Below, piece after piece: positions 1-64,000 of a DNA stretch of 64,000 bases; within the stretch, counting starts at the first letter, position 1, and each line of letters starts with the position of its first letter. The position numbers and the translations under genes are program-made. The DNA is taken from NCBI GenBank assembly GCA_009667805.1, contig CM019066.1:6572001-6636000 (forward strand), in the 5' to 3' direction. The notes below the pieces were generated by a model, which made no database searches, was not told the DNA's origin, and was given only the letters and a program-made list of their open reading frames with translations. Source of the stretch: Leptobrachium leishanense. Its lineage: Eukaryota; Chordata; Amphibia; Anura; Megophryidae.

Positions 1-536
1 TTTTCTTCATAGGCCTTGTTCTTCCTCCTCCAAACATAGCGTTGATCCATGGGCCCAAACAGTTCTAATTTTGTTTCATCAGTCCACAGAACACTATCCC
101 AAAACTTCTGTGGTTTGTCCACATGACTTTTGGCATACTGCAGTCGACTCTTCTTATTCTTTGGAGACAGCAAGGGGGTGCGCCTGGGAGTTCTGGCATG
201 GAGGCCTTCATTACGCAGTGTGCGCCGTATTGTCTGAGCTGAAACTTCAGTACCCACATCTGACAAATCTTTTCTCAGTTCCTCAGCAGTCACACGGGGA
301 CTTTTCTGCACTCTACGCTTCAGGTAGCGCACAGCAGTCGAAGTCAGCATCTTCTTTCTGCCACGACCAGGTAGCGTTTCAACAGTGCCCTTTGCCTTGA
401 ATTTGCGAATGATGCTTCCTATGGTCTCTCTTGGTATGTTTAACATCTTTGCAATCTTCTTATAGCCATTGCCCTTCTTGTGAAGAGTAATCACCTCTTC
501 TCTTGTCTTCCCGGACCATTCTCTTGACTTCACCAT
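1..536 (-). CDS. Tc1-like transposase, N-terminal 178 residues (partial)
   Basis: The enzyme cuts and pastes the transposon by recognising its terminal repeats. Reading from the ATG at 536, the frame is open with no stop or shift to the window edge. The start MVKSREWSGKTREEVI is typical of vertebrate Tc1-like proteins. Residues 1-50 form the first helix-turn-helix, GRGRKK near residue 60 is the AT-hook-like linker, and a second helix-turn-helix with the motif QTIRRTLRNEG follows. W-T-D-E at about 151-154 holds the first catalytic aspartate of the DDE triad. The second and third catalytic residues would be beyond base 1. The open frame suggests a young copy, but the missing half cannot be judged. 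Confidence 0.9.
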   Translation of the reverse strand, partial: MVKSREWSGKTREEVITLHKKGNGYKKIAKMLNIPRETIGSIIRKFKAKGTVETLPGRGRKKMLTSTAVRYLKRRVQKSPRVTAEELRKDLSDVGTEVSAQTIRRTLRNEGLHARTPRRTPLLSPKNKKSRLQYAKSHVDKPQKFWDSVLWTDETKLELFGPMDQRYVWRRKNKAYEE

Positions 537-707
537 GTTTGTAACCACACCAGTAAATGTCTAGAAGGAGCTGAGTATCACAGTCATTTTAAAGCTGCCT
601 AATTGGTGCTTATTATGCTTTATTGCTGCTCCGTGACATCCACAGGTGTTTTCAATACCTGATTGAAAACACTTGAATGAACCTCTGTTCTTCAGAGTGG
701 TAGTCTT

Positions 708-912
708 TAAGGGGTTGAATAATTGTGTCAATGAAGAATTCACAAAAGAAACATTTACTACTGTATTACAAAACCAATTGATGTCATTTTAGTTGCATAT
801 GGTTCTTTAAAAAGTCCTTGTAGGATTTCATTCTGAATACAATTACAAATGTACACTAAATTCCCTAAAACCCTTTACAGCATTGGGGGTTGAATAATTT
901 TGAACACAACTG
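708..912. repeat. Tc1 terminal repeat with two internal transposase-site copies (IR/DR type)
   Basis: The block GGGGTTGAATAATT occurs twice in the same direction, at about 710-725 and 885-900, the outer copy reaching the end of the element. Two binding sites inside each terminal repeat is the IR/DR arrangement known for Sleeping Beauty-like elements. Confidence 0.75.
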
Positions 913-1053
913 TATATAGATTTTCTCTATGAAATAAAGGGATGTTGGAACAGGATGTAATGATTTCATAGATGATAACCCATTGATTTTCACCTGTTGA
1001 AAAACAAGGGGTTAATGAGCTGTGCACGGTCTGTGATTTCTGTTTTGGGATTA

Positions 1054-1315
1054 GAGTTGCCAGGTCGGCCATGTTTTCCTGGACGCAGATTACTATTTCA
1101 TTCAGAGGGAAGCACAGGGAAAAATGCCTCCCTGCAAGATGTATAATTTCATTTGCTGCAACAAGAAAATCAAGGCAGGTCACCTGGGATTCCTTTTTGA
1201 TTTCTCACCAGCTGCATATGCATTCTACATGCTGCAGGGTTTTAAATTTCATGCACTGCCCATCAGCATGAATAAATTATAGGTGTCCAAGAAAACATGG
1301 CCGATCTGGCAGCCC
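1054..1315. mobile_element. Palindromic MITE, TA target ('GGGTTGCCAGATCGGCC' family), copy 1
   Basis: Both ends carry the inverted repeat GRGTTGCCAGRTCGGCCATG and the element sits between TA dinucleotides. It has no coding capacity. Five more copies in the window (near 1646, 2395, 10845, 46045 and 46498) share both ends and the TA target, which points to a mariner-type non-autonomous element. Confidence 0.85.
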
Positions 1316-1528
1316 TATTCTTGATTAAAGTAATATTTTTAATATTTTCTTTCTAAATAGCTAAAATTTTGGCTTACATGAGGCTTACTCACTAAACAAT
1401 TTAGGAAAACTGATTTTAAAGTGACCGGATTCAAATGCACCAAATAAAAAAACAAAAACTGAGAAATAAATAATCTAATAAAACCGCGTCTTCAGGGTTA
1501 ATGGCGTTACGGTAATGCGGCACCTAGA

Positions 1529-1643
1529 TCAGGGGTGAGCAACCTTGGCCATCCAGCTTTTGGAACTATATTTCCCATGAGGCACAACCCAGCTGATTGG
1601 TGGCAGAGCATAATGGGCGATGTAGTTCAAAAACATTTTGGAA
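1529..1643. mobile_element. Fragment of palindromic MITE ('GGTCAGCAACCTTGGCC' family)
   Basis: The left end GGGGTGAGCAACCTTGGCC and the internal part with 'atgtagttc' match the left and middle of the copies at 30837-31905. The right end is missing: sequence passes directly into another MITE at 1646. Confidence 0.6.
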
Positions 1644-1645
1644 TA

Positions 1646-1902
1646 GGGTTGCCAGATCGGCAATGTTTTCCTGGACACAATTTATTCATGCAGATGGGCA
1701 GTGCATGAAAAATCCCACCCAGGAACATTTGGAATCCATAAGCTGCAGTTAAGAAATCAAAATGGAGTCCCAGGTGACCTGCTTTGATTTCCTTCCTGCA
1801 ACTAATGTATTATACATGTTGCAGGGCAGCACTTTTCCCTGTGCTCAACTCTGCATGAAATGTTAACATGTGTCCTGAAAAACAACTTGATCTGACAAGC
1901 TT
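1646..1902. mobile_element. TA-target MITE, copy 2 (right end decayed)
   Basis: The left end GGGTTGCCAGATCGGCAATG follows a TA. The internal 'gggcagtgcatgaaaa' and 'gcagggcagcactttt' blocks are shared with the other copies. The right end is degenerate (tctgacaagc). Confidence 0.75.
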
Positions 1903-2040
1903 GTTGCTGACCCCAATCCAGATGATCAGGTGCTGCCTTGGTCCTATTAGATGTGCCATTGGCAGGCTGTCCTGTTTCAGATCGGTCATGCTCAGGGCAT
2001 TCGCAACAGTGTAACCGTCTGCCTGCGAGATCTGTAAACT

Positions 2041-2327
2041 AAGGCCCCGTTCACACTTTTCCGTCCGATTTTCATATTCGCGACGTTGCGCGATAATGTC
2101 ATGCGATGTCACTGTTTTGCAAAGCACCACCAATGCAAAAATCGCAAAAAAAGGGTCATGTACCAGCGACATGCTACCGCGACGCGCGGCAAGATGTAAA
2201 CAGCTCCATTGAAATGCATTGGAGAAGCTACATAGCGCGACGTCGCACAGATTTTGCTGCGACGTTGTGGAAAAATCCGCGCGATTAAAAAAAAAAAAAA
2301 AAAAAACCCCAGTGTGAACGGGGCCTT
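2041..2327. mobile_element. Palindromic MITE with AAGGCCCCGTTCACAC ends
   Basis: The left end AAGGCCCCGTTCACAC is matched by GTGTGAACGGGGCCTT on the right. The interior is rich in CG dinucleotides and ends in a run of about 23 A. A related element is at 36637-37060. Confidence 0.8.
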
Positions 2328-2394
2328 AGTCCTGAAACGTGAGACAGAGCCTACGTGTGCTCCAAGTTATCAACACCTCACCATGTGATCTCTA

Positions 2395-2642
2395 GGGTTG
2401 CCACATCGGCCATGTTTTCCAGGACACACATTACCATTTCAAGACATGGAAAGGTGCTGCCTTGCAACATGTATAATTCATATGCTACAGGAAAGCAATC
2501 AAGGCAGGTCACCTGGGATTCCTTTTTTATTTCCTACGTGCAGTATATGGATTCTACATGCTGCGGGGTGGCATTTTTCATGCACTGCCCATCAGCATGA
2601 ATAAATGATGTGTCCTGGAAAACATGGACAATCTGGCAACCC
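2395..2642. mobile_element. TA-target MITE, copy 3
   Basis: The element begins GGGTTGCCACATCGGCC after TA and ends GGCAACCC before TA. It is the best-preserved short copy of the family at this end of the window. Confidence 0.85.
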
Positions 2643-2974
2643 TAGATCTATCGTGTTTCTGAATACTAGGGATGAGCTGATCGGTTCGGAGTTCGATTAG
2701 AACATCGCCTGTTCGTTTGTTCATGAACTACGAACATTTCCGCGTGTTCGCCGCATGTTTGCCCACAATGGACCACAATGCACTTTTCCACTGGCCTGAA
2801 GCTTGTAATTGGCTACAGCCTTGCACCTGACCACAGGTCAGGTGCAAGACAGGTTCAAGACTATGGGCAAATTTTGCCCAATCATGGGCTCACAGAGCTA
2901 AGTCTCGCAGCACACAATATAAGGCTTCACACAGCGCTTCAGCACGTGTTTTTTGAGAGGAGATTGTTGCGTTA

Positions 2975-3560
2975 GTGTGTGTTCTCACTGCCAGTCTGCC
3001 ACCAGCGATTTGGGGGGGGGCGGTCTCATTTCTACAAAATATCTGGGAATTGTGGTAATCTTTGTGTTCTCACTGCCACCAGCAAGTTTGGGGGTCAATC
3101 ATTTATACAAAATATCTGGGAATGGTTGTAATCTTTGTGTTCTCGCTGCCACCAACTATTTTGGGGGTCGGTCATTTATACAAAATATTTGGGAATTGTT
3201 GTAATCTTTGTGTTCTCACTGCCACCCATCAGGGGGTCTCACTGATTTATAGGAGGTTTCTGGGAATTGTAATCTGTGTCTTCTCACTGCCAGCTATCAG
3301 GGGGTCCCATATATTTCTAGCAGATTTCTGCGAATTGTAATTTGTGTCTTGTCACTGTTGCCAGCTATCAGGGGGTCCTATCAGGGGGTCTGACTGACCT
3401 GTAGGTGGTTTTTGGGAATTGTAATTTGTGTCTTGTCACTGCCACCCATCAGGGGGTCTCACTGATTTATAGGAGGTTTCTGGGAATTGTAATCTGTGTC
3501 TTGTCACTGGCTGCCAGCTATCAGGGTGTCTCACTGAGTTATACCAGAGTTCTGGAAATC
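2975..3560. repeat. Imperfect tandem repeats in the hAT 5' region
   Basis: A block containing 'ctgggaattgtaatc', 'tgtgtcttctcactgcca' and 'cagggggtctcactgattta' recurs about seven times with unit lengths of roughly 60-85 bp. The region lies upstream of the coding part and may carry promoter or transposase sites; that is inference. Confidence 0.75.
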
Positions 3561-3621
3561 TTTAATCTTTATACCAGAGTTGAATCAGAGTTCTGTATAT
3601 CGTTAATCTATATCACTCACC

Positions 3622-3960
3622 ATGTCAGAAAGACCAAAAAGGACAGGCAGACGCTCCGAGGCACAGATAAGAGGGCAAGCAGCCTCTGTGTCGGGAGGCT
3701 GTGCCGCTGGTCGTCGTGGACGTGGTGCATCCTCTGCAGGGGCACGCTTGTCCTTTCTAACTGGTGCTGGCCGTCTTAAGCAGCCGCAACATACAGAGGA
3801 TTTGGTGGATTGGCTAACCAGGCCATCCTCATCCTCCGAGTCCTCTGCCAGCCAGGCTTGTAGTGCTTTACAGTCCACCTCAGCTGCCAAAGCATCTAAT
3901 GCAGCCTCCATGTCCACAGCTACTCCTGCTGTAGGCCATCAGCTTAAGTTTTACCAGTGA
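3622..3960 (+). CDS. Possible N-terminal reading frame of the hAT element
   Basis: This is a 112-residue open frame with a basic, Arg/Gly-rich start (MSERPKRTGRRSEAQ), the stretch EDLVDWLTRPSSSSESS, and a Ser/Ala-rich tail. It sits between the element's 5' repeats and the BED-finger frame, so it could be a first exon spliced to the frame that opens near 5000. I could not find a convincing donor site. It could also be a chance frame in a CG-rich leader. Confidence 0.4.
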   Translation: MSERPKRTGRRSEAQIRGQAASVSGGCAAGRRGRGASSAGARLSFLTGAGRLKQPQHTEDLVDWLTRPSSSSESSASQACSALQSTSAAKASNAASMSTATPAVGHQLKFYQ

Positions 3961-4999
3961 TGCAGCATGGCTGTGGTTTCTCCTGCAGTGCAGTGCGCCT
4001 GAGAGACAGAATGCGGTGTTTAGAGCTTGTCACGTGACATGCGCGGCACTGCTCTGATGACGTAGGCAAGCGCGCGCCTTTAAATGAATCCCAGGGAACC
4101 ATGAGGCTGCTGAGGAGTTAGACCTGGCTTGATTTCATACAGGAAACTCTGTGCCCCCCCGGTGTGTATTATGGAGGTTCCCCTCCCGCCCATCCCTCCT
4201 CACAGGGACATGTTGCTGCCCCCATAAAGCACTGCCAGCTCCTCTGTCCTGGTTGAGGGAAGGCCTGGACAGACACCATATCCCAGAGTCCTGAGGGAGC
4301 TGCCGATTGAGGGCTGCATGGGCCCAGATTGAAGACAATCTGCAGCTCCCTTACAGCCCGCACAGCATGATGGGAGCTGTAGTTAGTTGTTAATAGCTGG
4401 GGGATCTGCTTTTCACTGGCCTGGCAAGGCCTGGGTGACTTTGCTAAAATAAATAAATCAAATTTTTACCTTTCTAAACTGAGGGGGGTTAGTATGGAGC
4501 TCCCAGGGTTTGATGGGGGAATTACAGAAATGACTGGGACGCCGCATGTTTTAATGCCTCTTTATGGCTTTTACCCCCCCCCAGTGTTCCCTGAATTATT
4601 AAATCATGGTGAAAAAACAAGCTTTTTCCTAATTTCTTTCATACCTTCAGTGAGGCGTTTCCTATTTAAAAGGAACACCCTATGAAATATAGTCGACGGT
4701 AATTCTGTGCCCTCCGGAGTCATTAATCCTCTGCTTCTCCCCGTTACTGGCTGTGTTATGTGTGTGTGTGTGTGACTGTGGAAGTATGTAAGTGTGTATG
4801 TGGAAGTGTGTGTGTGTGACGGTATGTGGATGTGTGGGACAGTAGGCCGTGATATGTGGCGCTCTGTGATATGCTCATACACACCATGCTTTTTTGGGGG
4901 TGGGGGGACAGCAATTCATCCATCGCTCCAGGCAGCACAGTGGCTTGGGCCGGCCCTGCGTAGCCTCACTATCACAAACGGAGGAGTCAGCTGAATTGT
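3961..4999. other. Non-coding interval inside the hAT element
   Basis: No frame in this stretch resembles a protein. It holds a TG-rich microsatellite at about 4751-4830. It may be an intron between 3622-3960 and the main transposase part. Confidence 0.5.
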
Positions 5000-7751
5000 T
5001 TGACTAAAATGACAGTGTCATGCTGCCTGAGGATGCGCAGCAAGTGCTCTGATTCAATCTCTGAGGTTGAGGAAGGAGGTATAATCAACCTAGAAGAAGG
5101 GGGTGCCAGTGATGACACACAAATAACTGGCACTCATGTTGCCCCAGCAGCTGCAGCATACTGCCAAGTTGACTCCAGTGACGAGGAGATAGGGGGTGAT
5201 GACAATGATGATGAGGTCACTGACTCCACCTGGGTGCCTGATCGAACAGAGGAGTCAAGTGAGGAGGAGGCACTACAAACAAGAGGCACAACGTCCTCTA
5301 GGACCAACCGTAGCACTAGCCAGTCCAAGGCATCAGATGTCAGAGCTGCTCAGGTGCAGAGCACTGTTGTCTCAAAGCACACATCCAGGAACTCTGCTGT
5401 CTGGGAGTTCTTTAAGAAATGTGCAGCAGACCGCACCGTTGCTATTTGTAATCTGTGTCAGATGAGGCTCAAGCGTGGGAAAGACACCGGACGCTTGGGT
5501 ACCACGTGATTGAAGTGACATGTGCCAACGGGATGTGTGGCAGGTGGTCATAACACTTTGCATAGGTCCTCCTCCTCCTCATCTGTCTCTACCCCCACTA
5601 TATGTCCTGCCATGTCATTGCCTGCTACAACCTCCACTGACAGGGATGATGCTACAGTAATGAATGTACCAGGTCCTTCCTCACAATGTGACATCATCCC
5701 ATCAGCTGAAGATTTACGCAGTCAGATTACGTTGCCCCAGCTGCTGCAGCGTAAGAAAAAATATAGTCCCAACCATCCCCAAGCACAGCGTCTAAATGCC
5801 AGTTTAGCAAAATTACTCGCATTGCAGCTGCTGCCTTTCCAGCTGGTGGACTCTGCTCCCTTCTGTGAATTTGCTGAATGTGCTGTACCACAGTGGCAGG
5901 TTCCAAAACGCCATTACTTTTCAAGCAAGGCCATTCCAGCACTATACTAGCACGTGGAAGACAATGTTATCGAGTCATTGGGAAAGGCAGTCAGCAGCAA
6001 GGTGCATGTGACTTTAGACACGTGGTCCAGCAAGCATGGACAGGGTCGTTACATTTCCTTCACGGCACACTGGGTATCTCTGATTGCAGCTGGGAGGGAT
6101 CCAAGATGGGGCTCTGCGCTGGAGCTTGTTCATCCACCATGTCTCCAGAAAGCTGCTTGTATGAGGTCTGTCTGCTCCACAACCACCTCTCCCCCTTCCT
6201 CCTCCTCATCCTCCTCCTCCTTCTGTGTCTCTGGTGAAGTGGCAGTTAAACCGACGTCTGACAGGGTCTACGCAATGGCTCAAGCAAAAAGAAGCCAAAC
6301 TGTGCTTGAGCTGGTTTGTTTAGGGGACAGGAGCCACACCGGGCCAGAAATTCTGTCAGCTCTGCAGGGCCAGGTGCAGAGATGGTTAACACCGCACCAG
6401 CTTCAGCTGGGAATGATCGTCTGTGATAATGGCAGCAACCTTCTCTCCGCCCTAAGCCTGGGTAAATTGACGCATGTACCATGCCTAGCACACGTCCTAA
6501 ATCTAGTGGTACAGCATTTCCTAACCAAGTACCCAGGGCTGGCAGAGCTTCTCAGCCAGGCCAGAAAAGTCTGCAGCCACTTCAGATGGTCATTCCTAGC
6601 AAGCGTTCGCCTGGCAGAAATTCAAAGAGAATTCCACCTTCCCACAAACCATCTGATCTGTGACATGCCCACCAGGTGGAACTCGACATTAGCAATGCTG
6701 CAGCATCTGCACAAGCAGCAGAGGGCCATCAACGAGTACCTGTGTGAGTATGGCACAAGGAAAGGTTCAGGTCAACTTGGTTTTTTCCCCCCCGCAGTGG
6801 CTGATGATCAAGGATGCATGCACTGTACTTTCACCATTTGAGGAGGCAACGAGGATGGAGAGCAGGGACAGTGCATGCATCAGTGACACAATTCCTTTAG
6901 TGTTCCTGCTGGAGAACACTCTGCAGGGAATTATAGATGTGGCTCTAGAGGCAGAGCAGCGGGAGGAAGAGGAGGCTTTTCCTAGCTCTCAAGGTCCCAG
7001 TCTTTCCGCAGACAGCATTCCAGCGGGTCCTCCTCAGATCAGACAGGAGGAGGATGAGCAAATGCCACCTCCAACCTACGCTGCATGGGCTCCCTTATAA
7101 TGCAAAGCCTGCTAAAGGACCCCAGGATTCATGCTATCAAGGAGAGGGATTATTGCTGGTTGGCAACCCTTATTGATCCACGATACAAGGGTAAAGTTGC
7201 AGAGCTCATCCTGCCCACACAGAGGGAGCACAGGATGCAAAAACTTGAGGATGCTCTAAAGCGACACTTGTGTAACACCTTTCCAGGCACTGGTAGGTTA
7301 CCAAGTGATGACACAGGTGCTTCTGAGGCTGCGGATGATCAGAGGAATAGTGGTGAAGGCCAGGGCTGCTTGACTGATGCATTTTTAATTATTTTTACTC
7401 CACGACGCCCAGGGACGTCAAATGTAGGCACCCATTGCCAGCGTCTTCACCATATGGTGCAGGACTACCTAGGGTCAAGGGCAGACCTGGATACCTTTCC
7501 AGCAGATGATCCACTGGCTTACTGGGTGTTGAGATTGAATCACTGGCCAGAACTTAGTCAATATGCTATGCAGCTACTAGGTTGCCCTTCATCCAGCATG
7601 CTTTCTGAAAGGACGTTCAGTGCCGCTGGAGGTTTTGTCAGACAAAAGAGTGCGTCTGTCCACCGACTTTGTAGACTGGCTGACATTTATAAAAATTAAT
7701 CAGTCCTGGATCAGCAGTTATCAATCCCCTGATGCTGACGTAATGGAATAG
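5000..7751 (+). pseudogene. hAT transposase with BED zinc finger, decayed
   Basis: This encodes the transposase of the surrounding hAT element. An acidic N-terminal stretch (residues 15-100) leads into a BED finger, with SAVWEFFKKC and CNLC near 5395-5470. Then come the catalytic core motifs: LDTWSS (first aspartate, near 6018), CDNGSN (near 6423), CLAHVLNLVV (near 6484) and RWNSTL. The C-terminal dimerisation domain has PLAYW and SERTFSAAGG (near 7514-7635). The first part stays in one frame from 5000 to about 6790 but has stops at 5507 (TGA), 5516 (TGA) and 5948 (TAG). Two of these look like CGA-to-TGA or CAG-to-TAG changes. Frame changes follow at the T6C7 tract near 6781-6793, near 7090, and near 7640. 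The natural C-terminus (KINQSW...) ends at the TAG at 7749-7751. Confidence 0.9.
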
Positions 7752-7786
7752 ATCGGGGATGTCTTCTGCATTCACAAAACCTCCAG

Positions 7787-8205
7787 CACTGAACTCTTCC
7801 ACAATACCACAAAAGAGTTACAGTGTGAATGCACTTGCTGCCATGAAAGGCACAATATTTGGCTGTGCTGATGCCTGTGCCACATCTATATCATTTTAAT
7901 TTTTTGAACCGCAGGGTCCAACCCTGCACTCTTCCACAATACCACAGAGGGGTTACTGTATGAATGCACTTGCTGGCCTGGCACCAAAAGCACAATATCT
8001 GGGTGCACTGACACCCATTACCAGATTCATATCTTTTAATATAGGACCACATGGTCCACCCCTGCATTCTTCCACAATACCACAGAGGGGTTACTGTATG
8101 ATAGTACTTGCAGGCCTGGCACCAAAAGCACAATATTTGGGTGCACTGCCACTGACGCCTGTATCAGATTCATATCCTCAGAGGGGTTACTGTGTGACGG
8201 CACTG
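7787..8205. repeat. Tandem repeat in the hAT 3' region (about 140-bp unit)
   Basis: The blocks 'cttccacaataccacagagg', 'ggttactgtatga' and 'cctggcaccaaaagcaca' recur about three to four times, with units of roughly 130-145 bp and internal length changes. Confidence 0.8.
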
Positions 8206-8469
8206 TTGCCGACGCTAAAGGACCAATTTTAAAGCACCTATTGTTACTTTCATCCAAAGCCTGCATAGGTTTCACAATAATTTAGCCAAAAAATCACTAA
8301 ACTTTTTCTACGTGTCCGAAAATGTCTCCTCTTTTCATACGGACTGCCGCCCCAAGCAGTTGTTTATGGATAGATTAAAGAAAAGCATTTACCGTCATTT
8401 GAAAGGACATTTTTTTGTTTTTAAGTGTTTCTATACATCCTAGAAATCCGCCACTTCACAGGCAGGTTA

Positions 8470-8998
8470 TGGGGACCTCCTAGGCACGATATTTGAAGGA
8501 ATTTTTCGTTTTTATTTTTAACCCTTATTTCATGGAAAACTCACTGTCCCTTTAAAAACGTTTTTTTTAAACATTTTGTCCTTGTTTCCTGTCCCCCAGG
8601 GCACTACCCGGACCGCCATACACCTTTTATGGCAAATATCTAGCATATATGCCCTCTTGGAGGGCACTCCAAAAATCGAATTTTCAGCCCCATTGACTGG
8701 CATTGAGTTCGAGTTCGAATTCGAACATTTGGAAAGTTCGAGTTCGAATTCGAACATTTGGAAAGTTCGAGTTCGAATGCAAACCGAACTCAGGGGCGTT
8801 CGGCTCATCCCTAATGGGGACCTGATATTTGAAGGAATTTTTTGTTTTTATTTTTAAACCTTATTTTATGGAAAAGTCGAACTTTTGAGTCCAATTGACT
8901 TGCATTTAGTTCAGTTCGTGTTCGCGTTCGAACTCGAACTTTTGAAATTGTTCGAGTTCGAATGCGAACCGAACACGGGGGTGTTCGGCTCATCCCTA
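8470..8998. repeat. Duplicated right terminus of the hAT element
   Basis: The terminal motif GTTCGGCTCATCCCTA occurs twice, ending at 8813 and at 8998. Each is preceded by 'atatttgaaggaattttt' and GTTCGAGTTCGAA repeats. The second copy lacks about 140 bp of the first. Only the outer one is next to the target duplication. Confidence 0.85.
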
Positions 8999-9168
8999 CT
9001 GAATACTAGATTCCTGCCTCTGTGTTCAGTCCGTTCCTTCACCGACCTCCATGTCCAACCCTTTTCATACACTGTCCAACCTTCCTAACCAGCTTTGTTC
9101 CTGTACGCCACTCTGGACATTACTTGGCTATTACTTTCCTCCAGCTCCTCAGTTTCTCGTCACTTTTA

Positions 9169-9615
9169 GGCTGGGGTCAGATGAGCGTAGTGTTCACGTC
9201 CGTGATTGCGCCTAAAAGTACGTCCGTGATAGCATGACAGAAAGCCCATTGGAGCCCGACACACGAAGTACGTCCGCACTGAACTGGGGACGCACAACGG
9301 CCGTGGCCCACGGACGCAAGGCAGGCAAGAACATACAACCCCTAGAACGGCCGCACAAAGTGCGCTGCGTCTGCAACGTCCGCATAGCTTTGTGTGTGAG
9401 TGATGGAACGTGGTCAGACGGACTGCATTTATACGTCCAGCATTTTTCACGAACAAAATGGTTTTGCTTTTTATTTTATTTTCCCGCCTACATCCGTCAA
9501 AATATACATCAGTGAATAAACGGACTGTGTGGCCACTACTGCGTCTTCCGTACTAACGTACGTCCGTGTGCAAGGACGTACAGTCCGTAGAAATCACACT
9601 CGTCTGACCCTAGCC
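9169..9615. mobile_element. Harbinger-type MITE, family A, copy 1
   Basis: The ends GGCTGGGGTCAGATGAGCG and CTCGTCTGACCCTAGCC are inverted repeats, bounded by TTA on both sides (9166-9168 and 9616-9618). A 3-bp TTA-type target is characteristic of PIF/Harbinger elements. The ends match those of the autonomous copy at 23391-26495. Confidence 0.88.
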
Positions 9616-9618
9616 TTA

Positions 9619-10045
9619 GGCTGGGGTCAGACGAGCGCAGTGTTCACGTCCGTGTTGTCGCACATTTTAACGTCCGTGGTAGCATACAATTATGATCAAT
9701 AGAGACCCACGCACGAAGTACGTCCACACAGAAATGCAGACACACAACAGACGCGGCAAACGGACGCAATTTAGGCAAGAACGTAAAACCGCTAGAACGG
9801 ACGTGTGGACTGCGCCACGTCCGCAACAACCGCATAGCTTTGTGTGTGAGTGATGGAACGTAGTCAGACGGACTGCATTTATACGTCCAACATTTTCGAC
9901 AAACAAAATGTTTTTTCATATTAATTTTATTTCCCTCTTACATCCGTCAAAAATAACGTCAGTCACGAAAACGGACTGTGTGGCCACTACCTTGTCCTCA
10001 GTCAGAAAGTACGTCTGCACAGAATGCACTCGTCTGACCCTAGCC
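9619..10045. mobile_element. Harbinger-type MITE, family A, copy 2
   Basis: This copy starts at the same TTA that ends copy 1, so the two are directly abutted in the same orientation. The right flank is TCA rather than TTA. Confidence 0.88.
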
Positions 10046-10087
10046 TCAGTTGCCAGATATACAGTGTTTATCACCTGAAATTTGAAG

Positions 10088-10646
10088 TGTTATTCAAAGA
10101 GCTGAACTTCCCACCAAATTACACCGAACGGTGAATTTCCCCATACAGTGCAATTTTGTGGCAATTCGCCAAATATTGGTGAATTGCAGTGCAATTCTGC
10201 AGCAGTGAAATCCCCCATAGAGAAGGAATGGTTAATCTACTCCGTGAACCCCGAACAGCAGAGAAAAGTTGGTGAAATGCCTAGATTTTCAGAGGTTTCA
10301 TTCGACCGCTTTAAACAGGTCAAATACCATAGGATTCAATGTTAAAAAAAATGTTTTTATTCTTCTTTTCATTTGTTGCAAAAAAGTCTCTTTAGTAATT
10401 TTTTTAGGCATTTTTTTCTGGTATTTTTCCCAGCGACATTTTTGATTCCCTTTTTTTAAAAAAAAGAAATAATTCTGTAACAGACCTTTTTATTATTATA
10501 CATAGGATCTTATATATTATTTCCATACATTATTTTTCGTTTAAAATGTCTTTTAAAAAGTTGCCTTTGTTTTGTTATATATATCCCTGGTCAGCGGCTG
10601 GTTGTTGTTTTTTGTCGGAAATTTCAGCGCTCTTTGAATAACCCCT
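10088..10646. mobile_element. Repeat with GTTATTCAAAGAGC ends (family F), copy 1
   Basis: The left end GTTATTCAAAGAGC is the reverse complement of GCTCTTTGAATAAC on the right. Internal landmarks are 'ccataggattcaatgt' and 'ttctgtaacagacctttt'. No coding frame is visible. Ten other whole or partial copies occur in the window. Confidence 0.75.
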
Positions 10647-11016
10647 TTGATTTTGCTTTGTAATAAATTACTCCATGTATGTTATTCTGTATTATTCCAT
10701 GTCTCACACTGCATTAGACCACCTTCCTTAGACGAAACATGACAGTGACACAAACACCGAAACGTTAAATAAAAATCTTAAACTTTTTTTTTCCAGCTTG
10801 GGAATTTGTCATTTTCCAGCGTTATGTAACATTGGTTATGACTAGGGCTGCCAGATCAGCCATGTTTTCCTGGACACGTATAATTTATTCCTCTTGATGG
10901 GCAGTGCATGAAAAGTGCCACCATGCAGTATGTTAAATCCATATTCTGCAGGTAAGAAAGCAAAAAGGAATTCAAGGTGACCTGCCTTGCTTTCCTTGCA
11001 GGAGCAGGTGAATTAT

Positions 11017-12147
11017 TAGACATGTGCATTCGTTTTAGTACTAAAACGATTTAGTCCGAATTTTGGGATAATTTAGTTTTCGTATGACTCAAGAGAAACG
11101 AAACTGCTCAGTACAAAAACGAAAGAAACTAAAATAAAATGCACTACATTTTAGTGTCAGTCCTTTTTGTGATATTACATTGCTGAGTGAAGGAGACCAG
11201 CAATGAAGAGTGCAACATCCGAAGTTCTGCACCCTCCACATGCCAAAATGCAGTAGTATGTTTTATACAGAGAGGGGCATTAATTAATGCAGGAGGATGT
11301 TCTATACATTATAAGAGAGGGGTATTAATGCAGTAGGATGTTTTATACATTATACAGAGAAAGGTATAAATTGAGGAGAATGTTCTATACAGAGAGGGAC
11401 ATTAATTAATGCAGGAGGATGTTCTATATATTATCTATATATTATACAGAGAGGGGTATTAATTAATGCAGGTGGATGTTGTATACATTATACAGATAGG
11501 GGTATTAATTAATGCAGGAGGATGTTCAAAACATTATACAGAGAGGATCCTTTTGTTCTCAGCCCTTTAAATCCAGTGGCTGTGAGCGCGGAGATCGGCT
11601 GCTTGTTACATTATCTCTCAGTACAATGTATCAGGCTCAGCTGTTACAGTAACTGACTGTAACAGCGCTCAGAGTTTCAGTAAAACAAGGAAATAATATT
11701 GTTCTAACCTCTTATATATAAAAATATTATTTACTAGTTTTACTGAAACTCTGAGCGCTGTGATGAGCAGCAGTCAGTTACTGTAACAGCTTTGCCTGAC
11801 ACGGGCAGTATTACAATGTTGGTGCTAACTTAACCAGAGCTGTTATAAACTGAAATCCTCCATAGGCTATAATGGCTCTGGAAAGTTTACAAACAGCTCT
11901 GGTTAAGTTAGCACCAACTATGTAATATGGCCCACATTGTGCTGAGAGTGAGAGATACTGTAACAAGCATTGATCTCAGCCCTCTGAGGAGCCACTACAA
12001 TAGTAATTGTATCCATTGGTTTTCGGATGAATGAAATTAGTTTTCATACTAAAGAACTGAAAACGAATTTCTTTAGCAACTAAATAAATTGCATTTTAGG
12101 ACTAATCCATTAGTTCAAAACGAAATTTTGTGCTGTGCACATGTCTA
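11017..12147. mobile_element. Non-autonomous hAT element, 1131 bp
   Basis: The ends TAGACATGTGCA and TGCACATGTCTA are inverted repeats. The 8-bp duplication TGAATTAT is at 11009-11016 and 12148-12155. No protein is encoded. The terminal parts are rich in 'cgtttt' and 'actaaaac'. Two internal hairpins are present: 'agctgttacagtaactgact' near 11640 pairs with about 11794, and 'ttggtgctaacttaaccaga' near 11819 pairs with about 11920. Confidence 0.9.
11245..11545. repeat. Tandem repeat, about 50-65-bp unit, inside the hAT element
   Basis: The blocks 'attaattaatgcaggaggat', 'gttctatacattata' and 'cagagaggggtatt' recur about six times with variable spacing. Confidence 0.8.
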
Positions 12148-12491
12148 TGAATTATACATATTGCAGGGCAGCACTTTTCCTTGTGCTCTCCTCTGCATGA
12201 AATAGTAACACGTGTCCAGGAAAACGTGGCCAATCCGGTAATTCTTGCTAAATGACGCATTGTTCAATAGAGTCATATCGGAGTAAAATCAACCAAATTT
12301 ATAAACACACATTAAATTTCCATGGAACGAGATTCTTAAACCATCGATTGTTTAGGTTTTATTAAAAACACATTAAACCTTGCTGCTTAGAGAACAACAT
12401 CATTTCATTTTTTGAGTAGATAAATTGGTGTATACAAATATTACTTAATGATGTAGAGAGATCTTCCCAGAGGTGGTTCACGTCCTCCTTA

Positions 12492-12652
12492 GGCTCGTGT
12501 CAGATGAGCGCACTGATCACGTCCGTGTTGCCGCACATTTGTACGTCCGTTATAGCATATAATTATGACCAATGGAGCCCCACACACAAAGTACGTCCGC
12601 AGGTAACTGCGGACGCATAACGGACACGGAAAAACGGACGCAGGTTAGGCAA
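12492..12652. mobile_element. Harbinger-type MITE, family A, left fragment
   Basis: It starts after TTA with GGCTCGTGTCAGATGAGCG and stops in the middle of the element at 'ggttaggcaagaa', where a family F fragment begins. Confidence 0.8.
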
Positions 12653-12926
12653 GAAACAACAAAAAATCATGAAAATGCATGGGAATAATAATAAAAAAGA
12701 TCTTATGAATAATAATAAAAAAGATCAGTTACAGAATAAAAAAAACACCATCGAAAAAATAAATTCGGAGTCAACAATTTCACCAAACAAATCCAGAAAA
12801 TGCCTAAAAAAATTCTAAAAATAAAAAGACTTTTTGCTGAAAATGAAAAGAATAAATGGTTGAATAAAAAAAAATAGTAAAATTGGGATTTTTTTCCCAT
12901 TAAATCCTATGGGATTCGCCTGTATA
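12653..12926. mobile_element. Family F fragment, reverse orientation
   Basis: It contains 'gttacagaataaaa', 'cctatgggattcgcctgt' and A-rich parts shared with the interior of family F. Both termini are missing. Confidence 0.6.
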
Positions 12927-13371
12927 GGCCCGTGTCAGATGAGCGCACTGATCACGTCCGTGTTGCCGCACATTTGTACGTCCGTTATAGCATATAATTA
13001 TGACCAAAGGAGCCCCAAAGTACACAAAGTACGTCCGCACTGAACTGCGGACGCATAACGGACACGGCAAACGGACACAGGTTAGGCAAGAACGTAAATC
13101 CGCTAGAACGGACGCACAGAGTGCGCTGCGTCTGCAACGTCCGCATAGCTTTGTGTGTGAGTGATGGAATGTAGTCAGACGGACTGCATTTATACGTCCA
13201 GCATTTTTGACGGACAAAATGTTTTTTCATATTAATTTATTTTCCCTGCTACATCAGTCAAAAAAACCGTCAGTCACAAAAACGAACTATGTGGCCACTA
13301 CCTTGTCGTCAGTCAGAAAGTACGTCCGTTGTGCATGGACGCACAGTGCGCTCAGACTGCGTTCGTCAGCC
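12927..13371. mobile_element. Harbinger-type MITE, family A, copy 4
   Basis: The left end GGCCCGTGTCAGATGAGCG and the following 100 bp are nearly the same as in the fragment at 12492. The right end GTTCGTCAGCC is followed by TTA. Confidence 0.8.
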
Positions 13372-13374
13372 TTA

Positions 13375-14474
13375 ATCAAGCAATAAGGTAAACGCAGAAG
13401 ATGAAGTCCTCTATCGATATAAAGCAAATAATTCGCAGTGGTAAGAAATAAACAAAGGAACTTCAATCAGTGAAGTTGACAGATTCCCTGAGGGAATAGG
13501 CATCTATATTGTACTTTCGTGTAGAAGACAGCTCTTGGAAAGATGTTATATCTGGAGGAATGAGCTATCCACCAGCCGATGTGGGTTCTGATGGTGACCC
13601 AATCACAGGAGACCGCCAGGGTCCCAAAGAATAAAAATATTTATTCAACATAAATAGATAAAATACAATGCTAGGAGCATAAACGCCCGACGCGTTTCGT
13701 CTGGATCACCAGACTTTTTCAAGGGCAGTATCAACCAGTAAAATAAAAAAATAAAAAGTGTAAAAGTAATATTCCCCTCTATGTCTATATATTCCCCAAG
13801 TCCTTCCTGATTGGATCTTGCTTAAATGCCAGTGTTTCCTCATTTAATTTTTCTATGGTTTTTAATTTATCTATTTTAAACAAAAACACAACACGGAATT
13901 ATTTCTGAAGGATTTACGCGGTTCCCTATTTGTGTCATGAAACTTCAGCCTTGAAATAAATTTCTCCCTGAGAAGATGTTAATGGGAACGGCCTGATGTA
14001 ATTAAAAGATAATTTACGTGCAGGGACTTGAAATTAAAAATAACAGGGGTGCTGTTACTAATGCTATACTTAGTTATTAAAGCGTTATGTTCGGCAGAGA
14101 GGCTTAAATACAGAAAACCTTATAAACATTCATGTGCAGTGTATCCTATATTAAATGGGAAACACGGAGACGGGTGCACCAGAGATAAATGTCTTCCAAG
14201 GTCTGCGCATCCCAAAAGCACTCTGGACTTTGGAGACCACCAAGGTTCTTTATTGCGAAAGCAACCATTATGATGCAGTGCTCTACATAAAAGGAGGTAC
14301 GTTTCCTGAAACTCCTCTCATTTAATTTCCTCTCATTTGTTCACTATCTATGACAAAAACTTTGGATTTGGGTTTATATGAATCACCTTGTATTTCAATG
14401 ATTTTATTCTTACCTTTTTGGATCTAGATCTATTGACATCCACACAAAGGGCTGTCGTCAGAAATCTTGCGGTG
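13375..14474. other. Interval without a recognised gene
   Basis: The stretch holds a hammerhead-like motif at 13685-13726 with an A/T-rich neighbourhood ('aaaaatatttattcaac'), probably the remnant of a foldback retroelement. An 81-residue frame at 14028-14273 has a hydrophobic start but matches nothing I know. No splice or promoter signal is convincing. Confidence 0.5.
13685..13726 (-). ncRNA. Hammerhead-ribozyme-like motif, degenerate
   Basis: On the minus strand the order is stem I GCCC, core TTGAAAA plus A, stem II GTCTGG-TGAT-CCAGAC (perfect 6 bp), GAAA, palindrome CGCG, cleavage triplet GTC, and GGGC closing stem I. The CUGANGA core has C3-to-U and G8-to-A changes and one extra A before stem II. 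These should abolish activity. The order of parts is that of the motifs at 38041 and 62218. Confidence 0.5.
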
Positions 14475-15205
14475 CCTTTTATTATTATTATTATTCTTTA
14501 TTTATAAAGCGCCAGCATATTCCGCAGCGCTGTACAATAGGCACAGTATAGACAGGGTTACAATACATTGAACAACATTTGACAAACAGTACAGGAGGAG
14601 ATGAGGGCCCTATTCCCTTAGTAACTCACAATCTAGGAGGGTTGGGGATGGAAACAGGAGGAGAGGACTGTAAGGTGAGAGTGATTGATGGTTGCGTCCG
14701 TGAGTTGGGTGGTAGGCTTCCCTAAATAGGAACGTTTTAAGGGAGCGTTTGAAGGAAGAGAAGTTAGGGGAAAGTCTGACAGTACGAGGGAGAGCGTTCC
14801 AGAGAGTGGGGGCTGCGCGTGAGAAATCCTGCAGTCTATCATGGGAAGAGGTGATGCGGGGAGAAGCTAGGCACAGGTCACTGTTTGACCTTAGGGAGCG
14901 GGCTGGGGTGTATTTGGTGATTAGTGAGGACAGGTAGTGGGGAGCTGAGTTAGTGAGGGTTTTGTAGGTAAGGATAAGGATTTTGAACTTAATTCTGCAG
15001 TGGATGGGGAGCCAATGAAGGGACTCGCAGAGGGGAGCGGCAGAGACAGAGCGGCGGGTGAGGTGAATTAGCCTGGCGGAGGCGTTCAGGATGGATTGTA
15101 GGGGGGAGAGGCGGGACAGAGGGAGGCCAGATAAGAGATTATTGCAATAGTCGAGTCGGGAGATTACCAGGGCGTGTATGAGTTGTTTTGTGGTGACAGC
15201 GGTAA
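14475..15205 (-). mobile_element. CR1/L2-like LINE, 3' end
   Basis: On the minus strand a coding part is followed by a 3' untranslated part, then 'gcgctttataaataaag' and a run of ATA/TAA triplets, the microsatellite-like tail of L2/CR1-type LINEs. The 5' side is truncated at about 15205, where a Tc1 element begins. Shorter pieces of the same 3' end are at 41183-41322, 46888-47008 and 63243-63425. Confidence 0.82.
14610..15205 (-). CDS. LINE reverse transcriptase, C-terminal fragment (open)
   Basis: Reading 15205 to 14610 gives about 198 codons without a stop until TAG at 14610-14612. The frame has no ATG. Recognisable motifs are SRLDYCNNLL, ASARLIHLTRR, SLHWLPIHCRIKFKI, TLWNALP and SFKRSLKTFLF. 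These are the thumb and C-terminal segment of CR1/L2-clade reverse transcriptases, which copy LINE RNA into the genome. The catalytic F-A-D-D part is missing because of 5' truncation. Confidence 0.82.
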
Positions 15206-15863
15206 GAAATGGCCGAATTGCCTTACTTGACCACTAGTAAGGGTCCATGTCTATTTCCCAAAGACAACCTCTGGATATGACGCCAAGCATGTTCACTCAA
15301 CTTCTTTGGTCGACCATGGCGAGGCCTGTTCTGAGTGGAACCTGTCCTGTAAAACTGCTGTATGGACTTGGCCACCGTGCTGCAGCTCAGTTTCAGGGTC
15401 TTGGCAATCTCCTTACAGCCTCGGCCATCTTTATGTAGAGCAACAATTCTTTTTTTCAGATCCTCAGAGAGTTCTTTGCCATGTGGTGCCATGTTGAACT
15501 TCCAGTGACCAGTATGAGAGAGTGAGAGCGATAACACCAAATTTAACACACCTGCTCCCCATTCACACCTGAAACCTTGTAACGCTAATGAGTCACATGA
15601 CACCGGGGAGGGAAAATGGCTAATTGGGCCCAATTTGGACATTTTCACTTAGGGGTGTAGTCCCTTTTGTAGGCAGTGGTTTAGACATTAATGGCTGTGT
15701 GTTGAGTTATTTTGAGGGACAGGAAATTTACACTGTTATACAAGCTGTACATTCATTACTTTACATTGTAGCAAAGTGTCATTTCTTCAGTGTTGTCACA
15801 TGAAAAGATATAATAAAATATTTACAAAAATGTGAGGGGTGTAGTCACTTCTGTGAGATACTG
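15206..15863 (-). mobile_element. Second Tc1-like transposon, 5' end fragment
   Basis: The end CAGTATCTCACAGAAGTGA (minus strand) is at 15863. An inner copy of the site 'aggggtgtagtcccttttgt' is near 15651, again giving an IR/DR arrangement. The other half of the element is missing; the left junction is with the LINE. Confidence 0.85.
15223..15492 (-). pseudogene. Tc1-like transposase, N-terminal fragment
   Basis: The frame starts at the ATG at 15492 (MAPHGKELSEDLKKRIVALH) and gives about 85 residues with helix-turn-helix segments (CKEIAKTLKLS) and the GRPKK linker. It then loses similarity and stops at 15223. All catalytic residues are gone. It belongs to a different Tc1 lineage from the copy at 1-912. 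Confidence 0.85.
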
Positions 15864-16419
15864 TGTGTGTGATAGATACATATGAACATGTGCATATGAT
15901 CATACAAGCCTGAACACCCAACCTTCATTTACAATAGGTGGAGATGGAAATGCAATTGCTCAAAAGGTAACAGAGAATCCATTATTCTTCAGATGGTTAG
16001 TTATTACATAAAAAAATGGATATAAGACAGAAATCTCAGAATTCTTTCACTTTTCACTTCACACGTATCTTCATTCTGCAATGGTGACAGACCCAGACCA
16101 GGGGCTTGACTCTTGAGCCTGTCTGTGCATATACAGCAAATTGGTTATTCCAGCTGGAAGAAAAAAACTCCATTTATTACAATCTCATTTCTTATTAGCC
16201 TTAAGAAAGACAAGTCGGTCACATTCATCCTTTCTAAGGGTTAGCTTATCCATGATACAAAGTCTCTCGATATATTTCTGGTAAAGCAGAGGCTTATTCT
16301 TCATTCCTGCAATTCCTACTGGAATTATTTTTAGAGATATTAGAAACAAGGTCAGTCTCAGAGAATTTACATACAAAAAACACGATTGTAAAAGGAATTT
16401 TTCTTACAACTTAAGGGGG
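15864..16419. other. Interval without a recognised gene or repeat
   Basis: A/T-rich sequence begins with a short TG run next to the Tc1 end. I see no coding frame, RNA gene or repeat boundary. Confidence 0.4.
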
Positions 16420-17124
16420 AAAGACCCCATTCAGCGAGCACCAAAATTGGCCATGAAATTGCACGGAATGATGAATTTTCCCATATGGTGCAATTATGTG
16501 GTCATTCGGCTATTCAGAAAGCTGGCAAATCGCCAAATATTGGCAAATTGCCAGCGAAATATGGTGTCTTCCAGCGGCAGTGAAATCCCCATAGAGCAGT
16601 AATGGTTAATCTTTTCAGAGACAACAAACAGCTGTGAAAAGTTGTCGAAATGCCCTGATTATCGGTGGTTTCATTCGCCAGGCTTAAACAGGCATAGGTT
16701 TCAATGTAAATAAAAAATTCCCTTTTTTTCCTAAAATATTTATCCAACTGTTTATTCTTTTCATTTGCAGCAAAACGTTATTCCGTAACAGACCTTTTTA
16801 TTATTATTCACAGGACCTTAGATATTTCCAGGCACGTTCATTCACGCCTTTTAAAAGTTGTTATTTTTTTCTTTACCCCTGTTCGGCGTCTGGTCAGCTT
16901 TTTTTGGATGCGTTCGGCAGTCTGTTTGTTGGGTCGATCCAGCGTTTTTTCAGATTGAGTCGGTGGTTTGCAGATGCGTTCGACGGGTTTATCGGCAGCG
17001 TTCTGTGCATCAATTCGACGCACTTTGGGAAGCCTGCAGTGAATGCTGAATTCACCATAGGGTCGGCGAATTAAGGATGACGGAGAAAGAGCACTGGAAT
17101 TTCGCTGCTCTCTGAATAATCCCA
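16420..17124. mobile_element. Family F repeat, copy
   Basis: The ends are 'cccattcagcgagcacc' and 'gctctctgaataatccc'. The internal 'ttccgtaacagacctttt' block is shared with the other copies. Confidence 0.72.
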
Positions 17125-17566
17125 TTAGATTTGGTCTAATTGATAGGATGTAAGATTTTCCTAATGTCATCCTAAATAAAAATGGAAAACTCCAATAATC
17201 ACTGAACTCACTGGAATCAGAATGCCAAGAACTCCATTTTTAAAAAAAATTACATTTATCTATTTCTGTAAAGCCCGTGTTCTGGGACATTATTATAAGG
17301 TGGGCATATGATGAGCGCATACTTAAAGATATCCTGGGATTTAAGAGCTTTTAATGTCACTGTACCACATAGGAGCAATTAAATCCTGTGTATATACACC
17401 AGAGAATTCCTCAGCATGGATATCTGACGTTTACTTTCTTGTACCAACCTCAAGGGTTAAAAAAATTATGGATTTTGCTTTAAATTCATCTTATTATTTG
17501 GAATTCATAAAAAAAAAATTTGAATTCATTTTACAATTGCCCCATGCTGAGTCAGGTTCATATAGG

Positions 17567-18380
17567 TCAGTGTTTCCCAACCTGGATTCCTCAGGTCCCA
17601 CTAACATGCCAGATTTTAAGGTTTGTCTTAGGGAAATGCAGACTGAGGCTTGCCATCCACTGGGTCCATAGACGTCCGACTAGTCCCACAACACAGAGGA
17701 GATTCAACCCTTTTCCAATCCTCCAACTTCCATCGAATGACTTTTGTGCGACTACATCAGACTAGCGATCTTTCCCATTTGGATGGGATTTGTCAGACAA
17801 AGTCGACCGACCTGTTACAGCAAATGCCCTGATTTTCAGTGGTTCTGTTTGAGAGGAAAAAAAAGGGCGTATCCCATAGGATTCAATGTAAAGTTTATTC
17901 TTTTTATATTCATCAAAAAGTCTTTTTTATTTATTTTTCCGAACATCTTCTTGTATTTTTGTTTTTTTAAACAACATTTTTGATTCCCAATATTTTTTAA
18001 AAAGGAGTTTTTTTAATTTAATTCTGTAACAGACCTTTTTGATTTTTTTTTAAAGGACCTTTTTTATTACTATTCACACACATTTTAAATGCAATTTTTA
18101 TTGGTTTAAACACCTATTAGAAGAATAGCAGAGTTCCGTGTTTTTTTTTCTTCTGCAGTACGACATTCAGCAGTCCCTCCGTTGGACGACCTGGGTCATC
18201 CATAGTCACTTGCCGTGGATGACCCAGATCATACAAAAAAGGTGTCCGTAGTCAGACGACCAAGTTGGTCATCCGACTACAGACCCAGTGGATGGTAAGC
18301 CTTAAAGTTGCAATCACTGAGCAGCAAATCCTATCACCTGTGCTGTGTTTCAGATATCTGGCCAACCTGGCCTGACAAGG
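17567..18380. mobile_element. hAT-type MITE with CAGTGTTTCCCAACCTGG end, split
   Basis: The left part (17567-17672) and right part (18287-18380) match the intact copy at 42842-43020. The middle carries an insertion whose borders mirror each other (CCATCCACTGGGTC on the left, GACCCAGTGGATGG on the right) and which contains a family F fragment at about 17814-18182. Confidence 0.7.
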
Positions 18381-18616
18381 TTAACACAAAGAAAAAACTG
18401 ATAAGGTGGCCTTGGTCTGGCACATGAGAGGTCCACATAAACATATAAACAAGCAGAGGTCTGCAACACGGAGCCAGGTTATCAGACAAGCCAGGGTCAT
18501 GGAGCAGTGAAATACGGAAAAGTCAATATACCAAAGAAGAAGACAAATACCACATGTTCAGTCATGAAATATATCAGGAACGTGCTAAGGAGTAACTGAA
18601 AAAAATGACAAGGCAA

Positions 18617-19534
18617 CTTCCTGAAAACCAGGAAGCCGTAAATACCCTATCTTCCTGAAAACCAGGAAGCCGTAAATACCCTAACTTCCTGAAAACCAGT
18701 TAGCCGTAAATACCCTAACTTCCTGAAAACCAGTTAGCCATAAATACCCTAACTTCCTGAAAACCAGGAAGCCGTAAATACCCTAACTTCCTGAAAACCA
18801 GTTAGCCGTAAATACCCTAACTTCCTGAAAACCAGGAAGCCGTAAATACCCTAACTTCCTGAAAACCAGGAAACTGTAAATACCCATACTTCCTGAAAAC
18901 CAGGAAGCCGTAAATACCCTAACTTCCTGAAAACCAGTTAGCCGTAAATACCCTAACTTCCTGAAAACCAGGAAGCCGTAAATACCCTAACTTCCTGAAA
19001 ACCAGGAAGCCGTAAATACCCTAACTTCCTGAAAACCAGGAAGCCGTAAATACCCTAACTTCCTGAAAACCAGGAAGCCGTAAATACCCTAACTTCCTGA
19101 AAACCAGGAAGCCGTAAATACCCTAACTTCCTGAAAACCAGGAAGCCGTAAATACCCTAACTTCCTGAAAACCAGGAAGCCGTAAATACCCTAACTTCCT
19201 GAAAACCAGGAAGCCGTAAATACCCTAACTTCCTGAAAACCAGGAAGCCGTAAATACCCTAACTTCCTGAAAACCAGTTAGCCGTAAATACCCTAACTTC
19301 CTGAAAACCAGTTAGCCGTAAATACCCTAACTTCCTGAAAACCAGTTAGCCGTAAATACCCTAACTTCCTGAAAACCAGGAAGCTGAAAATACCCTAACT
19401 TCATGAAAACCAGGAAGCCGTAAATACCCTAACTTCCTGAAAACCAGGAAGCTGAAAATACCCTAACTTCATGAAAACCAGGAAGCCGTAAATACCCTAT
19501 CTTCCTGAAAACCCGGAAGACGTAAATACCCTAA
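18617..19534. repeat. Minisatellite, 27 units of exactly 34 bp
   Basis: Every unit starts CTTCCTGAAAACCAGGAAG or its variant ending CAGTTAG and continues CCGTAAATACCCTAA. Units begin at 18617 and every 34 bases up to 19501, with no length change. The start of the common unit is a dyad (CTTCCTG, loop AAAAC, CAGGAAG wholly or partly pairing). Variant units are interspersed, and units 23-26 form a two-unit higher-order repeat (gctgaaaa followed by cttcatg). Confidence 0.97.
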
Positions 19535-22500
19535 CTGGGAACCATATTGGCGGGGAGGCGAGAAGTGCAGAACTCCCAGGCTCTGTCCCCTCCAGACATA
19601 TTTTTGTCAATGCACAACACCGAGAATGTCAGAACAATGCACCCCCCATTGACACTCCATCAGAACAGATGCAAAACAGGAGTCTCCTTCGTCGCTGGTC
19701 AGATGGGAGACCCGACAAAGCACAGAGAGCTCTACGAAACACCAAAGGGCGTAACAGAAAGATGGCTCTGCTTTGTGAGCTCCTTCCATTATGAGCAGAA
19801 AAGAGGGTTTTTTCATCTGTTGGTTCTGTCTTGCCCTCTTGATATTCAGGATATAATTCTGTAATGACATAGATGGTATTTGACCAGAGTTTTGACTGCT
19901 GTCGGTGCGCTCATAAATCCTGTTTTGACTTATTTGCACAATAAACTGACATTCAGCGACATGCTATTTCTAATATTTGCCGATGTTGGATTAAATGAAA
20001 TCTCTTGGCACTTTGGTCTCTTCACTTCCCCCATGTCTTGCATCAATACTCGCTCAGAAAGTGCTCTCGAGTCAAGACAAGAGCAGCAGTAAATGGATTC
20101 TACCGGCCGGATGAAAACCAGCATCGTCCTATTAGTCACATTTCTCATTAGCCGGGAAATAAAGGCTTTTACATTCAGACTTTCCAAGTATCTGCTCATC
20201 GCACAGCCCTTATTCCGCAGCTGGGATGGATCACATCTTGTAGTGTTACCACCTGGATTTGAACTGTATCTCATTGTTTTTTTTACATTTCCCTAAGCAT
20301 CTTTGTGGCAGCGACATTCACTGTAGTTCCTAAATGCTGTAAAATATCATCAATGTTGCAAGTACAGTGAGCTCTGGCTATCCAGAGAAGTAAAAGTCGG
20401 AAATAGATACGCACAACGTTACCAACCAGGGCCGGCTCTAGTGTTTACGGTGCACGGTAAAATGCGGGTCCACTTTTTTCATAGGAATGAAGGTGACTGA
20501 ATGTGATGGGAATAGGAGGCTGAGTAACGTGGTTGTCATAGAGATTGATGAGGGTGTGTGGCTGGAGTGAACTAGGAGTGGATTTGTGGTTGGGTGAGTG
20601 ACGTAGGAGCGAGAGCGTTAACAGGAGGGGTTTGTGAGGGGTCTTTGTGAGACCCCCGGTGAACTTCTAAGATAGACAGGTACTGCGAATACGTTGCTTA
20701 GAGATACCAAGGACTATTAAGCATGAGGACCATTCGTAGATGTTATGGCACGGATTGGAATCTGACCAGCAGCATGCCAGTGCCTGGGCTGTGACATGCC
20801 AGAGGTCAGGGATGGACAATCCTGGAAAGCCCTGTCTGGTGTAGTAAATAATCACCATGAATGATTTTATATGCCCACTATCATTCTTCCATGAAAGATA
20901 CCCAATAACTACCACTAAAGACTGACGCGACCTGCTACTGCACCTGACATACCTTTCAGATACATGACATCACTCCTGGCGGGCATGCTAAGCAGCTACA
21001 CACCAAAACCACCACCACAAACCGGCACGCATAAAGAGATACAGTATATGGCAAAAACACGGCATCTCTCTGGGTTTGCACACCTGGCAGACATTTTCAC
21101 CTACACACACAGTCATCCCGGTTTGAGCTCAGGTAGCCGTTGCTGCTCGTCTCGGGTGAGCTGTGATGCGGGGAGTCTCTGCCCTTGCAGCAGATCCTCC
21201 CAGTGCCCCCTGACTGGGTTGTCCAGCTCTGGCTACCCGGTGCCCACTTCCACGCCCCCCCCCGGTTGGGCTCACAGGGAGTAACTGCTGCTTTTCTCCA
21301 TTTGCATTACTGGGGAATATACTTCGGTGAGGAGGTAGTGGGGATCAACATTGAACACCAATAGAAATGATAGTGGACAACTTCAACCGAAATAGCGGTG
21401 GTAAACATGGTGAAATCTATGCTAAATAACTTTGGCAAACTATGGTGGAAAGCCCACAGAGAACTAAGCTGGACAACTGCAGCAGGAAATACAGTGGAAA
21501 AGATCAGTAGAATGGTGAAATCTATGGTTGACGTTCAGGGGTCAAGTCCTAAAAAAAATAAGTGTGGCAACTCACCAATCTTTCTGTCCATTCCAGTCTT
21601 AAAGATTACTGAGCGCTGCAGCAGCTGCCGCGCTTCTTTATGCATGACAATGTCATTCCTGCGCCAAACACTGAGAAATTTCATTCCCATGCATTCCCAA
21701 TGTACTTAAATCTGGGAAAAACTCTTAAATATAGACGGTTTTATAAAATTGTGTCTAAGTTCTCTCCTGCTAAAATAGTGAGGGAACTGCGTCCCCAAGC
21801 GTTCCTGGAGAACTTTACCCCTGTTGACGTTCCATAAATTAACCAGTTTCACTGTAGTTGATCCTCTGTAGTTCAGCCAATTAAACACCATTCCTTCAAA
21901 GAAACAATGTTGCTTGGTGCATAATAACCAGTGATAATGGCCAAAACAAAATCTGATTACCTACTGCACACCTGATCTGCTGCAACACTGCAGGGACACA
22001 TTGTATTTCATTCTTCATTGTTAAAGGAAATATCCTAGTGACATTTCACACCTAGGGCATGTCTTTTTAATCTGAATAGCTTTCAAAAGTGTTTTTTTTT
22101 AAATTTATTTATTTGTTTTATGTTTTTTTTTTTTCTTTCAACCTCCCAAAAAAATGCACTTAAACTTGCACTTTGATACACATCCAAATTGCGCGTGAGC
22201 CAGTTGTATGACGGCAGTGGAATCCGAGGCAGATGGTAACACAATTTTCGATAGGGGCACTCTACCAATTTTGTAACGGCAGTGGCCTTGGAACAAAAAC
22301 AAAAAAGCCCACTTTTTTGTCTTTACTTTTACATGATCTCAGTGCATGAGGAAGTGAATTATACAGCACCATTGTTCTCTTTTCTAATTGAAAGTAGACA
22401 AAAGACACGGCTTTACAACAAAAAGGAGATCATTATTTAAGATTCTCTATTTCCTTTGCACATTGTACAAGGTCATATTTGGTATCATAGGAAAGGCCAG

Positions 22501-22591
22501 ACTCTGACTTTTCCAGTGACACCGCACCTCACCTTGTGGTTGTTGGGTCCGTGATACCAAGATCCAAAGGCCTGTCAGGGGTTGCAATCGT
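19535..22591. other. Three kb without a recognised gene or repeat
   Basis: The frames in this stretch (for example 19547-19864 and 20964-21284) match no family I know and lack splice context. A short 'agggccggctctag' segment near 20427 may be an old repeat end. Otherwise this looks like unique sequence. Confidence 0.4.
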
Positions 22592-23315
22592 AGGGCCCTA
22601 CTACATTCTCTGCGCAATTGTGCTCGCGCAGCGCAATTTTTGTTTCGCATGAAAAAAAATGTTATCGCGCGAAAATTAATGTGGTATTACGATCAGAGTG
22701 CATTTTTTCTCCCTTTAAGATTTTTCGTGCTCAAATTCGACACGCAAAGTCGTTCGCAAATGAACGTTGCGTGCAGGAATCGGTGGGCAGACTGTTTTGT
22801 CATGGGAATTGTCACGGGAATCAGCCAACATCAATCACCCATTTCCAATAAAATATTTACAAACTAAAAAATGGAAAAAAAAAAGAATTAACAACCACCA
22901 GCCAAAAAAAGAAAAAATTTACAATGACACAATTTATAAATTTTAATGTTTTGGTATGTGTAGAATGTGTAACTGTACAGTGCTGTATTTTTTTTTCGTG
23001 CTGGTGTATTTCGTTTCGCCCAGAACGATCACATTTGCAGTTACCACCTGCTTTTCATAGACGTTACAAAAATGCGCGCAAACTTTCGTTGCGCGAAGAT
23101 TGTAATACCATCCGCGTACCAGCGCACTAATGCATTGGCGCTCACAATGTTAAGTATGGGATGTGCGCATGAACTTGCGCTCACGCTGGGTTCGCGCAGG
23201 GTCACTCGCATTGGACGTTAACGAGCATCGTATGCGCGTACGTCGTAATACGACGTTCTGCGCAAACGGTTTCGCACGCGCGCAAAACTTATGCGCGAAG
23301 AATGTAATAGGGCCC
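22592..23315. mobile_element. Element with GGGCCCTATTACATTC ends (family G), copy 1
   Basis: The left end GGGCCCTACTACATTC and right end GAATGTAATAGGGCCC are inverted repeats, with GTA on each side. The interior is rich in GCGC and GCGCAA motifs on both strands. No protein is encoded. Copies are also at 28556-29289 and 30936-31659, with a diverged partial one from 63444. Confidence 0.8.
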
Positions 23316-23712
23316 GTAGCATATTATCTCCGACTTATTGGATTTGCAGATCCGGGTCATATGCCCCCCCCCCCCAAATCCACCAGCTTAGGCTAGGGTC
23401 AGACTGGTGCAGTTCGAACGCGCGTGCAGGCGCACTAAATCACGGCCGAAGTAGCAGCACATGACGGCCAATGACGGCCAATATACGCAGTACGTGCGTA
23501 CAAAAGTGCGCCCACGCCACGCAACCGGCAAATGAACGCATTTTTCGCACAACGTGATACCGCTAGTACAGACGTACAGAGTGCGCTGCGGCCGCATAGC
23601 AGCGTGTGTGCGTGATTAGGAGACGTCAGACGCTGCTATTGTGCGGCGTACATCCCGTCCAAACAGCCAAAGTTTCCTGCAGTTTGTTGGAGCGTACCTG
23701 CGACCGTCGAAC

Positions 23713-25678
23713 ATGGCTGCTGGACCAGAGATGGACGTGGAGAGGCTGATCAGCGCTGTGGGTGAGCATCCCGAGATCTGGGACACGGCCTGCGACCGGT
23801 ACAAGGATAAAGTGAAGAAGGCCAGCGCATGGGTCGTGGTGTCCCGTGTGGTGTACCCGGAGTACGATACGTGGTCCGAGAAAGAACAGCACATCCAGAG
23901 TGAGTATAAGATTATTTAATTCATAATCCCATACCTGTAAATCACAATAATAACAATAAATAAAAATATGTAATCCTAGAGGTGAAATCTCAAATGCTCC
24001 CCAGCTGCCAGGGCACCTGACCTGCATCACTGGTCAAATAATTAGACAGAGCATCGCGATACCTGTTGCTGTATCTATTCACAGCTATGATGTCATCGTT
24101 CACATCATCCTCAAGACCGACAACTGTGAGGGTATCGTCAAAATTAAAACCATCCCTGGCACGCACATAGTTATGTAGAATGCAACAGCATTTCACAATG
24201 TTCACACAGAAATCAACCTGTACATCCAGCGGTCTATGTAAAATCCTCCACTTGTTTGTCAGTATGCCAAAGGTACACTCCACATACCGTCTCGCCCGCG
24301 ACAGCCTATAATTAAACACCCGCTTCTTCACATTCAGGTGTGTCCCTGAGTAGGGCCTTAGGAGGTGTGTGGATAGGCCGAATGCTTCATCACCCACGAA
24401 GGCATAGGGGACTGTCACGTCACTGCCAGGCAATGGTGCGGCTCTGGGGATGTTCAGGGACCCACTCTCAATTTCATTCCAGTGTGGAGTTCCTGAACAG
24501 TGTGGAGTCAGAGTCTTTGCCGTATGAACCGACATCCACATAGACGAAACTATAGTTGGCATCTGCCACCGCCAGTAGGCCCATAGAAAAGTAATGTTTA
24601 TAATTCTGATACAGTGAGCCACTGTGCGGTGGCTTCACTATGCGGACATGTTTGCCATCCACGGCTCCCAGGCAGTTTGGAAAGTTGGCTCTCTCCCAGA
24701 ATCCTGCTGCAATTTCTACACATGCCTTGTGTGTCGGTTTTGGCAAACATTGCTCCTTCATGATTTCCCATATGGTTTGGCACACCTTGCGGACGATCTC
24801 ACCAGCTGTTGATCTGCCAATGCGGAAGTTATAATGCAGATCCTTCAAACTGCATCCACTAGCGAGATACCTAGAAGACAAAACAAGAATGTTTGAATAT
24901 GATCACATACCATGAACACAAGCTAATGTCACACTCATCATGTTTTGCAGCACAAGAGGCGATGAACAAATGGCGCACAGTACGCGACAACTACACGCGG
25001 GTGCAGAAGAAGCAAGCCATGGCTGCGCGCTCTGGAGCTGGTGGGAAAAAGGTCCGTGGATACATCTATGCTGAGCAATTGTCGTTCCTCCGAAGGACCC
25101 AGGAGCCGCGCAGTAGCGTCAGCAGCATGGACCAGCCATCGACCTCCGGCACACAGGTACAACACATGGTGCCAGGAGGTTCTGCCAGCTGCCAGGAGGA
25201 GGAGAACCAGGGTGTTGCAGAGTCCCAACAGGTGGCAGGTACCGCAACAACAGTCAGCACCAGACCTGCACAGAGGAGAAGGGCACCAGCTACAGACCTG
25301 GAGCAGGCCATGGTTACCTTCATGGAGGCTCAAACCAACCATCCACACCAACGCTGCATGCTTGCGGACTCCGTGGACATGTCGTTCTTTAATGCCTGTA
25401 TGCTCCTCCTCAACAAGATGAGCGAGGCGGAGAAGATGGAGTACCGGCACAGATCTCTGGCAATATTGGAGGACATACTTTCCCGTCCCCATCACGCAGC
25501 CGCTTACCATGCTGTGCCACAATCCACCAATGCCAGTGGATCTTCCCTCCCCAGTCAGGTGCTGTCCACCCACCCAGCCATGCCCTCTGGAGCCAGGCCA
25601 CACACAGAGTCGGGGTCCAGCTCTAGCCACACCACCGGCCCTCATGACCCAGATGCTCGGCGGTATCATGATCTGTGA
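23713..25678 (+). CDS. Harbinger MADF/Myb-like DNA-binding protein (two exons)
   Basis: The coding parts are 23713-23899 and 24951-25678. The donor is GTGAGT at 23900, and the acceptor ends 'tgttttgcag' at 24950. The phases fit and give 304 residues with no stop until TGA at 25676-25678. The ATG at 23713 has A at -3 and G at +4. Residues 8 to about 95 form a MADF domain (DVERLISAVGEHPEIWD, RYKDKVKKASAW, QEAMNKWRTVRDNYTR). A Ser/Gln/Thr-rich linker follows, then a C-terminal segment with MLLLNKMSEAEKMEYR. In Harbinger elements this second protein binds the ends and helps the transposase enter the nucleus; that role is taken from known family members. The frame is intact in this copy. Confidence 0.9.
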
Positions 25679-26288
25679 TACAGGTCATGAATATGTTTTA
25701 TTTTTGTTTGCCATGTGTTATTTGGTTTAACGTTTTATATATCCTGACCTTCAGTTTACAATCTTTAATATATGTCCCGAATATATTACTGTTATTTTAT
25801 TTCATGTTTCATATTATATTATTATTTTGGTCTACATTGTTGTCGGAGTCATTTATGATTATGTACGTGTGATATGATGCCTGTGTGTGTGTGTGTATGC
25901 ATGTGACAGTGGGCATGTGACTACAGACATGATGCACTCATGTCAGGTGACTGGCAGCGATGTCATGTATACAGGTGTTTGACAGTACGTACCGCAAAGT
26001 GATGACCAGCATCTCCTCCGGTGGTATGGCGGCCCGCATTAAGGTGTCCCTCTTGGTCAGTGGCTCGCGTACCCGCAACAACAGTTCATCAAAGGAGGCG
26101 ATGGACATCCGCATGTAGTTGAAAAACTTCACGGGGTCCCTCTCTCGCAGTGGCCTGTACAGCGTCACAAAGTGTCCATGCGTGGGTCTGGCAGCGTTGA
26201 TTTCATGAACCCAGGTTCGCCGCTTTCTCTTCCTCTTGAGGTACAGGTACCCCATCGCAGCAAACACAAAGACATGTGCAGGATCCAT
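23990..26288 (-). pseudogene. Harbinger DDE transposase, one frame lesion
   Basis: Exon 1 is 26288-25993 (MDPAHVFVFAAMGYLYLKRK, 98 codons) with donor GTACGT. Exon 2 begins at 24870 after the acceptor 'tcttctag', and the codon split CG|G restores an arginine. The helix-turn-helix-like part (SLKDLHYNFRIGRSTAGEI) is followed by catalytic segments: GAVDGKHV, DVGSYGKDSDS and VGDEAF, then ECTFGILTNKWRIL. The only break seen is at 24480-24482, where the frame changes by what looks like a 2-bp loss in a TGTG tract. Allowing for it, the protein would be about 392 residues, a normal length for the family. The stop is at 23990-23992. Confidence 0.9.
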
Positions 26289-26498
26289 CTTTGGAAAACG
26301 CCTCCATCTCCAAAATGGCTTTTTATACCCTTACCCTTATTTTTACATTTATCAATTGATTAGATTCATCGGATTGTTCTCTTTTTTTTACAGCTCCGTC
26401 ATGAAATACGTCCAGAATTGCGCATCATCTGCCCGCTTAAGCGTATTCCGTGAAAAAATGCGTTCGCACGCAACGACGTTCGTCTGACCCTGGCCTAA

Positions 26499-27272
26499 AC
26501 TGTACCCTTTTCTGGATAATAAAACATACACTTACTTGTGTTTTGGATTTAAAAATCATGCACGAACAACGTATGCTTCTTTTACCATGCTACCATAAGT
26601 GATGCCTTCACTTATTTTTTGTAAGCTTGCTGCAGGGCCTTGCGCGGTTACAGATACATTACGGTTACTTAGCATTTATGAAAAACCAACAATATTCACT
26701 TTGCGTCTACTATGTCTCTATGATTGATAACAACAATAAAGTAAAGCCTCCACATTCATGCAAGAATGGTCCAATCATCTCCAGACCTACAGGGGGCTGA
26801 TGAAAGATGATTTCGAAAACATGAATGTCTAGTAGGGAACAGAAATGATGCATTCATCAAAAGGTGTGATTGTATCATCGCTGCCTGCTCGATCAATGAA
26901 TGATATGCACACGCCTTCTATAGACTCTACAGGTGTCTGATGTCTGCACTTTTTCCTTTAAAGTGGAAGCTGCATTGGCTTCTGAGCTCTTTATCACTGA
27001 TATACTGTACATCCATACATAATATCCAACTGCTAGGTGTACGGAGGGGGGGGGGAATGGACTGGAGTTAGGATGGATTTCATGGTCGTGACAGAAGCGT
27101 GAGACACCATGTTGATGACCGCTCCGACGTAACTGATACCTGTCCACTTAGAATACGGTCCAGACGGAGATTAGCTGAATGACATATTGTACACCTTGAG
27201 TCAATTTAGACTTAGAGACGAGAGAGAACACTTACTTCCCGCTGATCGAAAAAAATTCTGGGCATGGAGATC
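26499..27272. other. Interval without a recognised gene
   Basis: No coding frame or repeat boundary is convincing. A CTGATGA...CGAAAA string near 26798 was examined as a hammerhead and rejected. Confidence 0.4.
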
Positions 27273-27595
27273 TAATTACATAGTTACATAGGCTGAAAAT
27301 ACACGTGCGTCCATCGGGTTCAGCCTCTCACACATCACCTACTGCTGTTGATCCAAAAGAAGGCAAAAAAAACCAGTGAGAAGCGCTCGCCAATATGCAA
27401 CACACTGGGAAAAAATCCCTTCTTGACCCCAGATGGCGTCAGATTACTCCTTGGATCAAGAAGCTTTTACCCACATATTAGATACTATGAGCCTTAATAT
27501 TCTGTGTCTGCAGGAAGTCATCCAGTCGTTTTTTAAAAGTCTGTACAGTCTCTGACCCAACCACCTCAACAGGCAGAGAATTCCACAATTCAGAT
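27273..27595 (-). mobile_element. LINE-like 3' end, decayed
   Basis: It reads, on the minus strand, the same sequence as 58915-59270: a coding tail with SLPVEVVGSETVQTF followed by 'aacatagttacat'-type termini. The copy here has a short protein remnant and starts at about 27595. Confidence 0.7.
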
Positions 27596-27959
27596 TAAAT
27601 GCAAACAAACGCGCCCAAGAGTGGTGTACTATGGGAAGTTGGACCGTCCTGGGTGACAGCTTTGGTGATGATGTATGACTGGCTGTCATCCAGTGACCTG
27701 GCCAACACCTAGTCCGCACTGTCACTCACGACTGAGTGTAGTAAAGTCCGGAAGGACTCCGATGGTAGCAGAGGACCCGTCCCCGGTATCTGTGCAGCAG
27801 AACTTCTCAGTAATGCTGTAGCAAGACACAGCCCAAAGCTGGTCTCCAGCCCTTACATGTGTGATTCCTGATTAAGTTTTGCATCCAGGTCACAAAACTG
27901 TGTAAAGTAGCTATTGTAACACCAACAACATTCAAATCCGAGCGGGATACAGCAAAGTC

Positions 27960-28265
27960 ACGGTGTAGGCTGAGAGTGGAAATAAGCATCAAAAGGGATA
28001 GAGAAGTGGGGCAAAGCTGCAATGGGAGGGTGGGAAAACGCACAATAGGGATTGGCAGAGTTGCACCGAGAATTCAATGTGGATGGAGGAGTTGGAAAAA
28101 GAATATTTGGGGATGGGCAAAGGCATAATGGAGTGGGGGGAGGACAAAGGTATAATAGGATTGGAAAGTGGGGGCAAAAGCACAATGGGGAGGTGGTTAT
28201 AGACACAACAGGCTGTGGGTAAAGACACAATGGAGGAGGGATAAGTGGAACAAAAGTACAAGAGG
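27960..28265. repeat. Purine-rich imperfect tandem repeat
   Basis: The motif 'gcacaatggggagg' and variants recur about every 30 bp. A similar stretch is at about 34440-34620. Long open frames on the other strand here come from the low-complexity sequence. Confidence 0.5.
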
Positions 28266-28555
28266 GATGAAAGAGATGGAGCAGATTCTTATTGCAGAAA
28301 ACCTAGTGAAGAGATCCTAAGAAACCCACCCGGCCAATGTAGCCCTCAATGCAGCACTGGTAGAAATTAATCCTTGGACAGAAAGATTAAACAAATAAGC
28401 CATAAATGCGCAATAACACCGAAGCTGAAATAACTGGCTCCAGAAGAAGAATTAAAATAAAACTTAACCTTTATTACAATATTGAAACAAACAAGAGAAA
28501 AACAAAGCACATGGAAGATATCAGCAACATAAAATAAACAAAATTAGGACATTTG

Positions 28556-29289
28556 GGGCCCCTATTACATTCATCACGCAAAAACGTACGGTAAACGTGT
28601 GAACTTTTGCGCGAAGCGTCAAACGTTAACGCATGTAAATCAACGCTGGTATTACAATCCTCGCGCATTTTTTCACCCGTCAAAAAAATAACACTCGTAA
28701 AACGATGCATAAAAATGCGCGCACAGTAACGTTGTGCACAGAAATCAGTGTGCTGACTGTTTTTTTCACGCGATTCAGCCAATCAGAATTAAGAACCGCA
28801 ATTGTCTCATGTTAAGTTTTTGCGCCTGTCAAAGTCAATCTGCGCATATATGCTGCATCAATAAAAAAGCACGCACAACTTCTCAAATTTATTGGTTGGG
28901 TATGTGTAGAATGTGTAACTATACTTTGCTGTGTATTTTTTTTTTGGGCTGGTGTATTTGGTTTCGGCCGGGTTGATAGAATTTGCCATTAACACCAGCT
29001 TTTAGGAGTTGCTAAAATTATGCGCGCAAAGGCTGTGCGTTACAAACTGCGCATAGATTGTAATACCATCCGCGTACCAGCGCACAAAAGCATTTGCGCT
29101 CACAGTATTAGTCACAGTATAGGATGCGCGCTGTACAGTAAACTCGCGCAGGTTCACCCGCGGTAGACGTATACGTGCGTTTGTTGCGCTGACATTGTAA
29201 AACGATGTTCAGCGCAAAGGGTTTTGCTCCTCGTGTTAAAGTCTTTTTGCGCACGCGTTAACGTTTGCGTGAAGAATGTAATAGGGCCC
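28556..29289. mobile_element. Family G element, copy 2
   Basis: The ends are GGGCCCCTATTACATTC and GAATGTAATAGGGCCC. The flanking sequence (28490-28555 and 29290-29315) is itself a repeat whose uninterrupted form is at 41645-41740, so the insertion site can be read directly. Confidence 0.82.
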
Positions 29290-29315
29290 TTCATTTTTTT
29301 GGTGGTAGTGTCCCT

Positions 29316-29425
29316 TTTAAGGATCACCTTGAGGAAATGCAGACTGAATCCTGCAATCACTGAGCAGCAAATCATATCACCTGTGCTGTGCTTCACATAT
29401 CTGCAAACCTGACCTGTTAGTGGGG
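29316..29425. mobile_element. Fragment of the CAGTGTTTCCC hAT-type MITE
   Basis: The segment 'aaggatcaccttgaggaaat' to 'ctgacctgttagtggg' matches the middle and right of the intact copy at 42842-43020. Both termini are missing. Confidence 0.7.
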
Positions 29426-29441
29426 GGGGGGTGAACATTTA

Positions 29442-29890
29442 GGCTGCTGTCAGACGAGCGTAGTGTTCACGTCCGTGATTGCGCCTAAAAGTACGTCCGT
29501 GATAGCATGAAAGAAAGTCCATTGGAGCCTGACACATGAAGTACGTCCGCACTGAACTGCGGACGCATGACGGACGCTGCAAACGGACGCAGGTTAGGCA
29601 AGAACGTAATACTGCTAGAACGGACGTGCGGAGTGCGCTGCGTCCACAACGTCTGCATAGCTTTGTGTGTGAGTGATGGAGCATGGTCAGACTGACTGCA
29701 TTTATACGTCCAGCATTTTTGACGGACAGAATGTTTTTTCATTGTAATTTATTTTTCCCTCCTACATCCGTCAAAAAATAACTTCAGTGAAAAAACGGAC
29801 TGTGTGACCACTACTGCGTCATCCGTACTGACGATGTCCGTACTGCACGGACGTACAGTCCGTAGAAATCACGCTCGTCTGACCCTAGCC
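29442..29890. mobile_element. Harbinger-type MITE, family A, copy 5
   Basis: TTA stands at both sides (29439-29441 and 29891-29893). The ends are GGCTGCTGTCAGACGAGCG and GCTCGTCTGACCCTAGCC. It is closest in sequence to the copy at 9169. Confidence 0.9.
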
Positions 29891-30271
29891 TTAGACTGTG
29901 CTGTTGTTAGTTTACCTTTTTAGAATAAAAGTGCTGCTGCTGCAAATCGTGGCCCCTTAGTCTGCAAACATAAAATAAATGGAAGCTGTCTGCTTTCTAA
30001 CACAGATACAGGTCTGGGAAGAGAATGATAAGATCAGGTCATTTTAAGCCTCTCTTCACCAGCTCAAAAGTCCTGCTATTACATCTTCGATTAGCCGAGT
30101 GAACGCGTTAAAACTGCGCATTAATGCCTTTTATCTGTCAAGACAGTGGAAAAACATCTTTTTTTTAAAAAACCGATAGCATCTTTGTGAATCCCTGTCA
30201 CAGATGATAACAAAAATGTTGCTTTTCGTAACCCGCTTTGTAGAATTAAATTCCGCGCTCCGAGAGTTTTA

Positions 30272-30453
30272 CAGGGTTATTCAGAGAGCGGTGAAAAGCA
30301 GGAGAATGACTGGAGAATGAAAAATTCTAGGTCAAAATAGCCGATTTGGAAAGTGAGATGAAAGGGAGAATTTTTCTGGTTTGGCTATTTTGACCTAGAA
30401 TTTTTCATTCTCCAGTCATTCTCCTGCTTTTCACCGCTCTCTGAATAACCCTG
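30272..30453. repeat. Perfect hairpin: 71-bp inverted arms, 40-nt loop
   Basis: Arms 30272-30342 and 30383-30453 are exact reverse complements by eye. They start CAGGGTTATTCAGAGAGCGG, the terminal motif of family F. This is a short family F derivative that would fold as one long stem if transcribed. A diverged relative is at 47108-47290. Confidence 0.93.
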
Positions 30454-30836
30454 ATACTCCTCTTCAGCTTTCTTTCCTTCGAAAATGATGTTTATTATAA
30501 TAATGCTGTACATAAGAGTAACTGTTAAACTTGTCTCCCACAATAACAACATTCATTCATGAAGCCGCTATTCATATCAAATCTAATGACAGGCGCATCC
30601 TGCCTGGGCATCACAACAAAACTGGACAGAGGCCATGCGCTCCATGCGCTCCATGCGGTCCATGCGCTCCATGCTAACATCCGCTTTGTTTTCCCCAACT
30701 GGAGCGCGTTAGAGCGAGCCTTGAACTTCATTTACGAGGAGAGGTCAAAAAAAGTAAGCTTAAAAATCAATGCCAAAAATAATGCGAACTAAATTTTATG
30801 TTCCAAAAAGAAAACTTAATTCTTCTAATACTTATT

Positions 30837-31759
30837 TAAAAAAGAAGAAAAATCCTCATACATAGACAAGGAGTCAGCAACTTCGGCCCTCCAGAGGATT
30901 TGGAACATCATGTCCAATGAGGTTCAGCCAATCCTGGGCCCTATTACATTCCTAACGCAAAAACGCTAGCGCAGCGCAGGATTTTTTGCGCACAGCATTA
31001 AGCGTTAACACGCGAAAATTAACGGTGGTATTACAATCCTCGTGCATTTTTTCATCCGTCAAAAAATAACGTTTGTAAAACCGACGTGCAAAGCACCGTT
31101 GCGCGCAGAAATCAGTGACGCAATGTAATTTTTGACGCGAGTCCGTCATTTTTTGCCTCAAGTCTGTCATTTTTTTTCCACGAGTCCGTCATTTTTTGAT
31201 GCGAGTCCGTCATTTGTTTGCAGACTGCACACAACAGACGTACGTTTTGACGGAAGACAAGGTAGTGGCCGTCATTTTTACAGATCTAGTAAAAAAAAGT
31301 GCGCATCGACGTTCTCTGTTGTGAATCCGTAGTTTGGTACGGTCAGGTTATTACAATTTGCCGTTACCACCAGCTTTTCAAAGACGTTAAAATTATGCGC
31401 GCAAACGTTGTCCGTTAAATTTTGCGCTAAGATTGTAATACCATGCGCGCACCAGCGCACAAACGCATTTGCGCTCACAATGTTAAGTATAGGACGCGCA
31501 CAGTTCATTATGTTCACGCAGGTCCATCCGCGTTAAACGTTAACGTGCATTTTTTGCGCTGACGTTGTAATACGACGTTCAGCGCAAAGGGTTTTGCCCC
31601 TCGCGTTAACGCATCTTTGCGCACGCGCAAAATTGTGTGCGAGGAATGTAATAGGGCCCCCAGTAAGTGGCTGAACATCACGGGAGATGTAGTTCCAAAA
31701 CCTGTGGAGGGCCAAGGCTGCCGACCCCTTGTCTATGAGGATTTTTCTTCTTTTTTTAG
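30837..31759. mobile_element. Palindromic MITE ('GTCAGCAAC' family), split by a family G element
   Basis: The left half (30837-30935) and right half (31660-31759) mirror each other, including the outer 'agaagaaaaatcctcata' and 'tgaggatttttcttct'. The middle is the younger insertion at 30936-31659. Confidence 0.75.
30936..31659. mobile_element. Family G element, copy 3
   Basis: The ends are GGGCCCTATTACATTCC and GGAATGTAATAGGGCCC. It contains a short tandem repeat at about 31138-31215 (four to five copies of 'gagtccgtcattttttg'). Confidence 0.82.
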
Positions 31760-31905
31760 ACAAGGGGTCAGCAACCGTGCACCACTAGATGTTTACGGAA
31801 CTACATGTCCCATGATGTTCAGCCATTTACCAGATTGGCTGAGCCTCATGGGACATGTAGTTCCAAAACATCTGGAGGGCCAAGGATGCCTACCGCTGCC
31901 ATAGA
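31760..31905. mobile_element. Palindromic MITE ('GTCAGCAAC' family), intact short copy
   Basis: The left half 'ggggtcagcaaccgtgcacc...gaactacatgtcccatga' mirrors the right half 'tcatgggacatgtagttcc...gagggccaagg'. Confidence 0.75.
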
Positions 31906-32626
31906 TGATCATGGAGGTGTGAGGTTACCATAAAGCGGCGCTGGTAGGCGTTAAGAACTGAAATTCTTGCTTAAAGCATCCGACTGTCATTTCCGACAAT
32001 TACTTATTTTATCAATGATTCTGTCTTTATAAATTAGGATATTTTTGTGTGTGATGCGCCGACACATTTTAGCTCTTTGTGAATATTTCAGCTGTAATTT
32101 CCTCCCCCCCCCTTCTAATTCATCTCCTTCAAGTTCTATTTTTCCTTCGTCTTCAAAGAATAATTCTATGTCATCACGCTTTTCGGCCCTTCCATTTCTC
32201 GTTCCATCTCCTCAATTACATATGGTAGAAATAGGACACGTAGCCCACAGGTTCGTACGTATCGGGAACTCGGGATATGAAAGGTATTAGTCTTTTGTAA
32301 GTGCTTTGATGGCGACGCAAGCCAAAAACGCGCGTCTACTGGATCACAGGTCACCGCTTGATGAATCCTTCTGGTCATGATCAATTCCGGCCAGTATCGG
32401 TCACCATGCATCTATATTCTTATTACGTTACATTAACACGACATCCCTATGTAACTGTCAACATGGAGTAAAGAGAAACAGGACACATAACCACAGCTGT
32501 GCATAATACATCATGATACCTAGGGCTTGCAAACTGTGAGTTTTTTCTCACTATCATGCAATGAGGTCCATGTCATACGACCATGAACTGTCTCGGTTGG
32601 TATTGTCCCCATTCCTTGTCGCTGGG
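31906..32626. other. Region downstream of the receptor's last exon
   Basis: On the minus strand this follows the receptor stop codon and may hold its 3' untranslated part. I did not find a clear AATAAA signal. No repeat is recognised. Confidence 0.35.
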
Positions 32627-32840
32627 TCAGTTCATGCAGCTGTTGGACTTCAGACTGTGAGTGGTTTGCTTTACCGACAGCGTTACGTTCGGCTTGCTGC
32701 ACGTGAAATCTAAAGTCTGGAAGAACAGCTGCCTGAAGGAAGAGGAAACCATGTTGTACAGGACCGGGTTGACGGCCGAGCTGACGTAGAAGAGGGTGTT
32801 GGTCAGCATGTAGAAGTAGTGGTAGAAATTGTAGAGAAAT
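32627..32840 (-). CDS. ntsr2: Neurotensin receptor (NTSR2-like), last coding exon
   Basis: This is the C-terminal part of a G-protein-coupled receptor for neurotensin, located in the plasma membrane. The acceptor 'tctgtcttttgcag' precedes 32840. The first base completes a split Glu codon from the exon at 42335-42425, then come [11 protein letters not shown] and transmembrane helix 7 with the NPVLYN (NPxxY) motif. The cytoplasmic tail starts SSSFRQLFF, has one cysteine (FTCS) that could be palmitoylated, and ends SNSCMN before TGA at 32627-32629. The run [17 protein letters not shown] is closer to NTSR2 than to NTSR1 as I remember them. The subtype is therefore inference; the family is not in doubt. 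Confidence 0.9.
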
Positions 32841-32976
32841 CTGCAAAAGACAGAAACGTAAGAAAGAAAATAAAGCAAAGTATTTATAAGAGTTATAAAG
32901 TGTAATCGTTTTCTGATCTAGATACTTCTATTTGAATAGACCAACGTGCGTTTAAATTATTTAATTCATTGTTTAA

Positions 32977-33302
32977 GCCGGGGTCAGACGAGCGGTAGTA
33001 AGAGCGGAAGGAACGTCCGTGAGAGTGGACGTTCCTTCCTCTCTGATGCCCTTCTGGCCGCCTTGCTGAGTGCAGTTCGAGCCTTGCACCGCTGAGTGCA
33101 CTATCCTTCTATGGAGGATCACGCTTTGCAGCGCCGTCAACACGCATCTAGCGTTTTGACGGGGAGCATGGACGCTTGTAGCGTGCAATTCGTGCACACG
33201 CTACAGCATGTGACCAACCCCGTCTCTGCGTCACAACGCTGCGATGGACGCCGGTAGGCGCGTCGGTGTGGGCGCACCTAGTGCTCTCGTCTGACACCGG
33301 CC
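32977..33302. mobile_element. Harbinger-like MITE, family B, intact copy
   Basis: The ends GCCGGGGTCAGACGAGCG and CTCGTCTGACACCGGC are inverted repeats next to TAA and TTA. The interior ('ggacgttccttc') differs from family A and matches the interrupted copy at 47915-48696. Confidence 0.82.
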
Positions 33303-35520
33303 TTAGTCTGTATTTAGGTATTTTTAAAGGGACACTCTTGCCCATCCTTGCCCTTGGACAATCCTTGCCCAGAAGCACACGAGGGCCACAAAGGAACCCA
33401 TGCTCCTGCTGTGACTACATCTGGCAGCACCTTTCCTGTCCTGCTCCTGCTTTGCAGTCCAGGTTTTCCACTAGCCAAGTCTGAAGGAAGCCTTACCTGT
33501 TCTCACTCCAGCCTGTTAACCAAGGACTATTTAAGGGGGTTGCCCCCTACTTAGACTTGCCTTGGTATTGAGGTTCCGTTCATGGTACTTTCTGGAATCT
33601 GTCTCCTGTCAGTCTGTTTGTCAACTTGCTTGTGTTGTCGTGCCACTGTGTTCCTGCTAGTATTCAGCCATGCCCCCTGTTTCTACCATCGCCATGTGAC
33701 CTGTGCTGTGTATCTTCACTGTGTTTGTACCCCGCATTCTGCTTGCCATGTCTCATACCTGCAATAAACCTCCCGTATTTATCTGTAACTTGCCTGTTTG
33801 CGTTGTGTTTCTCCTACTTATTTGGACTCTCACCTCCCCACCACCACACCATGAGCCTAACCACACTGCCGTGAGCTCCCTGCTCCCTCTCTCCCCTCTG
33901 AGGGATTCAGAGGGCTGATTCAGTATCCAAATGCAGGGGTTTAGTCCTGCACAGCACCTCAGCTCAGGAAGTCCTCAGCTGAGGTTTCAGAGCTTGGGGA
34001 ACTTTGGGAACTAGTCTTTCCAATGATATCAAAGCCGTCCTGCACTGAGTGCCACTGGATTGGCTGGAGCGTCCCATCCCCTTGTCACATGACATGCTGA
34101 GCAGGAAACATGTCATATCTTGCAGAGATCAGAGGCAGACCAGCGCTGGGTTTAGGTGAGTCTACAAATGAAACTAAAGGGTTAAAATGGATAACATATA
34201 ATGTTTCATACTCCCTCCTTTTTAACCCTATATAGCATCCCTTCAATACTCTGATCTATATTTAGTATATATATTTGTGCTCTTATATGCAGAATCACAG
34301 AAAATAATTATTGTTGGTAAAAGTGACCAGATGGGTTTTTTCTCATGGAGGAATGGTAAACATTGAGAGGTAAACAACCATCGTCACTGACATAGGTGCT
34401 ATTGGGGCTGCAGCTCCAGGGCTCTGCCATTGCCTTAACGAGATTAAAGTGATGAGGAATTGACGCAAGTGGAGGTGTGTGAGAAGTATGGGGCATTGAC
34501 ACAATGGGAGATGAGAAAATGGACTACGGACACAATTGCAGGTGAGAAAAATGGGACAGAGGACCAAGGAGGTGAGAAGAATGGCCCAGGGAAACAATGT
34601 AGCGAAGAATAATGCGACAGAGACCCCAAAATCCTCAGCATTGGCCCATGAAACTTCTTGATCCAGTGCTGTCCCTTATAATGGCTCCATAATTTAAATT
34701 TGGCTTGGAAACATTGCAGGCGGCTCTGCAATGAGGTGGGGTACAATTGTTTTCTAAATACATAGACAAACATACTGATACGACACCCACAGTGTTCCAG
34801 GGTTACTATGCCATCCTCACGGCAGGCGCGCTGTTATTACGTGTTATTGTACGCATTGCACCACGCACATCTCATATATATCTATCAAATGCACGAATAC
34901 AGAAAGATTATGCTGTAACGTTCCATTGATAGACGTAACTAAGGTAACTAACAGTAACCTAATGTATTTAGTGCGTGTTACACAGTGAGGGCTCCTTCAG
35001 CTAAAAGTGCACTGTGTTCTGATTCGTCTCGTGTACTGGCCAGGGTCCAGATGTATGGTTGGCTGAAGTGCAAATCTGATCTTTTATTCTCTCACTAATG
35101 ATACGTAGGGGAAAAATCGAATTTATGGAAACCTGCTGTGATAGATCTGCTAAACTGTTCTTTCCTTAACGTATGTGACTTATCCATTAGGGAAGTGCTA
35201 TTTAATGAAAAACAATAGCGTCACCCCATGCTTCCACCTCATCGCTGAGAAGGTGCCGGGACAATATATTTTATGTAAATACATGTGCGATACTCAAAAG
35301 AATACGTCAAGTCATAACTCTCTTCTTATTTTACGTTATTAAACTGACCTGGAGCTATTCTTTCCTCTCCAAGATGATGAATTGTTTCATATGGAGAAAA
35401 AAGCCGAGGAACTATGTATCTTCTTTACATTTATAGAATTGTTCTTGACTTGTAGATGCAGATTTTTCATGGATTTATCGTTTTCTTTCTGTCTGTCAAT
35501 TCACTATGCACCGAAATATT
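33303..35520. other. Interval without a recognised gene (receptor intron)
   Basis: 33330-33900 has an LTR-like composition with 'aataaacctcccg' near 33763, but no partner or terminal repeat was found. 34440-34620 is purine-rich and repetitive. The rest looks unique. Confidence 0.4.
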
Positions 35521-35523
35521 TTT

Positions 35524-35524
<1 letters not shown>

Positions 35525-35573
<49 letters not shown>

Positions 35574-35574
35574 A
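35525..35574. repeat. AT microsatellite
   Basis: About 25 AT units with one interruption, directly adjoining the TA target of the mariner-like element. Confidence 0.95.
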
Positions 35575-36435
35575 CAGGGTGTCCATAAAGTCTCTTTACA
35601 ATTTCAAAACTTTATTACAAAAGCAAATTAAAAGACAGATAAGTGAAAATTATTACAAAATGAGACGTATATATTTAAGGGTTTTTTTTTTGCCTCATTT
35701 AATACACCTCTATATGGGCGCCATTAGTTGCACGAAGCACATCAAGACGGTACTCGCTTTCTTGCCATGTTGGCTGTAGCTTCCCCTCATCAATGGTATC
35801 AGTGATCCTCTGCTTTAGATTAGTGATGTCCAGTACCTTTGTTCCATACCCCATATCTTTAACATAACCCCATAGGAAGAAGTCGTTTTTCTTTGGCGAG
35901 ACATTAATTACTGCACATGTTTATCTTGACCTTTTGACTGAATACTTGGCACCACAACTACATGACCTTCAAGCAACCATCATTTTCCAGCAAGATGCTG
36001 CACCACCACATTGGGGACTGCGTGTTCGTGGGTTCCTAAAGGAAACATTTCCAGAGCGGTGGATTGGAAGGGGTGGCCCAATTCCCTGGCCGCGTCGTTC
36101 ACCAGATATCCCTCCCCTCCACTTCTTTCTATGGGGTTATGTTAAAGATATGGTGTATGAAACAAAGGTACGGGACATCACTAATCTAAAACCAGAGGCT
36201 CACTGATACCATTACCACCATTGATGAGGGTATGCTACAGCCAACATGGCAAGAAATCCAGTACCGTCTTGATGTGCTTTGTGCAACTAATGAAGCCCAT
36301 ATAGAGGTGTATTAAATGAGGAAAAAAAACTTAAATATATACGTCTCATTCTGTAATAATTTTCACTTATCTGTCTTTTCATTTACCTTTGTAATAAAGT
36401 TTTGGAAATTATAAAGAGACTTTATGGACACCCTG
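35575..36435. mobile_element. Mariner-like element with about 310-bp inverted ends
   Basis: Both termini read CAGGGTGTCCATAAAGTCTC inward, the left one after TA. The inverted match is far longer than a terminal repeat. 35575-35883 is the reverse complement, with few changes, of 36121-36435, and includes part of the coding region. The element is therefore two 3' ends head to head around a short unique centre. Confidence 0.88.
35934..36206 (+). pseudogene. Mariner-like transposase, C-terminal fragment
   Basis: About 90 residues contain FQQDAAPPHWGL (second catalytic aspartate) and WPRRSPDIPPLHFFLWGYVK (third catalytic region), both typical of mariner-like DDE enzymes. The N-terminal DNA-binding part and the first aspartate are absent. 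The mirrored copy on the left arm carries only the last part. Confidence 0.88.
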
Positions 36436-36636
36436 TGTATATATCGCTCCTCTCAATTTGACTTTTATGATTTTATTTTACAAATTGGTATATATAATTT
36501 ATATTCAGCTCTCATGGCTTATTTACAATTAATTAAAGTCTGTTTAATCGTAGGGATATGGAGAAGATATTAAACATGTCTGATGAGATGGCAGTGGGGT
36601 CAGAGCACAGGATAAATTCCTGCCCAGGTCACTTTA

Positions 36637-37060
36637 GGCCCATTCACACCTGGGCGTTCCTGCGCACTGTAAAACGCCCAAGCACGGAATCCCATGATTT
36701 CCTATACGGCCCGTTCACACCTGGGTGTATTACAGTGCGCCTAAGGCTGGGTTCACACCTGCGGGTTTTTTGATGGGCGTAATACACGTGTTTTTTAACG
36801 CGCGTATCGCGCAAATGTAAAAAACGCGCGGACGCGCATTGCAGCGCGTTCACAGTCAGACTGCAGCATGAACACGCTGCAATATGCCCCAAAGAAGCTC
36901 CTGTACTTCTTTGGGCATAGAATGTTTTACAGCGCGTTCCTATGCACTGTAAATCGCCCAGGTGTGAACGGGTCCCATAGGAAATCATGGGATTTCCATG
37001 TTTCGGCGTTTTACAGCACGCAGGAACGCGCTGTAAAACGCTGAGGAGTGAACGGGGCCT
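36637..37060. mobile_element. Palindromic MITE with GGCCCATTCACACCTGGGCG end, possibly nested
   Basis: The right end GTGAACGGGGCCT mirrors the left. An internal 'taaggctgggttcacacctg' near 36741 may be the end of a second related element inserted here. Confidence 0.7.
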
Positions 37061-37806
37061 AAGGGTTTTTTTGTTCGGCACACTTTGGTGAGCTGAATTC
37101 ACCAACCCTGTATTAATTCAGCATCCACCGCAGGGTCCCTGTAGTGCACCAAAATGATACGACAAATGAATTTTATAAACTGCCAAAAAAACCACCAACC
37201 GCATCCGATAAACCGAAAAAAGTCACCAGCTGCCAAACAGCGGTAAAAAAAAAAACCCTGTCATTTTTCAAAGGTGTGTAAAACAAAATGAATGCATGCA
37301 AATAATATATAAGATCCTATGAATAACAATAAAAATTTCTGTTACAGAATAACATTTTTAAAAAAAAGCATTTAAAAAAAAAAAAAAAAAATCGGAATAA
37401 AAAATTTCACCTACAAAAATCCAGAAAGTGCCTAAAAAATAAATTAATAAAAGACTTATTGCAGCAAATGAAAAGCATAAACGATTGAAATTAAAAAAAA
37501 TTGTAAAAACAGGAATTTTTTGGTTTTCCATAGAAACCTATGGGATTCACCTGTTTAAATCTGTCAATCGAAACCACTTAAAATCTGAGCTTTTCGCCAC
37601 CTTTTCGGTGCTGTTCGGCATTCTCTGAACAGTTTAACCGTTACTTCTCTATGGGGGATTTCAGTGCCGCCGAATTGCCGTATTTCACTAATATTTGACG
37701 AACTGACAGCTTTTTGAATAGCTGAATGGAAACAAAATTGCACCGTACGGGAAAATTCACTGTTCGGTGCAATTCGGTGGCAAGTTCGGCTCTCTCTGAA
37801 TAGCCC
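37061..37806. mobile_element. Family F repeat, left-truncated
   Basis: The right end 'ggctctctctgaatagccccttt' is present. The left end is lost at the MITE border. Internal landmarks 'tctgttacagaataac' and 'cctatgggattcacctgt' are in reverse order relative to the copy at 10088. Confidence 0.72.
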
Positions 37807-37811
37807 CTTTA

Positions 37812-38349
37812 GCCATATGGTCTTATAGTGAAAAACAGAGAGGTTTGTGAGGGTCCTGAGGACGAGCAATGGCACTAGCGGTCTGCTCTACAGTGGGGCC
37901 CGCTCAGGTCTCACAAGGTTTCAGCTCGATTGTGCCATTACAGGGACAACCGCTCCATATGCAAATCAGCCGCTATCACCCAGAAAGGGAGGCCAGTACT
38001 GAAATGCCAAGGACGTCATCCCTGCACGAGAGGTGCAGCAACCCCCGACGATCGTTTTGGCCTTTTTAGGCCTCGTCAGGAGGGTATAGCTGACACCCCT
38101 CTAGGCGCATCAAGCAGGGGACCACGTCTGAATTAGTTGTCAGGGATGACGTCCTTGGCAGTCAGTACTGACCGCCCTTTCCGGGTGATGACGTCAGATT
38201 TGCATATGGAGCAGCTGTCCCTGTAATGGCACAATTGAGCTAAAACCTTGTGAGACCTGAGCGGGCCCCACCGTGAAGCAGACCACTATTGACGTTGCTC
38301 ATCCTCAGGATCCTCACAAACCTCTCTTTTTCTCGCCATATGGTCTTAT
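37812..38349 (-). mobile_element. Foldback element with hammerhead-like loop and 15-bp flanking repeat
   Basis: The identical sequence GCCATATGGTCTTAT stands at 37812-37826 and 38335-38349. Between them the arms 37835-38024 and 38141-38328 are inverted repeats with scattered differences. The 116-nt loop holds the hammerhead-like motif at 38041-38085. A long direct repeat at both sides fits target-primed reverse transcription rather than cut-and-paste transposition. No protein is encoded. Confidence 0.8.
38041..38085 (-). ncRNA. Hammerhead-ribozyme-like motif in a foldback loop
   Basis: Minus-strand order: ACCCTC (stem I, pairs with GGGGGT with one G-U), CTGACGA (exact CUGANGA core), GGCC-TAAAAA-GGCC (stem II, perfect), AAAA where GAAA is expected, palindrome CGATCG (stem III inside ACGATCGT), GTC cleavage triplet, GGGGGT. 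All conserved core positions fit except G12, which is A. The very short palindromic stem III is like hammerheads that work as dimers. Confidence 0.68.
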
Positions 38350-38929
38350 GAAGCAATCATAGATATATTGTTTAATAACAACTCGGCATCTGAATGCAGT
38401 GTATGAAATATATTAAACAGATGTATTTCCTTTATATTATTCTGTTCGGAACATATAGTGAGTGACCTGACTAATGTCACCCTATGGAAAGGATGAATGG
38501 TATGATTATTCTTCAACAGGGTAACTGTGAATAACGATAATGACCCGTGCGATGTCCGCAGAGCCGCCATAATCATTGTAATGTAATGGAATAGCAATAG
38601 AAAGCAGAAATTACTGTTATTAAACGGTGTCTAATAATACCCCCGTTTTCCCACTCGAACGCACGGAATAAAGTGCACCATTCTTCAAAGGGAATTTATT
38701 TGAAACATGTTGTTACAGCTTCAGATTGCTGCTTTGTTATCTGGAAACTGTCAAGGTGTGAGAAATGTCTTCGCAGGCAGAGACGTAACTACTTCTTACT
38801 GGCCCCGGGGCAAAGGCTGTGCCCTCTCGCCCATACCCACCCATGTGTTTACAGTCAGCATTAAAGGGACGCTGCCGCTAACATAAGCTAGAAATAGATT
38901 AATCGTGCATTACAAACAAAAGGGGTTAT

Positions 38930-39054
38930 TCAGAAAGCACTGAAGTTTCAGTGACATTTAGCGCGCTTCGGGGATTCCATTTCGCCAACCCTGCTGTGAA
39001 TTCGCTCTTCTGAGCGCTGAACTGCGGAAAGAAAACTGAGCTCTACAGTTCTTC
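38930..39054. mobile_element. Family F fragment, left end
   Basis: It starts GGGGTTATTCAGAAAGCAC and is cut off by the Harbinger MITE at 39058. Confidence 0.65.
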
Positions 39055-39057
39055 TAA

Positions 39058-39908
39058 GTCAGACGAACGCATTCTGTGCGGACTGTGCGTGCGTGCACAA
39101 CGGACGTACTTTCTGACCGACGACAAGGTAGTGGCCACACGGTCCGTTTTTGTGACTGAGGTTTTTTTGACGGATGTAGAAGGGAAAATAAATTTATATG
39201 AAAAACATTCTGTCCATCAAAAATGCTGGACGTATAAATGCAGTCGCCTGACTACGTTCCTTCACTCACACACAAAGCTATGCGGACGTTGCAGACGTGG
39301 CGCACTCCGCACGTCCGTTCTAGCGGTTTTACGTTCTTGCCTAACTTGCGTCCGTTTGCCGCGTCCGTTATGGGTCCGCAGTTCTGTGCGGACGTACTTT
39401 GTATGTGGTCTCTATTGATCATAATTGTATGCTCCCACGGACGTTTATGCTCGGGTCAGACTAACGCATTTTTCGCGTCTTCTGTCAAAAAGTGCGTCCG
39501 GACGCATGGACGCACTTTTTGACGGAAGACGCGACAGTGGTCACATGGTGCGCATTTTTGTGCCTGATTTTTGACGGAGCTATAAAAACAAATGGACGTG
39601 ATGTTGGCTGGACATGTGCAGCGTCTGACGTCTCCTAATCACGCACACACGCCGCTATGCCGACGCAGCGCACTCTGTGCGTCAGTACTAGCAGTTCGAC
39701 GTTCTTGCAAAAATACGTTTATTTGCTGCTTGTGTTGTGCGGCCGCACAAAACCGTACTTTGTATATTGGCCGTCATTGGACGTCATTTGATGCTACCAC
39801 GGCAGTAATAAAGTGCGGCTAAACGCACGTTCACACTGCGTTCGTCTGACCCCAGCCTAAAATGTACGGCAACACGGACATGAACACTGCGCTCGTCTGA
39901 CCCAAGCC
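39058..39908. mobile_element. Harbinger-type MITE, family A, split by another family A copy
   Basis: The left part begins GTCAGACGAACGC (39058) and the right part ends CGCTCGTCTGACCCAAGCC (39908). The inner copy at 39448-39857 interrupts it in a TTA/TAA context. Confidence 0.82.
39448..39857. mobile_element. Harbinger-type MITE, family A, nested copy
   Basis: TTA stands on the left and TAA on the right. The ends are 'gctcgggtcagactaacgc' and 'gcgttcgtctgaccccagcc'. A near-palindrome 'aaaaagtgcgtccg'/'gacgcactttttg' follows the left end. Confidence 0.82.
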
Positions 39909-39911
39909 TAA

Positions 39912-40485
39912 GGCTAATGTCAGATGAATGCAGTCTGAGCGCACTCTGCGCGCGTGCATAACGGAAGTACGTACTGACGGAAGATACTGTAGACACCACA
40001 CGGTCCTTTTTTTTGACGAACGTAGAAAAAAGGAAATATGGGAATCAAAATTAATTGAAATTAAATGGCAGGTACAGTCAGCCAGACCAAAAAACTTCTG
40101 AGCGTCCATCAGGTCCTTTTTTTTGACGAACGTAGAAAAAAGGAAATATGGGAATCAAAATTAATTGAAATTAAATGGCAGGTACAGTCAGCCAGACCAA
40201 AAAACTTCTGAGCGTCAACGTGATGGACGTCGCAAATACGCTGCGTCTGATGTCACGTCATCACGCACACAGGCAGCTACGCGGACGCTGTGCACTCTGG
40301 GCGTCCGTCGTAGCGCTTTTACGTCGAGGCCTAAATGGCGTCCGTTGCCACCTGCGTGGTGCGTGTGCACTTCGGTGCGCACGTACTGCATGTGTTGGTC
40401 TCTAGTGATCACAAATCAATGCTACGTCAGACGTTAAACTGTGCGGCGACACGGACGTGATGACTGCGTTCATCTGACGCTAGCC
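39912..40485. mobile_element. Harbinger-type MITE, family A, with internal duplication
   Basis: The ends are GGCTAATGTCAGATGAATGC and GTTCATCTGACGCTAGCC, next to TAA on both sides. It directly abuts the split copy. Confidence 0.82.
40002..40217. repeat. Perfect tandem duplication, 110-bp period
   Basis: The sequence from 'ggtccttttttttgacgaac' at 40002 recurs identically at 40112, including the A/T runs, up to about 40217. Confidence 0.95.
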
Positions 40486-40492
40486 TAATAGC

Positions 40493-41174
40493 AGGGTTAC
40501 TCAGAGAACATTTCGGTGCTCTCCCGTACGCCGAGTTTAATTCCCAGACCCTGCGGTGAATTCTGCATTCAAAATGTGGCATATCGACTCACCGAACGCA
40601 TCCTAAAACCGCGGAATCGAAAAATCACTTAATGCATCCAAAAAAGAGGCAACTGCATCCGCCGATACGCCGAACAGATCGTCGAATCGATCCATAAATA
40701 GCCAACAACCTGCCAAATAGGGGTAAAAAAAACACTGCAACTTTTAAAAGGAGTTTAAAAAAAAATTCTGTCTGGTAATAATATATATAAGGTCCTATGA
40801 ATAATATAATAAAAAGGACTGTTACAGAAGTTAAAAAAAAGGGGGGGGGGATAGCGGAAAAAATTATTTCGACGAAAAATGCCTAAAAAATAAAGAGTTA
40901 AATCAATATTTAAGAAAAACGGGGAACCACCAAACGACAGGGCATTTCACTGACATTTCTCTGCTGTTCGGTGTCTCTGAATAGGTTAACCATTGCTTCT
41001 CTATGGGGGATTTCACTGCCACCGAAAATCAACGTATTTCACTGGAAATTCGCCAATATTTGGCGAATTACCAGCTTTTTGAATAGCCGATTGGCCACGA
41101 AATTGCACCGTACAGGGAAATTCACTGTACGGTGAAATTCGGTGGCAAGTTTGTTGGTTTCTGAATACCCCTTA
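40493..41174. mobile_element. Family F repeat, copy
   Basis: The ends are 'cagggttactcagagaac' and 'ggtttctgaatacccctt'. It includes the G10 tract near 40841 and the 'gtcctatgaataata' block. Confidence 0.72.
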
Positions 41175-41182
41175 AAACTACC

Positions 41183-41322
41183 TTAGATTGTAAGCTCTTG
41201 GGCAGGGTCCTCTCTCCTTCTGTTCTGTGTGTTTAACTTGTTTGTGTATTTGCTCTGTCTCAGCCATTGTACCGCACTACGGAACTTGATGGCGCTTTAT
41301 ATATATTTGTAACTGTATAAAA
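41183..41322 (+). mobile_element. CR1/L2-like LINE 3' end (untranslated part only)
   Basis: 'ttagattgtaagctcttggg' to 'ggcgctttatatatatttgt' is the plus-strand version of the terminal part of the LINE at 14475-15205. Confidence 0.75.
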
Positions 41323-41639
41323 TACATGCTGCTGTTTTGTTTTCTTGGTTTGAAGTAATTACATGTAAAAAGGAAAAACAAAGTTAGGTTTTCGTCTCTC
41401 GTTTCTATTTTGTGGATTTGTTTTCCCGATGATGCAACGTTTACCAAAATCGTAGCACAAGTCTCACTTTACAGCTGTGGTATAGGATAAAACAGCAGTG
41501 AAGTGGCAATGGGGTGGAGGGGAGTAATTAGGAAAGGGTGTAGGGGGTCTATTGTGTGGAGTAGGCTACCCAAAATAAAAGATGGCAGCTGAACGAGAAC
41601 TGCTTAACAGATTTCTAATCTACACTTGCTGATGTTCTT

Positions 41640-41755
41640 AACTAAACGAACAAGTGAAAAACAAAGCACATGTAAGATATCAGCAACATAAAATAAACAT
41701 AATAAGGACATTTCATTTTTTTGTAGCAGTGTCCCTTTAAATCACTAGTCCCCAT
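41640..41755. repeat. Uninterrupted copy of the sequence flanking family G copy 2
   Basis: 'aaaaacaaagcacatg', 'gatatcagcaacataaaata' and 'gtagcagtgtccctttaa' match 28496-28555 joined to 29290-29316 and show the site without the insertion. Confidence 0.8.
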
Positions 41756-41766
41756 TTAGCAGCCAT

Positions 41767-42077
41767 TAGGGATGTGCAATTCATTTAGTTTCGTTTTCGT
41801 TACGTTTTTAAATAATTTCATTTTCGGGATTTCGTAACGTATTTCGTTTCGTTTCGGATTGATTTGAAATTTCGAATCGATTTCAAATTCGATAGTTGAT
41901 ATCAATTATTCAAAATTTTCTTTTATGATGATGACACAGTGTAAAACGAAATAAATTTGTTACATACCGTTTTGAATTCGTATCGTATCGATTCGTTATT
42001 TGGAAGTACTTCCGAAATACGATTTATCAAATTTTGTTCTAAATTCCGAAGTTTTCCGAAACGAATGCACATCTCTA
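41767..42077. mobile_element. Short hAT element, 311 bp
   Basis: The ends TAGGGATGTGCA and TGCACATCTCTA are inverted. GCAGCCAT is duplicated at 41759-41766 and 42078-42085. The terminal 'tcgtttcgttt' motifs relate it to the element at 11017. Confidence 0.93.
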
Positions 42078-42334
42078 GCAGCCATGACTCCCAAATAACT
42101 AGCCCCAAATAACGTCCAGTCGCCTTCGTGACCACCTGTTCTGCTTTTTACACCTTCCCCCTTTGACCCCCTATTCCTCCTTTTAACCCCTGTTCCTACA
42201 GTTTTCTCTTTAACCCCCGGACACCACTATAACCCCCTTTTCCTCCATTAACACACTGTTTCCACTTTAACACCATTTAACTCCTAATGCTCTACATAAA
42301 ATTGATTAGCAGAAATAAATTAAAGTACACATAC

Positions 42335-42425
42335 TCAGACCACTTATCGTCAGGTACATAGCAGAACATCAGTCTTCTGGCATGATAGGGCAACCAGCAC
42401 ACAACGTATGCGATCACAATGGCTC
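42335..42425 (-). CDS. ntsr2: Neurotensin receptor (NTSR2-like), transmembrane helix 6 exon
   Basis: This 91-bp exon encodes helix 6 and the start of extracellular loop 3, with the motifs [14 protein letters not shown] and RRLMFCY. The acceptor 'aactcccgtgcag' precedes 42425, and the exon's first two bases finish an Arg codon. The donor GTATGT follows 42335. The exon ends two bases into a Glu codon, which the exon at 32840 completes, so the two are consecutive. The intron between them is 9,494 bp and holds Harbinger, mariner, family F and foldback insertions. The preceding exons, encoding helices 1-5, were not found up to 64000. Confidence 0.92.
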
Positions 42426-42841
42426 CTGCACGGGAGTTAAAAGCATTTTTAGTAAAAAGAAGAGGAATTGAAAACTTATCTTTTTGTGAGTTCACAAGGT
42501 TTAAAAACCTCTGAATGTGAGATCAAGACATGAAAAATGTCCACCCTCTGCAGTGGAGGACTAGCAAGGATGCAACGGGGGGGGGGGGGGTGTAGTATCC
42601 TATGGAAAGGGCTCCACCTTGTGGTCGCATCCGGAAAGGACATGATAAAAATGTCAGAGAATTTAAAAAAAGACGCTCCAATTCTGAAACCACCAGGACT
42701 GGCTTCCTTTCCATAATAAACCAAAAAGTGACCAGACAGCCCTGACCTGTGGAGGATAAAAAAAATAACAACGAAAACACAATTAAGACAATGGTGTTAT
42801 CCAGAACTGCTGTAAACATAGCAACTCCATAGGCTCTAATG

Positions 42842-43020
42842 AAATGTTTCCCAAACCTGTCCTCAGGACCCTCTTACAGGCCAGGTTTTAAGGATCACCT
42901 TCGGGAAATGCAGGCTGAATCCTGCAATCACTGAACAGCAAATCATATCCCCTGTGCTGTGCTTCAGATCTGCAAACCTGGCCTGTTAGCGGGACCTGAG
43001 GACAGGTTTGGGAAACACTG
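42842..43020. mobile_element. hAT-type MITE, CAGTGTTTCCC family, intact copy
   Basis: The ends TGTTTCCCAAACCTGTCCTC and GAGGACAGGTTTGGGAAACA are inverted repeats. The 8-bp flanks CTCTAATG and CTCCAATG differ by one base. Confidence 0.82.
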
Positions 43021-43021
43021 C

Positions 43022-43369
43022 TCCAATGGCTCAGGGACGTTCACGACAGCTCTGGTTACGTTTACACCAGAGTAGGAATAAGACAGCTAACTTTTTTATT
43101 ACTTTTATTTTCTTCCTGTGCTTCATAATCAATGGCTTAACATTCTATTTTCACCGCATTACATGGATTAAATCAATACATTCACAATCAGGTGACACGT
43201 CATATAGTTTTGATATTTTTCCCTATGCACCCGACAACCGGTTAGACCACAATTTCTACCCGTAACGGGAATAACCATAAAACATAACTTTTATTTAGAC
43301 TCCGTTCTTTATAAAAGCATAAAATATCAGACCATGATCCAAACACAAACATAACACAACACATACAGG
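43022..43369. other. Interval without a recognised gene
   Basis: I looked here on the minus strand for the missing helix-5 exon of the receptor and did not find it. No repeat is recognised. Confidence 0.35.
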
Positions 43370-44271
43370 GTTATTCAAAGAGATCCGAATGGCTCCCGAA
43401 AGGGAACCGAACTCTGAAATTCAGCATACGATTACCTTTCTCGGCCATTCGGCTATCCAGAGAGCAGGCAATTCGCCAAATCCTGGCAAATTGACTGCAC
43501 ATACGGTGCCTGTTCGAGGGCAGTGAATCCCCATAGAGAAGCAATGCTTCGTCTATTCAGAGAACAAAAACCAGCAGTGAAAAGTTGCTGAAATGCCCTG
43601 CTGTTCGGTGGTTTCATGCGGCAGATTTATTCAGGCGAATCCCATAGGCTTCAATGTTAAAAATATTCCCGTTTTAATGCAATATCTAATAAACCATTGA
43701 CTATAATATTCTGCAGTAAAAAGTCTCTTTATGTATAGATTTTTCAGGATATTTTAAGCATTATTCGGGGTTTTTTTAAATAAAAATTCAGATTTTTTTA
43801 AATTTTTTTATTTTTAACTTATTTTTTCTGTAACAGGCCTTTTTATTATCATTCATTGAATCTTATATGTAAATTTCAGACATTTTCGCTCAGTAGTTTC
43901 TTTGCAAACAGCGTTTCACTTTTCAAACATTCAAGCGAACTGTTTTTTTAATTTATTCACTCCATTCGTCTGCGGTGTCGGCTTTTTCCGGCGGCTGCTC
44001 TGCGCTCTGATCGGCTCCTGCTCGGGTTTCTCTGGCGTGTTCAGCGGGGTTAATCCAGATGTTTTTTTGGGTTTTCAGCGTGCATTTGCCGGGTTTTGTG
44101 GTTAGTTTTCGGCGGGTTTGCGGCGACCTTTCCCTGCAATTCGGGGGCCCTGTGGTGCTTGCTGAATACACCGCAGGGTCGCCGAAATGGGATCGCCAAA
44201 TCGAACCGAATTGAAGAGAACGAAAAGTCACTGAACGTGCGGTGACTTTTCGATTCTCTTTGAATTACCCC
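43370..44271. mobile_element. Family F repeat, longest copy
   Basis: The ends are 'cagggttattcaaagagat' and 'ctctttgaattaccccg'. The interior has 'ttctgtaacaggcctttt' and a C/G-rich right half near 43960-44200. Confidence 0.75.
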
Positions 44272-44359
44272 GATAATAACTCCTTCACGACAGGTGTGGG
44301 TTAACGAGGGTGAGGCGTACAGCTGCGCCTCGCCGCCAGGTGCTGCTGCGGGCCTCTAA

Positions 44360-44786
44360 GGCTAGGGTCAAACGAAAGCATTTTTACACGCAAACGTAAA
44401 AAAGTGCGTCCGAACGAATTGACGTATTTTTTCACGGAGTGCGCGAAAACGGTCATACGATGCGCATTTTTCGTGCGTGATTTTTTCAGATCGTCAATAA
44501 AACTCTTTTTGCGTCTGGACGTTATGTAGGCTGGACATTAGCAGTGTCTGACGTCTCCTAATCACGCACACACGCCACTATGCCGCAGCTGCGCACTCTG
44601 TACGTCCGTACTAGCGGTTCGGCGTTCTCGAAAAAATGCATTCGTTTTCCACTTGCGTTGCGCGGCCGGACTTTCGTGCGACCGTACATCGTATATTGGC
44701 CGTCATTGCCCGTCATCTGCTGCTAGTGCGGCCGTAATTATGTGCGCCAGAACGCACGTTAAAAGTGCGCTGGTCTGACCCCAGCC
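44360..44786. mobile_element. Harbinger-type MITE, family A
   Basis: The ends are GGCTAGGGTCAAACGAAAGC and GGTCTGACCCCAGCC, between TAA and TAA. Confidence 0.85.
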
Positions 44787-44789
44787 TAA

Positions 44790-45515
44790 TTTGGCACACC
44801 CACACAGCCGGCGTGTGGGGCACGTCATTGGCTGCAGGGGGGTGTCTCTCTGCAACCAATGATGCAAGGAAGGTGTGCGCCGGCTACAGGGAGGGGCCGA
44901 GGCGGCTCATTGAAGACCTGTACTTGTATGGCATAGAGCGTGCTGCGGCGAGAAGGGGTTAAAATTAATGAATATGTGTTGTGTAATGTTTGTGTTTGGA
45001 TCATGGTCAGATATTTTATGATTTTAGAAAGAACGGAGTCTAAATATGTTTTGTGGTTATTCCCGTTAACAGTAGAAATTGTGGTCTAACCGGTTGTCCG
45101 GTGTATCAGCTTTTCATGGAATTGAGGGTTAACCTCTGATTCTCCTGTGATTATCAATTGATACACACATTTTCTGCTCCCCTATATATACACGTATATA
45201 CAGTATATGTGTTACGTTGTACTTTTTATTTTTTTTAGAGGACATTCATTTTTCCCTATAAAGTTTAAAAAAACACTGCAAATATTAATATATATTTTTA
45301 AGCATTTCCCTCCACCCTTTGCAATCCCTTTTCCACACATTTCCCTTCCATCCATGATTGTTAACACATCGTTATTGTACTGCATAATGATACATGTTAA
45401 TAGCTGCCTGTAAGCATTAAAAAGCTTTTCGCAGATTAAACTGCTTGAAGATGACCATAATCACAGGGGGTTAATTTGGAACAGGTGAATCAGTAATTGG
45501 CTGTTTTATGGCTCG
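44790..45515. other. Interval without a recognised gene
   Basis: A/T-rich sequence with a short TA/GT run near 45185-45210. No exon or repeat was recognised. Confidence 0.35.
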
Positions 45516-45519
45516 GTAA

Positions 45520-45946
45520 GGCTAGGGTCAGACGAACGCATTTTTCGCGTTGTCCGTGAAAAAGTGCGTTCGAACGAATGGACGTATTTTTTCACGGAAT
45601 ACGCGATAGCGGTCATACGGTGCGCATTTTCGTCCGTGATTTTGTACGGATCATCAATAAAACCCTTTTTGCGTCTGGACGTTCTGTTGGCCGGACATGA
45701 GCAGCGTCTGACGTCTCCCAATCACGCAAATACGCCGCTATGCGGACGCAGCGCACTCTGTACGTCAGTAGTAGCGGTTTGACGTTCTCGAAAAAATGCG
45801 TTCGTTTGCCACTTGCGTTGCACGGACGAACTTTCGTGCGGCTGTTCGTCGTATGCTGCCCGGCATTGGACGTCATTTGCTGCTAGCACGGCCGTGATTT
45901 CGTGCGGCTAAACGCACGTTAAAACTGCGTTCGTCTGACCCCAGCC
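45520..45946. mobile_element. Harbinger-type MITE, family A
   Basis: The ends are GGCTAGGGTCAGACGAACGC and GTTCGTCTGACCCCAGCC, between TAA and TTA. It is very similar to the copy at 48084-48508. Confidence 0.88.
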
Positions 45947-46044
45947 TTAGAGGTCTTTGGTTGGAGCTGTCAGGTGTTTCCCATCCAGGATAAAGCTGTA
46001 GGGAAGAAAAAAAATACACCTAACTCACACCCTGACTCAAACTA

Positions 46045-46307
46045 GGGTTGCCAGATCGGCCATGTTTTCCTGGACACATATAACTATTTCATTCAGAGGA
46101 TGAGCGCGTGGAAAAAGTGCTGCCCTGCAACATGTATAATTCATATGATAAAGGTAGGAGATCAAGGCAGATCACCTGGGATTCCTTTTTGATTTCTTAC
46201 CTGCAGCGTATAGATTATACACGCTGCAGGGTGACATTTTTCATACACCGCCCATCAACCTGAGTAAATGATAATTGTCCAGGAAAACATGGCCGACCTG
46301 GCAACCC
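46045..46307. mobile_element. TA-target MITE, copy 5
   Basis: The ends GGGTTGCCAGATCGGCCATG and CATGGCCGACCTGGCAACCC lie between TA dinucleotides; this is the best-preserved pair of termini. Confidence 0.9.
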
Positions 46308-46497
46308 TAAACCTAATGTAAAATTCTGACTGGATGCTAACTGAACAGATAATATTCCCAATGGGAGATCCCATTCACTAATCTATTTTCTGTTTTTTTG
46401 ATGTGAGCCATATGGTACTGATGCTAGATAACCATTCTGGCTCCCAATAGACATTTGCGAGGAATTAGCAGGTGCTAGTAGAATCGCACATGTAGTA

Positions 46498-46752
46498 GGG
46501 TTGCCGCATCATCGGCCATGTTTTCCAGGACACTTATTACTATTTCATGCATGGGGGGGGGAAAGCACTGCCCTGCCATATGTATAATTTATATGCTGCA
46601 GGAATGAAGTTAAGGCAGGTCGCCTGGGACTCCTGATTGATTTCCTACATGCAGCGTATGGATTCGACATGTTGCATGGCGTTGTTTTTCATGCGCTGCC
46701 CATCAGCGTGAATAAATTATATGTGTCCAGGAAAACATGGCCGACCTGGCAA
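46498..46752. mobile_element. TA-target MITE, copy 6
   Basis: The left end GGGTTGCCGCATCATCGGCC follows TA. The right end 'atggccgacctggcaa' has lost its last bases. Confidence 0.82.
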
Positions 46753-46887
46753 TTTGTTTTTCGACAGGCGTATGAACTGTGTGGTTGAGGAGCGACAGAC
46801 CCCCCTCCAGTTATCTTCAGAGACATGTGTGCAGTATGTGTCCGGGATGGAGTTTTTATTATTCAGAGTTTATACTTGACAGTTGGC

Positions 46888-47008
46888 TAGATTGCAAGCT
46901 CCTGCGAGCTGAACCCTCCACACCCCTTGTCTGTGGTTCCTATGCTTGTTTGAGATTTTATTTCATTCTCTACTGTAAAGCGCTACAGCAGCTATTGGCG
47001 CTATATAA
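46888..47008 (+). mobile_element. CR1/L2-like LINE 3' end (untranslated part only)
   Basis: 'ctagattgcaagctcctgcg' to 'ggcgctatataaatg' matches the end of the LINE family at 14475 and 41183. Confidence 0.72.
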
Positions 47009-47107
47009 ATGAACAGCCTGAGGAGCTTTGCGCTCTGAATTTAGGTAGCCCCCCGAAATGTTGGCGAAACGCCCAGATTTTCGATGGCTGAGTTCTACAA
47101 AGCGAAT

Positions 47108-47793
47108 GCCATACAGGTCTATTCAAAGAAAGGTGAAACTCCGGAGAATGACTGGAGAAGTGAAAATTCTAGGTCAAAATAGCCAAACCAGAAAAATTCT
47201 CCCATTTTTCTCACTTTCCAAATCAGCTATTTGGTCTAAATTGTTCTCTTCTCCTGCCAGTTCTCCTGGGTTCCACCGTTCTCTGAATAAACTCCATAGG
47301 ATTCAATGTAAAAAATGATTAGTTTTTAATCAATCATTTATTTTTTTCATTTGCAGCAAAAAGCTTCTTTATTTTTTTTGAAATTTTTAGGTACTTTTCT
47401 GTATTTTTTTCAGGCAAAATTTTTGATTTCTCCTTTTTTTTTATTGGTGTTTTATTTTTACGTATCAGACCGTTTTTTATTTGTTTTCTATAGGACCTTT
47501 TATAATTATTCCTGTGCATTTTCATTCCTTTTGTGTTGTTGTTTTAAACATCTTTTTTTTATATAGCAGAGGTTTTTTTTCTTTTTCTTCACCAGTTCAG
47601 CGGCATTCGGCAGAACGTTGGCTATTTATTGCGGCATTTGGCTGGCTGATTGTTGGTCTTCAGCGTATCCCGTTCGCCGCACTTTGGGGACCCTGCGGTG
47701 AATACTGAATTCACCGCAGGGGCGGCGAACTGAAATCGCCAATGTGCGCCGAACGAGAGAGCACTGAAATTTCGGTGCTCTTTGAATGACCTC
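47108..47793. mobile_element. Family F repeat with a short hairpin relative at its left end
   Basis: 47108-47290 resembles the hairpin at 30272-30453 ('gagaatgactggag', 'attctaggtcaaaatagcc') but with many changes. The remainder has the usual family F interior and ends 'ggtgctctttgaatgacc'. Confidence 0.68.
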
Positions 47794-47914
47794 TTAATTG
47801 TTTATGTTGTGTGTACGTTAGGTGATACTTTGTGTATACCACTGTATAACCACATGATTCTGAGGTTCAGGTTTGTTCAGGGAGCCAATAGCCTTTTTAT
47901 TTGACGCGGTTTTA

Positions 47915-48696
47915 GGCCGGGGTATAGACGAGCGCACTATGTGCGCCTGTACTGGTGTGCCTCCCGGCGTCCGTCGCAGTGTTGTGACGCTTCGACGGGG
48001 CAGGCCACATGCTGTAGCGCGCACACAAATTGCGCGTGCTAGAGCGGATGCGCTGCAGACATTTTGAAAGCCTACCCGTCGAAGGCTAGGGTCAGACGAA
48101 CGCATTTTCGCGTTGTCTGTGAAAAAGTGCGTTCGAACGAATGGACGCATTTTTTCACGGAGTACGCGATAGCGGTCATACGATGCGCATTTGCATCCGT
48201 GATTTTGTACGGATCATCAATAAAACACTTTGTGCATCTGGACGTTATGTTGGCCGGACATTAGCAGTGTCTGACGTCTCCAATTCACGCACACACGCCT
48301 CTAGCGGACGCAGGGCACTCTGTACAACCGTACTAGAGGTTTTACGTTCTCGACAAAATGCGTTCGTTTTCCACTTGCGTTGCGCAGCCGGACTTTTGTG
48401 CGACCGTACTTCGTATATTGGCCGTCATTGCCTGGCACTTGCTGCTACTACGGCCGTGATTAAGTGCGCCTGCACGCGCGTTCGCACTGCGCTCGTCTGA
48501 CCCTAGCCGAACTTAGCACTACGATGAGCATTCGACGGGGCTGCAAAGTGCAATTCTCCATAGGAGGATCGCGCCCTGCAGCGCTGAGCGCACTAACTGC
48601 TCTCAGCGAGGTGACCAGATGAGCGTCAGAGTGGAAGGGACGTCCACTCTCATGGACGTTCCTTCAGCTCTTAAAAACGCTCGTTTGATCTTGGCA
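47915..48696. mobile_element. Harbinger-like MITE, family B, split by family A
   Basis: The left part (47915-48083) and right part (48509-48696) match the intact copy at 32977-33302 in reverse orientation. TTA precedes 47915 and follows 48696. Confidence 0.82.
48084..48508. mobile_element. Harbinger-type MITE, family A, inside family B
   Basis: GAA stands on both sides (48081-48083 and 48509-48511), an exact 3-bp duplication. The ends are GGCTAGGGTCAGACGAACGC and GCTCGTCTGACCCTAGCC. Confidence 0.9.
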
Positions 48697-49586
48697 TTAG
48701 TTGTGAAATAAGTTGTGTCGGACTTAAAACATCCCCTGTATATTTCGCGTAATAATAATTTAATGGAACCCGAACTATCGGTTACCCAGCATCTTCCAAA
48801 AGTTCTGGCCTTGGTCCTACCTACTGGATAAACGGATTTGGAGTAAGAGCTCTATACACTAGAGCCCCTTGTGACATCACTTTTGTCAAATTATGGATTA
48901 TTTGAGGTATACGTCTTCAAGGAGACCTTGTACACCTGTCACTAAACCAGGAATCGTGAAGTAATGATACGGAAGACCCAGATTTGTGGTAAAACACACG
49001 TTCTGCTAATCCTATGCTCCGACGTGTCGGTATGAATTCTTTCTGTATTTGCCTTTTTGCAGTTCTCTATACAGCGAGAGGCACAATCAGCCCCCTTTCC
49101 GTCTCTCTCTCAATGCACTGAATGCAGGATGAAATGAAAAGTAATAAGTGTGTAAGGGTATTTATAGAACACATACTAATCAGCTGCTAATTTGGCTAAT
49201 TGAAGAGCCGCACTAAAGCTCTTTGAGTCGTCCTGGAGAGGAAAACAGATTACAATCATAGAGAAAAAAAAGTCCCTTTTAGCTCCATCCCTCATCCACT
49301 TCAGCATCACCAGCATTAATGTTGCCATTGCAAAGCAGGCTCGGTGAGGTCGTGCCGACTTTTAAGAACTGCATTTCCCACAATGCTCAGCCATTTCATT
49401 GAAAACCTCTAAATGCATAATGTTATTAATAGAGCTACAATGGTGGAGAATAAGCTTCAACACTTCACACTCCATGGCACTTAATGACAGCCATATGGAA
49501 TTTTATAATAATCCGCTATCCCGGCAGATACAATAAGTGGGATTGATTAATTCTCTATGTGGTGTGTGAATAATCACCAACATATC
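48697..49586. other. Interval without a recognised gene
   Basis: No coding frame of note. A short 'gcatttcccacaatgctcagcc' near 49371 may be an old MITE fragment. Confidence 0.4.
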
Positions 49587-49609
49587 TCATTTGGAGATAC
49601 AGTTCAATA

Positions 49610-49875
49610 TACACTGCCTGGCCATAAGAGTCATCACCCAACACCCACTGTACAAGCCTGTTATGATCTGGGGTTGCTTCAGTCGGTCAGGTTTTGGTTC
49701 AGCAACGTTATCCGCCCAGAAAATTAAGTCATGTGACTCCCTGAATATACTGAATGAGCATGTTTCTCCATCAATGGGGTTTTTGTCCCCTGATGGCAGA
49801 GCAGGCATATTCCAAGATGGCAATGCTAGGATTCACCGGGCTCAATTTGTGCAAGAGTGGTTCAGGGAGCATGAG
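49610..49875 (+). pseudogene. Third Tc1-like lineage: terminal repeat fused to transposase C-terminal part
   Basis: The terminal repeat ACACTGCCTGGCCATAAGAG is followed almost directly by a frame with [21 protein letters not shown] and [20 protein letters not shown], the second-aspartate region of Tc1 transposases. The N-terminal half is deleted and the reading breaks at about 49875, where a 35-bp minisatellite unit begins. Confidence 0.82.
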
Positions 49876-49895
49876 GTTCAAATCGAAAAAGTATG

Positions 49896-50976
49896 TGTAG
49901 CGCTGTGGTAAAATCTTGCTGTGGCAGTACCTATTTTTGGCCACAAGATGGAGACTATCGCGATCAGAGATACTGGATATTGGGACTACAATGCCCGGCA
50001 TGCTTTGCAAGAAGACAGGAAGTGGGTGGGGACTGGAGACTTACATCCTCTGCCTCGTGGAGAAAGTTCCAGAGCGCGCCAGGGAAGGGAAGAGAGCAGA
50101 CGCATCGAAGAGATTACGAGAGGGCCTAGGCCAGAGACCAACAGAGACCAAGAGAGACCTGTTAGTCCAGAGAAGATCACCCAAGCTGAGGAGGAGAAGA
50201 CACCGCCGGGATCCAGGCATTGCTGCAGACCGGAGGAATCGAACGGAGAGCAGGCGGTGAGCTGGAAAAGCTGTGTGGAGTCAGACAACGGATCGGCCGC
50301 TAGTATCCCCAGTCAAAATCGGGTGGAGAGACGTCCTGGGTCAGCGGAGCCTAAAGAAATCGTCGGATGGGTGAGAGGCCTCCAAGGCTGTTTTGATTAA
50401 AGGACGCTCTGCTGTTTTCTCTTTAAAGTCCACAGGGCCCCAACTGACTAGTCGAAGACCTTCCTTTAATAAACTCACTGGCCAGTTGAACAGTACCCGG
50501 GTACCACACACATACACAGATACACTTTTCACATTCTGGGACTTAACCTGTGCAGGACTCATTTCCTTTTGCGAATCGGAACGGGGGTTAAAGACAAAGA
50601 TACGTTCCGAATACATTTTTCTCTTTTTCCGCTGCGCGTTTGCCGTAATACGAAGGGATTGTATGTTTGGGGTTTTGCTACGTGTCCCTTTTTCTGAACT
50701 ATCGGGAAATTGCATTGCTTTTATGTTCGGTTGCGAATATTTTATTTTCCGAAATACGAAGCCTCGTGTTTCGTTTCTTTTCCGCTACGCGTTTTACCGG
50801 GATACGAAAATACTGTAATAATACTTGTGAATACCGTGTCTTAACATCTGCTCAAATATTTTAGTAAACTATATAAATATAAAAACTCACAACTGTGTTG
50901 GAGTATATTATTCCCTAGTGCGGGGAGACTGACCCGTGGTTCATTTTCAGCGGCTCCTCCGGGAGTGAGCGCTACA
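49896..50976 (+). repeat. 5' LTR, 1081 bp
   Basis: It begins TGTAGCGCTGTGG and ends GTGAGCGCTACA, an 8-bp inverted terminal TGTAGCGC/GCGCTACA. It is a direct repeat of 57207-58287 with about six substitutions and about six short indels, roughly 98-99% identity. It carries the element's promoter; no TATA box was assigned with confidence. Confidence 0.96.
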
Positions 50977-50978
50977 CG

Positions 50979-50996
50979 TGGGGGCTCGTCCCGGAT
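50979..50996 (+). promoter_or_regulatory. Primer-binding site, tRNA-Pro type
   Basis: TGGGGGCTCGTCCCGGAT begins two bases after the LTR. It differs at one position from the proline-tRNA primer-binding site that I know from gammaretroviruses. The host tRNA would prime minus-strand DNA synthesis here. Confidence 0.8.
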
Positions 50997-51032
50997 CCAG
51001 TCTCTGGAAAAACCGCATCTAAAGGGTTAAAT

Positions 51033-52522
51033 ATGGATCCAGACACTGTTGCCGAGTGGTGTGGGGAGCACAGTAGCCAGTCAGAATGTTGTATAGTTAT
51101 GGATATTCCAGCAGACACTTGGGCTGAAGATCAGATTCGCCAGGCCGTGGCCACGCTAGCACCAGATCATCGGGGGTTAATACTGGACATTGAAAAAAAA
51201 CCCAGATACTTCTCACATGTATGTTCTTCTCGAATGGAGAAAGGGTGTTCCGCCATGTTTTCAGGGCACGAGCGTGAAACTGGCCGAAGAGGTGGAAGTC
51301 CAACTAATTAAGCCAAGTACGCCACGTGGCGAATCCGCAAGTGTTTCCGCGCCTAGTCCGTTGGCCATGATAGGGCCTGAATTTATCGTGGCTATTGGAG
51401 ATCTACTGGCTAAATGTCAGAAAACAAGCCCTCCTCACACTAACTTCGGTTATCGACGGTTAAGAAATTTTACAGGAAACGTACCAACTCCGGCGGGAGA
51501 AGAAACCTTTGAAGAATGGGTGGAACAGGCGATGCAGGCTCTGGATGAGTGGGATGTCCCTGAGGCCCAGAAAAAGCAAAGGATCACCGAGAGCTTAAAG
51601 GGACCTGCGTCAGAAGCGGTGAGAAACCTAAAACTGAGTAGAAAAGATTGTACTGCTTTGGATTATTTAAACGTTCTTGAAGAAGTTTTGGGCGAACTGA
51701 AAAGGCGGCCGAATTGGTATATCAGTACGAACACACCTATCAGAGAAGAGGTGAAAGGATGACCGAGTACATGAGGCGCCTGGATAAGATTCTACACCAG
51801 ATACTCCTGAAGAAAGGGGCCGAACCGGCCGAAGTAGATAAGATCCGAATAAAACAGATCCTGAGGGGCTCTCAACCTCTAGATCCAGTGATGATGCAGC
51901 TGAGAAGCAGAGCAGGTAACCAAGAGTTAAAGTACCTGGAACTGATCCGAGTTGTACGAGAGGAAGAGGCTTTACTAGAAGAGAAATCTTTCAGGCGGGG
52001 GGAAAGGGCTTATGCACAACCTGTGAGACATAACGACGGCCTGCAACCTGAAAGCGACTCTCTAGATACCTATGGATCTGACGAGGACGAACAAGAACAT
52101 CTAGTTGTTTTTAAATCTACAGAGAAGGCTGCCAAAGAGTCGAACCTCCCTGAACGGGGTGAATTGTCCAAGACCGTCAAGAAGTTCAGGAAGCTCAAGT
52201 TGAATTGCAACAAGCGCATGCGGAACTGTGCCAGGTATTGATGAAGGTGACAGAGATGCAGGCAGAAATGCAGAAATTCCTCACAGGTATGCAGACGACG
52301 GGAGTTGCTGTGGCGTCTGGTCCAAATCCTTTAACCAAATCTCAACAAGCAACTACGTCTCCGCTCTCTAAGAAGAGATGTTTCGGGTGTGGAGAAATGG
52401 GCCATTTCCGCGCACAGTGCAAAGGCCGAAAGCCTGAGAAGGATAGAGTCAAGGGACTGTTGGAAGCCCTGGAGGGACTGTTATCTACCTCACCGGCGGG
52501 AAACGCCAGAGGGCACCAGTGA
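51033..52522 (+). pseudogene. Gag polyprotein, PNMA-like, frame-broken
   Basis: Gag forms the capsid-like particle that packages element RNA. The start at 51033 (MDPDTVAEWC) opens an N-terminal domain with the pattern 'AEWC...IVMDIPADTWAED'. The next part has RRLRNFTGNVPTPAGEETFE and EWVEQAMQALDEWDV followed by ITESLKGPASEAVR, as in the capsid domain of PNMA-family proteins. A CCHC zinc knuckle (CFGCGEMGHFRAQC) lies near 52380-52421. Frame changes are at the A8 tract 51193-51200, near 51700-51715, and near 52150-52175. The frame with the knuckle ends at TGA 52520-52522. PNMA genes are known to descend from Ty3/gypsy gag. Confidence 0.85.
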
Positions 52523-55500
52523 AGGAGCAACCTGAGTGCCCGAGGGTTGAACCCCGCTCCAGAAATCAAGCAAAGGCTAAGAGGGCGAAAAGGCCCAAAG
52601 CCGAGCCGACTGTAGAGCCTGCCAGGACTGAAAGAGTCACTCCCTTAGCATCCGGGTCTACGTCATGGGGAAGCAATGCACACCCAAAACCTGCACGGGC
52701 CAAGAAAAAGGCCAGGGTACAACAAACTGGGTCTAAGTGTCCGGATACCGCCACCAAGTTTCCCGACCAACTGATAGGTCCTTCTCCTATTGTGCCAATC
52801 CAAGTGGAAGGAGTCTACACCAAAGCCCTGTTGGATTCAGGGGCTCAAGTGACATTGATCTACAGAGACTTCTACGAGAAACACTTAAAGCACATTCCTC
52901 TGCAAGAATTGAAGGATTTGGAAATATGGGGTATCGGCACTGAGAAACTCCCTTATGACGGGTACCTGCAAGTGAAGTTGGAGATCGGATCTGAAGTCAT
53001 CGGGCAGTCTGGGGGTTGTGATGCATTGGCTATTGTGTGTCCTCGACCCTCGGGTGCGAACAGAAGCTCCCTGATAGTGGGGACGAATACTGACCTAGTG
53101 CGGCGTCTCCTGACGCCTATCGTGTTGGAAGAAGGTTCAACTCAAGGAGTACACCCAATGTTACGTCCGGTCTATCAGAGGATGGTCGAAGAACGAAAGG
53201 CACCTGCCGAGGTGGGAAGACTGTGGAGACTGGGTGGAACAGAGAAGGTTCTGCAAGCAGGAGAAGTAGCGAGTTTCCGGGCTTCAGTCAAGTTGAATGG
53301 ATCGCAACCAGGCCCCTATGTGGTGCTGGGAACCGATTTTGATCATGGGAGTGAAACCGGAGTCGAAGTAATTCCTGAAATAATCTCCACCAAAGCTCTG
53401 AAGAGAACACGAGGAAGAGTCTCGGTCAGTGTGTGCAACGTGACGGATTTTCCAGTAGTCCTTAAAGCACGAATGCCTATTGGGCAAGTAGAGTCTGCTA
53501 CACCCCTCTCTACCGATTCAGGAGGGGGAGGGTAAAGAGATTCCAGATGAAAGATTCTACCCCAAGGACGCTCCTATTTCACCTGAATGGAAGAAACGTC
53601 TTCAGTCTCAAGTCTAAAGTGGAAGGAATTGTTTTCAAAAGATGAGTTCGATGTGGGCCTAGCTAAGAGTACTGAACACCGCATTCGATTACAAGAAGAC
53701 AAGCCGTTTCGCGAAAGATCAAGGCGAGTTCCGCTAGGAGACTTAGATGATCTGCGAGAGCAGCTGAACGAGTTACAGAGAACCAAGGTGATTCAAGAGT
53801 CCAGGAGCCCGTATGCATCTCCTATAGTGTTGGTCCGGAAGAAAAATGGTTCTGTCCGCTTATGCATAGACTATCGCACATTGAACCGGAGAACCATCCC
53901 CGATCAGTATGCCACTCCTCGGATTGAAGATGCCCTACAGTGTTTGTCTGGAGCAAAGTGGTTTAGTGTACTAGACCTGCGAAGTGGGTATCACCAGATA
54001 CCAATGCATCCTGAAGACAAGGAGAAAACTGCGTTCATCTGTCCACTGGGGTTCTTTGAATTCAACAGGATGCCTCAAGGCCTTACGGGGGCTCCAGCCA
54101 CGTTCCAACGGTTGATGGAGAAGACAGTCGGGGATATGAATCTAATCGAAGTATTAGTGTACCTGGATGACATAATTGTGTTTGGGAAGACTCTGGAAGA
54201 ACATGAGCAACGTTTGGAGAAGGTCTTGAAGAGGCTCCATGAAGAGGGGCTGAAACTGTCTCTAGAGAAATGCCAATTCTGTCTACCGTCTGTTACGTAT
54301 TGGGGACATGTGGTCTCAGCAGAAGGTGTTTCAACAGACCCTCGGAAGTTGGAGGCCGTAGCTTCTTGGCCTAGACCCCGAAACGTCACTGAGCTTAGAT
54401 CTTTCTTGGGATTCTGTTCATACTATCGAAGATTTGTGGGAGGATTCGCGAAAATAGCTCCAACCACTGAACAAACTCCTGCAGAAGGAAACCACAGAAG
54501 AAGGCTGCAAGGTCTCTGACAAAAACCCGTCAGCTCCGGGGCCAAGGAAAGCTCGAGAGTCTATACAAGGTGAATGGACCAGTCAATGTGAAGGAGCTTT
54601 CGTAAAGCTGAAAGAGAGCCTAACCCGAGCTCCTGTTTTGGCCTATGCGGACCCTCACAAGCCGTATGAACTACATGTGGATGCCAGCCGAGAAGGTCTG
54701 GGAGGAGTCCTATATCAGGAGTATGGTGGATTGCTGAGGCCTGTGGCGTACGTGAGCCGGAGCCTTACGCCTTCAGAGAAGAACTATCCTACTCACAAGC
54801 TGGAGTTCCTAGCCTTGAAGTGGGCAGTGGTGGACAAGTTGAAAGACTATCTGTATGGAGCTGAGTTCGTGATCAAGACGGATAACAATCCTCTTACCTA
54901 CATCCTTACTACCGCAAAACTGGACGCAACGGGACATCGGTGGTTGGCCGCTCTGTCAGGGTTTCGGTTCAGCCTGAAGTATCGCCCTGGGGTGAATAAT
55001 CGAGATGCTGATGCGTTATCGAGAAGACCCTACACTACAGAATGGACTCAGTTGACTCCAGACGGGGTGCAAGCTTTGTGTCAAGGAACAGAGCGCCGGG
55101 TCAAAGGAGGGATTGAAGCAGAGGCCATAGGAGTTATGGCTGCGGCTGTTCCTGAGTTCTACTGTAACCCTACGCAGTTAAGGGATGAAAGTTTACCTAC
55201 CTTTTCGAGACAGGACCTGAAAGCGGATCAGGCCAGAGACCCTTTAATTGCCTTGACCATAAAGGCCCTGTCTGCAAACCAGCGAGAGATTTTGTTAACC
55301 AACTCCCCGAGTGGAGCCAGATTGGTCTACAAAGAGTGGGAGCGGTTAAAGATGTTGGATGGGGTGGTCTACCGAAGGGGCCCCTCAACCAACTCTGAAG
55401 AGATTCAACATTATTCCTCCCTACTAAACATAGGGAGAGTGTGCTGCGATCACTACATGATGAGCATGGACATTTGGGTGCAGAGAGAACTTTTAAGCTG

Positions 55501-57127
55501 GTGCGAGATAGGTTCTATTGGCCTTGTATGAGGGCTGAAGTAGAAAGCTATTGTCATTCCTGTCTGAGGTGTATTCAGAGAAAGACTCTACCGACCCGAA
55601 CTGCTCCAATGAGCCATCTGCAGAGCCAGGGACCCATGGATTTGGTGTGCATTGACTTCTTGTGCTTAGAGCCGGATGCTAGTGGGCAAGGGAACATTCT
55701 AATAGTGACTGATCATTTCACTCGTTACGCCCAAGCTTTTTCCACGAAAGATCAACGCGCTCCGACTGTAGCCAAGGTGTTGATGGAAAAGTTCTTTGTT
55801 CACTACGGACTGCCAGGAGGATACACTCTGATCAGGGTAGAGACTTTGAAAGCAGACTGGTGGGGCAGTTGTTAGAGCTGTTGGGAATCCAAAAGACCCG
55901 AACCACACCATATCACCCTCAAGGTGATGCTCAGCCTGAAAGGTTTAATCGCACACTGCTAAACATGCTGGGGACCTTGTCGAATGTGGAGAAGCAGAGT
56001 TGGAGTCGTCACATAGCTACTCTGGTGCATGCATATAACAGTACGGAGAGCGATGCAACTGGATATTCACCGTACCGTCTTATGTTCGGAAGAGAGGCTC
56101 GACTGCCGGTTGATTTGGCATTTGGGTTATCTCTAGACCAGACGTCAGTAGCTTCCCATAGAAACTACGTGGATAGACTTCGAAAAATTTGGCTTCTGCA
56201 TTTGAACAGGCCGGTTGACCTCGGGAAACAGGGAGCAAAGAAACAAAAGGAACTATGACTTGAAGGTCCGGATACAAGATCTACAACCCGGTGATAGGGT
56301 CCTATTGAAGAACTTGGGTGTTGCTGCAAGACACAAGTTGGCGGATAGGTGGAGTTCCCAGGTTTACATTGTCTGCAAACAGCTACCAGGTCTACCAGTG
56401 TATCAGATTCGCCCGGATGGAAAGGCTGGGCCTCTCAAGAACTGGCACCGGAATCATTTGTTACCTTTGAGGGAGGCTGTGAGAATGCCAGTTGGGGATG
56501 AACCGCCTCTGCCAAATCCGCCTGTTCCATGTTTGCCTCCTGTTACCCGGTCTCAACAGACTCGGGTTGTCGAAGAGAGCGAAAGGACAGTGAGAAGAAA
56601 GTTTCTGTCTGGACTGGATACGTTCACCGGAGCCTGAAGAGATTACCTCAGTTCCTGAACGATGGGAGAGTAATTTGAGGCCTGAAGCTCCTGAATTCTT
56701 GTTGGAAGTCCCTGAGACTGTTGATATCCCTGAGCCTCTTGAATTTCAGTTGGAAGTCCCTGAGGATGTGGGGATCTCGGTAGTTCCGGAAGCTTACTCA
56801 GGTGATTATAGTTCTATGCCTTCACTGGAGGGATCATACTCTGAAGAAACGTCTGCTCCAGTGATAGAGAGAAGAATTGAGCCAACGCCTATAGTACTTC
56901 CACCTGAAGAGGAACTGATTGAGCCAGAACCAAAACGCTCTGTTCGACCGCCCCAACGACTCACCTACGACTCACCAGGACATAGCACTGAAGAGGCCAT
57001 CACCACGGTGCGGAGGTTGCCCGAAGTGTCTGCTATGCTAGCTGAGGTAGCCCAAAATATGAGTCAACTTGAGGAAGTGTTCCTAACCCACTGCCTGTAT
57101 GCTGCTGAACCTGTACATGTTGTGTAA
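52519..57127 (+). pseudogene. Pol polyprotein: protease, RT, RNase H, integrase; frame-broken
   Basis: Pol copies the element RNA and integrates the DNA. The protease active site LLDSGAQVTLIY is near 52829. Reverse transcriptase occupies about 53620-54460, with RLCIDYRTLN, SVLDLRSGYHQI and YLDD at 54160-54171. RNase H spans about 54640-55020 (ELHVDASREGLGG, KTDNNPL, DADALSR). Integrase has an HHCC finger (HDEHGHLGAERTF, CHSCLRCIQ, about 55445-55580), then CIDFL, a second aspartate region near 55840, and YHPQGDAQPERFNR. A GPY/F-like part (LQPGDRVLLKN...HKLADRW) and an acidic tail end at 57127. Frame changes are near 53530-53620, 54460, 55400-55440, 55815-55860, 56190-56215 and 56640. It overlaps the gag stop in a different frame, so expression by frameshifting is possible. 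Confidence 0.88.
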
Positions 57128-57193
57128 TTGTATTTAAATATTGTGGAAATGTAATGTAACTGTTGTACCTCCTTGGAGAGACCCAAGAGTTTT

Positions 57194-57206
57194 AGGAGGG
57201 GGAGAG
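57194..57206 (+). promoter_or_regulatory. Polypurine tract
   Basis: The purine run AGGAGGGGGAGAG ends exactly at the 3' LTR start, the expected place for the plus-strand primer. Confidence 0.85.
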
Positions 57207-58287
57207 TGTAGCGCTGTGGTAAAATCTTGCTGTGGCAGTACCTATTTTTGGCCACAAGATGGAGACTATCGCGATCAGAGATACTGGACATTGGGACTAC
57301 AATGCCCGGCATGCTTTGCAAGAAGACAGGAAGTGGGTGGGGACTGGACACTTACATCCTCTGCCTCGTGGAGAAAGTTCCAGAGCGCGCCAGGGAAGGG
57401 AAGAGAGCAGACGCATCGAAGAGATTACGAGAGGGCCTAGGCCAGAGACCAACAGAGACCAAGAGAGACCTGTTAGTCCAGAGAAGATCACCCAAGCTGA
57501 GGAGAAGAGACCCGCCGGGATCCAGCATTGCTGCAGACCGGAGGAATCGAACGGAGAGCAGGCGGTGAGCTGGAAAAGCTGTGTGGAGTCAGACAACGGA
57601 TCGGGCCGCTAGTATCCCCAGTCAAAATCGGGTGGAGAGACGTCCTGGGTCAGCGGAGCCTAAAGAAATCGTCGGATGGTGAGAGGCCTCCAAGGCTGTT
57701 TTATGATTAAAGGACGCTCTGCTGTTTTCTCTTTAAAGTCCACAGGGCCCCAACTGACTAGTCGAAGACCTTCCTTTAATAAACTCACTGGCCAGTTGAA
57801 CAGTACCCGGGTACCACACACATACACAGATACACTTTTCACATTCTGGGACTTAACCTGTGCAGGACTCATTTCCTTTTGCGAATCGGAACGGGGGTTA
57901 AAGACAAAGATACGTTCCGAATACATTTTTCTCTTTTTCCGTTGCGCGTTTGCCGTAATACGAAGGGATTGTATGTTTGGGGTTTTGCTACGTGTCCCTT
58001 TTTCTGAACTATCAGGAAATTGCATTGCTTTTATGTTCGGTTGCGAATATTTTATTTTCCGAAATACGAAGCCTCGTGTTTCGTTTCTTTTCCGCTACGC
58101 GTTTTACCGGGATACGAAAATACTGTAAAAATACTTGTGAATACCGTGTCTTAACATCTGCTCAAATATTTTAGTAAACTATATAAATATAAAAACTCAC
58201 AACTGTGTTGGAGTATATTTATTCCCTAGTGCGGGGAGACTGACCCGTGGTTCATTTTCAGCGGCTCCTCCGGGAGTGAGCGCTACA
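57207..58287 (+). repeat. 3' LTR, 1081 bp
   Basis: Same length and ends as the 5' LTR. Differences include 'actggacattgg' for 'actggatattgg', 'gatcgggccgc' for 'gatcggccgc', and an extra AT in 'ttttatgatt'. Confidence 0.96.
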
Positions 58288-58730
58288 TATGTGTGCATGC
58301 ATACAGGTTCCAATAGAAAAAGTATGTGTGCATGCATACAGGTTCCAATAGAAAAAGTATGTGTGCATGCATACAGGTTCCAATAGAAAAAGTATGTGTG
58401 CATGCATACAGGTTCCATAAAAGTATGTGTGCATGCCATACAGGTTCAAATGAAAAAAGTATGTGTGCCATGCATACAGGTTCCAATAGAAAAAATAATG
58501 TGTGCATGCCTGCAGGTTCCAATAGAAAAAGTATGTGTGCATGCATACAGGTTCCAATAGAAAAAGTATGTGTGCATGCCTGCAGGTTCCAATAGAAAAA
58601 GTATGTGTGCATGCATACAGGTTCCAATAGGAAAAGTGTGTGTGCATGCATACAGGTTCAAATAGGAAAAGTGTGTGTGCATGCATACAGGTTCAAATCG
58701 GAAAAGTATGTGTGCATGCATGCAGGTGGA
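58288..58730. repeat. Minisatellite, about 13 units of 35 bp
   Basis: The unit is ATGTGTGCATGCATACAGG followed by 'ttccaatagaaaaagt'. Several units are shortened (near 58400-58500) and the last three have 'ttcaaatmggaaaagt'. The unit contains the palindrome TGCATGCA. One partial unit (49875-49895) lies on the other side of the LTR element. Confidence 0.95.
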
Positions 58731-58883
58731 GCATCTCTTTTCTGGAATGCTCGGGAAGCTGAGCATTCCAGGTTTGGGATACTTCGGTTTTAGGAATCCG
58801 GATAGGTTTCTGAAGCCAGGGTGGAGGGAGGACGTGGCACAGGCGACGCTAGGCTCATGCTGCAGAAGCACCAGTGAGATATG

Positions 58884-59270
58884 GACGAAAGGAAATTCCG
58901 CCTAAAGCACAGGAGGAAGGGTTATTTTACGGTGAGAACAATAAAGCTGTGGAATTCTCTGCCTGTTGAGGTGGTTGGGTCAGAGACTGTACAGACTTTT
59001 AAACAACGACTGGATGACTTCCTGCAAAAACATAATATTAAGGGTCATAATATTTAATATGTGGGTAAAAGTTTCTTGATCCAAGGAGGAATCTGACGCC
59101 CTTCTGGGGTCAAGAAGGAATTTTTTTCCCAGTGTGTTGCATATTGGCGAGCGCTTCAGACTGGGCTTTTTTGCCTTCTTTTGGTTCAACAGCAGTAGGT
59201 GATGTGTGAAAGGCTGAACCTGATGGACGCACGTCTATTTTCAGCCTATAACTATGTAACTATGTAATAT
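58884..59270 (+). mobile_element. LINE-like element, 3' end
   Basis: 58884-59057 is an open C-terminal frame (KHRRKGYFTVRTIKLWNSLP, then SETVQTFKQRLDDFL, stop TAA at 59055). A 3' part follows, ending 'taactatgtaactatgtaat'. The 'LWNSLP...FKxRLDxF' pattern is the conserved C-terminus of several non-LTR reverse transcriptases. The same sequence is at 27273-27595 on the other strand. Confidence 0.72.
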
Positions 59271-59317
59271 ACGTACACTGTGCAGAGCTTTCTGAAGGAC
59301 ATAGTGTGCAGTGCCAG

Positions 59318-59405
59318 TGTGTCTCTTGCTGGCGCTGTGCAGTGTGTCTCTTGCTGGCGCTGTGCAGTGTGTCTCTTGCTTTCTTGCTGGCGCTGTGCAG
59401 AGTGT
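59318..59405. repeat. Short tandem repeat, 25-bp unit
   Basis: 'tgtgtctcttgctggcgctg' recurs about three and a half times with one small insertion (ctttcttg). Confidence 0.9.
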
Positions 59406-59799
59406 CACATGCTGGAGCTGCGCAGCGTATCCCAGGTGTCATGCCCCATGATTCAGGGTATATATGTACATTTTAATGTTATGTGTTGAATCTGCCTTTT
59501 GCTGCTTAGTTATTATTTATTTAGCTATTTTGATCCTGCTGAATTTCCTTAGCCTTGCTGTATCCAGCTAGCCCCACCCCTTTTTGCTCAGTCTAATTCT
59601 GAGGTAATTACTGGTCACCTAGCAGCCATCTTAACTCAATGCTGGACAGAACTAATGTCTTTTCACCTGCATTGCTGTTACCTATTACAAAGATTGTCAG
59701 TCTGATCATCTAAAGTTTTCAACTGGATTCATCTTTCTACGTGTCAGTTTTGCTGAGTTGACACTGTCTGCTGAACTTTCATTGTGTGAGTACTGGTCA

Positions 59800-60452
59800 A
59801 ATGTTCTCTGTACGATGCAATTTCGTGGCAGTTCGTCTATTCAGAGAGCTGGCAATTCTCCAAATACCGGCGAACTGACAGCGAAATACAGTGCAGTTTG
59901 CCGCAGAATGACGCAATCTTCAGCGGCAGTGAAATTGTCCCCATAGAGAAGCAATGGTTAGGTTAATCTATTCAGAGAAAGCCGAACAGCACTGAAGTGT
60001 CAGTGAAATTTTTGGTGGTTCAGTTCGACAGGTTTTAGCAGGCGAATCCCATAGGATTCAATGTTAAAAAATATTATTGTTTTTATTTATTTTTTAATTC
60101 AACCATTTATTCTTTTCATTTTCAGCACACCATCTTTTTTATTTTTTGGATTTTATTTTAGGTGAAATTATTGATACCCATTTTTTTTAAAGGTTTTTTT
60201 TTTTTAATTCTGTAACCGACAATTATTTTTTTCACACATTTTCATGCTTTTTTATTGTTTTAAACACCTTTTAAAGAATAGTAGTTACGTGCTTTTTGTT
60301 TATTCTCTGCAGTTCGTCAGTCTGTTCGGCGGTCTGAACAGGAATAGTGAATTCACTGCAGGGTCGGCGAACTGGAATGACGGAAGCGCACCAAACTGTG
60401 CGATATGAAATAGCACTGAAATTTCACTGAGATTTCGGTGCTTTCTGAATAA
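59800..60452. mobile_element. Family F repeat, left-truncated
   Basis: The right end 'cggtgctttctgaataaccctg' is clear. The left side starts inside the family near 'gatgcaatttcgtggcagtt'. Confidence 0.72.
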
Positions 60453-61440
60453 CCCTGTAAGTCATGTTTTGTTCATGACAATGTCAAGTCTCCCAGACCT
60501 CAGAATATGCTGACATCATCGATCAGAGTTGGTCCCCAGTAGGCGGGATCTTAAAATCCGTCTGCCGAGTGAAAGCTGTGTGGGCGGATGAAACTCCTCT
60601 GCTTCACAAAGCAATATCTACAGAATAGGACTGGAGGGAGGAGGGGCAATCCATGCAGCCTGACCGCTATAATAAGGCAAAGTGTTCGGGGTGCGCAAAG
60701 TATCCCTTTAACCCCTTCACCAGTGGAGATCAGACGATTTCCCCCACACATCGTCTGCCACGAAGGTGAATTGGCTCCACAGTGAAGGGGTTAATGGCTT
60801 GGAAGGAATTAGGCCCACTATTTTATTTATTTTTTTATGTAAAGAGGCAACAGTTGACACACATGTCTCTTTTTGTATCTCTAATGACTGATTGCATTTT
60901 ACAGGTTCGGCAGCGGGACACATACTGTTGGTATTAAAAATAACTCTGCGTGCCTATAATGATTTCTTACATGTGCTGCCTGATCGTAAAATAACGACCG
61001 CATGCATTGCTCCGAGAAGATAAAGCCATAACGAGAAAAACCGAGTATAAACACAGATTGATGACTCCTGCACCTCCACATGACTACATGTTGGAGCTTC
61101 ATCCAGTGCAGCGGTTAATCAGTCTGATACAGTCTGTGAACAAATAATGTGAAAGAATATATTCTAACAGCTTCCAGCATCAATTACTTCCTCTAGATGT
61201 TTTATCCTGTACTCCCCCCGGGTCTGCTTTATCTCTCATTCATATAACTATCTTCCTGTAATATATGAGAAACACAATCTGTATTCATACGGATCTATTC
61301 CCACGCCAGCCCTCACTCTGTCTTTCCTGGAGAATTCCTTTCAGGTGCTCCATCATTATGTTTTTTTTCGCCCGCAAATGTGTCTTACCTGTATAAATCT
61401 ATAAATATTTATATTATATTAAACAAAAATGATGGTGGAC
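60453..61440. other. Interval without a recognised gene
   Basis: A weak mirror exists between 'ttaaccccttcaccagtgg' (60709) and 'ccacagtgaaggggttaa' (60777), making a hairpin-like repeat at 60709-60795. No exon or coding frame was recognised. Confidence 0.45.
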
Positions 61441-63098
61441 GCACTCAAGATTATAAGCGGAAGTCCATACGGCGCATCTAGTGCAATTAATAGGTTAATA
61501 AATCAATGGGTATGTAAAATCCATAAAAAACAGTGTAAAATCCGTTAAAAAAACTCGTAAACCGTAGCAGTAAAAATATTATTATTGTAAAGTCAATAGA
61601 AGTGCATAGAGTAAAGTCCAGGTCAGATGTGCAAAAAGTGCAAAAAAGTGCTCAAGTATATAGTAATGGAATACTCAAAAAATGATGATGAAGGATAATG
61701 TGCTGATCTTCTTATAAGTGCTGGTGCTGAATCCTCTTGTCCGTCAGTAATCCTCAAAAAAAGCACATCACAGGAAAAAATGATAGTGCAGACAGTCAAA
61801 ATAAAGTAGGCTCAAATTATAATCAAGATCTAAACCACTCACATTTATGGGAGCCCACAAGATCCCGGCTCGAGGAGAAACAGCCTGCAGCCAAATATAG
61901 GGTGGCACTTCCCTTCTTTCTGTCCGTACTGGAGACTAAATGAAATGGAGAGAATCGGGAGACAGCACTCCCATAGCGTAATACTGCGTATGTGTGGAGA
62001 TGTGGAAAGGAAAAGATGAAGCACACTCACCGATTTTGGAGCCTCGTAATGTCAGGCTCAATATATGTCGCTCTGGGTCCTCTTAGGGTGGGAACCCAAA
62101 CCTCTTTGGCTCCGCGGTGGTGGGTCCAAGTTTCCAAGGAGAAAAAAAGGGTCGGAGAAAGGTGGCAAATGTTGGGAAAATTTAATGGATAGATAAATAA
62201 AAATACAGGACAAGGTCTACCGAGACGCGTTTCGACTTAAAAAAGCCTTCCTCAGTCGGTATAGAAGTAAATGTCCATAAAAAAGTCAGTATGATATCAT
62301 ATATTGAGCCTGACATTACGAGGCTCCAAAATCGGTGAGTGTGCTTCATCTTTTCCTTTCCACATCTCCACACATACGCAGTATTACGCTATGGGAGTGC
62401 TGTCTCCCGATTCTCTCCATTTCATTTAGTCTCCAGTACGGACAGAAAGAAGGGAAGTGCCACCCTATATTTGGCTGCAGGCTGTTTCTCCTCGAGCCGG
62501 GATCTTGTGGGCTCCCATAAATGTGAGTGGTTTAGATCTTGATTATAATTTGAGCCTACTTTATTTTGACTGTCTGCACTATCATTTTTTCCTGTGATGT
62601 GCTTTTTTTGAGGATTACTGACGGACAAGAGGATTCAGCACCAGCACTTATAAGAAGATCAGCACATTATCCTTCATCATCATTTTTTGAGTATTCCATT
62701 ACTATATACTTGAGCACTTTTTTGCACTTTTTGCACATCTGACCTGGACTTTACTCTATGCACTTCTATTGACTTTACAATAATAATATTTTTACTGCTA
62801 CGGTTTACGAGTTTTTTTAACGGATTTTACACTGTTTTTTATGGATTTTACATACCCATTGATTTATTAACCTATTAATTGCACTAGATGCGCCGTATGG
62901 ACTTCCGCTTTTTATCTTGTATTTTGACACATATTTTGGTTGTTTTCTATGTGTTTTTACCATACTATAGGCAGCATTCGACTATTTATTAGCACTACAC
63001 CCTGCACTTTAAATTAACTTATAAATAGGCGCCCACACTGTATAGTGTATATTTATTTATACACACTCCTTGCTTTATCCTAGCACTCAAGATTATAA
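61441..63098 (-). mobile_element. Foldback element with 613-bp identical arms, hammerhead-like loop and 16-bp flanking repeat
   Basis: GCACTCAAGATTATAA stands at 61441-61456 and 63083-63098. Arms 61455-62067 and 62298-62910 are reverse complements with constant coordinate sum, so no length change, and I found no mismatch in the parts compared. The 230-bp loop holds the hammerhead-like motif at 62218-62261. A 172-bp tail (62911-63082) has no partner. Short frames in the arms occur as identical pairs on opposite strands and are not genes. Confidence 0.9.
62218..62261 (-). ncRNA. Hammerhead-ribozyme-like motif in the loop of the large foldback
   Basis: Minus-strand order: TACCGA (stem I), CTGAGGA (fits CUGANGA), one extra A, GGCTT-TTTT-AAGTC (stem II with one G-U), GAAA (exact), palindrome CGCG inside ACGCGT (stem III), GTC cleavage triplet, TCGGTA (perfect partner of stem I). 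The extra A is the only deviation from the consensus. Confidence 0.65.
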
Positions 63099-63242
63099 CT
63101 GTCAGGTTTCTAGCCGTCGGAGCCGCAAAAGCGCTAAAGGCAAGTTGCCTTATAGTGGTGAGACTAGCAGTGGCCCTGCTGACAAGCCATGCTGATCCAG
63201 TAACCAGGTGCTGGCTAATACCTCCTGATTTCTCCTCCACAA

Positions 63243-63425
63243 AAGAGGACCACGCATATTATTATTTATTAAGCGCCAACACATTCTGCAGCGCTGTACA
63301 AGATGCAATTGGTAAAGAGACAAGACAATTCTACAATACATACAGAAGGCAGGTCAGTATTCCTGCCAGCAGATACAGGAGGACATAAGGGCCCTATTCC
63401 TGTGGGAATTTACAATCTAGATGGG
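63243..63425 (-). mobile_element. CR1/L2-like LINE 3' end (untranslated part only)
   Basis: 'attattatttattaagcgcc' to 'gggaatttacaatctagatg' is the reverse-strand version of the end of the LINE at 14475, including the TTA-rich tail. Confidence 0.78.
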
Positions 63426-63443
63426 TGAGGGGATTAGAAACAG

Positions 63444-64000
63444 GGGGGCCACATTACAGTCATTGCGCTACAACGGGGATGCTAGGGAGAAAAACGTGCG
63501 CCTGCAGGTTTCTCCTTTGCTTCCCCGTTTTAGCGTGATATTAAGATGCAGGCGCTAGAAAAGCTGCCTGCATCGTAATCCGGGTAAGTGCCGCCGCGAG
63601 CATCCAGCGCCTCGCAAGATCTGGTAGGTCGGCGTAGTGATCCGTAAAGGGAGACCAGAGGACTTTTCCCCCCAGTCTCTCCCTATCCCGGTGGACAGAG
63701 GAGCCGCAGTCCTCGCCGTGGGGTTAGAGGTGAGTATCTGACTCATTTGGGGGGATTTTTGGCTGGTGCTGACCGGATTCTGCCGCAGCGGGATCTGTTA
63801 GCACCAGGTACTGGCTGTGGTTAACTGTCGGGTTAACCGCAGCCAGACGGTAATTAGCGTTAGTATATTGTAATCCTAACGCTAATTAACACTTTGCGCT
63901 CTCCATGTTAAGCATGGGGAGCGTAAAGTACAGTAACCTCGCGCTGAAAAGTGCAAGATCCGAATCCCTAACGAATGTTCCGAAGATCCAAATCACTGCC
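63444..64000. mobile_element. Diverged family G-like element, right end outside the window
   Basis: It begins 'gggggccacattacagtcat' and near 63868 has 'tattgtaatcctaacgct' and 'ctccatgttaagcatgg', which resemble the interior of family G. The element runs off the window. Confidence 0.5.

Follow-up and report, generated by a model that had tools for sequence, protein, structure and literature searches.

Most hammerhead ribozymes associated with eukaryotic repeats belong to type I, and Xenopus tropicalis appears to carry hammerheads in interspersed repeats (PMC3088659). Metazoan non-LTR retrozymes are non-coding elements whose strongly self-paired RNAs contain type I hammerheads with a weak or palindromic stem III (PMC7229834; PMC7761336; PMC4918200). 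They are arranged in tandem units, have a GC content below 50% (PMC7761336), and are usually 150-400 nt long (PMC7761336, PMC4918200), with RNA circles also given as 150 to over 1000 nt (PMC7229834). A palindromic stem III is characteristic of hammerheads proposed to work as dimers (PMC3088659), and the axolotl hammerheads are described as dimers (PMC7229834). The movement of such animal repeats is still inferred (PMC7229834). In Nematostella, type I hammerhead repeats are flanked by 15-bp target-site duplications (TSDs), which were likened to LINE insertion, and highly self-paired animal hammerhead RNAs have been published (both PMC4918200). Minimal type I hammerheads also sit in the pseudo-LTRs of Penelope-like elements (PMC7761336), which are present in amphibians (PMC11167929). 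Two hammerheads conserved in introns of mammals and birds have further been proposed to derive from an amphibian element (PMC3088659).

The locus described here lies in a 64,000-nt stretch of the genome of the megophryid toad Leptobrachium leishanense (contig CM019066.1, positions 6,572,001 to 6,636,000; hereafter the window, to which all coordinates refer). It is a foldback, or inverted repeat, of 508 bp (37827-38334) bordered by exact 15-bp direct repeats. A left arm of 198 nt (37827-38024, plus strand) and a right arm of 194 nt (38141-38334, minus strand) enclose a loop of 116 nt (38025-38140). With the direct repeats left out of the alignment, 171 of 198 columns agree and the arms differ by 23 substitutions (16 transitions and 7 transversions) and 4 gap columns, which bears out the inverted arms of about 190 bp reported in a preliminary description of this DNA. 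Their inner ends form a perfect 20-nt inverted pair (38005-38024 and 38141-38160). A repeat finder placed the arms at 37814-38002 and 38162-38350 (85% identity), extending them into the 15-mer because the latter is partly palindromic (CCATATGG; 8 of 12 columns match there). The arm homology itself directly abuts the right-hand direct repeat and begins at most 3 nt from the left-hand one. Five of the first 20 columns at the arm tips differ, three of them as an end gap, a difference of little weight since one inner stretch (37967-37986) is equally divergent (5 of 20 columns). Overall, the differences between the arms show no significant clustering (p = 0.13 for their dispersion and p = 0.37 for the longest identical run). 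The element has a GC content of 54%, and its longest stop-free frame spans 85 codons; with no inner frame exceeding this length, no reverse transcriptase with a GIY-YIG nuclease is encoded within it. Taken separately, the arms show no unusual folding, with z = -0.2 for the plus strand of the left arm and z = -0.5 for the minus strand of the right one.

Each arm also contains the octamer ATGCAAAT (37959-37966 and 38198-38205), and two of its five occurrences in the window fall in the 508-bp element. This octamer resembles that of snRNA distal elements, and newt satellite 2 has an snRNA-type promoter. We do not claim an snRNA-like promoter here, since a proximal element would have to be demonstrated in addition to the octamers. 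A match that spans both arms to the miRNA family MIR169_2 (24.7 bits against a cut-off of 50) was rejected as a generic inverted-repeat effect. The sequence CUGAGGA, seen by eye in both arms, was considered as a further hammerhead and dismissed, as Rfam gives no second one up to E 5.

The loop harbors a type I hammerhead motif on the minus strand (38085-38041). In an Rfam covariance-model search, it matches RF00163 end to end with 38.2 bits, above the curated gathering score of 34, and with an E value of 4.5e-6 for 64 kb and 4227 families; no other hammerhead was found in the window at E values of up to 5. The details read from the sequence in the preliminary description are confirmed. The CUGANGA core is exact and reads CUGACGA, stem I has 6 pairs including one G-U, stem II is a perfect GGCC/GGCC helix, and stem III is formed by a perfect 8-nt palindrome (ACGAUCGU, 38048-38055, minus strand, A15.1 to U16.1), which is followed by C17 and could pair with a second copy. 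The only altered core position is G12, which is replaced by A, and all other core positions read match. Compared to the Rfam consensus, one pair of stem II is changed on both sides, from U-A to G-C, so that pairing is preserved and the helix has been kept. In a full-length hammerhead, G12A slows cleavage some 1e5- to 1e6-fold (the summary of the paper gives 100,000-fold, its text and kinetics about 1e-6), leaving a rate of about 0.0001 per minute at pH 7.4 (PMC2553840). By analogy, the copy described here is probably inactive, although rare natural hammerheads occasionally tolerate or even prefer core changes (PMC3088659). As a C precedes G12 in the consensus, the substitution may reflect ordinary decay of a methylated CpG. 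According to folding computations that leave out tertiary contacts and dimers, the 45-mer prefers another hairpin (-22.7 kcal/mol) to the active fold (-11.8 kcal/mol), and enforcing the active hammerhead fold in the whole element costs 9.2 kcal/mol.

The minus-strand RNA of the whole element, which carries the hammerhead, is predicted to fold with -394.7 kcal/mol (z = -31.9 versus 100 shuffles) and to be 85% paired, whether linear or circular. In this predicted structure, stem I continues past an internal loop into more pairs and then into the arms, with about 40 loosely paired nucleotides on the 5' side. The loop on its own also folds stably on the minus strand (z = -3.1, with 1 of 200 shuffles equally stable). 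Judging from these models, a hammerhead with an outer helix of about 200 bp is the most fitting description of the element, in which the arms would constitute a giant extension of stem I. Since any inverted repeat pairs strongly, the informative test is which strand pairs better. The plus-strand RNA reaches -368.9 kcal/mol, and the 16 arm transitions result in 11 G-U versus 5 A-C oppositions on the hammerhead strand, a lean that is not significant on these counts (one-sided p = 0.105). When mismatches were randomly swapped between the arms, 14 of 250 variants folded as well as or better than the observed sequence. These values give hints of selection for pairing of the hammerhead-strand RNA but do not establish it.

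The direct repeat GCCATATGGTCTTAT, claimed as identical at both outer borders, indeed matches at 15 of 15 positions (37812-37826 and 38335-38349), and its reading as a TSD is supported by its position at the arm ends and by comparison with other foldbacks. Among seven foldbacks examined (taken from 8 groups in the window, setting aside the pair at 1049-1320 and shorter foldbacks), only the hammerhead foldback has an end-proximal direct repeat above 7 bp, the longest in the other six being 7 bp. As a control, 12-mers recurring at a distance of 523 +/- 3 bases were met in 16 of 200000 random placements. The 15-mer may instead belong to the repeat rather than to the target. The left flank (37312-37807) consists of a dispersed repeat that recurs several times in the window (e.g. 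at 10091-10510, 16401-16778, and 43368-43863). Its longer matches mostly stop short of the TSD, by a few to about ten bp; the one at 16778-16401 continues through the TSD positions, where it is poorly aligned. A comparison of the joined flanks with the window gave no clear empty site. By eye, the end of this dispersed repeat (CTCTCTGAATAGCCC) resembles the tip CAGGGTTATTCAGAGAG of another foldback at 30272-30453.

A duplication of 15 bp is not known as the TSD length of any DNA-transposon superfamily, and animal DNA transposons are not known to leave TSDs of this size. The 15-bp duplications suggest insertion by reverse transcription. Neither a poly(A) nor a simple-repeat tail is present at the 3' ends (GTTTTTCACT and CTTTTTCTC), and a scan of the element allowing 2 mismatches revealed no Pol III B box, which speaks against a plain SINE. 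The long TSD (15 of 15 bp) is a feature shared with LINE- and SINE-type target-primed elements, from which the element differs in the missing tail.

A blastn search detected no second copy of the element in the rest of the window at E 0.01. With E values up to 10, three matches were obtained, the longest of 21 nt and the best with E 1.8 and 24.0 bits. This is slightly higher than the 22.6 bits of a control in which the same blocks, reversed, were put in 20 different orders; as every order returned this value, they effectively amount to one control. One exact 15-nt match (GAGGGTCCTGAGGAC) links the left arm (37849-37863) with positions 42859-42873 in the arm of a short foldback at 42845-43017, and may be due to chance (E 1.8). 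Exact-pattern scans of viral and genome contig collections gave 0 matches, and blastn found none in phage and plasmid records; these results say little because the collections are mainly viral, plasmid, and prokaryotic rather than vertebrate. A protein search with the 85-codon stop-free frame for copies within spurious gene models yielded no candidate.

Compared to the metazoan retrozymes, the element is similar in its type I hammerhead with a palindromic stem III, its lack of coding capacity, and its predicted high self-pairing, and it shares the TSD length of 15 bp with one published animal case. At 508 nt, it is longer than the usual retrozyme unit and within the range given for RNA circles. 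In contrast to the tandem units of retrozymes, it is a single unit with one hammerhead, its GC content is higher, and it is an almost complete foldback. As tandem units and a low GC content were tested and are absent, it is not a standard metazoan retrozyme. With the Xenopus tropicalis hammerheads it has in common its anuran host and interspersed occurrence. It resembles Penelope-like elements (PMC7761336; PMC11167929) in the minimal, dimer-type hammerhead but, unlike these, has neither a reverse transcriptase nor a pseudo-LTR arrangement.

Foldback elements and MITEs consist of long inverted arms and a loop. The element agrees with them in this architecture and deviates in its 15-bp TSD and in the ribozyme within the loop. 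The arms alone are ordinary because foldbacks are common in the window, and the interest of the locus lies in the combination of arms, ribozyme, and TSD. The preliminary description had regarded a foldback with a hammerhead between its arms as belonging to no class familiar to its author. We likewise found no such element in the titles, opening lines of abstracts, and text portions of the papers among the matches listed, which were mostly available without subscription. The locus is nevertheless less isolated than had been thought, given the published Nematostella hammerhead repeats with 15-bp TSDs (PMC4918200) and the apparent hammerheads in interspersed repeats of Xenopus tropicalis (PMC3088659).

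Starting from the arms, the hammerhead match, the 15-bp repeats at the arm ends, and the predicted rod, we consider a retro-inserted, non-autonomous, retrozyme-like element to be the leading explanation, at a probability of roughly 0.45. The minus-strand RNA, already containing both arms, would fold as a single rod of about 200 bp with the type I hammerhead as its head and the arms as a giant open stem I. Target-primed reverse transcription by the enzymes of a LINE or a Penelope-like helper could have converted this RNA to DNA and left the 15-bp TSD. In relatives that still function, dimers formed via the palindromic stem III would be the main active form of the hammerhead, which may trim or unitise the transcript, and the present copy would have lost G12 later and now probably be inactive. 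This explanation is favored by a hammerhead above the curated cut-off with a preserved stem II pair and an 8-nt palindromic stem III, by a direct repeat as long as the Nematostella TSDs where the six other foldbacks reach at most 7 bp, by the extent of predicted pairing, and weakly by the lean toward G-U pairs and the swap result. It is at odds with the single copy in the window, the absence of a tail and of a B box, the one hammerhead without tandem units, and the preference of the monomer for another hairpin; the strand bias is also not significant on pair counts, and strong pairing is expected of any inverted repeat.

Ranked second, and appreciably less probable, is a one-off snap-back, in which a fragment of a hammerhead-bearing retrozyme or Penelope-like RNA was reverse-transcribed and the enzyme turned on its own strand. 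The arms would then have been born identical at insertion, the hammerhead would lie in the loop since copying turned around it, and there would be no foldback family. The 15-bp TSD agrees with retro-insertion here as well, foldbacks are common in the window, and the excess of transitions among substitutions that are not significantly clustered is what neutral decay predicts. However, this origin requires about 12% arm divergence after insertion while the 15-bp repeats remained unchanged, for which a simple binomial would give about 0.15, and it leaves the slight G-U lean on the hammerhead strand unaccounted for. Third, and seemingly unlikely, the element could be a DNA-transposon foldback or a MITE whose long terminal inverted repeats enclose an incidental hammerhead and whose 15-bp TSD is unusual. 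The long inverted arms and the other foldbacks in the window, including one that is mariner-like by eye, speak for it. The TSD length has no counterpart that we know of among animal DNA transposons, and the poorly matching arm tips with their 3-nt end gap also count against it, if weakly, given the equally different inner stretch. Because of the long duplication and the type of ribozyme, target-primed insertion of a retrozyme-like RNA fits better than a DNA-transposon foldback. An origin as a decayed piece of a Penelope-like element with an inverted pair of pseudo-LTRs is improbable; such elements occur in amphibians and carry this type of hammerhead, but no reading frame exceeds 85 codons and the hammerhead is single and located in the loop instead of once per repeat. 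Finally, a chance hammerhead within an unrelated foldback could account for the wrong base at core position 12 and is very improbable in view of the E value, which covers the whole window and all families.

If the retrozyme-like explanation holds, the locus might represent an anuran family of foldback retrozymes, that is, hairpin RNAs of about 200 bp with a dimer-type hammerhead cap that are copied by the enzymes of another element and produce TSDs of about 15 bp. We consider the existence of such a family, perhaps akin to the frog repeats proposed as the source of amniote intronic hammerheads, a doubtful but attractive possibility. Long double-stranded RNA would also be expected from a hairpin headed by a ribozyme, a point of relevance to small-RNA silencing. 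Since the locus holds a single unit whose ends are clear and flanked by a TSD, it provides an exact element boundary that can be used as a search query.

The window contains a variety of other repeats. The foldback at 61446-62919 has 622-nt arms at 100% identity, a 230-nt loop, and a longest end-proximal direct repeat of 5 bp; it is either a young foldback or an assembly effect. The mariner-like foldback (35566-36444) has the ends ACAGGGTGTCCATAAAGTCTC and adjoins a TA run. A gypsy-type element (49912-58128) encodes a PNMA-like gag domain, with the same frames recurring near both ends. Its reverse transcriptase (53.6-54.5 kb) shares 99% identity with a Leptobrachium leishanense protein across 80% of the query, and Aquarana catesbeiana is the next frog species named among the 120 matches listed (82% over 74%). 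Domains of hAT-type and DDE-type transposases are present among the 10 frames of the window that were scanned, and a tandem array at 18615-19536 comprises 27 copies of a 34-bp unit with 95% matches.
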